Source: a virus. From it: DNA of 30,184 bases. The notes beneath the pieces are model-generated. The model worked only from the letters and a program-made list of their open reading frames with translations, was not told the DNA's origin and ran no database searches. The stretch lies in the IMG/VR virus record IMGVR_UViG_3300048549_001258, positions 1 through 30,184 of that record; one strand, 5' to 3'. Shown one piece after another: positions 1 to 30,184 of this stretch; positions within the stretch are counted from its first letter, which is position 1; the number at the start of each line of letters is the position of its first letter. A program made the position numbers and the translations under genes.

Positions 1-272
1 GTAAACCAAGTAAAGCATAGAAGAAATATTATATAGATGATATATATAATGCTAATTATATTTATAAATACATTATTCCTTAATAATCAATAACAATAGA
101 GAGTAAGAGAGTAATAATAGAATTAGTATAGAGGTTATAATAAATATAGAATTTTGTAAGTAACTGATTAACAAAGAAAAGAGAGATCAATAAGATTAAA
201 TAAAAATTGGGGGGGTTCACCACCTAATTTTCACGCCGAGAGGCAAATTTTTTAAAAAGTTTTTTAAAATTT
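1..272. other. AT-rich non-coding stretch
   Basis: No ORF of convincing length or recognisable RNA gene. The sequence is very AT-rich. A G7 run at 209-215 is followed by TTCACCACC, which can form a short GGT/ACC hairpin. An A/T-tract block (T6A5, then T6A4) directly precedes the first gene. No TTGAC-type promoter is visible, so the first gene may be read from outside the window. Confidence 0.6.
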
Positions 273-584
273 ATGGAACTAATAACAAACACACTAGGAT
301 TTATGTATACATGTTGTTTTGCGCTATGTTTTATACCGCAAATTGTCAAGACAATTATTTCAAAAAGCGTTGATAATGTGAGCGTTAGCGTATATTACAT
401 ATCTTTAACGGGATATATTTCTGCTCTGAGTTATACTCTATTGAAAGTGGGGCTAGATTTCTGGTTGCAAATAAACTTTGTTTTGAGCGGAATTGCTTCG
501 TCGGTAATGATTTTTGTCTACCACAAATACAAAAATAGAGAAGTTGTTGTAAATAAGGTAGTTAGGAATATTCGCGTAGATTAA
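273..584 (+). CDS. SemiSWEET-like PQ-loop membrane protein
   Basis: The 103-aa protein has three hydrophobic segments (about residues 6-26, 37-56 and 63-83). The first ends in the PQ-loop signature FIPQIVKTIISKS followed by DNVS, where SemiSWEET proteins have PQ followed by K-S and a serine. Bacterial SemiSWEETs are 85-100-aa three-helix proteins that dimerise to move sugars or other small solutes across the inner membrane. Length, topology and motif position all fit. The tail after residue 85 is basic, consistent with a cytoplasmic end. It is the first gene in the window, and no Shine-Dalgarno sequence precedes the ATG. The transported substrate cannot be inferred. The family call is fairly good; a transport role during infection is inference. 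Confidence 0.65.
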   Translation: MELITNTLGFMYTCCFALCFIPQIVKTIISKSVDNVSVSVYYISLTGYISALSYTLLKVGLDFWLQINFVLSGIASSVMIFVYHKYKNREVVVNKVVRNIRVD

Positions 585-620
585 TGGTATATTTTTTGTA
601 GGGGTTAATACAAAAAGTCA

Positions 621-710
621 AGCCCAAATAGCGCGAAATAACGCGAAATAGTCTGAAATAATGGGAAATAATGGCAAATAGAAGCAAATAACCCGAAATA
701 ATTACAAATA
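621..710 (+). repeat. Nine phased decamers NNNN(C/G)AAATA
   Basis: Nine consecutive 10-bp units each end in CAAATA or GAAATA with a variable 4-base head, in perfect register over 90 bp. The spacing is close to one helical turn. This places nine short A-tracts on one face of the DNA and predicts either intrinsic curvature or a cooperative protein array. Looser versions recur at 3751, 4793, 5940, 7578, 8079, 9213, 10495, 11213 and 11812, mostly just after terminators. Confidence 0.85.
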
Positions 711-711
711 A

Positions 712-727
712 TAGGGTATTTACCCTA
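712..727. promoter_or_regulatory. Operator-like palindrome TAGGGT-N4-ACCCTA
   Basis: Perfect inverted repeat with a 4-bp centre. The same 16-bp layout recurs at 819-834, 11321-11336 and 11911-11926, always upstream of an early promoter. It is probably the binding site of a dimeric regulator. Confidence 0.55.
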
Positions 728-818
728 GAAAGGTCTACTTTTCATAGGGGTAAATACAAAAAAGTCTACTTTTTCATAGGGGTCAAGACAAAAAAACAAA
801 CGATATAGAGTAAAAACG

Positions 819-834
819 TAGGGTAAACACCCTA
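819..834. promoter_or_regulatory. Operator-like palindrome, second copy
   Basis: TAGGGT-AAAC-ACCCTA is a perfect 6-bp inverted repeat ending 22 bp upstream of the -35 box at 857. It belongs to the set at 712, 11321 and 11911. The position suits an activator or an upstream-binding repressor. Confidence 0.6.
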
Positions 835-856
835 GTATGTTTTTTTAAAAAAAGCC

Positions 857-884
857 TTGACAAGTTAGGGATTGTATGCATACT
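857..884 (+). promoter_or_regulatory. Early promoter, leaderless type
   Basis: TTGACA (857-862), 16-bp spacer, CATACT (879-884). A T/A tract lies just upstream of the -35 box. The expected +1 coincides with the ATG at 892, so the transcript should be leaderless. Confidence 0.75.
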
Positions 885-891
885 TGTAGCC

Positions 892-1290
892 ATGACCAAA
901 CTATACCAAAAACTAAAAAAAGAGTCTGATAAGCTCAACGAGCATAATGACTGTGCCGTTAAAGCTATCGCCATCGCCTGCAATATCAAATACAAGGATG
1001 CTTGGAATCTAGCCAAGAAATTCGGCAGACGATATAGGGGCAGAACAAATTCTCTGCAAACAACTTATCCTGCGATCAGATCAAAGGGATTTACTTGCTC
1101 TCTTTTGGAGAATCACAAGATGAACAAGGCAAAGACTGTAAGGAGTCTAAAGCAATTGATTCCTTCTAGGGGAGTGTTCCTAGTCTTTGTTAGAGGCCAT
1201 GTCTTTGGTGTCAGAGGTGGAGAGATTCATGATTGGAGTGAAGGTCGATGCCATCGAATTAAACTTATTATGAGAATTTCAAAGAAATAG
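892..1290 (+). CDS. Papain-like cysteine-protease-like phage protein
   Basis: The 132-aa protein has an NDC-AVKAIA block with Cys21 at the start of a helix, then GRRYRG, then a C-terminal strand pair with His103 (VRGHVFGV) and Asp114 (EIHDW). The order NDC...GHxxxV...xD matches small phage and bacterial papain/C39-like proteins, where Cys-His-Asp forms the catalytic triad. All three candidates are present, so activity is possible; the substrate is unknown. The start is fixed by the promoter at 857, which puts +1 at this ATG. There is no ribosome-binding site, consistent with a leaderless mRNA. It stands alone, followed 1 bp later by the next promoter. The family assignment is from motif memory, not a search. 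Confidence 0.6.
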   Translation: MTKLYQKLKKESDKLNEHNDCAVKAIAIACNIKYKDAWNLAKKFGRRYRGRTNSLQTTYPAIRSKGFTCSLLENHKMNKAKTVRSLKQLIPSRGVFLVFVRGHVFGVRGGEIHDWSEGRCHRIKLIMRISKK

Positions 1291-1291
1291 G

Positions 1292-1320
1292 TTGACATGA
1301 TATACATATTACGTTATTAT
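1292..1320 (+). promoter_or_regulatory. Early promoter with normal leader
   Basis: TTGACA (1292-1297), 17-bp spacer, TATTAT (1315-1320). Unlike its neighbours it gives a leader of about 30 nt containing AAGGA before the ATG at 1358. It drives the two-gene unit 1358-1727. Confidence 0.75.
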
Positions 1321-1357
1321 GCAACCCAACAAATCAACCACATACAGAAAGGAATAA

Positions 1358-1549
1358 ATGAAAACATACATATGCAAAGCATACATTGGAGTAATAGTTG
1401 AAGCCGAAGATGAATTCCAAGCTGAACAACTAGCAGGACTAGAGATGGACGTAGGAGACATCGACTGGGAAGCCGAAGAGGCTGACCCAGAGCATGACTA
1501 CTTCACTACATTACAGAACTACACAACAGAAGGAGGAAACAATGGGTAG
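1358..1549 (+). CDS. Small acidic protein, unknown
   Basis: The 63-aa protein starts with a basic strand-like segment (MKTYICKAYIGVIVEA) and continues with a strongly acidic stretch (DVGDIDWEAEEADPEHD). I do not recognise a family. AAGGA lies 7 nt before the ATG and fixes the start. The stop codon overlaps the next start (ATGGGTAG), so the two genes are probably translationally coupled. Small acidic early phage proteins are often host-takeover factors or DNA mimics. Here that is only speculation from the charge. Confidence 0.7.
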   Translation: MKTYICKAYIGVIVEAEDEFQAEQLAGLEMDVGDIDWEAEEADPEHDYFTTLQNYTTEGGNNG

Positions 1550-1727
1550 AACAAACATCAATAAACTCGCTAGCGAGATTGCAACTGAGATAGTCGAGAA
1601 TCGCATCGGCGAACATTTGACATGGCATTACGACGAAGGCGGTCAATACACATTCACCGAAGAGGCACAAGACCTGTTCATTGAGTTATATGACATCGTC
1701 CACAATCATTTAATTTCGCTTGACTAA
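1542..1727 (+). CDS. Small protein, unknown
   Basis: The 61-aa protein starts at the ATG preceded by a strong AAGGAGG. A longer upstream reading has no such site and would run through the previous gene, so I reject it. The sequence is helical (ASEIATEIVENRIG, then EEAQDLFIELYDIVHNHL) around a central HLTWHYDEGG turn. No family is recognised. It overlaps the preceding gene by 8 nt and is its operon partner. The next promoter's -35 box lies at the very end of this frame (1720). Confidence 0.75.
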   Translation: MGRTNINKLASEIATEIVENRIGEHLTWHYDEGGQYTFTEEAQDLFIELYDIVHNHLISLD

Positions 1728-1747
1728 ATCAAAAAATACTATATACC
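1720..1747 (+). promoter_or_regulatory. Early promoter, leaderless type
   Basis: TTGACT (1720-1725), 16-bp spacer, TATACC (1742-1747). The -35 box overlaps the stop of the upstream gene. The expected +1 is at the ATG at 1755. Confidence 0.65.
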
Positions 1748-1754
1748 TATAATT

Positions 1755-2072
1755 ATGACTACCGAAAAAGTAAAAGAGTTCATTAAGAACAAATGCCTCC
1801 AAGCAGTCGAGGCAAAACCCAATGAGGATAATATCCTTATTTTAAACGAGGATGAAAACGATGCCTTTTTAAAGGTCAAGGATAGATGGGAGGGTTTTTA
1901 TAAATCGTGTGAGTCTTGGAATTGGAATTACGGATATGCTGAAGTAGCCAAGGATATCATAGATAACTACGCCGAATGGGATCGTAAGGATTTGTTCGAG
2001 TTTATTGTTTTCTATTTCGGTGATCCCAACTATCAAAATGAGATAGAAGCTATAATTGAAGTTTTTGAATAA
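1755..2072 (+). CDS. Acidic small protein, unknown
   Basis: The 105-aa protein is rich in Asp/Glu and aromatic residues (for example SWNWNYGYAEVAKDIIDNYAEW). It appears mostly helical with an acidic C-terminus (EIEAIIEVFE). There is no signal peptide, membrane segment or metal-binding cluster. The ATG lies 35 nt from the first base of the -35 box and has no ribosome-binding site, so the mRNA is predicted leaderless. I do not recognise a family. It is a single-gene transcription unit bounded by promoters at 1720 and 2079. Confidence 0.75.
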   Translation: MTTEKVKEFIKNKCLQAVEAKPNEDNILILNEDENDAFLKVKDRWEGFYKSCESWNWNYGYAEVAKDIIDNYAEWDRKDLFEFIVFYFGDPNYQNEIEAIIEVFE

Positions 2073-2078
2073 AAATAG

Positions 2079-2124
2079 TTGACAAATTAAAAAAATCATG
2101 TAAAAGATAGACTAGCGTTTGCTA
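2079..2124 (+). promoter_or_regulatory. Promoter with small 5' hairpin
   Basis: TTGACA (2079-2084) with a weak -10 (TAAAAG at 2101 or AAAGAT at 2103). At the expected +1 lies TAGC-GTTT-GCTA (2113-2124), a weaker relative of the ATAGC-N6-GCTAT hairpins at 10757, 11404 and 11994. Confidence 0.5.
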
Positions 2125-2169
2125 TAAATGCAGACTACGACTGGCACTAATCACACAAAAAAACGCACC

Positions 2170-2397
2170 ATGAAAACAAAACAAATCAAATACTATATGT
2201 CTACCATTATAATCCGCAACGGAGAGTATGAGACTCTAACTAATTACTGCTTTCAAGCAAGCGACCTTGAGGCGGCAGAAAAAGACGTAACTGAATGCTT
2301 TGACATAGGAGGCGACGACTCGGAACAGCAAGCCGAGTTATATAGCTTGGTAGAGGTAACCGAAAAGGAATATAATGTTCTAAAGAAATTTTTATAA
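2170..2397 (+). CDS. Small protein, unknown
   Basis: The 75-aa protein starts MKTKQIKYYMSTIIIRNGEYE. An in-frame ATG at 2128 would add 14 low-complexity residues. I prefer 2170 because the strand-forming KYYMSTIII segment is typical of a native N-terminus, but 2128 cannot be excluded. The middle is acidic and helical (ASDLEAAEKDVTECFDIGGDDSEQQAE), ending in EVTEKEYNVLKKFL. No family is recognised. It is a monocistronic unit closed by the inverted repeat at 2413. Confidence 0.7.
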   Translation: MKTKQIKYYMSTIIIRNGEYETLTNYCFQASDLEAAEKDVTECFDIGGDDSEQQAELYSLVEVTEKEYNVLKKFL

Positions 2398-2412
2398 ATC
2401 CGAATCAAGAGC

Positions 2413-2434
2413 TTCCCGAAATTGATTTCGGGAA
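2413..2434. terminator. Perfect inverted repeat after 2170 gene
   Basis: TTCCCGAAAT-TG-ATTTCGGGAA is a perfect 10-bp stem. No clear T-tract follows, so it may terminate poorly or mainly protect the 3' end. A second hairpin, AGCG-TTCG-CGCT (2458-2469), follows. The rest of 2435-2524 holds nothing else I can support. Confidence 0.55.
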
Positions 2435-2524
2435 CATACATAACTGCTTGATTATTAAGCGTTCGCGCTATTTGTCTTGTATTTGCGTTCGATTTGATTT
2501 GGCGCTATTTTTTTCAAAAAAGGG

Positions 2525-2576
2525 TTGACTAATGCCCAAAACAATACATAATGTAAAACATAATCGTTCTTTAACA
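2525..2576 (+). promoter_or_regulatory. Promoter plus boxA-like leader for first RNA
   Basis: TTGACT (2525-2530), 16-bp spacer, CATAAT (2547-2552). From the expected +1 (2560) the transcript starts ATAATCGTTCTTTAACA, containing GTTCTTTAACA, which closely matches rRNA boxA (TGCTCTTTAACA). The same start is repeated at 2746. Confidence 0.7.
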
Positions 2577-2589
2577 TTTTAACATTTTA

Positions 2590-2696
2590 GCGGAGAATTT
2601 GAACGCTCGACCTAAACGCCTAAAGGGTTCACCCAAGCGGAAATGAGTCGAAAGACCGAGAGCGCCAACTAATTGAAATAGGTTATATCCGCACCA
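2590..2696 (+). ncRNA. Structured RNA with tRNA-like CCA end
   Basis: There is no reading frame here, but the ends pair like a tRNA acceptor: GCGGAGA (2590-2596) with TATCCGC (2686-2692), one mismatch, followed by discriminator A2693 and an encoded CCA. Inside are a 5-bp helix CGCTC (2604-2608)/GAGCG (2660-2664), a hairpin GTC-GAAA-GAC (2647-2656) with a GNRA tetraloop, and GGG-TTCA-CCC nested in CGC/GCG (2617-2639). The T-arm position holds an imperfect stem around ATTGAAA. At 107 nt it is too long for a normal tRNA and no anticodon arm is clear. A dedicated promoter and boxA leader precede it. It could be a divergent tRNA-derived regulatory RNA; function unknown. Confidence 0.5.
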
Positions 2697-2710
2697 ATCT
2701 AAAAAAACTA

Positions 2711-2762
2711 TTGACTTTTCAAAATAATATGTCATACTGAAAGGCATAATCGTTCTTTAAAA
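2711..2762 (+). promoter_or_regulatory. Promoter plus boxA-like leader for second RNA
   Basis: TTGACT (2711-2716), 16-bp spacer, CATACT (2733-2738). The expected transcript start (2746) is ATAATCGTTCTTTAA, identical for 15 nt to the start at 2560. Confidence 0.7.
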
Positions 2763-2767
2763 TTTAA

Positions 2768-2895
2768 TCTTTCAAGTCGTCTAATAGGCAAGACAGCAGC
2801 CAAGCTAAGGCTGCACTCAGCAGTTCGATTCTGCATTAAAAACGGTAAGAGGACTAGTCAAATAGTGATGTGACTTCAATACTCACCTTGAAAGA
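2768..2895 (+). ncRNA. tRNA-like RNA with insertion before 3' acceptor strand
   Basis: A perfect 9-bp terminal helix TCTTTCAAG (2768-2776)/CTTGAAAGA (2887-2895) encloses parts in tRNA order. These are: a D-arm GTCT (2779-2782)/AGAC (2791-2794) with loop AATAGGCA; an arm GCAGCC (2796-2801)/GGCTGC (2809-2814) with loop AAGCTAA; a 5-nt variable region; and a T-arm GCAG/CTGC (2820-2834) with the canonical loop TTCGATT. U8 is in place. About 52 nt (2835-2886) lie between the T-arm and the 3' acceptor strand. Position 33 is A instead of U, so normal decoding (anticodon would be GCT) is doubtful. No CCA is encoded. It is either a regulatory tRNA derivative or a disrupted tRNA gene. Confidence 0.5.
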
Positions 2896-2912
2896 CATTT
2901 TTAAAAAAACTA

Positions 2913-2946
2913 TTGACAAAGCTCAACTTTTGTGATTTAATATAAT
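2913..2946 (+). promoter_or_regulatory. Promoter for 2968-3698 operon
   Basis: TTGACA (2913-2918) preceded by a T/A tract. The -10 is ambiguous: TTTAAT (2936-2941) at 17 bp or TATAAT (2941-2946) at 22 bp. The resulting leader is about 15-20 nt. Confidence 0.6.
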
Positions 2947-2967
2947 CTTAACAATCGAAAATCCAAC

Positions 2968-3249
2968 ATGAAAACAGCAGCAAAAATATACAATATCGAG
3001 CGAAAATGGAATGACGAGGCATCCGAAACCACCACTTCAGACCAAGTTGTAGTGGGTGCTTGTCCCTTTGAAGTATGGGGCGATGAACCAGACGAATGGA
3101 CAGAAAACCAAACAGTCTTTGACCAAAGCATTTTTTACTTCTTTGACAGTCTGGACGAATTGAAGTCATGCTGCGGTGAGAACGGAACTCGCGAGTGGCA
3201 CATCATCAGTTACGAGTTTTACCGTGACGCTGACTTATCAAGAATCTAA
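2968..3249 (+). CDS. Acidic protein, unknown
   Basis: The 93-aa protein has an N-terminal basic strand (MKTAAKIYNIERKW), then an acidic, Trp-rich body (FEVWGDEPDEWTENQTVF) and a C-terminal WHIISYEFYRDADLSRI. It contains an isolated Cys-Cys pair (KSCCGENG). I do not recognise a family. It heads a likely four-gene unit (2968, 3276, 3487, 3654) with short gaps or overlaps. The ATG follows the promoter at 2913 by a short leader and lacks a good ribosome-binding site. Confidence 0.75.
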   Translation: MKTAAKIYNIERKWNDEASETTTSDQVVVGACPFEVWGDEPDEWTENQTVFDQSIFYFFDSLDELKSCCGENGTREWHIISYEFYRDADLSRI

Positions 3250-3275
3250 CCATAACCAACACCGAGGAATAAATT

Positions 3276-3515
3276 ATGAACAAAGCACAAGCATACATAA
3301 GAGCGTCAAGATACTACCTAACCGACGAACTGCCATCGAACTTTGACGAGCTAGATGAGGGGGATATTATGGACTTCATCCGAGATCGCAGGTGGGAGCC
3401 ATTTGAACAGTGGGAACCGCACGGAATTTGGGAGTTGATTGAAGACCTTGCCCAAGAATTTATTGAATTAAAAAATCTTTTTGAAAATGGATCCTCATTA
3501 CCTAGTAATAGTTAG
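3276..3515 (+). CDS. Acidic protein, unknown
   Basis: The 79-aa protein is strongly acidic and Trp-rich (FIRDRRWEPFEQWEPHGIWELIEDLAQEF), starting MNKAQAYIRASRYYL. GAGGAA lies 8 nt before the ATG. No family is recognised. The gap to the upstream gene is 26 nt, and the next gene starts inside its 3' end (3487), which suggests translational coupling. Confidence 0.75.
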   Translation: MNKAQAYIRASRYYLTDELPSNFDELDEGDIMDFIRDRRWEPFEQWEPHGIWELIEDLAQEFIELKNLFENGSSLPSNS

Positions 3516-3657
3516 AAATTCGGACAACAAATCAAGTTATCATGACTTCCCTAAAAGTAGAGAAGGTTTAGCAGCTGCTTATAAATTTGCTAAGGGCTAT
3601 TATAAATGGTCTATCTACTTCGAAGACGAGCTGGTAGATCTACTGGATAACTTATGA
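3487..3657 (+). CDS. Small protein, unknown
   Basis: The 56-aa ORF overlaps the end of the previous gene by 29 nt in another frame. The product begins MDPHYLVIVRNSDNKSSYHD, continues with a basic and aromatic middle (AAYKFAKGYYKWSIYF) and ends EDELVDLLDNL. Mixed composition and sensible codon use support a real gene. No family is recognised. Its stop overlaps the ATGATG of the following micropeptide, so four genes are chained by overlap or short gaps. Confidence 0.6.
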   Translation: MDPHYLVIVRNSDNKSSYHDFPKSREGLAAAYKFAKGYYKWSIYFEDELVDLLDNL

Positions 3658-3698
3658 TGTATATTTTAATTTTCTTGTTGTTGTGTGTAGTCCTGTAA
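3654..3698 (+). CDS. Hydrophobic micropeptide, 14 aa
   Basis: The predicted peptide is MMYILIFLLLCVVL, entirely hydrophobic, starting in the ATGATGA overlap with the upstream stop. It is one of five very short hydrophobic ORFs in this half of the window (also 3793, 4835, 5959 and 11848). It is too short for statistical support alone. The coupled start and the recurrence of the type are the evidence. A single membrane-inserted helix is the only role I can suggest. Confidence 0.4.
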   Translation: MMYILIFLLLCVVL

Positions 3699-3716
3699 GG
3701 GACGTTATGTGTAGTC

Positions 3717-3748
3717 GTCGTCCCGTCTTGTGGTTAGGGCGGGGCGAC
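3717..3748 (+). terminator. Strong hairpin after 3654 operon
   Basis: GTCGTCCCGTC (3717-3727) pairs with GGCGGGGCGAC (3738-3748) over 11 bp including two G-U pairs. No T-tract follows, so it may be a processing or 3'-protecting stem. The decamer module starts immediately after. Confidence 0.55.
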
Positions 3749-3750
3749 AT

Positions 3751-3790
3751 TACCCAAATAGAGCAATTTAGCGCGAAATAAAGTCAAATA
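3751..3790 (+). repeat. Decamer module A
   Basis: Four in-phase decamers (tacccAAATA, gagcaATTTA, gcgcgAAATA, aagtcAAATA). The block, together with the following ATGAT(T/A)(A/G)GTCAAGA, is repeated at 4793-4842. Each copy leads into a 25-aa hydrophobic peptide ORF. Confidence 0.75.
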
Positions 3791-3792
3791 TT

Positions 3793-3870
3793 ATGATTAG
3801 TCAAGAAAATATATTTATATGGACTCTGGTAGTGATGACTGCGATATATTACTATACTTTATATTGTTAA
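3793..3870 (+). CDS. Hydrophobic peptide MISQ..., 25 aa
   Basis: The predicted peptide starts MISQENIFIWTLVVMTAIYY and is one membrane-spanning helix with a short polar N-terminus. Its start region and the DNA before it are duplicated at 4835, whose product also starts MI-x-QE. Conservation of the start and hydrophobic character while the rest diverges suggests a real paired family. There is no Shine-Dalgarno sequence. It may be a membrane micropeptide modulating a host membrane protein; this is inference. Confidence 0.5.
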   Translation: MISQENIFIWTLVVMTAIYYYTLYC

Positions 3871-3898
3871 TTTTTTTTAAAATTTTTTTAAAAAAAGA

Positions 3899-3926
3899 TT
3901 GACTTGCCGTTCATCGCATACATACT
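3899..3926 (+). promoter_or_regulatory. Early promoter, leaderless type
   Basis: TTGACT (3899-3904), 16-bp spacer, CATACT (3921-3926), preceded by long T8/A-tracts resembling an UP element. The ATG at 3934 is at the expected +1. Confidence 0.75.
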
Positions 3927-3933
3927 AGAAAGC

Positions 3934-4281
3934 ATGAAAGTAAGAGTATATCGCAACCTAACCAAAAAATGCCTCTCAGTTCAGACCATGACAGACAAGG
4001 GCTGGAGAGTAACCAGACACGTTCAATCAATCTCCTTAAAAGACGCGACCTTCAAAGTATCTGAAGCGGGGCGACAAAGAGTGATCAGAGATCGGCGCAA
4101 GAACGTTCATGCTATTGTAGAAGGATACGAAACAGATTCGTTTGATGAGTCAAGCTCCAAGCAAGTCACCTATAATCCTTATAAATCATCTCATTTCTAT
4201 TACAGAGATCAACCAAACAAAGCAGTTCTTAAATCCAGAACTGCTAGAATAAAAACTTCGGGGATTGAAATTAATTCTTGA
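3934..4281 (+). CDS. Conserved basic phage protein, unknown function
   Basis: The 115-aa protein starts MKVRVYRNLTKKCLSVQ. It contains GWRVTRHVQSISLKDATF, then KVSEAGRQRVIRDRRKNVHAIVEG. I recall small phage proteins with the same order (K-C-S-x-Q, FKVSEAGRQRV, RKNVHA), but none with a known function. The protein is basic and could bind nucleic acid. A reading from 3904 would place the start inside the -35 box, so I use 3934, where +1 should fall (leaderless). Its stop TGA is embedded in the next TTGACA. Confidence 0.7.
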   Translation: MKVRVYRNLTKKCLSVQTMTDKGWRVTRHVQSISLKDATFKVSEAGRQRVIRDRRKNVHAIVEGYETDSFDESSSKQVTYNPYKSSHFYYRDQPNKAVLKSRTARIKTSGIEINS

Positions 4282-4305
4282 CACTCAGCAAAAAGCTCTT
4301 ATAGT
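4278..4305 (+). promoter_or_regulatory. Early promoter overlapping upstream stop
   Basis: TTGACA (4278-4283), 16-bp spacer, TATAGT (4300-4305). The upstream gene's TGA (4279-4281) lies inside the -35 box. The ATG at 4312 is at the expected +1. Confidence 0.75.
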
Positions 4306-4311
4306 AATCTT

Positions 4312-4524
4312 ATGAAAATCACACTAGACCTAACCAACTCGCAACTAATGTTAATCAGAAATGCTTTATATAAGAGCGCTCGACTAGAAGTCTCCTATAG
4401 AAATGATTTAAATAGCTTGCCTTGTAGCAGTTCGTTCCCTAAACTCAATGCACTTAGCGATGATCGTGAAGCAGACCTAAACGAATTAGGGGATACCTTC
4501 AAAGACCTTTGCTACTCTGTATAA
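4312..4524 (+). CDS. Small protein, unknown
   Basis: The 70-aa protein starts MKITLDLTNSQLMLIRNALY, a strand-helix beginning typical of small phage proteins annotated only as hypothetical. It has a low-complexity SLPCSSSFPKL middle and an acidic DDREADLNELGDTFKDL helix. It is predicted leaderless from the promoter at 4278. Only 1 nt separates its stop from the next ATG, so the two form an operon. Confidence 0.7.
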   Translation: MKITLDLTNSQLMLIRNALYKSARLEVSYRNDLNSLPCSSSFPKLNALSDDREADLNELGDTFKDLCYSV

Positions 4525-4525
4525 T

Positions 4526-4732
4526 ATGAATATTTTTAAAACTATTCTTGACGAACTTGAATCAAGAGGTCATAAGTATATTACTAATCCTGTTGGCTTT
4601 GGCATGGCGATTGCAGAATTTAAGACAGTTTACGCTTACTACGATGAAGAAGAGTATGACATTTTTAATATTGATCGACAAGAAAACCTAAGTATCATTT
4701 CAACTGAAATAGGACAGTTTAAAACTTTCTAA
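4526..4732 (+). CDS. Small protein, unknown
   Basis: The 68-aa protein starts MNIFKTILDELESRGHKYIT, with an acidic aromatic middle (VYAYYDEEEYDIFNIDR) and a C-terminal hydrophobic stretch. No family is recognised. It is coupled to the upstream gene by a TAATATG junction and is followed by the strong terminator at 4758. Confidence 0.7.
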   Translation: MNIFKTILDELESRGHKYITNPVGFGMAIAEFKTVYAYYDEEEYDIFNIDRQENLSIISTEIGQFKTF

Positions 4733-4757
4733 TTTGTTACGTGTGTAACGTGTGTGT

Positions 4758-4794
4758 GCCGTCTCGCCCCTTAGTCAGGGTGAGGCGGCTTTTT
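4758..4794 (+). terminator. Intrinsic terminator
   Basis: GCCGTCTCGCCC (4758-4769) pairs with GGGTGAGGCGGC (4778-4789), followed by TTTTT. It closes the 4312-4732 operon. Confidence 0.85.
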
Positions 4795-4832
4795 CGCAAA
4801 TAGAGCAATTTAGCGCGAAATAAAGTCAAATA
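4793..4832 (+). repeat. Decamer module B (copy of 3751-3790)
   Basis: The same four in-phase decamers as module A, with the last three units identical. It starts in the terminator T-tract and runs into the second hydrophobic peptide ORF. Confidence 0.75.
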
Positions 4833-4834
4833 TT

Positions 4835-4912
4835 ATGATAGGTCAAGAATTATTATTGTGGAGTATAGTGGCTTTTGTCATTTGCCTTTATTTAAATCTA
4901 TTTGTAAGGTAA
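4835..4912 (+). CDS. Hydrophobic peptide MIGQ..., 25 aa
   Basis: The predicted peptide starts MIGQELLLWSIVAFVICLYL and ends NLFVR. It is a single transmembrane helix with a short polar N-terminus and a basic C-terminal residue. It is a paralogue of the 3793 peptide, in the same position relative to the decamer module. The shared MI-x-QE start and equal length (25 codons each) are the main support. Confidence 0.5.
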   Translation: MIGQELLLWSIVAFVICLYLNLFVR

Positions 4913-4940
4913 TTTTTTTAAAAAATTTTAAAAAAAAATA

Positions 4941-4968
4941 TTGACTATAAGGTTTTTCTATGCATTGT
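4941..4968 (+). promoter_or_regulatory. Early promoter, leaderless type
   Basis: TTGACT (4941-4946), 16-bp spacer, CATTGT (4963-4968), behind T7A6-like tracts. The ATG at 4977 lies 36 nt from the first base of the -35 box. Confidence 0.7.
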
Positions 4969-4976
4969 TATTGACC

Positions 4977-5210
4977 ATGACAAACATAACTATAACGCAT
5001 AAACAATCATATGGAAACAATCACTTATATATTTCGGGTGATAAAGCAGACAATTTAAAAGCTTTACTAGGAAAGAAGACTGTTAATTTATCTGATTTAA
5101 AAAACCTTCTTAAGCTTGGGGTGCAATTTAACATTGACGCAAGCACGCAAACATGCTTAAACATTACTTCCGCAATTAATCACGGTGCAAGCGAAATTAT
5201 TTTTCCTTAG
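4977..5210 (+). CDS. Small protein, unknown
   Basis: The 77-aa protein starts MTNITITHKQSYGNNHLYIS, with DKADNLKALLGKKTVNLSDLKNLLKLG forming two likely helices and a C-terminal strand. An upstream in-frame start would lie in the -35 box, so 4977 is chosen; it also sits at the expected +1. No family is recognised. It is a monocistronic unit; the next -35 box is 3 nt after its stop. Confidence 0.7.
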   Translation: MTNITITHKQSYGNNHLYISGDKADNLKALLGKKTVNLSDLKNLLKLGVQFNIDASTQTCLNITSAINHGASEIIFP

Positions 5211-5213
5211 CAC

Positions 5214-5241
5214 TTGACAAACCATAAAAAACATACAATAT
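5214..5241 (+). promoter_or_regulatory. Early promoter, leaderless type
   Basis: TTGACA (5214-5219), 16-bp spacer, CAATAT (5236-5241). The ATG at 5249 lies 35 nt from the first base of the -35 box. Confidence 0.7.
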
Positions 5242-5248
5242 AAAAACC

Positions 5249-5935
5249 ATGAAACTACTAACCACAAACACAAAACTCGAAAAAGATAATTCATATCATG
5301 CGTTAGGCATTCAGCTTGCGCCTTTTACCCTTGGCGGCTATGGCAATGTCTGCACAAGCGCAAGTGAAGGATGCAGTGAAGCTTGCTTATTTTCAGCTGG
5401 TCGCGGTGCAATGCCTAATGTAAAGGATGCACGAATCGCCCGCACAAAAAAGTTTTTTACCGATAAGACTGGTTTTATGACTCAGTTATTTAACGAAATT
5501 GTAAAAGCCGAAAAAAGCGCAAAGCGTAAAGGTTTGAAGCTTGCCTTGCGTTTAAACGTTTTATCGGATTTGCCTTGGGAAAAGATTAAGCATGAAGGCA
5601 AGACAGTTTTTGAGACTTTCCCGCAAATCACTTTTTACGATTATACAAAGCACTTCAAACGTGCAATGTCATTCGCTAAAGGTGAAATGCCTAGCAACTA
5701 CCACTTGACCTTCTCGCGTAGCGAGTCAAACGAAAACTTGGTAAAACTTATTTTAGAGCTTGGCGGAAACGTCGCTTGCGTTTTCCGTAATGAGCTGCCT
5801 AAGACTTGGCAAGGTAAGAAAGTAATTGACGGTGATAAGAGCGACTTGCGATTTTTAGATGATTCCAATGTCGTTGTTGGACTAGCACAAAAAGGTATGG
5901 CAAAAAAAGATGAAACTGGTTTCGTAATAGGCTAA
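5249..5935 (+). CDS. Gp88-family phage protein
   Basis: The 228-aa protein has the N-terminal cysteine cluster NVC-TSASEG-C-SEA-C (Cys35, Cys42, Cys46) followed by LFSAGRGAMPNVKDARIARTKKFF. It then has ALRLNVLSDLPWE and a later FSRSESNE segment. This order (C-x6-C-x3-C, AGRG, ARxART, RLNxxSDxxWE) matches the gene-product-88 domain first named in mycobacteriophages. The biochemical function is unknown. The cysteine spacing could hold a metal or Fe-S cluster, which is inference. The length fits the family. It is predicted leaderless from the promoter at 5214 and is the largest gene of the first 8 kb. A 14-aa hydrophobic ORF and the tmRNA-like RNA follow. Confidence 0.75.
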   Translation: MKLLTTNTKLEKDNSYHALGIQLAPFTLGGYGNVCTSASEGCSEACLFSAGRGAMPNVKDARIARTKKFFTDKTGFMTQLFNEIVKAEKSAKRKGLKLALRLNVLSDLPWEKIKHEGKTVFETFPQITFYDYTKHFKRAMSFAKGEMPSNYHLTFSRSESNENLVKLILELGGNVACVFRNELPKTWQGKKVIDGDKSDLRFLDDSNVVVGLAQKGMAKKDETGFVIG

Positions 5936-5958
5936 GGCTAGTACAAATAAACTCAAAT

Positions 5959-6003
5959 ATGATATTTATACTAATTCTAGTACTACTAGTAATAATAAAC
6001 TAA
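5959..6003 (+). CDS. Hydrophobic micropeptide, 14 aa
   Basis: The predicted peptide is MIFILILVLLVIIN, entirely hydrophobic, starting right after two decamers (5940-5959). It lies between the Gp88 gene and the tmRNA-like RNA. Similar in length and composition to the ORFs at 3654 and 11848. Real translation is uncertain. Confidence 0.35.
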   Translation: MIFILILVLLVIIN

Positions 6004-6009
6004 ATTAAC

Positions 6010-6076
6010 GGGGGTGTAAGGGTTTCGATTTAAATTATTTAATTTGAAGACGGTGGTTCAACTCCACCCACCTCCA
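6010..6076 (+). ncRNA. Miniature tmRNA-like RNA (tRNA-like domain only)
   Basis: The acceptor is GGGGGTG (6010-6016)/CACCTCC (6069-6075), seven pairs with a G-U wobble at 3:70, then A73 (6076). The 5' side continues with GG-TTTCGAT, matching the conserved GG..UUCGA of tmRNA. The 3' side has GAC followed by T-arm GGTGG-TTCAACT-CCACC, where TTCAACT is the tmRNA T-loop. Between them an 8-bp stem TTTAAATT (6029-6036)/AATTTGAA (6041-6048) with loop ATTT replaces pseudoknots, tag frame and mRNA domain. G3-U70 and A73 are the alanine identity elements. No CCA is encoded; T8 (6077-6084) follows and may terminate it. No promoter of the early type is seen; readthrough from 5249 is possible. Folding and parallels are seen; alanylation or SmpB binding is inference. 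Confidence 0.7.
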
Positions 6077-6103
6077 TTTTTTTTAAAAAACTTCTAAAAG
6101 ATA

Positions 6104-6161
6104 TTGACATTGATAAAAATCTAACTTAGTCTTTTAAGCATAAGATTAATTCTGATCTTAT
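6104..6161 (+). promoter_or_regulatory. Promoter with 5'-terminal hairpin
   Basis: TTGACA (6104-6109), 16-17-bp spacer, TTAGTC or TAGTCT. At the expected +1 begins ATAAGAT (6140-6146), pairing with ATCTTAT (6155-6161). The mRNA should therefore start with a 7-bp stem-loop. The ATG follows at 6178. Confidence 0.65.
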
Positions 6162-6177
6162 AAAACCAAAAAACCAT

Positions 6178-6399
6178 ATGAAATTAATCGACCAAGTAAA
6201 TCAAATTAAAAAAGATGCTCGACTTGCACTGATCAAAAAGCTTGCAGGTAAAGATCTTAAAGTGACATACCGCCATGCAATGAAAAGCATCGATGATAAT
6301 GCCCCAAGCATCGCGACAGAAAACGCCCCAAAAGATTTAGCCTTCGAGAGAGAGCAAGATGCTTTTACAACAGATTTAAATGAAAGGGTTTTTGGTTAA
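6178..6399 (+). CDS. Small protein, unknown
   Basis: The 73-aa protein has a basic helical N-terminus (MKLIDQVNQIKKDARLALIKK) followed by a polar, probably disordered middle (DDNAPSIATENAPKD) and an acidic C-terminus. No family is recognised. It is a single-gene unit between the 5'-hairpin promoter at 6104 and the terminator at 6413. Confidence 0.7.
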   Translation: MKLIDQVNQIKKDARLALIKKLAGKDLKVTYRHAMKSIDDNAPSIATENAPKDLAFEREQDAFTTDLNERVFG

Positions 6400-6412
6400 T
6401 GGTTATGGTTAT

Positions 6413-6449
6413 GGGAAGCGGTGATTTTAGATTGCACTGCTTCCCTTTT
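6413..6449 (+). terminator. Intrinsic terminator
   Basis: GGGAAGCGGTG (6413-6423) pairs with CACTGCTTCCC (6435-6445) with one mismatch, followed by TTTTCC. Confidence 0.75.
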
Positions 6450-6469
6450 CCTATATAACTTTTATTACT

Positions 6470-6718
6470 ATGAAAACACATAATAAACTACCACAAGACA
6501 TAAAAGAATTAGTTTTAGATTTAATTCTAAAGAAAATTGATTTTGGATGGCAACTGTTAAACTATAATATTAGCAGTAATAGAGTTGACCTAGATTTTGG
6601 TCACTCAAATAGATCTGATATAAGTAATAGCTTTTGCTTTAAACTAGATGATTTAGAAGTGTCAAGGTCAAATCTAAATACTTGGATTAGTCAAGTCAGA
6701 GCGCCATACATACCTTAA
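6470..6718 (+). CDS. Small protein, unknown
   Basis: The 82-aa protein starts MKTHNKLPQDIKELVLDLIL, continues KKIDFGWQLLNYNI, and ends with a KLDDLEVSRSNLNTWISQV helix. No promoter of the TTGAC type is obvious directly upstream, and there is no strong ribosome-binding site. It may be read past the terminator at 6413. It pairs with the 6724 ORF 5 nt downstream. No family is recognised. Confidence 0.6.
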   Translation: MKTHNKLPQDIKELVLDLILKKIDFGWQLLNYNISSNRVDLDFGHSNRSDISNSFCFKLDDLEVSRSNLNTWISQVRAPYIP

Positions 6719-6723
6719 ATAGA

Positions 6724-6897
6724 ATGGAATATAAATATTCTATCCAGGAAATAAGAGATTGGCTCGCAAATATAAGTAATATTTGTAGCGAACAAAAATG
6801 GAAAGATCTTTTGAATAGTTCAGATTATTTATTAAGAGAAGAGTTAAAAGGTTGTATTTCTTTTGAGCAGGCGAAAAAAGTCTTAATTTTGTGTTGA
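6724..6897 (+). CDS. Small protein, unknown
   Basis: The 57-aa ORF encodes MEYKYSIQEIRDWLANISNI followed by CSEQKWKDLLNSSDYLLREELKG pieces and ends KKVLILC. Amphipathic helices, balanced composition and tight fit between neighbours support a real gene. Its TGA stop (6895-6897) lies inside the -35 box of the next promoter, as also seen at 4278 and 7713. No family is recognised. Confidence 0.6.
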   Translation: MEYKYSIQEIRDWLANISNICSEQKWKDLLNSSDYLLREELKGCISFEQAKKVLILC

Positions 6898-6922
6898 CAC
6901 GTCTATTCGTGCGTTGCACTGT
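6894..6922 (+). promoter_or_regulatory. Early promoter overlapping upstream stop
   Basis: TTGACA (6894-6899), 17-bp spacer, CACTGT (6917-6922). The ATG at 6929 lies 35 nt from the first base of the -35 box (leaderless). Confidence 0.65.
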
Positions 6923-6928
6923 ATAGGC

Positions 6929-7105
6929 ATGAAAAAAGCCACAGACCTAATACCAGAAGCAGTTGACTTCTTAACTCAGATGAATTATAACCACAATCGC
7001 AAGCTTGGGGTTTCAGCCAAAAAGTTTGGTTTATTGTATGGCGACAAAAAAGTTGCCATTATGGAAAAAAACTTCAAAAGGCTGTTGACAATCAAAAAAC
7101 GATAA
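6929..7105 (+). CDS. Basic small protein, unknown
   Basis: The 58-aa protein starts MKKATDLIPEAVDFLTQMNY and is increasingly basic towards the C-terminus (EKNFKRLLTIKKR), suggesting nucleic-acid or membrane contact. An upstream in-frame TTG is rejected because it lies before the expected +1. The next promoter's -35 box (7085) sits inside its 3' coding end, encoding part of LLT. No family is recognised. Confidence 0.65.
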   Translation: MKKATDLIPEAVDFLTQMNYNHNRKLGVSAKKFGLLYGDKKVAIMEKNFKRLLTIKKR

Positions 7106-7112
7106 TCATTCT
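7085..7112 (+). promoter_or_regulatory. Early promoter inside upstream gene
   Basis: TTGACA (7085-7090), 16-bp spacer, CATTCT (7107-7112). The ATG at 7120 lies 35 nt from the first base of the -35 box (leaderless). The -35 box lies wholly within the 6929 coding sequence. Confidence 0.75.
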
Positions 7113-7119
7113 TTAAACC

Positions 7120-7278
7120 ATGAAAACCATAAAAGAAATCAAAGTATCCTCAATTCTAACCGACGAAGTCTTACGTCAACAAAAGGATTTAATTGCACAA
7201 GGCTTTAAGCACGTAAACAATGTCAAGGCTGGTCGCTTTTCAGATCGCTACACAATGATTTTTGTTAAACAAAACTAA
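7120..7278 (+). CDS. Small basic protein, unknown
   Basis: The 52-aa ORF encodes MKTIKEIKVSSILTDEVLRQ, then a segment around KDLIAQGFKHVNNVKAGRFS, ending in a strand YTMIFVKQN. It is predicted leaderless and has a perfect promoter, which is strong support for so short an ORF. Strand-helix-strand order is suggested. No family is recognised. The GAAA-tetraloop hairpin at 7286 follows. Confidence 0.65.
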   Translation: MKTIKEIKVSSILTDEVLRQQKDLIAQGFKHVNNVKAGRFSDRYTMIFVKQN

Positions 7279-7285
7279 TCACAAT

Positions 7286-7299
7286 GCCCCGAAAGGGGC
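7286..7299 (+). terminator. GAAA-tetraloop hairpin
   Basis: GCCCC-GAAA-GGGGC, a perfect 5-bp stem on a GNRA tetraloop, 7 nt after the 7120 stop. No T-tract follows, so it may attenuate or protect a 3' end; it could equally affect translation of the 7319 gene. Confidence 0.5.
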
Positions 7300-7318
7300 G
7301 CAACCTAAGTCAAAAAAA

Positions 7319-7456
7319 ATGAAGTCAGCAACTTTAAACCAAGCTATTTGGGTTCAAATCATTAAAGAAGAAGATAATTTATGTCTTGTTCGCGATAAAG
7401 ACGCAAACGAAGTTTGGGTTCATAAAGATCATCTTAGTAATATCGAAATAGAATGA
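7319..7456 (+). CDS. Small beta-rich protein, unknown
   Basis: The 45-aa protein starts MKSATLNQAIWVQIIKEEDN, followed by LCLVRDKDANEVWVHKDHLSN. This looks like a compact SH3-like or KOW-like barrel (strand, turn with charged residues, VWV strand). An in-frame TTG at 7262 lies inside the preceding gene, so I prefer the ATG. Its stop overlaps the next start (ATGA). No family is confidently recognised. Confidence 0.6.
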   Translation: MKSATLNQAIWVQIIKEEDNLCLVRDKDANEVWVHKDHLSNIEIE

Positions 7457-7596
7457 AATTAATAATCACAACTATACTATTTAGTTTATTAGCAATAGCA
7501 GTCTTTCAAATAGCAGAAGACAGAGAGCTTAAACGAATTGATTTGCAAGAGAAGTCTTGGCAACAACAAGGTTATAATACAAATACTACTAAATAA
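7453..7596 (+). CDS. Small membrane or secreted peptide
   Basis: The 47-aa ORF starts MKLIITTILFSLLAIAVFQI, a membrane anchor or signal-like segment. A polar C-terminus rich in Gln and Asn follows (EDRELKRIDLQEKSWQQQG). ATGA overlap with the preceding gene indicates coupling. No lipobox or clear signal-peptidase site is seen, so a single-pass anchored protein is likelier. The role is unknown. Confidence 0.6.
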   Translation: MKLIITTILFSLLAIAVFQIAEDRELKRIDLQEKSWQQQGYNTNTTK

Positions 7597-7605
7597 AACA
7601 AATAG

Positions 7606-7716
7606 ATGCAAATAACTATAAACGTTCTACTCAATCAATTTATTGTTACAGAAAATGGAGAACGAACCATTTTATCTTTAGATGAGGTGGCAAATTATTT
7701 CAAAAGAAAGTGTTGA
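7606..7716 (+). CDS. Short ORF, unknown, 36 aa
   Basis: The predicted peptide starts MQITINVLLNQFIVTENGER and continues TILSLDEVANYFKRKC. It resembles a beta hairpin followed by a helix. It lies 9 nt after the previous gene. Its TGA stop is again inside the TTGACA of the next promoter (7713). Because it is short and unrecognised, confidence is moderate. Confidence 0.5.
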   Translation: MQITINVLLNQFIVTENGERTILSLDEVANYFKRKC

Positions 7717-7755
7717 CAATGTTTTGCGGCTATAAGAAACTACTTGCTCAGTAGT
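7713..7755 (+). promoter_or_regulatory. Putative promoter and hairpin
   Basis: TTGACA (7713-7718). No good -10 lies at 16-18 bp (TATAAG is at 12 bp). A hairpin ACTACT (7739-7744)/AGTAGT (7750-7755) follows, 26 nt from the -35 start rather than the usual 35. The ATG is at 7785. Confidence 0.4.
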
Positions 7756-7784
7756 AATTTATTAACCACATAACCAAAAAACAC

Positions 7785-8024
7785 ATGAAACAAGATATAG
7801 TAAAACAAATCAAAGAGCTTGCACTTAAACAGTATGATCAGGGAGGTCATTGGGTAGTAGAGAGTTATACTGATGAAGAGATAGCTAAAGAATTCTCTTC
7901 AGTAGAAGAAGCTCAGAAAGCTTGGGAAGAAAAAGAAGAGTATGAGCAGGAACACCAAGCTGCTCGCGAATTTTATAACGATGGTAATTTTTGGGCAGAT
8001 TTTTACGGAGTTAAAACTTCTTAG
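7785..8024 (+). CDS. Acidic small protein, unknown
   Basis: The 79-aa protein starts MKQDIVKQIKELALKQYDQG. It has a Glu-rich helical stretch (EEAQKAWEEKEEYEQEHQAA) that could form a coiled coil, and ends with FYNDGNFWADFYGVKTS. No family is recognised. It is followed 19 nt later by a strong terminator. Confidence 0.7.
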   Translation: MKQDIVKQIKELALKQYDQGGHWVVESYTDEEIAKEFSSVEEAQKAWEEKEEYEQEHQAAREFYNDGNFWADFYGVKTS

Positions 8025-8043
8025 TTGAATGATATGGTTTAAG

Positions 8044-8072
8044 CCGTCACTCGAAAGGGTGGCGGTTTTTTT
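8044..8072 (+). terminator. Intrinsic terminator, GAAA loop
   Basis: CCGTCACTC (8044-8052), loop GAAA, GGGTGGCGG (8057-8065), then T7. Confidence 0.9.
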
Positions 8073-8078
8073 CTGCCC

Positions 8079-8150
8079 AAATACTCCAAATAGTCTGAAA
8101 TAAAACAAATAGATTCAAATAACCCAAATACTCCAAAATAAACCAAATAA
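8079..8150 (+). repeat. Degenerate decamer array
   Basis: About eight AAATA units spaced 9 or 10 bp follow the terminator. After them (8151-8206) lies only a hairpin CACGGA...TCCGTG (8164-8188) with an AGGGAGG loop. Confidence 0.65.
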
Positions 8151-8206
8151 TATATATGCATGACACGGACACAAGGGAGGTTTCCGTGCTATTAGATTAT
8201 CTTATT

Positions 8207-8239
8207 TAGAATAATTCTAAAGTAAATGGCGATCAGGTG
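8207..8239. promoter_or_regulatory. Regulatory module upstream of DUF932 gene 1
   Basis: Perfect palindrome TAGAAT-A-ATTCTA (8207-8219), then 8 bp, then GGCGATCAGGTG (8228-8239). The same two elements at identical spacing occur before the second DUF932 gene (9368-9400). It lies about 35 bp upstream of the -35 box. Confidence 0.65.
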
Positions 8240-8274
8240 GCTTAAATTATTTTATATATTTTAAACGAAATGAT

Positions 8275-8329
8275 TTGACACGGGGTAAACTATACTATCT
8301 ATTAGGCATCGTAACTATCGTATAGTTAC
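8275..8329 (+). promoter_or_regulatory. Promoter with 5'-terminal hairpin
   Basis: TTGACA (8275-8280) with a weak -10 (ATCTAT 8297-8302). The expected +1 is at a perfect 8-bp stem GTAACTAT-CGT-ATAGTTAC (8311-8329). Confidence 0.65.
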
Positions 8330-8360
8330 CTTAGATTAAATCATATAAACATATCATATC

Positions 8361-9164
8361 ATGAAAAACGTAAATGCAAATGAAGCCCTCGCCCTCGACA
8401 TTACCGAAACTCCACTTAACGTAGAGTTTAAAGAGGTTCGTATAAATGGCGAGTATAGCGCGACAGTAGGCAATGATCGCTCGATTCCGACATTCGACAA
8501 ACTGCTAGCCCCGTTTGTGGATCTCTCGAATGCAATGCAATGCGAGTTTAACCCTAGCATTAAGCTTATGCGCTCATCTCACGGCACAGACGGAACTATT
8601 TATTCCATCTCTATGCCATACAAAACAATCGATTTGGGCGAGCGCGAAACGGAATGTCGCATCGTGCGTCACGGATCGCTTAACTCATCTTGTTCTGATC
8701 GCTTTGGTTTGCAAATGCTAGTTCAAGTTTGCTCTAACGGCATGATGGGCTGGAAGTCTGAGGGCAATGCCGTAACACGCTTTACAGCTAACTGGCAGGG
8801 CATCTCACAAGGGCGTATCGATCTTGCGCTTGGATCGTTTGACTCTATGCAAGCTCACTATGTTGAACTGGCTAATGATCTCAAAGCGATTCGTTTGACT
8901 AGCGAGGGCGTCACTGATCGCTTAAATCGTATTGTTAAGGGCGAGTCAAAACGTGCCGAAAACATTCGTGAGGAAATTCGCGAGCTTTTTGTTTCGGGCA
9001 AGGGCAATCGTGGGCAAAGCTCATGGGATTTGTTCAACGCTGTTACCGAGTATGAGAATCATCACAAGGTGTATCGTAACACAAACGGTGTTTCCAGCGC
9101 TGAGAATCGCGCTAAAGGCGTTTTAGCCCTCGATACGGATAAGTTAGCAAGCTTGGTAGCGTAA
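8361..9164 (+). CDS. DUF932 family protein, paralogue 1
   Basis: The 267-aa protein contains RFGLQMLVQVCSNGMMGWK, a later KGESKRAENIREEIREL helix and the C-terminal GKGNRGQSSWDLFNAVTEYE block followed by NHH. This is the signature order of DUF932 (phage/plasmid-like TIGR03299) proteins, whose function is unknown. It is about 70% identical to the protein at 9656, yet the DNA has diverged strongly: here CGC, TCG and GCG-type codons are frequent. Its own promoter, 5' hairpin and terminator make it a single-gene unit. The strong translation-like codon choice and solid regulatory parts suggest high expression. Confidence 0.75.
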   Translation: MKNVNANEALALDITETPLNVEFKEVRINGEYSATVGNDRSIPTFDKLLAPFVDLSNAMQCEFNPSIKLMRSSHGTDGTIYSISMPYKTIDLGERETECRIVRHGSLNSSCSDRFGLQMLVQVCSNGMMGWKSEGNAVTRFTANWQGISQGRIDLALGSFDSMQAHYVELANDLKAIRLTSEGVTDRLNRIVKGESKRAENIREEIRELFVSGKGNRGQSSWDLFNAVTEYENHHKVYRNTNGVSSAENRAKGVLALDTDKLASLVA

Positions 9165-9182
9165 GCGATCCTAAGCCCTCTC

Positions 9183-9211
9183 AAGCCCTCTCAAATAGAG
9201 AGGGCTTTTTT
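9183..9211 (+). terminator. Intrinsic terminator
   Basis: AAGCCCTCTC (9183-9192)/GAGAGGGCTT (9198-9207) with loop AAATA, followed by a T-run. The left arm is partly duplicated just upstream (AGCCCTCTC). Confidence 0.9.
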
Positions 9212-9212
9212 A

Positions 9213-9310
9213 TGCCCAAATAACTAGATCAATCTAAATAACTATAATAGCCCGAAATAAACCAAATAATCTGAGCCAAATAATAGCCCGTAATAAACCA
9301 AATAATATAA
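9213..9310 (+). repeat. Degenerate decamer array
   Basis: Repeated (C/G/T)AAATA units with 9-13-bp spacing fill the region after the terminator, including two copies of AATAAACCAAATAAT. Nothing else is seen up to the module at 9368. Confidence 0.6.
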
Positions 9311-9367
9311 GGGTATCAATGCACACTAACAGCACAATCCCATACTCTACTATTAGTAAAACTTATT

Positions 9368-9400
9368 TAGAATCATTCTAGCATGAACGGCGACCAGGTG
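9368..9400. promoter_or_regulatory. Regulatory module upstream of DUF932 gene 2
   Basis: TAGAAT-C-ATTCTA (9368-9380), 8 bp, GGCGACCAGGTG (9389-9400). Same layout as 8207-8239; both are preceded by CTTATT. Confidence 0.65.
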
Positions 9401-9430
9401 AGTTATTTTTAAAAAGAATAATTTAAGGTG

Positions 9431-9655
9431 TTGACATAACATTTTAAATGCCTTTGTTTATAGTCTGTTCCTTGAAATTTTCCTACTTTTCCACTTTGGC
9501 TTTGATCGGCCTTTGATGGGTGAGCAGTGTGAACGTTTAAAAAGTAAGTCGGGAGCGGGATTCTAGCAATCGCCCGAAACTGCTTTTTAAAAACTAGAAT
9601 TCATTACTGGAAATCCCGAAAACTAAAAACCATAAATCATTAATTATATTATATC
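9431..9655 (+). promoter_or_regulatory. Promoter and long structured leader
   Basis: TTGACA (9431-9436) with TATAGT at 22 bp or a weaker -10 closer in. The leader is about 190 nt, far longer than any other here. It holds mutually exclusive pairings: TTTAAAAAG/CTTTTTAAA, CGGGATT/AATCCCG, ATTCTAG/CTAGAAT and AGCAGT/ACTGCT. No known riboswitch class is recognised. Such switching pairs suggest control of the downstream DUF932 gene. Confidence 0.5.
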
Positions 9656-10459
9656 ATGAAAAAAGTAAATGCAGAAGAAGCACTCGCACTCAACATCACT
9701 GAACACGCTTTGAACGTAGAGTTCAAGGAAGTTAGAATCAATGGAGAGTATTCGGCTACGGTCGGCACTGACCGTGCTGTTCCAACATTCACTGACCTGC
9801 TTGACCCTTTCATCAAGCTTTCCAATGGCATGCAAACTGAGTTTGACCCTACGGTCAGTCTCATGCGGTCAAGTCATGGAGCGGAAGGGACTTTGTACAA
9901 CATTTCAATGCCATTCGGCACGGTTGACCTTGGCGGTCGATCGACTGAAATGAGAATTAGTCGATTCGGTTCACTCAATTCATCATGCTCCGATAAATTC
10001 GGCCTTCAAATGCTAGTTCAGATTTGTAGCAATGGCATGATGGGATGGAAGTCTCAAGGGACTGCAGTGACGCGTTTCACGGCCAACTGGCAAGGCCTTT
10101 CAACTGAACGTATTCAGTTTGCTTTGGAAGGCTTTGAAGGCATGAAGCATCACTATGTGACAATGGCCGAATCACTTAAGTCAATTCGTTTGACTGCTCC
10201 CGAAGTGGATGAACGCTTGAACCGAATTGTTAAGGGTGAAAGCAAACGTTCAGAGAATATTCGAGAGGAAATTAGAGAATTGTTTATCAGTGGTAAAGGC
10301 AATCGCGGTGAAAACTCATGGGACTTGTTCAATGCGGTCACTGAGTATGAGAATCACTATAAGACCTATAGAAACACAAATGGTGTTTCAAGTGATGAGA
10401 ATCGCGCTAAAGGTGTCTTATCAATTGACTCTGATAAGTTGGCCGAGCTAGTAGCATAA
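9656..10459 (+). CDS. DUF932 family protein, paralogue 2
   Basis: The 267-aa protein is equal in length to paralogue 1 and colinear without gaps. It conserves KFGLQMLVQICSNGMMGWK, KGESKRSENIREEIREL, GKGNRGENSWDLFNAVTEYE and the final NRAKGVLSIDSDKL. Function of the family is unknown. Codon choice differs visibly from paralogue 1 (more TCA, GGA and ACT). This points to an old duplication or separate acquisition, not a recent tandem copy. It shares the upstream palindrome module but has a long structured leader where paralogue 1 has a short 5' hairpin, so the two are probably expressed at different times or levels. Confidence 0.75.
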   Translation: MKKVNAEEALALNITEHALNVEFKEVRINGEYSATVGTDRAVPTFTDLLDPFIKLSNGMQTEFDPTVSLMRSSHGAEGTLYNISMPFGTVDLGGRSTEMRISRFGSLNSSCSDKFGLQMLVQICSNGMMGWKSQGTAVTRFTANWQGLSTERIQFALEGFEGMKHHYVTMAESLKSIRLTAPEVDERLNRIVKGESKRSENIREEIRELFISGKGNRGENSWDLFNAVTEYENHYKTYRNTNGVSSDENRAKGVLSIDSDKLAELVA

Positions 10460-10463
10460 ATTC

Positions 10464-10493
10464 AAAGGGACTCTTTCGGGAGTCCCTTTTTTT
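10464..10493 (+). terminator. Intrinsic terminator
   Basis: AAAGGGACTC (10464-10473)/GAGTCCCTTT (10480-10489), loop TTTCGG, followed by Ts. Confidence 0.9.
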
Positions 10494-10494
10494 G

Positions 10495-10720
10495 TCTCAA
10501 TATAGCTAAATAATCTTAAATAAAACTAGCAATAAATTCGGTCAAATATAATCGAAATAACTATCCTTAGATTAGGGACAAATATTTGCAAATATAAGAA
10601 TAGGCCGGAAATGTCCCATTTTATACCAGGACGATTTAGGCAGCACCTTTTCAGAAAAACGTATCAAGATATCATGATATGATGATATGTAATTAGATAA
10701 AAAAAGATGCATTTAAGCTA
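10495..10720. other. Non-coding region with ATATCATGATAT palindrome
   Basis: Degenerate AAATA decamers (10495-10560) come first. A perfect 12-bp palindrome ATATCATGATAT (10669-10680) with further GATATG copies follows, 41 bp upstream of the next -35 box. It is likely an operator. No ORF is supported. Confidence 0.5.
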
Positions 10721-10772
10721 TTGACCTATGCCACTTACTCTGATTCATTTATCAGCATAGCACATCTGCTAT
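10721..10772 (+). promoter_or_regulatory. Promoter with 5'-terminal hairpin
   Basis: TTGACC (10721-10726), weak -10 around 10743-10749. The expected +1 is at ATAGC-ACATCT-GCTAT (10757-10772), the same hairpin type as at 11404 and 11994. Confidence 0.6.
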
Positions 10773-10814
10773 TTTCAACTCAAAGGTCGCGATTTCCTCA
10801 ATCGTTTTTCTATC

Positions 10815-11165
10815 ATGTTGTTTCACACTATCTCATCCAAAGACTTGCAAGGTGTTGACGTTTCAAAAGAGGTTACTCTGAAAGAGTATGGATTTGCTTA
10901 CCATGTTTTGCCACGAAAAGACATATATCGTTTTTACATCGGACAGTCCGATTCAATTAAGGAAAATTCAGACGGAAGTTTTGATTATACATTTTTCGAA
11001 TGTCTAGAACTACCTCTCGATGTTGCCATTGAAAAAGAATTTGACTTTATAAATGTCAAAGACGTTGCAAGCTTCTGTGGTCTTACAAGTCAGGAGTGGC
11101 TAGATTTAGACGCGCCTATGAAATTATACGATGGTATCAATTACTACGGTCCTGACAACTTTTAA
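10815..11165 (+). CDS. Protein of unknown function
   Basis: The 116-aa protein starts MLFHTISSKDLQGVDVSKEV and is acidic with a mixed strand/helix pattern (for example YRFYIGQSDSIKENSDGSFD and DVASFCGLTSQEWLDLD). No signal peptide or membrane segment. No family is recognised. It is monocistronic, with a 5'-hairpin promoter and a strong terminator at 11178. It belongs to the same regulated class as the 11439 and 12029 genes. Confidence 0.7.
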   Translation: MLFHTISSKDLQGVDVSKEVTLKEYGFAYHVLPRKDIYRFYIGQSDSIKENSDGSFDYTFFECLELPLDVAIEKEFDFINVKDVASFCGLTSQEWLDLDAPMKLYDGINYYGPDNF

Positions 11166-11177
11166 GTCATAGTTTAC

Positions 11178-11211
11178 GAGGTCCTTACAATTCAGTCGGG
11201 ACCTCTTTTTT
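11178..11211 (+). terminator. Intrinsic terminator
   Basis: GAGGTCC (11178-11184)/GGACCTC (11199-11205), followed by T6. Confidence 0.9.
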
Positions 11212-11318
11212 CGCCCAAATACATTAGATCGTTTAAATAAGATGCAAATATATATTATTGAACTACATCATATATATGAGTTGGTATCATATGTAGGTGA
11301 TCACATGTTCACTACTAT

Positions 11319-11362
11319 ACTAGGTGATTTACCCTAGTAAATTATTTTTATCTTTTTTCGCT
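11319..11362 (+). repeat. 44-bp promoter-upstream repeat, copy 1
   Basis: Identical over 44 bp to 11909-11952. It starts with the operator-like TAGGTG-ATTT-ACCCTA (11321-11336) and continues into an A/T-rich block ending TTTTTTCGCT, 6 bp before the -35 box. The two copies regulate the DUF3846 gene and the 12029 gene. Confidence 0.85.
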
Positions 11363-11368
11363 GTTAGC

Positions 11369-11419
11369 TTGACATGTCTATTATAAATGCCAGTATTTAG
11401 ATCATAGCAATTAAGCTAT
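11369..11419 (+). promoter_or_regulatory. Promoter with 5'-terminal hairpin
   Basis: TTGACA (11369-11374), weak -10 (CAGTAT at 11391). The expected +1 is at ATAGC-AATTAA-GCTAT (11404-11419). Confidence 0.65.
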
Positions 11420-11438
11420 ATTAAACCATATAAAAAAC

Positions 11439-11768
11439 ATGACCAAAGCAATACTACTAGACCCACAAACATCCTCAATCATGCCAACAGAAGTTGGCGA
11501 CTTCGAGGACATCCAGCGCAAGATTGGATGCCGCTGTTTCTCTTGCATTAACTTCCCAGATGGCAAGCACGTCGCCTATGTCGATGACGAGGGTCTCATC
11601 AATGGCACTGAATACGGTACAATGTTCAATGATGAAATTTACCCAGAACCTTTGATGGGAAAGATCTTGATCATTGGAACTAACGGTGCAGGTGAAGACG
11701 TCGATTGCACGATCAAGGGATCAGAATTGCAAGACTTGATCGAAGGGATCGTCCGACTTAAACACTAG
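11439..11768 (+). CDS. DUF3846 family protein
   Basis: The 109-aa protein starts MTKAILLDPQTSSIMPTEVG, then DIQRKIGCRC, INFPDGKHVAYVDDEGLING, and GKILIIGTNGAGED. This follows the DUF3846 pattern (KAxLxDP, then a GC-x-hydrophobic strand, then a VDxEGxxxG loop, then a GxxLIxG strand), a family common in phage and plasmid early regions with no known function. Length fits. It is a single-gene unit with the duplicated 44-bp upstream element and a strong terminator. Confidence 0.75.
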   Translation: MTKAILLDPQTSSIMPTEVGDFEDIQRKIGCRCFSCINFPDGKHVAYVDDEGLINGTEYGTMFNDEIYPEPLMGKILIIGTNGAGEDVDCTIKGSELQDLIEGIVRLKH

Positions 11769-11777
11769 TCATGTTCT

Positions 11778-11810
11778 GGGGGAGTCGGCAAATGGTCGGC
11801 TCCCCCTTTT
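11778..11810 (+). terminator. Intrinsic terminator
   Basis: GGGGGAG (11778-11784)/CTCCCCC (11800-11806), then TTTT. AAATA decamers follow at 11812-11842. Confidence 0.85.
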
Positions 11811-11847
11811 CTTGCCAAATATCCAAATATCATTCAAATATATATTA

Positions 11848-11895
11848 ATGATCATAATTGCCTTACTATTACTAGTCATTTTCTTGTTTAGGTGA
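11848..11895 (+). CDS. Hydrophobic micropeptide, 15 aa
   Basis: The predicted peptide is MIIIALLLLVIFLFR, a bare hydrophobic helix with one basic end, right after AAATA decamers. Fifth member of the hydrophobic micro-ORF type; translation unproven. Confidence 0.35.
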   Translation: MIIIALLLLVIFLFR

Positions 11896-11908
11896 ACGCC
11901 TTATTTTA

Positions 11909-11952
11909 ACTAGGTGATTTACCCTAGTAAATTATTTTTATCTTTTTTCGCT
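11909..11952 (+). repeat. 44-bp promoter-upstream repeat, copy 2
   Basis: Identical to 11319-11362, including the 16-bp operator-like element (11911-11926). It lies 6 bp upstream of the -35 box at 11959. Confidence 0.85.
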
Positions 11953-11958
11953 ATGCGC

Positions 11959-12009
11959 TTGACTCAATCATTTTAAACTGCATTCTTTATATCATAGCAA
12001 TGAAGCTAT
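11959..12009 (+). promoter_or_regulatory. Promoter with 5'-terminal hairpin
   Basis: TTGACT (11959-11964), 16-bp spacer, CATTCT (11981-11986). The expected +1 is at ATAGC-AATGAA-GCTAT (11994-12009). Confidence 0.7.
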
Positions 12010-12028
12010 AAAAAACCATATCATATAA

Positions 12029-12463
12029 ATGAATAAACTAAATGCATTACAATCACTTCGCAAAGGCTCTTTTGCCATTGCTCGAATCATATCAAAAAAG
12101 AAGCCACTTAAAGCCTATGCACAGCATGACATTACAAAAGTTGTGCTTTGCACTGTCCGCACTGGCATTGAATACCGCAATCAAAAAGAAGTTAAGGAAA
12201 GCGGAAAAGAAGTTGGATCACTGCCTTGGGGAGAATGGGAAGCTTACCCTTACTTGATCACTCATAAAGGCAATCGTTACCTTCGCTTGTATATCGGGCA
12301 GTCAATGAAAGTTGTTTACTTTATTGACGGTGTAAAAGTTGCGGCAAATGTTGCTAAGCAAATGTTGCCAAAAAACAAGCCAAGCCAAAAGCCACTTTGC
12401 ATAACGGTAAAAGAAAGTGGTCTTGTAAGCCTTAAGCAAAAAGGAAAGGAGATGATCAAATGA
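12029..12463 (+). CDS. Basic phage protein, unknown
   Basis: The 144-aa protein is basic (many Lys) and starts MNKLNALQSLRKGSFAIARI. Its central GSLPWGEWEAYPYLITHKGN followed by RYLRLYIG resembles a small beta fold seen in hypothetical phage proteins; I cannot name a family. Likely nucleic-acid-binding by charge alone. It shares the 44-bp upstream element and 5' hairpin with the DUF3846 gene, so the two are probably co-regulated. The last codons contain AAGGAGA, the ribosome-binding site of the next gene. Confidence 0.7.
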   Translation: MNKLNALQSLRKGSFAIARIISKKKPLKAYAQHDITKVVLCTVRTGIEYRNQKEVKESGKEVGSLPWGEWEAYPYLITHKGNRYLRLYIGQSMKVVYFIDGVKVAANVAKQMLPKNKPSQKPLCITVKESGLVSLKQKGKEMIK

Positions 12464-12609
12464 AAATTTGGGATTTTATAACTCTTACCTTCTTAGGTAT
12501 ATTGCTTGGACTGGCAATGTTTGTTGGATTAAAACTAGATGATAACGCTCAGCAAATTAAGGAAAGTAAATGGGAAAGATTCGTTGAGATTGATAACGAG
12601 ATAAGATAA
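12460..12609 (+). CDS. Small membrane protein
   Basis: The 49-aa ORF starts MKIWDFITLTFLGILLGLAM, a single transmembrane helix, followed by an acidic cytoplasmic or periplasmic tail (LDDNAQQIKESKWERFVEID). It overlaps the upstream stop (ATGA) and has a good AAGGAGA site, so translation is well supported. Role unknown. It ends the plus-strand early block; a strong terminator follows. Confidence 0.7.
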   Translation: MKIWDFITLTFLGILLGLAMFVGLKLDDNAQQIKESKWERFVEIDNEIR

Positions 12610-12622
12610 GGCAAAGTCAAAC

Positions 12623-12651
12623 GGGGGGTGATTAGGTTCACCCCCCCTTTT
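12623..12651 (+). terminator. Intrinsic terminator
   Basis: GGGGGGTGA (12623-12631)/TCACCCCCC (12638-12646), then T5. Ends the plus-strand early region before the convergent minus-strand genes. Confidence 0.85.
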
Positions 12652-12722
12652 TGCGTTATGTCAACATAAAAAAAAATTTTTTTTTTCGGTGGGGGACCCA
12701 ACATATATCAAACGAAACGGCA

Positions 12723-12776
12723 AAAGTCACTTTTATACCCGCTCCTTACAAAGTCACTTTTATACCCGCTTCTTTA
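12723..12776. repeat. Tandem 27-bp repeat
   Basis: Two units start with AAAGTCACTTTTATACCCGC at 12723 and 12750. They lie between the two convergent terminators. Possible binding site or replication/transcription boundary; no gene in 12,652-12,850. Confidence 0.75.
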
Positions 12777-12797
12777 TAGCCCCCCTTTTGGCATACC

Positions 12798-12820
12798 AAA
12801 AAAAGGGAGCAACTGCCCCC
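12798..12820 (-). terminator. Intrinsic terminator for minus-strand genes
   Basis: On the minus strand GGGGGCA-GT-TGCTCCC is followed by T7 (12798-12804 read as A on plus). It closes the 14286-12851 unit. Confidence 0.8.
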
Positions 12821-12850
12821 TTGATTTGAAATCTGGAAAAATCCCGCCTG

Positions 12851-13405
12851 TTAATTTTCCCCCAGGGAAAAGACTATATTGTCTAGTGCATCTATGATGT
12901 GTTTCTCACAATTTGTAATGTCTCCGTAGTGGGGCCATGAAACGAGGTGATTTGCTTTATTTCTCAGCACCTGATCATGTTTTTCCTCTAGTGTATTGGC
13001 TGGCATGACTCCGACCTTCTCGATATAAATGACTGGTGCGCCTATTGCCTTTAGTGCATCAATTTCGATGGGGAACCTAACATCTGGTATAATGCCGCGG
13101 GAGGCGGCGGTCGAAAGAGCCTTGTCGAGCCATATGGTGTCGCCGAATCTCTTTTTCATGGATTGTCCGTATTCGACCAAGATGGGGCGAATAATTTCTT
13201 TTTCGAGTGGGACCTCGGTAAATGCCGAAATGCCGAAGTGTTTTTGTAGGAAGGGGTCGCAGTCTGATTTTAGTTCCTTGGCAAATGAAACTATTTTCAT
13301 GTCGTCGCCCCAGCGCTTCATAAATTCCTGCTGCAAAATTTTTGCTGCCGTGTCTTTGCCAGCGCGAGCAAAGCCAGCGATGCCGATTAGTTTAGGTCGT
13401 AACAT
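12851..13405 (-). CDS. Deoxynucleoside monophosphate kinase
   Basis: The 184-aa protein starts MLRPKLIGIAGFARAGKDTA, with a P-loop G-x4-GKDT at residues 11-19. It has downstream LVEYGQSMKKRFGDTIW and IIPDVRFPIEIDALKAIG blocks. This is the pattern of phage T4 gp1-like dNMP kinases, which phosphorylate dNMPs to dNDPs with ATP for phage DNA synthesis in the cytoplasm. DVRFPIE and a later EKHD region carry the usual acidic and basic residues. Length is somewhat shorter than T4 gp1. The start overlaps the end of the upstream gene by 19 nt; a longer reading from 13459 runs deep into that gene and is rejected. It is last in a four-gene minus-strand unit. Confidence 0.8.
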   Translation of the reverse strand: MLRPKLIGIAGFARAGKDTAAKILQQEFMKRWGDDMKIVSFAKELKSDCDPFLQKHFGISAFTEVPLEKEIIRPILVEYGQSMKKRFGDTIWLDKALSTAASRGIIPDVRFPIEIDALKAIGAPVIYIEKVGVMPANTLEEKHDQVLRNKANHLVSWPHYGDITNCEKHIIDALDNIVFSLGEN

Positions 13406-13617
13406 ATGATGAACCCCTTTCCGTTTGGCTGAACTCCCATTACGTTGTAGTCGATCCACTCTATGGCTTCTTCGCTACTCATTTGTTCACTAAAATGCTC
13501 ATACATTTTTGCATATGAGTAAATTAAAATCCCCTCATCGTCGTGGCCAAGAACGCAATCGTCCAGACCCTCCAGAATTAGAGCCTCTTCATGAAGCATG
13601 TCTATATCTATATTCAT
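13387..13617 (-). CDS. Small acidic conserved phage protein
   Basis: The 76-aa protein contains LEGLDDCVLGHDDEGILIYS followed by YAKMYEHF, then MSSEEAIEWIDYNVMGVQPN and FIICYDLN. I recall many phage proteins with the same order (DDxxxGxDxxGxxxYS, SEEEAIEWxxYN, a final xxYD), all of unknown function. It lies between the nuclease-like gene (5-nt gap) and the kinase (19-nt overlap), in one transcription unit. Confidence 0.75.
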   Translation of the reverse strand: MNIDIDMLHEEALILEGLDDCVLGHDDEGILIYSYAKMYEHFSEQMSSEEAIEWIDYNVMGVQPNGKGFIICYDLN

Positions 13618-13622
13618 AATTA

Positions 13623-14090
13623 TTAATCTTTAAATTTTCTCAATTGTTCCTGTTCGAGACAGTAGCCTTCGCCATGTCCAAGATTCTTAATATTTTCCTT
13701 TTTGATTAGGTCCTTTTTAAAAGCCCATCCTGGAAATGTTACTGTGCTATTTTCTATAGTAGCCAATACATACATGTCAACATCATTATTTACTTTCATG
13801 GTAGATAGTAGTTTGCCGTTTTTGTATTTAGTAGACTTAATGTCGTAGCGATATCCCTTATAGACACCATCCTCGCTGCCGCTCCTTGGTGTGAGTCCAA
13901 GGTCTGGGAATGTGTTAAAATGCTTGGAGAAGGCATATTCTGCCATAAGTCCCATAACGTCTGCTTCGGAGCCGTCTTGATCCCCCATCTTTGCGTCCTT
14001 TACGCCAGCACTTCTGGCAATAAGAGATCTCATTCTGCCAATAATTTGACAGACTGTCACTTCGTCTGGATTTAGTTTTACTTTTATCAT
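13623..14090 (-). CDS. PD-(D/E)XK nuclease-like protein
   Basis: The 155-aa protein has a helix with Glu51 (GLMAEYAFSKHF), then SGSEDGVYKGYRYDIKSTKY with Asp74, Asp83 and Lys85. The D-I-K triplet after a glycine-rich turn and the earlier helix glutamate match the PD-(D/E)XK nuclease core. The C-terminal part has YVLATIENSTVTFPGWAF, typical of strands following the core. A nuclease or restriction-type activity is likely but the substrate is unknown. The start at 14090 lies 1 nt after the upstream stop; a longer reading from 14129 overlaps that gene and is rejected. It neighbours dNMP kinase, so a role in nucleotide salvage from host DNA is plausible. Confidence 0.55.
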   Translation of the reverse strand: MIKVKLNPDEVTVCQIIGRMRSLIARSAGVKDAKMGDQDGSEADVMGLMAEYAFSKHFNTFPDLGLTPRSGSEDGVYKGYRYDIKSTKYKNGKLLSTMKVNNDVDMYVLATIENSTVTFPGWAFKKDLIKKENIKNLGHGEGYCLEQEQLRKFKD

Positions 14091-14091
14091 A

Positions 14092-14286
14092 TTAAACGTA
14101 ATTATGATTGTGTTGGCGAATTGTATCAATAAGATTTGAATTAATTTTATATTGAATATTCATCTGGTCTTGCAAGATTTTGATGGACTTCTGATTCTTA
14201 TTTAGTTGCCAGCTCAAATGAAAGATGGCCCCGATTAGGGTGATGATTGCAATCGTGCAAATTGTAATAGGTCTATTTTTATTCAT
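14092..14286 (-). CDS. Small single-pass membrane protein
   Basis: The 64-aa protein starts MNKNRPITICTIAIITLIGA, one transmembrane helix with a basic N-terminus (inside), followed by a polar helical domain (NKNQKSIKILQDQMNIQYK) with coiled-coil character. Topology resembles small phage lysis or membrane-anchor proteins, but no family is recognised. The longer reading from 14343 runs into tRNA-Arg and is rejected. It is first in the minus-strand protein unit, directly downstream of tRNA-Arg. Confidence 0.65.
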   Translation of the reverse strand: MNKNRPITICTIAIITLIGAIFHLSWQLNKNQKSIKILQDQMNIQYKINSNLIDTIRQHNHNYV

Positions 14287-14308
14287 GTTTTTCAGTTTAT
14301 TTTTTAAA

Positions 14309-14383
14309 TGGTAGCTCCACCAGGAATCGAACCTGGAACGCAAGATTAGAAATCATGTGTTATATCCGTTTAACTATAGAGCC
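14309..14383 (-). tRNA. tRNA-Arg (UCU)
   Basis: Acceptor GGCTCTA/TGGAGCT (with G-U wobbles), D-stem GTTA/TAAC, anticodon loop TTTCTAA, T-arm CCAGG-TTCGATT-CCTGG, A73, encoded CCA. One U-U mismatch in the anticodon stem. Reads AGA, a preferred codon in this AT-rich phage. Confidence 0.85.
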
Positions 14384-14491
14384 GAAATTATTTTCACCTG
14401 AGAGCCACTATTATCTCTCACATTCAGGGTTTTTCTAGGTTTCAATGCATCCCCATTAGGTGGTAAGCAATACGCAAAGATACTGATAGAG

Positions 14492-14573
14492 TTTCCATTG
14501 TTTCGGACTCGAACCGTTCGTCGCAAACCAACCGCTAAATCGGTTTACTTTCTCTTTGTAATGCGGTGAAAAA
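14492..14573 (-). ncRNA. Degenerate tRNA-like gene
   Basis: The T-arm core ACGG-TTCGAGT-CCG is canonical, and an AACCG/CGGTT hairpin with TTTAG lies at the anticodon position. The acceptor strands do not pair well, no CCA is present, and the anticodon loop is not 7 nt. First element after the minus promoter at 14624. It is either a pseudo-tRNA or a derived small RNA. The spacer 14384-14491 holds only short hairpins. Confidence 0.35.
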
Positions 14574-14575
14574 AT

Positions 14576-14624
14576 TGTTAAAGAACTATGCAATGTACTA
14601 TGTACTATTTTTGATACTTGTCAA
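14576..14624 (-). promoter_or_regulatory. Minus-strand promoter plus boxA
   Basis: Read on minus: TTGACA (14624-14619), 16-bp spacer, CATAGT (14602-14597). The transcript then starts ATAGTTCTTTAACA, with boxA GTTCTTTAACA at 14586-14576. Drives the tRNA-like gene, tRNA-Arg and probably the minus-strand protein genes. Confidence 0.7.
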
Positions 14625-14631
14625 CAAAAAA

Positions 14632-14641
14632 TAGTGTAATT
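14632..14641 (+). promoter_or_regulatory. Late-promoter-like motif TAGTGTAATT
   Basis: Matches TAGTGTAATA at 17571 and 19458 in 9 of 10 positions and lies 7 nt before the ATG at 14648. Confidence 0.5.
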
Positions 14642-14647
14642 CTTTGT

Positions 14648-14989
14648 ATGGTCGATTTAAATGAAAATACAAATGTCAATATACCTTTAAGGAACTTACT
14701 GGGATTAATATTTGCAGTAGCTGTTTCTGTTACTGGATACGTGAATCTTACCTCGCGAATTACTCAATTAGAACATGGTAGACAAATTACTAACGTCGAG
14801 GTATCGATGAATAGTGAATTCAGAGTCAAATGGCCTCGCGGTGAGTTAGGGGCTTTGCCAGCTGATGCTAATCAGGATCTTAGATTAAACTATATCGAGA
14901 AACGCTTAGAAATGGTTGATGGGCTTTCCCGCGAATTAGAAATTGAAGTTCATAAGGCCAAAGTTGAATCTGAAGCTGTAGATAATTAA
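14648..14989 (+). CDS. Small membrane protein, possibly late
   Basis: The 113-aa protein starts MVDLNENTNVNIPLRNLLGL and has one transmembrane helix (GLIFAVAVSVTGYVNL). A likely extracytoplasmic domain follows (RVKWPRGELGALPADANQDL) and a C-terminal acidic coiled coil. The ATG at 14648 is chosen because the late-type motif at 14632 would place +1 there; a TTG at 14618 is rejected. Together with the next ORF it forms a two-gene plus-strand island inside the minus-strand tRNA array. Small late membrane proteins often act in lysis or virion assembly; this is inference. Confidence 0.65.
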   Translation: MVDLNENTNVNIPLRNLLGLIFAVAVSVTGYVNLTSRITQLEHGRQITNVEVSMNSEFRVKWPRGELGALPADANQDLRLNYIEKRLEMVDGLSRELEIEVHKAKVESEAVDN

Positions 14990-15003
14990 AGATAGTGGAT
15001 CCT

Positions 15004-15162
15004 ATGAATGAGTTATTAAATATCCTGATATCTTTATGGCCTGTCTTTGTTGGGTTTATAGGCTTGATTGTTGTATTATCTAAGATGCATTACAATATAG
15101 AAAACTTAACAGAGAAGGTAAAAGTTCTTTTCGATTTTCATAACGAAAGAAAAGATAGATAA
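15004..15162 (+). CDS. Small membrane protein
   Basis: The 52-aa ORF starts MNELLNILISLWPVFVGFIG, a transmembrane segment, followed by an amphipathic, charged helix (IENLTEKVKVLFDFHNERKD). It lies 14 nt after the previous gene and probably shares its mRNA. Size and topology resemble small phage holin-associated proteins; no family is identified. It ends 7 nt before tRNA-Met on the opposite strand. Confidence 0.6.
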   Translation: MNELLNILISLWPVFVGFIGLIVVLSKMHYNIENLTEKVKVLFDFHNERKDR

Positions 15163-15169
15163 TTAAAAA

Positions 15170-15244
15170 TGGTGGACCCTGAGAATTACGATATCTCGAC
15201 CTAACCATTATGAGTGGTTTGCTCTTCCTCTGAGCTAAGGGTCC
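15170..15244 (-). tRNA. tRNA-Met (CAU)
   Basis: Acceptor GGACCCT/AGGGTCC, D-arm GCTC/AGC, anticodon stem AACCA/TGGTT with loop CTCATAA, A73 and encoded CCA. The T-arm is irregular: loop region ATCGTAA lacks the usual TTC-purine-A, although the outer stem pairs GAGA/TCTC hold. Confidence 0.85.
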
Positions 15245-15941
15245 TAAAAGTGTGAGGGAGCCGACCGCTACGCAGTCCTTATCCTCATTATCAACCCCCG
15301 CCGTCGCAGAGGAATTACAAGCTCAATCTAAACACCAATATAAGATTTGATCAGATTCTTATGTTTTTTTCGCCAAATTATGCATATACTCTATGATATA
15401 GGAGTCTTTCGACTCTCACGGCACATATGTCCGAATTTTGTCATAGAGTGCAGAGGCATGGCAGGTCTACTTTGATAATAGTTAACCCAATAGATGACGT
15501 AGAGAAGTTACCTTGTATGATAAATGATCGATCTAACAGCATGCCGCTCAATCAACGCCTATTCCACAGGCCTCATATCCTAGTACGTTCTACACTACTT
15601 TTTTAGTTTCCCCCCATTGGAATGGTGGATCATTACCCAATACTCCTCAAAGCATTGGAACTATTAAATTGATCAGCAGTGAGCAATAGCCTACATCACT
15701 TGCACTGCTGGATATGTTAACGTGTTTGCTCCTCACGATACCGATTTGACGACCTATGACAGAGCGGTATGTTCTCTGCTTTTTCTCCTGTAGTGTGCAT
15801 CATCAAGGCTACTTAGATGAGAGGCATTAGGGGTCAAAATGAAAGAAAGGCCCCAGCAGGGAGTGATCAACTCTGCTGCTCCTTGTTGATTCAAGGAGTA
15901 AATCATCTCTGCTCGTATGCAGTAGAGGATGTAGGACAAGG
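15245..15941 (-). other. 697-nt non-coding, hairpin-rich segment in tRNA array
   Basis: No credible ORF or canonical tRNA. Clear stems include CAGCAGTG...CACTGCTG (perfect 8 bp, in 15670-15710), GAGTC-TTT-CGACTC near 15410, CCTTG...CAAGG near 15880 and CATC-TCT-GC/GC-AGTAGA-GGATG near 15905. This density of stems suggests structured RNA transcribed with the tRNAs. Confidence 0.5.
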
Positions 15942-16018
15942 TGGCAGGTTCGGCAGGATTTGAACCTGCGAATGACTGGATCAAAACCAGTTGTGTTAGG
16001 CCACTTCACCACGAACCA
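15942..16018 (-). tRNA. tRNA-Gln (UUG)
   Basis: Acceptor TGGTTCG/CGAACCT (weak 1-72 pair, as is common in tRNA-Gln), anticodon stem ACTGG/CCAGT with loop TTTTGAT, T-arm GCAGG-TTCAAAT-CCTGC, G73, encoded CCA. Confidence 0.9.
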
Positions 16019-16024
16019 ATAAAA

Positions 16025-16100
16025 TGGTACACCCTCTGGGACTTGAACCCAGAACCAATTGATTAAAAGTCAACTGCTCTACCGATTGAGCTAAAGGTGC
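16025..16100 (-). tRNA. tRNA-Lys (UUU)
   Basis: Acceptor GCACCTT/AGGGTGT, D-arm GCTC/GAGC, anticodon GTTGA-CTTTTAA-TCAAT, T-arm CTGGG-TTCAAGT-CCCAG, A73, encoded CCA. Confidence 0.92.
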
Positions 16101-16362
16101 TTAATACACAGGATAGGTCGTTACTCCTATTACGGTCTTTGTGGAACTAGGCTTACGATTACCAATCGATCACCATGCTTCTATGCGCTTCGCGTTTTGC
16201 AGTTACGGTCACGAAAATGCCATAGAATTAACCGAGTCGATATTCCGCCTTCCTCGGACGCTGGCCCACGCAGTGTTTCTACTTTCAACACCGCCTGTGT
16301 AAAATGTACCCAGCCTTTATGATCATTCAATGAAGAAGAGGATCACTGGGTGTGTTAAAAAG
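16101..16362 (-). other. Non-coding hairpin-rich spacer
   Basis: No ORF or tRNA. It contains GCGCTTCGCG and a nested stem near the downstream end: ACCCAG/CTGGGT enclosing TGATC/GATCA (about 16310-16352). Confidence 0.45.
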
Positions 16363-16440
16363 CTGTTCAGGCTGGATTCGAACCAGCATTGCCGAAGCAC
16401 GGATTAACAGTCCGCTGTATTACCTATCTACCACTGAACA
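16363..16440 (-). tRNA. tRNA-Asn (GUU)
   Basis: Acceptor TGTTCAG/CTGAACA, anticodon GCGGA-CTGTTAA-TCCGT, T-arm GCTGG-TTCGAAT-CCAGC, G73. CCA is not encoded (CTT follows), so host CCA addition is needed. Confidence 0.88.
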
Positions 16441-16632
16441 ATAAAAAGTTTTGATTCACCCGTTAAACGGTTGAATTTTTACAGACAATAATTACTTGCC
16501 TCCTGTTGTAAGCGCTTACAGAGCAGGGAATCTCGCAGTATACACGGGTCATTCATCATCGTTTAGGTTGCGATCCTATGATGCCGTGACTTCTTTCATT
16601 CTCGCTAATAGAACTTCTGCATGAATCAAATT
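16441..16632 (-). other. Non-coding spacer with LacI-type palindrome
   Basis: Contains TGTAAGCGCTTACA (16507-16520), a perfect 14-bp palindrome extended by CCTG...CAGG. It also has TTCA-CCG-TTAAA-CGG-TTGAA near 16455. It could be an RNA hairpin or an operator for a LacI/GalR-type regulator. No gene seen. Confidence 0.5.
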
Positions 16633-16722
16633 TGGCGGAGAAAGTAGGATTCGAACCTACGGAAGCGATTAAACTTCGACTCTTTAGCAAAGAGCTACCT
16701 TAAACCTCTCAGTCATATCTCC
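16633..16722 (-). tRNA. tRNA-Ser (GCU)
   Basis: Class II tRNA with long variable arm. Acceptor GGAGATA/TTTCTCC, anticodon loop TTGCTAA, T-arm GTAGG-TTCGAAT-CCTAC, G73, encoded CCA. Confidence 0.9.
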
Positions 16723-16727
16723 TTAAA

Positions 16728-16815
16728 TGGCAGAGAGAGTGGGATTTGAACCCACGGATGCTTTCACATCAACAGTTTTCAAGACTGCCGCCTTAAGCCG
16801 CTCAGCCATCTCTCT
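16728..16815 (-). tRNA. tRNA-Ser (UGA)
   Basis: Class II tRNA. Acceptor AGAGAGA/TCTCTCT, anticodon loop CTTGAAA, T-arm GTGGG-TTCAAAT-CCCAC, G73, encoded CCA. Confidence 0.92.
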
Positions 16816-16820
16816 AAAAA

Positions 16821-16896
16821 TGGAGGTCACACTCGGATTTGAACCGAGAAAGGCTGAGTACAAATCAGCTGTTTTGCCAATTAAAACTATGCGACC
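16821..16896 (-). tRNA. tRNA-Thr (UGU)
   Basis: Acceptor GGTCGCA/TGTGACC, anticodon GCTGA-TTTGTAC-TCAGC, T-arm CTCGG-TTCAAAT-CCGAG, T73, encoded CCA. Confidence 0.9.
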
Positions 16897-16900
16897 TAAG

Positions 16901-16975
16901 TACCCCTATGCGGATTCGAACCGCAGTCGCTTGGATGAAAACCAAGTGTCCTAGACCTGGCTAGACGATAGGGGC
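16901..16975 (-). tRNA. tRNA-Glu (UUC)
   Basis: Acceptor GCCCCTA/TAGGGGT, D-arm GTCTAG type, anticodon CTTGG-TTTTCAT-CCAAG, T-arm TGCGG-TTCGAAT-CCGCA, A73. CCA is not encoded. Confidence 0.9.
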
Positions 16976-16981
16976 TTAAAG

Positions 16982-17055
<74 letters not shown>

Positions 17056-17070
17056 ATGGAATAACCGCAA

Positions 17071-17143
17071 TATTGCTACAGGATTCGAACCTGTGTTTCT
17101 GACATACTCGTCAGTGTCCTAGACCTGGCTAGACGAAGCAAGC
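17071..17143 (-). tRNA. tRNA-Glu-derived copy with altered anticodon arm
   Basis: The D-arm region (17115-17136) is identical over 22 nt to that of tRNA-Glu (16947-16968), and the T-arm ACAGG-TTCGAAT-CCTGT is intact. The anticodon arm is CTGAC/GTCAG closing only 6 nt (GAGTAT), with no U33. The acceptor GCTTGCT/AGCAATA has two mismatches. No CCA. Normal decoding is unlikely; it may be a decaying or repurposed duplicate. The spacer 17144-17240 holds CAATCA-GGCG-TGATTG inside TTCCAG/CTGGAA. Confidence 0.6.
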
Positions 17144-17240
17144 TATCACTTAAAACCTTATTGTTCCAGCAATCAGGCGTGATTGGCGTTATACGTTCAA
17201 AGTTCTCTACTGGAATAGATCGCTTTTACTTGTAATAAAA

Positions 17241-17312
17241 TGGTTGCAGGGGCAGGAATTGAACCTGCTCACGAAGCTTATGAGACTCCGTTGGCTACCT
17301 AACCTCCCTACA
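17241..17312 (-). tRNA. tRNA-Met (CAU), second copy
   Basis: Acceptor TGTAGGG/CCCTGCA, short D-arm, anticodon stem GGAGT/GCTTC with loop CTCATAA, T-arm GCAGG-TTCAATT-CCTGC, A73, encoded CCA. With T1 and CAU it could be initiator-like or an Ile-CAU (lysidine) species; not decidable here. First tRNA of the array. Confidence 0.85.
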
Positions 17313-17333
17313 TAAAAATTTCAAAAAATAAAC

Positions 17334-17384
17334 TGTCAAAGATCAATAACAAACACTATGTATATAAAAAAATAAAATGTCAAC
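17334..17384 (-). promoter_or_regulatory. Minus-strand promoter plus boxA for tRNA array
   Basis: Read on minus: TTGACA (17384-17379), -10 TACATA (17362-17357) or CATAGT (17360-17355). The transcript start is followed by TGATCTTTGACA (17345-17334), a boxA-like element, then tRNA-Met. Confidence 0.65.
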
Positions 17385-17393
17385 CCCAAAAAC

Positions 17394-17424
17394 AAAAAAA
17401 CCCCAACTTTTTTACAAGTCGGGG
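17394..17424 (-). terminator. Minus-strand intrinsic terminator
   Basis: On minus: CCCCGACTT (17424-17416), loop, AAGTTGGGG (17409-17401), then T7. It sits just upstream of the tRNA promoter and shields it from antisense transcription out of the late region. Confidence 0.75.
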
Positions 17425-17570
17425 CTAAGTTGATTCGGAGAGTTATAAAAAACTACACAACGAAAGCCCCAATACTTGATTGTGGTCTATTACTCGTTTC
17501 TGTTGTTTTTATAAGCATCTGTATATTAGTTATACACTTGAACGTGAAAAAAATCAACAAAAACATTAAT

Positions 17571-17580
17571 TAGTGTAATA
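17571..17580 (+). promoter_or_regulatory. Late-promoter-like motif TAGTGTAATA
   Basis: Lies 7 nt before the ATG at 17587. Identical copy at 19458, near copies at 14632 and 24794. Nothing else is seen in 17425-17570. Confidence 0.55.
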
Positions 17581-17586
17581 AATTTT

Positions 17587-18912
17587 ATGGCTACCGAATT
17601 CAATACAGTAAGCAGTATGTTTGAATTATCCAAACAGGCAGGGAATATACCTCACGTTCTGGATAAGGCCACAGGTAAATACAGGCCGCTAACTACTGAC
17701 GATTTTAGCCTTAACAGTGATGCAAATGCGACTTCTCTAGACTCCTTTGGCCGACTACGAGTATCCAATCCAGTAACTTTATTTGATTCTACTCATAGGT
17801 ATCGTGATAACGAATTATGGTCAACCAGCACAAATGGAACTGCTTCGGCTACATTTAATGCAGATCAGGGGCTAATTGATATGACTGTAGACAATTCTTC
17901 TGGATCTCAAGTAATTAGAGAGACTACAAAAGTGTTTCCTTACCAGCCAGGAAAGAGTCTTATGATTATGTCAACCTTTGCAATGGATAGTGTTAAAACT
18001 GGCCTTAGACAAAGGGTGGGGTATTTTGGGACACAGAACGGAGTCTATTTAGAGAAGGACAATGCTGAGGTTTCATTCGTAGAAAGAACTTCAGTATCTG
18101 GATCTCTTGTAGAGAATAAAATTTTACAAGAAGATTGGAACGTAGATAAGATGGATGGCACTGGAAGGTCTGGCGTGACTTTGGATTTGTCTAAAGCTCA
18201 GATACTTTGGTCCGACTTCGAATGGCTTGGGGTTGGAACTGTGAGAATTGGCTTCATAGTAGATGGAAAATATATCCACTGCCATAGCTTTCATCATGCT
18301 AATCAGATAGCCACGACTTACATAACTACGGCTACATTGCCACTAAGATACGAAATTACGAATACTGCTGCAACTAGTGGCAGTAGCAATCTTAAACAAA
18401 TATGCTCTAGCGTTATATCCGAAGGAGGTTATTCGCTTCAAGGAGAACAGAGATCTGCCGCCGTTCCAATTACTGGATCAAAAAGCCTTGGGGCGGCAGG
18501 AACTAATACTCCTGTAGTTTCAGTTAGATTAAAGACTGGGTATATAGATGCTGCGGCAATATTATCAGCAGTCAGCCTGATTGGTAAAACTAATAACGCT
18601 TTTTACGAATGGCAGCTAATATCTAAAGGCGTTTCATTGGGGGGCAGCTTTACTTCGGATACTACTTCTAGCGTAGAATATAAATTAGATGGTACTGGTA
18701 TTACTGGAGGACATATTTTGGCGGCTGGCTATTTTGCATCTACCACGCAAAGTCAACAGTCAGTTTCAATAGACAGAGATTCTCTATTAAGATTTCAATT
18801 AGAAAGAAACAGTTTGGAGAACTATCCTTATGAAATGACACTAGCTTGTGCATCCGATACGTCTTCCGCAGACGTTTTCGGTTCAATGGACTGGGAAGAA
18901 ATTTCAAGATAA
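17587..18912 (+). CDS. Virion structural protein
   Basis: The 441-aa protein begins with a short helical region and then DSFGRLRVSNPVTLFDSTHR. The xFGRLRVSxPxTLFDS phrase recurs in structural proteins of marine and other tailed phages annotated as virion or tail/head-associated proteins. The rest is beta-rich and Ser/Thr/Gly-rich (for example QGLIDMTVDNSSGSQVIRET), typical of capsid-decorating or tail-fibre-associated domains. No enzymatic motif. It opens the late block; the late-type motif lies 7 nt before the ATG, so the mRNA may be leaderless. Its stop overlaps the next ATG (TAATG). The exact virion location cannot be told. Confidence 0.65.
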   Translation: MATEFNTVSSMFELSKQAGNIPHVLDKATGKYRPLTTDDFSLNSDANATSLDSFGRLRVSNPVTLFDSTHRYRDNELWSTSTNGTASATFNADQGLIDMTVDNSSGSQVIRETTKVFPYQPGKSLMIMSTFAMDSVKTGLRQRVGYFGTQNGVYLEKDNAEVSFVERTSVSGSLVENKILQEDWNVDKMDGTGRSGVTLDLSKAQILWSDFEWLGVGTVRIGFIVDGKYIHCHSFHHANQIATTYITTATLPLRYEITNTAATSGSSNLKQICSSVISEGGYSLQGEQRSAAVPITGSKSLGAAGTNTPVVSVRLKTGYIDAAAILSAVSLIGKTNNAFYEWQLISKGVSLGGSFTSDTTSSVEYKLDGTGITGGHILAAGYFASTTQSQQSVSIDRDSLLRFQLERNSLENYPYEMTLACASDTSSADVFGSMDWEEISR

Positions 18913-19460
18913 TGGGATATCTTTCGGCGCTAATTGACTTTAACGGAGAGATTGATGGATGCAACGGCATCATACATGGATGCCATGAAGTTGCGAGTGG
19001 GTTTGATTTAGAAATCAAAGACGGTAATTGTATCGTAGATATAAATTCTAATAAAGATCAAGCCCCAATATTTAAGTATAAAGAATATCATCAATGCTGT
19101 ATGGAAAATATGCTTATTCCAGCAATGCAGCCTGATGTAGATGTAAAATACTTGGCAGCTATATTTGACTGGTTTGGGTCTTTTAAGATTCTTCAAGTGG
19201 GAGATAGATACTACCCTCAAGTAGTTTTTAGATCAAAAGAAATTTCTCACTTTTTATGTAAGCACTTAAGAAAGCCTTTAAAGGACAATTTTATTATTCA
19301 TTCTAAAGAAATTTTATATTTTGTAGAAAATACTAAAGATTATATGCTGAAGAGAACTGAAGAAGCCCAGATAGTAATTGACTGTGCAGTAGATTCTAAA
19401 AACCCTTATAATAAAGAAAGAATGTTTTTATTAAAAAATTATTCAAAAAAAGCAGTTTAG
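18912..19460 (+). CDS. Degenerate LAGLIDADG-fold protein
   Basis: The 182-aa protein has two motifs of the right shape: YLSALIDFNGEI (residues 3-14, core L4-G12) and YLAAIFDWFGSF (core L81-G89). Each is followed by beta-strand patterns (second: ILQVGDRYYPQVVFRSKEIS) and the end has YMLKRTEEAQIVID. The latter resembles the C-terminal helix of LAGLIDADG homing endonucleases. The catalytic acid (eighth position of LAGLIDADG) is Asn11 and Phe88, so cleavage is probably lost, while DNA binding could remain. It is freestanding, not in an intron. The start at 18912 overlaps the upstream stop; a longer reading is a shadow. It could be a domesticated regulator or a decaying homing endonuclease. Confidence 0.55.
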   Translation: MGYLSALIDFNGEIDGCNGIIHGCHEVASGFDLEIKDGNCIVDINSNKDQAPIFKYKEYHQCCMENMLIPAMQPDVDVKYLAAIFDWFGSFKILQVGDRYYPQVVFRSKEISHFLCKHLRKPLKDNFIIHSKEILYFVENTKDYMLKRTEEAQIVIDCAVDSKNPYNKERMFLLKNYSKKAV

Positions 19461-19467
19461 TGTAATA
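19458..19467 (+). promoter_or_regulatory. Late-promoter-like motif TAGTGTAATA
   Basis: Exact match to 17571-17580, overlapping the stop of the upstream gene and 28 nt before the ATG at 19496. An adjacent TAATACATTATTA inverted repeat follows. Confidence 0.5.
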
Positions 19468-19495
19468 CATTATTACATAATTTAAAGAATAATTT

Positions 19496-19783
19496 ATGAA
19501 CAATTCAGAACAAACTAGATTAGATCGAATAGAAGAAAAAATAGATAAAATGTCGGAAGCCGTTATATCTTTAGCTAGAGCCGAAGAGAAGATAGCTAAT
19601 TTGGGTGATAGTACGCATATGATTTTAAAGAGATTAGTAGATTATGACGATAGGATTAGAAAGATGGAAGCGGTAAGCTCTGAATGCGAAAGCAAATTAA
19701 AAACGATTAGTATGTTATTTTGGACAACAATTACGGCAACAATCGCTTCTGTGATTGGGGCAATAAAGTGGATAAATAATTAA
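19496..19783 (+). CDS. Coiled-coil protein with C-terminal anchor (XhlA-like)
   Basis: The 95-aa protein starts MNNSEQTRLDRIEEKIDKMS, with a long heptad-like helix to about residue 70, then a C-terminal transmembrane segment (MLFWTTITATIASVIGAIKW). This layout resembles the XhlA/haemolysin-like family of phage lysis accessory proteins. The resemblance is architectural, so the family is only suggested. It has its own late-type motif and a weak terminator (19805), making a single-gene unit among the late genes. Confidence 0.6.
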   Translation: MNNSEQTRLDRIEEKIDKMSEAVISLARAEEKIANLGDSTHMILKRLVDYDDRIRKMEAVSSECESKLKTISMLFWTTITATIASVIGAIKWINN

Positions 19784-19804
19784 ATTTTCTTACCACTTCT
19801 GAGA

Positions 19805-19828
19805 TTAAGAGTTACTTCTCTTAATTTT
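19805..19828 (+). terminator. Probable terminator
   Basis: TTAAGAG-TTACTT-CTCTTAA followed by TTTT; AT-rich stem, moderate strength. The next gene has a TATATATAGTAT-like -10 region just before its ATG. Confidence 0.55.
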
Positions 19829-19868
19829 AAAAATTGTTTTTTTAAATTAAAAAACATATATATAGTAT

Positions 19869-20186
19869 ATGAAATTTTGTACAGAATGTGGTTCAAAGAT
19901 AAAGCCGTCGAACGGCGTTTATCCTAAGTTTTGTGCTGAATGCGGTCACGCGTTCGGCGTTAAAGAAAAAAAGAAAACAGCTATAGAGCAGGTAGAGGAT
20001 GTAGAAGAAATGTCTATACAAAGTCTAGACTTTGATTTTGATAGTCAAGAAGAGTCAGTTTTAAAAATCGAAAACGTTATGGGTTCTAGCGAATCAAGTA
20101 ATAAGAAAGCGAATAGAAAGAAATCATTCGCAAACATAGACGACCTAAGAGCTAGAATGAAAGAAAATTCGATTAAAGAAGCATAA
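19869..20186 (+). CDS. Zinc-ribbon protein
   Basis: The 105-aa protein has a zinc ribbon at the N-terminus (Cys4-x2-Cys7 and Cys22-x2-Cys25: FCTECGSK and FCAECGHAFG). A long acidic, disordered linker and a basic C-terminal tail follow (NKKANRKKSFANIDDLRARM). Such proteins usually bind nucleic acid or RNA polymerase partners. Its stop overlaps the ATG of the sigma-like gene (TAATG), suggesting coupled synthesis and perhaps a partner role in late transcription, by analogy with co-activator/sigma pairs in T4-like phages. That link is inference. Confidence 0.65.
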   Translation: MKFCTECGSKIKPSNGVYPKFCAECGHAFGVKEKKKTAIEQVEDVEEMSIQSLDFDFDSQEESVLKIENVMGSSESSNKKANRKKSFANIDDLRARMKENSIKEA

Positions 20187-20884
20187 TGATTATTTTTGAA
20201 GACGTCGAACCTAATATTGAGAACCTTCTAAATAGATATAAAAACAAATGGAATCTCGATGTAATTAAACATTACGAATTTGAAGATTTTAAGCAAGATG
20301 TGAAATTGCACATATATCTTAAGTTCTCTCAATGGAAACAAGAAGAGCCTTTTGATCCTTGGTGTTCTAGAGTAATTCACAATCAATTGATTAATAAGAA
20401 GAGAAATCTTTTTACTAATCATAGCAAACCTTGCTCAGATTGTTATTTTAACAACGGTGGAGATTCTTGCGGCTTTACAGAGAGTAAAATTCAATGCAAT
20501 GAATGCTGTAAGTTTAAGCAGTGGTCAAAAGGAAAAAAGAGCGCTTATGAAATAAAAACGGCATCAGATATTGATTCTGATTTTGTAGAGGTGAGCAAAG
20601 TAGAAGATTTGAATATTGATTATGAAAAATTTCTAAACTCAGTGAGAACAGAAATTGTCGATAGGATCGAAAATATCAAATATAAAATGACTCCCACTAC
20701 TTTAAAAATATTTGATATGACTTATATGCAAAAGCAAGAAGATCACGAAATATCAAAAAAATTAGGTTATACTACTAACGAAAAAAATAGAAACCCAGGA
20801 TATAGAAACCTATCTTTGCATAGAAAGATTATTAAAGAGATAGCAAAAGAACTTTTAACAATAGAAGATTACGATTTTGCATGA
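20186..20884 (+). CDS. Sigma-factor-like protein, candidate late sigma
   Basis: The 232-aa protein has YEFEDFKQDVKLHIYLKFSQ, then PFDPWCSRVIHNQLINKKRN, matching the region 2 layout of group-4/phage sigma factors (D-x-xQD, F..W...I..N...N..R). An insert carries Cys83-x2-Cys86, Cys95 and Cys104-x2-Cys107, likely a zinc site. The C-terminal part (TTLKIFDMTYMQKQEDHEIS, KKLGYT) reads like a region 4 HTH. T4 gp55 is a precedent for a small phage late sigma. Within the head-gene block it is the obvious candidate for the TAGTGTAATA promoters. No search was run; it could be a diverged sigma-like regulator. Confidence 0.6.
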   Translation: MIIFEDVEPNIENLLNRYKNKWNLDVIKHYEFEDFKQDVKLHIYLKFSQWKQEEPFDPWCSRVIHNQLINKKRNLFTNHSKPCSDCYFNNGGDSCGFTESKIQCNECCKFKQWSKGKKSAYEIKTASDIDSDFVEVSKVEDLNIDYEKFLNSVRTEIVDRIENIKYKMTPTTLKIFDMTYMQKQEDHEISKKLGYTTNEKNRNPGYRNLSLHRKIIKEIAKELLTIEDYDFA

Positions 20885-21969
20885 AAAATAAGTTTACATT
20901 AACAGACACTCAGAAGGAGTGGATTAAAAAGAATGCGGAAGAGCTTGAGTATGACGTAAAAAGTATCACAGTATCTATTACTGGGGATAAATCTAAAGAT
21001 GGAAGGTCTTTGGAAGGTATTGCTGTAAAAAAATTCTTATCTGAAGATTTAAATGTAAAGCCTCAAGTCAGAAGTATTAATAGCGCAGAATATGAAGCTT
21101 TTCAGTTGACCGACAAGCAAAAGGAGTTTCTTAGATTTAACTTCGAAAAAATGTCAACCACTGAGCTTGCATTGGAACTTTTCCCAGATCTAAGAGAGAT
21201 TGAGCTGCGTAGAGTAGCTTTTAGTAAGCCAGGGGTAGCCATAGCGAGGTTTTTAAATGAAATTGGAGCATCTGCCAACAAGCAGAATAAAAAGACTAAA
21301 TTTCAGTATCCTGATAGCGTGTCTTCTGCTTTGATTGTCATAAACAAATATACTGGCGCTAAACTTGAAGAGAAAAAATTAAAAGATCATCAGGTAGAAT
21401 CTATCGAAAGTTTGTGCGTTAACTTGCAGAGGGTTGGAGTTAAGCATACTTTAGAAAACTTTAAAGAAGAAATCGAAAGAGAAAGATTCTTGGAGAGTTT
21501 TATTTGTGATACTTGGGACAAAGAAGATTTAACTTCTGGAGAGATATCTCAATACATTGATTTGGCTGGAGAGAGAGTTCATTTAGATCAAATTAAATCG
21601 CACCAACAGGAACTTCAGGAGATGCTTGAAGTTTCCATGAGAAATGAAGATAAGATTCAATATACACTAGTTGAAAGTATAGATAAACAGATACAAAATA
21701 GAGATAAATGTATGGGTCGAATCGAGAAGTTACAGAAGAGTTTGGAAGGCACAAGAACTCAAAGACTCAAAGACAAATCTCCAGACAATGTTACTATTCT
21801 TTCTATTATTGAAAAGTTCATGAAAGAAAAAGAACGCAAGCAAATTCTTGAAATGCAAAAGAAGAAAGACGAACTTCTCTCTGAAGATGTAGATGAACTT
21901 GATAATATGGACGAATATATATCAAGAATTTTAGGAATTACAAAATCTGAAATTATTAGTCAGCAATGA
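20881..21969 (+). CDS. HTH/coiled-coil protein, possible small terminase
   Basis: The 362-aa protein begins with two related segments, LTDTQKEWIKKNAEELEYDV and LTDKQKEFLRFNFEKMSTTE, each like a short helical DNA-binding repeat. The second is followed by LALELFPDLREIELRRVAF. The C-terminal half is a long charged coiled coil (about residues 200-340). Position before terminase and the ERCC4 nuclease, and the HTH-plus-coiled-coil layout, make a small terminase or DNA-recognition subunit plausible. No diagnostic motif was found, so this is a contextual guess. It overlaps both neighbours by 4 nt (ATGA). Confidence 0.5.
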   Translation: MKNKFTLTDTQKEWIKKNAEELEYDVKSITVSITGDKSKDGRSLEGIAVKKFLSEDLNVKPQVRSINSAEYEAFQLTDKQKEFLRFNFEKMSTTELALELFPDLREIELRRVAFSKPGVAIARFLNEIGASANKQNKKTKFQYPDSVSSALIVINKYTGAKLEEKKLKDHQVESIESLCVNLQRVGVKHTLENFKEEIERERFLESFICDTWDKEDLTSGEISQYIDLAGERVHLDQIKSHQQELQEMLEVSMRNEDKIQYTLVESIDKQIQNRDKCMGRIEKLQKSLEGTRTQRLKDKSPDNVTILSIIEKFMKEKERKQILEMQKKKDELLSEDVDELDNMDEYISRILGITKSEIISQQ

Positions 21970-22871
21970 GATACTCAGAATTCGAAACAGAAAAAGAGTT
22001 TAAAAAATATTTGCGCAGAGAGAAAATCTTAATGGCTGAATATTTTGAAAAATTTGAACCAAGATATGATCTATACTCTAACGAAAAAATAAAGTATAAA
22101 GATAGGGCTAGCTATTTATCTACATATTTTACTCATAAAAGAAATATGAGCAAGTGGCTAAAGATACAAGACAAAGACACTGCATTATCTTTTATCAAGA
22201 AGGGCTTTAACTTTAGAAAGCAAAAAGACGAATTACAGTTCGTGCCATGTCAAGTGGAGGCAAGAAACTTAAAGGAAGTTCCTTCTATAAACGCCTATCC
22301 TTATATTCATGAAGCTTCTATTTGGGAAGAACTAGATCTAAAGCAGAGATTTTCTTATGAGGATATAAATTATAAATTTCAGGATTTAAATGGAGCCATT
22401 ATAGGGATCGACACAAGAGAAAAGAATAGATTAGATTTTAAGGGGATTAAATCCATAAAACATAAGTTTGATTTTGGTGATTATGGTTTTATTAATGAGC
22501 CTTATTTTTGTAACACATTCTTTGAAAGAAAGTCTATTGCAGACTTATGGGGTACAATGTCTAAAGGTTATGATAGATTTTGTAGAGAGATAGAAAGAGC
22601 TAATAATGCTGGAGCGTATATCATAGTTATGATTGACTATGCCTATAGCAAAGCTACTGGTTACAACTTCAATAAAAGATATTCCAAATCGACGTCTAAT
22701 TTCATTTTTCATAGAATTAGAAAAATGCTTCAGACATATGATAATGTTCAATTTCTTTTCTCTGGTGGCAGAGAACAGAGTGAATACTTGATAACAAAGA
22801 TAGGCATGATGGGAGAAAATGCTAAAAAGTATGACTTGCAATATCTCTTAGATACCAAAAAAATAAAATGA
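21966..22871 (+). CDS. ERCC4 (XPF/Mus81)-type nuclease
   Basis: The 301-aa protein has an N-terminal charged helical region (to about 135). A nuclease domain follows with IGIDTREKNRLD (Asp149), FDFGDYGF, and FFERKSIADLW with Glu187-Arg188-Lys189-x3-Asp193. The GD...ERKxxxD arrangement is the XPF/Mus81 nuclease signature, which cleaves branched DNA with divalent metal. After it comes YIIVMIDYAYSKATG. No HhH2 domain is visible, so partner or DNA recognition must come from the N-terminal part. It overlaps the terminase gene by 4 nt. A role in resolving branched replication intermediates before packaging is likely; this is inference from position. Confidence 0.75.
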   Translation: MRYSEFETEKEFKKYLRREKILMAEYFEKFEPRYDLYSNEKIKYKDRASYLSTYFTHKRNMSKWLKIQDKDTALSFIKKGFNFRKQKDELQFVPCQVEARNLKEVPSINAYPYIHEASIWEELDLKQRFSYEDINYKFQDLNGAIIGIDTREKNRLDFKGIKSIKHKFDFGDYGFINEPYFCNTFFERKSIADLWGTMSKGYDRFCREIERANNAGAYIIVMIDYAYSKATGYNFNKRYSKSTSNFIFHRIRKMLQTYDNVQFLFSGGREQSEYLITKIGMMGENAKKYDLQYLLDTKKIK

Positions 22872-24772
22872 TTGAAAAAGGAAATTTTGGATTAGAAAAT
22901 CCCAACATAGTAGATGAAATGCTTAAAGTCGAGGGCGACTTGAATCAAGCAGAAGCTGCTGAAATGGTTGCAAAGTTACTAGCTTCAAAGCCAGGATTAC
23001 TTTATAATATGTTGACTGGGGGAGAAAATTTGTTTAGCTATCAGATTGCCAAGATAGCTATTCTAGCGAAGAGAGACTTTACTTTAGACGTTAGTGCTAG
23101 AGGTGGTGCTAAAACCTTCACTGCGGCTGTATTTGCCCTGATATACGCTATTACTCATCCTGGTATTAAAATTCTAGTATTGGGTCCAACTCTAAGACAG
23201 GCAAAAACCCTCCTTAATTATATTATGGACATAGCAAAGAAGCCTAATGCTTTTTTGCTGCGACAGTTCTTAACTGAGAAAAGTTACAAGAGAGATCCAG
23301 ATAGGTATTCTATTAAAATTGGAACTGGAATCTTTGGACCAGAATCAGAAATTTTTGCTATGGCTTTAGGCGATGGAAAGAAGATTCGTGGTGCTAGAGC
23401 GCAAGTAATTATTCTTGATGAGGCTTTCGCTATTCCTCAAAATATCATTGATGAAGTTATTGGACCAATGATGATTGTCAATGCTAATATTTCCGAAAGA
23501 GTTAAAACTAAGGAGTTGGAAGATAAATTAATAGAAAGCGGCAAAATGCAAGAAAGCGAAAGAAGGAGATTTGCTAACAATAAGATGATTATGCTTTCTT
23601 CTGCCTGTTATGAATTCGAGTCTTTCTATAAGAGATTTGAGAGCTATAGGGACAAAATTCTAGACCCAAACCTAGAGAGACAAGATGGAGAAATAACTTA
23701 TGGTATTGTGAACTTGGGCTGGGAAGCTCATCCAGACGAACTACTATCAAAAACATTTGTTTTAAGAGAGCAAGAATCGATGTCTGAAGACTCTTTTAGG
23801 AGAGAGTATGAAGCGCAGTTCTCTCCAGACTCAGCATCGTATTTCAAGATGTCTGTAATGGCTAAGAGGACTTTAAGCCCAGGCGAGTATCCTCACGTTG
23901 AAATTAGGGGAGATGATTCATCGAAGTATTTTTACATTCTTGGCATTGACCCTAACTTTAGTAACTCAGAGACTAGTGATAATTATGCGATGGCTTTACT
24001 GAAGGTAGAGAGAGGCAAGCAAAACAAAGCTACTTTGGTTCATAACTACGCCGTTGCAGGTCTTGAAGCGGATAACATTATTGAATATGTAATTTATCTA
24101 ATTACTCATTTTAATATCGAGTATATCATAATGGATTTTGCTGGTGCTAGACAATCTTTAGATACGTGGAATAACTCCTCTTTGTTTAAAGAAAGAAATT
24201 TGAAACTAGAGGACTTTGAAGCTAAATTTGACTCAGAGAAGGACGTTCGAGGTAGTAAAAGTTCTTATGATTTGGGATCTAGAAAGATTGTACATATCCA
24301 AAATTTTAATACTGGATGGATCAGGGAAGCTAATGAATATATGCAAATGTGTTTTGATAGAGGCAAACTCTTCTTTGCTTCTTCTCCTGTCGATAGCGAA
24401 TTCGAGAGCATGGTCAGAAAGAGGAATATACCAATAGATAAAATCAATTATCTATATGGCCAAGAAAACGAAGACAACTTTAAGGAAGATGATTGGTTAA
24501 AGAAAAAGCAATATGACTTTATTGAACATCAAGTCAGATTAATCTCACAATCTAAAACAGAATGTGCCAATGTTAAAATGACTGCATCTCCACAAGGTCA
24601 TCAAACTTTTGATTTGCCGACGGCAATGAGAAAAATGAATACGCCAGACAAGCCTAGAAAAGATAGCTACTCAGCACTTTTACTTGCAAATTGGGGTAGA
24701 AAATGCTATGAATTACTTAACGAAACAGACGAAGAAGAAACACCAACTTGGGTTCCTCCAATGATGTTCTAA
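22868..24772 (+). CDS. Terminase large subunit
   Basis: The 634-aa protein has an ATPase domain with Walker A-like SARGGAKT (Arg78-Thr83) and Walker B VIILDEAF (Asp184, Glu185). It has FYILGIDPNFSNSETSDNYA (Asp361) opening the RNase H-like nuclease and IIMDFAGARQSLDTWNN later. Terminase packages DNA into the prohead and cuts it. The Walker A is the variant with A in place of the second G/S, seen in some phage terminases. Length is normal to long. It is coupled to the ERCC4 gene by ATGA overlap. Portal follows 39 nt later. Confidence 0.92.
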   Translation: MIEKGNFGLENPNIVDEMLKVEGDLNQAEAAEMVAKLLASKPGLLYNMLTGGENLFSYQIAKIAILAKRDFTLDVSARGGAKTFTAAVFALIYAITHPGIKILVLGPTLRQAKTLLNYIMDIAKKPNAFLLRQFLTEKSYKRDPDRYSIKIGTGIFGPESEIFAMALGDGKKIRGARAQVIILDEAFAIPQNIIDEVIGPMMIVNANISERVKTKELEDKLIESGKMQESERRRFANNKMIMLSSACYEFESFYKRFESYRDKILDPNLERQDGEITYGIVNLGWEAHPDELLSKTFVLREQESMSEDSFRREYEAQFSPDSASYFKMSVMAKRTLSPGEYPHVEIRGDDSSKYFYILGIDPNFSNSETSDNYAMALLKVERGKQNKATLVHNYAVAGLEADNIIEYVIYLITHFNIEYIIMDFAGARQSLDTWNNSSLFKERNLKLEDFEAKFDSEKDVRGSKSSYDLGSRKIVHIQNFNTGWIREANEYMQMCFDRGKLFFASSPVDSEFESMVRKRNIPIDKINYLYGQENEDNFKEDDWLKKKQYDFIEHQVRLISQSKTECANVKMTASPQGHQTFDLPTAMRKMNTPDKPRKDSYSALLLANWGRKCYELLNETDEEETPTWVPPMMF

Positions 24773-24793
24773 TCTTTCACATAAAGTCACATT

Positions 24794-24803
24794 AAATGTA
24801 ATA
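24794..24803 (+). promoter_or_regulatory. Late-promoter-like motif AAATGTAATA
   Basis: 8 of 10 match to TAGTGTAATA, 9 nt before the portal ATG at 24812. Confidence 0.45.
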
Positions 24804-24811
24804 TCTAGCAA

Positions 24812-26818
24812 ATGGCAAAAAAGAAATACAACTCAAACTCTCTCTATCACACCGATAGAAAAGCGTATTATGCTCAAAAAGAAGCCAAGACTTCCAGTCA
24901 AGAGCCAGAACTAACTTATAACGATGTTTTCTCTAATAGAGAGACTCTTGAAAAGAGCATTGGAATGGTAGCTGGAAATAACAGTAGGGATGGATTTCTT
25001 GGTAGAACTTTTGACAGCGCATTGGGAGTAGATAGTAAGCTGGCTTCAAGATTTCCCAATTTGATTGGCAAAGGGACTCTCTATCGTAGATATGCGGACG
25101 GATATATCGGCATTCAAGAAGTTGTATACTTGTGTCAGAAGGCATGGGAAGAATTTCAGTTATTCAGGAATACTATTGAAACTATGGTAGAATTTTCTGT
25201 TTCGGAGATTCAGATAAGTGATAAGAATAGTTCTGCAAAGGCATTTTGCAAAGGCTGGCTAGAAGCTGTAAATATGCAGGGATTTTCTGAGCAGTTCTAT
25301 AGAGAGCTGTATAGATCTTGCAACCTTTTTGTCTATAAGATAGGTGGCAATGTAAATAAAAAAGATATCAGTAGCCTGAAGGATATTAAAAGTGGCAACG
25401 TAAATATTCCAGTTAAGTATACTGTTCTTAATCCAGCGCAAGTAGCTCTTGAAGGTGGCGTAACATATGATTCTGCTGTCTACAAAGTGCTTAGCCCATA
25501 TGAAATACAAAGATTAAAAAATCCAAAAACTCCAACTGAAAAGTCTATTTTTAATAAATTAGATAAGGAGATTCAGGTTCAAATACAAAATTATAGTGAA
25601 AATTATGGCGGTTCTCAAGAAACTTTAAGAGTGCCATTAGAAGATGTTGATTCTATCTTTTACCAGAAACAGGACTACGAATATTTCGCCGTTCCTCTTT
25701 TCTATGGAGTATTAGACGATATAGAATTAAAAATGGAAATGAAGAACGCCGATAGACAGATTATTAGTTCTTTGGATAGTATGCTTCTTCTTCTCACTAT
25801 GGGTGGAGCCAAGGGTAGAGACGGAACAGAGCTTCCTCCTAATCCTGAACACATGGCTTATATGAGAACCCTTTTCGAGAACAAGAAGGCTCAAAGAGTT
25901 CTAGTTGCCGATTATACCACAAAGGCTGAGTATGTCATACCAGACATTGATAAGATTATTGGTAAGGCTAAATACGAACAAGTTAATGAAGATATTAGAG
26001 AAGGTTTGCAAACAGTGTTTGGAGGTAATGAAACGTTTTCAAATTCCGTAACCAAAGTAAAGATCTTCTGCGAAAGGCTTCAAAAGGGTCAGAATATATT
26101 TAAGAAGTGGCTTGAAGACGAACTGCATGATGTTTGCGAGAAAATGGGATTCAATGCGAAACCCACTGTAAAATTATCTTCCGTAACTTTAGAGGATGAC
26201 GCTCAAATGTTCAGAGTTTATACCAGAATGGCAGAACTCGGTTTCTTGACTCCAGAAGAATTATTTGAAGCGACTAAAAATGGTATGCTTCCTAATTCCC
26301 ATGAGAGCGTTCTCTCTCAAAGGAAGTTTAAGAAACAAAAAGAAGAAGACATTTACTTTCCTCAGATTTTCAACAACAGTCAATACAATCCTTTGGATTC
26401 TGACGCAGAGAGCAACGACAAGCCCTCTACTAATCAAGTTGGAAGACCTCCAAGCAAGGACTCTGGATTTAACGAAGTTAGACAAAGAAGAGTCGGCAGC
26501 ATTCAACAGCTTTCTATAAAAAGCGTTAAAGATGTCTTGGGTGAATACGATAATCTTAAGTCTGACGTTAACAAGTCGTTTTCTAAAAAGTATGGCATAA
26601 ATGAAATTAGCGAAAAGCAGAAAGAGATTACTAAATCTATTGCCTATAATATTTCTAAGAATTACGAGATCAAAGATTGGAAAACTGCAATTAAGGAAGT
26701 TATCGAGAAGAAGGTTATTTTGAACAATACAGAAATTGAAGAACAGATTAAGAGCATATGTAATGATTTTGAACTTACAGATGATTTTATGGGCATGTTA
26801 ATCTATCATGCTAAATAA
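24812..26818 (+). CDS. Portal protein
   Basis: The 668-aa protein starts with a basic polar region and later has YADGYIGIQEVVYLCQKAWE and NTIETMVEFSVSEIQISDKN. It contains an acidic central loop (VDSIFYQKQDYEYFAVPLFYGVLDDIELK) in which the phage portal clip/stem region is expected. It lies directly between terminase and protease-scaffold, the canonical position. The portal forms the 12-mer ring through which DNA enters. Size is at the large end of portals. The C-terminal 150 residues are charged and helical, possibly interacting with scaffold. No clear catalytic motif is expected. Confidence 0.85.
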   Translation: MAKKKYNSNSLYHTDRKAYYAQKEAKTSSQEPELTYNDVFSNRETLEKSIGMVAGNNSRDGFLGRTFDSALGVDSKLASRFPNLIGKGTLYRRYADGYIGIQEVVYLCQKAWEEFQLFRNTIETMVEFSVSEIQISDKNSSAKAFCKGWLEAVNMQGFSEQFYRELYRSCNLFVYKIGGNVNKKDISSLKDIKSGNVNIPVKYTVLNPAQVALEGGVTYDSAVYKVLSPYEIQRLKNPKTPTEKSIFNKLDKEIQVQIQNYSENYGGSQETLRVPLEDVDSIFYQKQDYEYFAVPLFYGVLDDIELKMEMKNADRQIISSLDSMLLLLTMGGAKGRDGTELPPNPEHMAYMRTLFENKKAQRVLVADYTTKAEYVIPDIDKIIGKAKYEQVNEDIREGLQTVFGGNETFSNSVTKVKIFCERLQKGQNIFKKWLEDELHDVCEKMGFNAKPTVKLSSVTLEDDAQMFRVYTRMAELGFLTPEELFEATKNGMLPNSHESVLSQRKFKKQKEEDIYFPQIFNNSQYNPLDSDAESNDKPSTNQVGRPPSKDSGFNEVRQRRVGSIQQLSIKSVKDVLGEYDNLKSDVNKSFSKKYGINEISEKQKEITKSIAYNISKNYEIKDWKTAIKEVIEKKVILNNTEIEEQIKSICNDFELTDDFMGMLIYHAK

Positions 26819-26853
26819 CTTCTCAATTTTGGTGTTCCTATGTATATAACTAT

Positions 26854-28362
26854 ATGCGCTCATCATTAAGTGATAAATTCAAGTATAAAAGTACCTTTCT
26901 TTCAAAGGCGAACGTAGTTTCACTAAAAAGCTCTGATTTATCGACAGCATCTTTGCAAAATTTAAAGGATACGCTAGACGTATCAGAAGGAGATATAGAA
27001 AAAAATCCTGATCTTTTATTTCTTTCTGCAGATCTTTATGTTTCTGATAATGCAAATAAGAATGGAGATCTAGTTGATAGAGAAGGTGCGCTTGAACTTG
27101 CAAAGCAAGTACCTAATAAATATTTAAATCTAGAACACGAACAGGATGTCATTGTAGGGTCTTTAATAAGTCCGTTCTACAGAGAATACTCTGGAGAAAG
27201 AGAAATGATAGAAGAAGGTAGTCTAAAAGACTATGACGGTCCAGTTGTAGTTGGAGGCACTGGATATATCTGGAAAAGTGTTAACCCAGACTTGGCTGAA
27301 TTTCTAATTGAAGCTTCCGAAGAGGATAGCGAAAATTATGGAATGGCATCCATGTCATGGGAAGTATATTTCAATGACTTTGAAATCTTAAAGGGTTCAA
27401 AGTATGTTGCTGAAGGAAATGTAGTTTCTGACAAGCGAGAGATTGAAAAAATGAAACCCTTCTTAAGATGCTATGGAGGAAACGGGGACTACGATGGTTC
27501 TCCTATCTACAGGTTAATAAAAGGAGAAAAATTATTTTTAGGTGCTGGTATAGTTAAAAATCCTGCTGCTGACGTAAAAGGAATTGTAACTTCGGAATCT
27601 AAAATTATTAAAAATAAAAATAAAAAAAATTCACAAATAGTGAAAATGAATGTAAAACCAAATAAAGCAATGAAAATCTCAAATATTACAGATTATAAAA
27701 ATGCGCTTGCTTCTATTACCGATGGTGAAGAAGTGAACGTAACTACTCTTGCATCTTTGGAAGCGAATTTCGATTCAGTGATTGAGAAAGCTCAAGCTTC
27801 CGCTATCGCCGATGAAATTCGTGTGAAGAGCGAAGAGTTTGCAGCTTCCATCTCTGAAAAGGATGAGGCTATTGCACAAGTTGAAGAAGCTCGTGCAGCG
27901 TTGGAGAAGAAAGTTGAAGAACTTGAAGAAGCTAAGGCTGCTCAAGCATCCGAACTTTCGGAAATTAAAGGTAAGCTAGAAGCACAAGAAAAACAAAGAG
28001 TGTTCGACGAAAGAATGACTGCTCTTAGTTCTGAGTTTAACCTTGAAGGTGAAGTAGCAAAAGTTGTTGCTGAAGAAATCAAGGATATCAATGAAGAGCA
28101 GTATGATTCTTGGCTTACTAAATTTAAAATTTTAGCGGGTAGCCACCTTAAGGCTGAAGCTAGTGCAGAAGACTCTGAAGAAGTGTCTGAAGCGAATGAA
28201 ACCGATGAGAGCGAAACTGAAGAAGCAGTTGAAACAGAAGTAGAGGCAGCTGTTGCCGAAGCATCTGAAGAAGCTACCGAAGAAGTTACTAACTCTCAAC
28301 ATGAATACAAATCCCTTAATGATGAATTTGAAAACTTCGAGTTCGAACTTGCGGGTAAATAA
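26854..28362 (+). CDS. Prohead protease fused to scaffold
   Basis: The 502-aa protein has a protease part to about residue 255, with LEHEQD (His95) and GMASMSWEVYF (Ser166/Ser168). These are placed like the His and Ser of U9/S78-type prohead proteases such as T4 gp21. An A-rich linker (DNA 27600-27640) follows, then an alpha-helical, Glu/Ala/Lys-rich scaffold (AQVEEARAALEKKVEELEEA) ending in an acidic tail. ATG codons at 27646 (Met265) and 27670 could give a separate 230-238-aa scaffold by internal initiation. The protease matures the prohead by cleaving scaffold and head proteins. Both roles fit the position before the capsid gene. Confidence 0.8.
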   Translation: MRSSLSDKFKYKSTFLSKANVVSLKSSDLSTASLQNLKDTLDVSEGDIEKNPDLLFLSADLYVSDNANKNGDLVDREGALELAKQVPNKYLNLEHEQDVIVGSLISPFYREYSGEREMIEEGSLKDYDGPVVVGGTGYIWKSVNPDLAEFLIEASEEDSENYGMASMSWEVYFNDFEILKGSKYVAEGNVVSDKREIEKMKPFLRCYGGNGDYDGSPIYRLIKGEKLFLGAGIVKNPAADVKGIVTSESKIIKNKNKKNSQIVKMNVKPNKAMKISNITDYKNALASITDGEEVNVTTLASLEANFDSVIEKAQASAIADEIRVKSEEFAASISEKDEAIAQVEEARAALEKKVEELEEAKAAQASELSEIKGKLEAQEKQRVFDERMTALSSEFNLEGEVAKVVAEEIKDINEEQYDSWLTKFKILAGSHLKAEASAEDSEEVSEANETDESETEEAVETEVEAAVAEASEEATEEVTNSQHEYKSLNDEFENFEFELAGK

Positions 28363-28386
28363 AAAAAAACATAAAATAAAATAATT

Positions 28387-28977
28387 ATGGCATATAAAGA
28401 CCTAATCCTAAAACCAACTCGTAACGTTCCTCCTCACAAGATCGTTTCTGAGTTTCGCACGGACTTCACTGGTCAGGCTGGTCATCTTGTCAAGGTTTCT
28501 TCGTACGACCCTGACTCTGACACTTACTACAGCTCATCCCCAGTAGGAGGTTCCTATGATGGTATCTACAGCAATCAGCAAGTAGCTCCATATTCAGTCA
28601 CCACAACTGCGGACGGCGATACAGCCTCTCAGGTTCTTGGTATCACTCTCGAAGGCACTGCTGTTACAGATACTAACGGCAATAAGATCGATGGCTTCAA
28701 CAAACGTTGGGCAGATGAAAACGGTTACGTTGCTTCTGGCAAGCCAGTACAAATCGCTACAGAAGGTATGTTCTGGATTGACGCGAATCAAATCAAGGGC
28801 GGCGTTCCTGCTCCTGGTTCTGGTTTAAAGGCTTTCGGAACTGGATCTTTTGGTCTTGTTGACCTTTCTGCTACCAATGCTTCTGGTTCGTTGTTTAACG
28901 CTCCTCTAGCTATCGGTAAGGTTATCTCAAGCACTGGCACTCGTCAGTCTGATGTTCTCATCCAACTGTCACTCTAA
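28387..28977 (+). CDS. Head decoration or capsid-stabilising protein
   Basis: The 196-aa protein is beta-rich and Gly/Ser/Thr-rich (for example GQAGHLVKVSSYDPDSDTYY and DGIYSNQQVAPYSVTTTADG), with no Cys. Small proteins of this type between protease-scaffold and major capsid are usually decoration or cement proteins. The codon usage (many GCT, CTT and AAC) matches the highly expressed capsid gene. No specific family is recognised, so the call rests on position and composition. Confidence 0.65.
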   Translation: MAYKDLILKPTRNVPPHKIVSEFRTDFTGQAGHLVKVSSYDPDSDTYYSSSPVGGSYDGIYSNQQVAPYSVTTTADGDTASQVLGITLEGTAVTDTNGNKIDGFNKRWADENGYVASGKPVQIATEGMFWIDANQIKGGVPAPGSGLKAFGTGSFGLVDLSATNASGSLFNAPLAIGKVISSTGTRQSDVLIQLSL

Positions 28978-28996
28978 AATATAAGGTATTACTAAA

Positions 28997-30136
28997 ATGA
29001 AAATCAAACTAAAAGAAAAACCAGAACAAATCGCCCTCATTAAGGCTATGGGTTCGAGTGACGAAGAAACTTCTGCAAAAGCAATGAAGGTTTTCGCAAA
29101 CCTTGTTGGACCTCTTGCACGAAAAGTTCTTGACGAAACTAATATCATCGATTCCTTGTATGATACAATTTCTGTTGGAGAATTTGAGCCTCGTACCATC
29201 CCTCTTGATGACTTCTATAACGTCGATAAGCCAGATTATGTTCGCGTAACATTCTCTAGTCAACCAGGCGATCTTGCATACAGCCAATTGACTGGTGCTG
29301 ATGACATCCCCTTCACTACTTTCGTAGTTACATCTGCTATCGCAATGTATCGCAAGTATCTTAAGGCTGGACGTATTCAACACGCTGAAAATGGTATCCG
29401 TAAGATGATCAACGAAGTTCGTTTCAAAATGAAACGTCAAGGCATCCAGCCGATCCTTGATTCAGTTGCTAACGTTCAAACTAATGATCAGTATCACGTT
29501 ACTCGTTCTCACCAAGCTGGAAGATTCGTTCTTGCTGACTTAAATAGACTTGAAACTCTTGCTTCTCGTATCGTTACTTCTGCTCTTGGCGGAACTGCTA
29601 ACGCTTCAGGCGCTCGTGGTATCACTGACTTGCTCGTTTCTCCTGAAATCGTTGAAGACATCCGCGCTATCGCGTATAACCCAATGAACACAGTTGCTGC
29701 TGACGGTGGCGCTCCTGCTAATACAGAAGACGGTATTGCTGCTCCTGATTCGCTTCGTAACGAAGTGTATGGTGCTGCTGGTATCCCAAGTCTCTATGGC
29801 ACTAACATCATCCAAATGGTTGAGATGGGTGTCGGTCAAGACTTCAACACCATCTTCGATGCGTTTGCAGGTACTAACGCCTATGTTGATAATGCAGGAA
29901 CTGGTACAGCACAATTCAATGGTGCTACTGAGCAAATCGTTCTTGGTATCAACAGATCTGTTGATGTTAACGGTCTTGTTAAAGTTGAAATCAGCGACAG
30001 CGAAAGCGGTTCGACATTCAATGCTCTTCCTGACAACCAGTTTGTTGCCAGAGAAGGTAAGGTTGGATTCTACGGACAGGCTGAAGCAGGTTATCTTAGC
30101 GTTGAGCCAAGAAACCTCTTTGCCATCGCGGTCTAA
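28997..30136 (+). CDS. Major capsid protein (HK97-fold)
   Basis: The 379-aa protein starts with a charged helix, MKIKLKEKPEQIALIKAMGS, then a long helical N-arm region. It later has FSSQPGDLAYSQLTGADDIP, FKMKRQGIQPILDSVANVQT and the A-domain-like MNTVAADGGAPANTEDGIAA segment. Size, position right after the scaffold/decoration genes and high-expression codon bias make it the main capsid protein. An N-terminal cleavage by the upstream protease is plausible because the first 20-50 residues are charged and helical. It is closed by a terminator at 30156. Confidence 0.85.
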   Translation: MKIKLKEKPEQIALIKAMGSSDEETSAKAMKVFANLVGPLARKVLDETNIIDSLYDTISVGEFEPRTIPLDDFYNVDKPDYVRVTFSSQPGDLAYSQLTGADDIPFTTFVVTSAIAMYRKYLKAGRIQHAENGIRKMINEVRFKMKRQGIQPILDSVANVQTNDQYHVTRSHQAGRFVLADLNRLETLASRIVTSALGGTANASGARGITDLLVSPEIVEDIRAIAYNPMNTVAADGGAPANTEDGIAAPDSLRNEVYGAAGIPSLYGTNIIQMVEMGVGQDFNTIFDAFAGTNAYVDNAGTGTAQFNGATEQIVLGINRSVDVNGLVKVEISDSESGSTFNALPDNQFVAREGKVGFYGQAEAGYLSVEPRNLFAIAV

Positions 30137-30155
30137 GACTAACAAAATTAAAACT

Positions 30156-30184
30156 AATCCCGTCAGAAATGGCGGGATTTTTTT
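30156..30184 (+). terminator. Intrinsic terminator
   Basis: AATCCCG (30156-30162)/CGGGATT (30173-30179), followed by Ts to the window end. Stops transcription after the capsid gene. Confidence 0.85.

Follow-up and report, generated by a model that had tools for sequence, protein, structure and literature searches.

TLD-only tmRNAs and the RNA gene at 6010-6076

The closest described counterpart of the RNA reported here is the 'TLD only' tmRNA of Mycobacterium phage DS6A, which consists of the tRNA-like domain (TLD) and is mentioned in two papers in passages citing Mao et al. 2009 (PMC4131195, PMC11915505). According to these passages, E. coli tmRNA is strongly inhibited by a TLD molecule like that of DS6A, possibly through titration of SmpB (PMC4131195, PMC11915505), and the inhibition is described as occurring whether or not the molecule can be charged with alanine (PMC4131195). 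Of the 97,179 genes in a tmRNA database of 2025, nine have standard order and no coding region, and the nine include DS6A and two plastid genes (PMC11915505). The plastid CDS-less tmRNA of Mallomonadaceae (~65 bp; PMC11915505) shares its size, standard order and lack of a tag with the RNA studied here, but it is organelle-encoded, whereas the latter is viral. The mitochondrial tmRNAs of jakobids and oomycetes (RF02544; Jacob et al. 2004, Hafez et al. 2013, PMC11915505) have lost the mRNA-like region and kept the TLD, with SmpB supplied from elsewhere; they are usually permuted and two-piece, whereas the present gene has standard order and one piece. Phage ssrA genes are also known from Melnitz (two-piece; PMC9004378) and Lacusarx (394 bp; PMC5648845), but these encode complete tmRNAs. 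The annotated tmRNA of Lacusarx was considered as a mini form and rejected, being full length.

The window, which is the whole stretch of 30,184 nucleotides of the viral record IMGVR_UViG_3300048549_001258, was scanned with the Rfam tmRNA model RF00023. The scan yielded a match of 54.2 bits (E 7.5e-19) at 6010-6076 on the plus strand, above the curated cut-off of 47 bits. The alignment spans model positions 1-374 and is not truncated, but about 306 of the 374 positions, all internal, are replaced by 2 nt. The features of the locus are as follows:

5249-5935, plus strand: upstream gene of the GP88 family (PF17338; Pfam E 4.9e-47)
6010-6076, plus strand: TLD-only ('mini') tmRNA gene (RF00023 match)
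6010-6016, plus strand: 5' strand of the acceptor stem, GGGGGTG, with G3 at 6012 (from the sequence)
6017-6028, plus strand: stemless D-loop, GG-TTTCGA (GG..TTCGA), the SmpB-contact region in tmRNA (covariance-model alignment)
6029-6048, plus strand: P2 hairpin of 8 bp (6029-6036 / 6041-6048) with a 4-nt loop AUUU (covariation)
6049-6051, plus strand: GAC linker 5' of the T-arm, its A invariant (alignment)
6052-6068, plus strand: T-arm of 5 bp with the loop TTCAACT (pairing in 38 homologues)
6069-6076, plus strand: 3' strand of the acceptor, CACCTCC (6069-6075), with U70 at 6073, and the discriminator A73
6077-6084, plus strand: run of eight T directly after A73 (from the sequence)
6178-6399, plus strand: downstream small ORF of 73 aa, no family (flanking context)

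The sequence-only reading had described the acceptor with G3-U70 and A73, the GG..TTCGA motif, GAC, the TTCAACT loop and an 8-bp hairpin, and both the coordinates and the anatomy proved to be as claimed: G3 (6012) faces U70 (6073) in a 7-bp acceptor, and A73 is 6076. Its view of the RNA as a tRNA-like domain without the tag or mRNA module was borne out by the covariance model as well. The P2 hairpin occupies the place of the entire pseudoknot/mRNA module; the pseudoknot ring is missing, and no tag reading frame, resume codon or stop was found between the TLD halves. With standard bacterial tmRNA the RNA shares the TLD sequence, D-loop, T-arm, acceptor, G3-U70, A73 and the start of P2, but the predicted mature molecule is about 67 nt long, while standard tmRNAs have roughly 230-400 nt. 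CCA is not encoded at the locus. ARAGORN, which the reading had also named as a check, found 11 tRNAs in the window and did not report 6010-6076, and neither it nor the tRNA model RF00005 called a tRNA with an anticodon arm and D-stem there. When a slice of 111 bases was searched with cmscan, a truncated, mis-registered alignment of 21 bits was obtained, so that short-slice searches mislead for this RNA. A permuted two-piece tmRNA (RF04321) was rejected, as the window record has no match to that model.

The GC-rich TLD followed by the T run could, judging by composition, end transcription; the terminator scan around the gene was negative, with no consensus terminator scored, and the promoter scan gave nothing informative. 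With a complete TLD in standard order and no coding region, the sequence identifies 6010-6076 as a gene for a TLD-only tmRNA, carried by a marine tailed phage. The assertion of the sequence-only reading that no phage RNA of this form had been described was mistaken, as the DS6A RNA, also TLD only and tag-less, precedes it. DS6A is a single mycobacteriophage case, however, whereas the window comes from a marine phage group unrelated to it, in which the hairpin is short and simple; the two RNAs are likened by published description.

The gene is intergenic, lying between the GP88-family gene and the 73-aa ORF. The GP88 protein of the window is 48% identical to a pelagiphage protein, and the virion protein encoded at 17587-18912 is 52-58% identical to proteins of T4-like cyanophages. 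The terminase beside it bears only a distant resemblance to those of Bacillus and Clostridioides phages, and the largest structural ORF had no phage match. This suggests, at the level of protein similarity, a mosaic phage or an undescribed phage group. No close cultured relative was found by protein comparison, and the nucleotide search with region 5940-6180 against cultured phages gave chance matches only. The nearest viral records (L008/L036 and L026) show ~82-83% nucleotide identity across 4896-7123; in them the mini-tmRNA is nearly invariant, while the intergenic flanks have diverged.

Several other elements of the window were noted. The 11 tRNA genes are clustered at 14309-17312 on the minus strand, opposite to the mini-tmRNA; eight of them encode CCA, the exceptions being those for Asn, Glu and Pro. 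Inside the cluster, between tRNA-Asn and tRNA-Ser, there is a sub-threshold match to freshwater-1 RNA (RF02979) at 16477-16537 on the minus strand (39.6 bits against a cut-off of 72, E 9e-6). Two mutually similar ORFs of 267 aa each are located at 8361-9164 and 9656-10459, the first of which matches DUF932, and DNA matching both also occurs in L008/L036.

Distribution, architectures and covariation

At least about 117 distinct relatives of the mini-tmRNA were collected after removal of three false matches, most of them in IMG/VR contigs. A strict pattern was found in 53 viral contigs and in only two contigs among 84,980 bacterial and archaeal species genomes; the mini-tmRNA form is strongly virus-enriched. 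The genome-contig copies, at 3038-3115 of L058 and 1846-1923 of L057, belong to a Mycobacterium MAG and a Lentisphaerae MAG contig, and possibly lie in prophages. When the 3' acceptor side was left open, at least 119 stretches were found, all but two of them mini-tmRNAs. Opening the D-loop instead revealed more short forms, in which GG..TCGA was still there, as well as tRNA-like sequences that were set aside, the tRNA-Ala-like matches among them being discarded. Pattern matches in L088, L125, L202, L197 and L241 were discarded as false; at 12858-12941 on the minus strand of L241 there is a possible TLD-like RNA in which P2 is replaced by a perfect hairpin of great length and the D-loop is altered.

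A BLAST search with fourteen relatives uncovered unannotated copies in cultured phages, namely Streptomyces phages Shaeky, LuckySocke, GiJojo and BRock, Stenotrophomonas phage Jojan60 and Pontimonas phage phiPsal1. The carriers comprise marine, soil and cultured phages. Five of these copies (Shaeky, LuckySocke, BRock, Jojan60 and phiPsal1) all score above the Rfam cut-off. Roughly half of the mini-tmRNA copies come with an encoded CCA. One contig, L145, also contains a match to RAGATH-24 RNA at 5029-5100 on the plus strand (49.9 bits, cut-off 45.3), about 2.4 kb from its mini-tmRNA.

Two architectures can be distinguished. The short forms (~56-69 nt), in which P2 is a simple hairpin, occur in the window and in marine phages related to it. 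In the long forms (74-81 nt), which include most others and those of the cultured phages, P2 comprises 7 bp and is accompanied by an A-rich internal loop and a small capping hairpin. Among 38 distinct short forms, all eight P2 pairs exhibit two-sided compensatory changes, and the P2 covariation score is 0.560, compared with 0.157 in shuffles (reached in 0 of 500) and at most 0.12 when the partner strand was slid. All seven P2 pairs of 67 long forms likewise have two-sided changes. In the T-arm of the 38 short forms, 100% of cells are paired, three pairs with two-sided changes. Loss of the pairing in homologues, which the sequence-only reading had named as a refutation, was not seen: the homologues keep it. 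The single-sequence fold is moderately strong (-22.7 kcal/mol, z -2.55), and the minimum free energy fold of 6010-6076 stretches P2 into the D-loop; the comparative evidence, drawn from aligned sequences, is the stronger support for the structure. As judged from this covariation, the mini-tmRNA is under selection in many phages.

These results bear on the idea that a captured ssrA gene is decaying here, or that the locus is the attP fragment from a phage integrating at ssrA. tmRNA genes are common integration sites and ssrA fragments occur in prophages (PMC9004378), but an attP fragment would retain the 3' part only, while here the 5' and 3' halves both occur, in the standard order, with a covarying helix linking them, and the RNA is nearly invariant among relatives differing by ~17% overall. 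An origin of this kind is highly improbable, and both versions were rejected as contradicted by the P2 covariation.

The gene neighbourhoods vary. About one fifth of the long forms have a tRNA gene no more than 300 bp away, and in nearly every case the two share a strand; other mini-tmRNAs are placed in replication modules or near terminase/portal genes, and no neighbour gene is common to most members of either architecture class. Phage tRNAs can counter tRNA-cleaving defence, and the mini-tmRNA might conceivably serve some other process involving alanyl-tRNA or SmpB, such as counter-defence against attack on tRNA or tmRNA, or provision of Ala-RNA for a non-ribosomal reaction. The occurrence in several unrelated neighbourhoods would agree with such a role, but no linked defence or enzyme gene recurs beside the mini-tmRNA, and we consider it very unlikely.

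Alanine identity and candidate functions

The sequence-only reading had pointed to G3-U70 and A73 as directing alanylation, and this identity held throughout: both elements are kept in all 92 distinct sequences from searches in which A73 was left open. G3-U70 is present in 38 of 38 short and 67 of 67 long forms. The 92 include 55 distinct sequences that, among the matches listed, were detected only with the 3' acceptor side open; all 55 have U70, and the regular expression used for this comparison required A73. In the same sequence set, pairs 5-68 and 6-67 show up to four pair types. The five cultured-phage copies keep G3-U70 and A73, two of them with U-A as the fourth pair. The fixation of U70 in open searches, alongside variable neighbouring pairs, indicates that U70 is held against free drift to C70, and the alanine identity is, by these comparisons, under strong selection.

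No SmpB gene was detected in 47 virus records or in five cultured phages, and no full-length or permuted tmRNA above the cut-off in 30 records, many of the virus records in both surveys being fragments. Any SmpB partner must therefore be that of the host, and alanyl-tRNA synthetase and EF-Tu, judging by the gene content, would have to come from the host too.

In a crystal structure (PDB 4ABR/4ABS; PMC3968760), an alanine-charged TLD fragment forms with SmpB and EF-Tu a quaternary complex on the stalled ribosome. Since these components suffice for occupancy of a stalled ribosome, competition with host tmRNA would be expected from a phage TLD RNA. We favour, with moderate confidence, the reading of the mini-tmRNA as a charged, SmpB-binding dominant-negative inhibitor of host trans-translation. 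In its favour, besides this complex, are the covariance-model match to both TLD halves, the P2 covariation, the constant G3-U70 and A73, the lack of SmpB and of other tmRNA in the phage records, the enrichment in viruses and the published inhibition by a DS6A-like molecule. The RNA would be transcribed and processed like a tRNA, receive CCA from a host enzyme, be charged by host alanyl-tRNA synthetase and bind host SmpB and EF-Tu. Provided that host SmpB and host tmRNA are present, the Ala-TLD-SmpB-EF-Tu complex would rival host tmRNA both in binding SmpB and in entering the empty A site on stalled ribosomes, and without a resume or stop codon the nascent chain could not be tagged. The inhibition would act during infection, a phase in which mRNA cleavage makes non-stop ribosomes common. 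The decoy or inhibitor proposed by the sequence-only reading agrees with the published inhibition by an equivalent molecule. The lack of CCA in the window copy, though most tRNAs of the same phage encode it, speaks against the inhibitor.

A simpler version is an uncharged sponge that binds SmpB only, alanylation being incidental. The retained D-loop, with its SmpB contacts, is compatible with it, and so is the inhibition by the DS6A-like molecule regardless of chargeability. As the published inhibition needs no charging, however, the constant presence of G3-U70 and A73 beside freely varying adjacent pairs would be left unexplained by a pure SmpB sponge, and we regard the sponge as unlikely. 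The unbroken alanine identity implies that charging is important, and a simple sponge accounts for this less well than an A-site competitor or a tag-less rescuer does.

Rescue without tagging deserves tentative consideration, at a rather low probability. Following what is supposed for tag-less mitochondrial tmRNAs, Ala-TLD-SmpB would take over the stalled peptide by transpeptidation and the ribosome would then dissociate or be recycled, with release of the untagged chain; the phage would thus keep ribosomes working, with truncated proteins spared from ClpXP. A universal alanine identity is expected if the charged form does the chemistry, some mini-tmRNAs are found in phage tRNA clusters, among translation-supporting genes, and a CDS-less mitochondrial tmRNA with a nuclear SmpB persists, with a supposed role in dealing with incomplete mRNAs (PMC11915505). 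Yet there is no known route to release the peptidyl-TLD without a resume and a stop codon, and the sole published test of such a molecule reports inhibition. The broader proposition that a charged rescue RNA without a tag has repeatedly evolved or spread among phages, clearing non-stop ribosomes during infection, is a shade more doubtful still; if true, it would amount to a virus-run branch of ribosome rescue, with the strict alanine identity as the signature of its chemistry.

Implications for phage biology

The TLD-only kind of tmRNA was already known; what is new is its breadth in phages, the two architectures and the conserved alanine identity, and no paper reporting such breadth of phage mini-tmRNAs was found in the open-licence literature. 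A form with nine standard-order database entries (PMC11915505) thus proves to recur among phages as an RNA of conserved structure that mostly lacks annotation. Shaeky, BRock and LuckySocke (Streptomyces), phiPsal1 (Pontimonas) and Jojan60 (Stenotrophomonas) are ready test systems, and the unbroken G3-U70/A73 makes the choice between a sponge and a charged competitor or rescuer directly testable. The implication would be that interfering with ribosome rescue, or redirecting it, is a common phage strategy.
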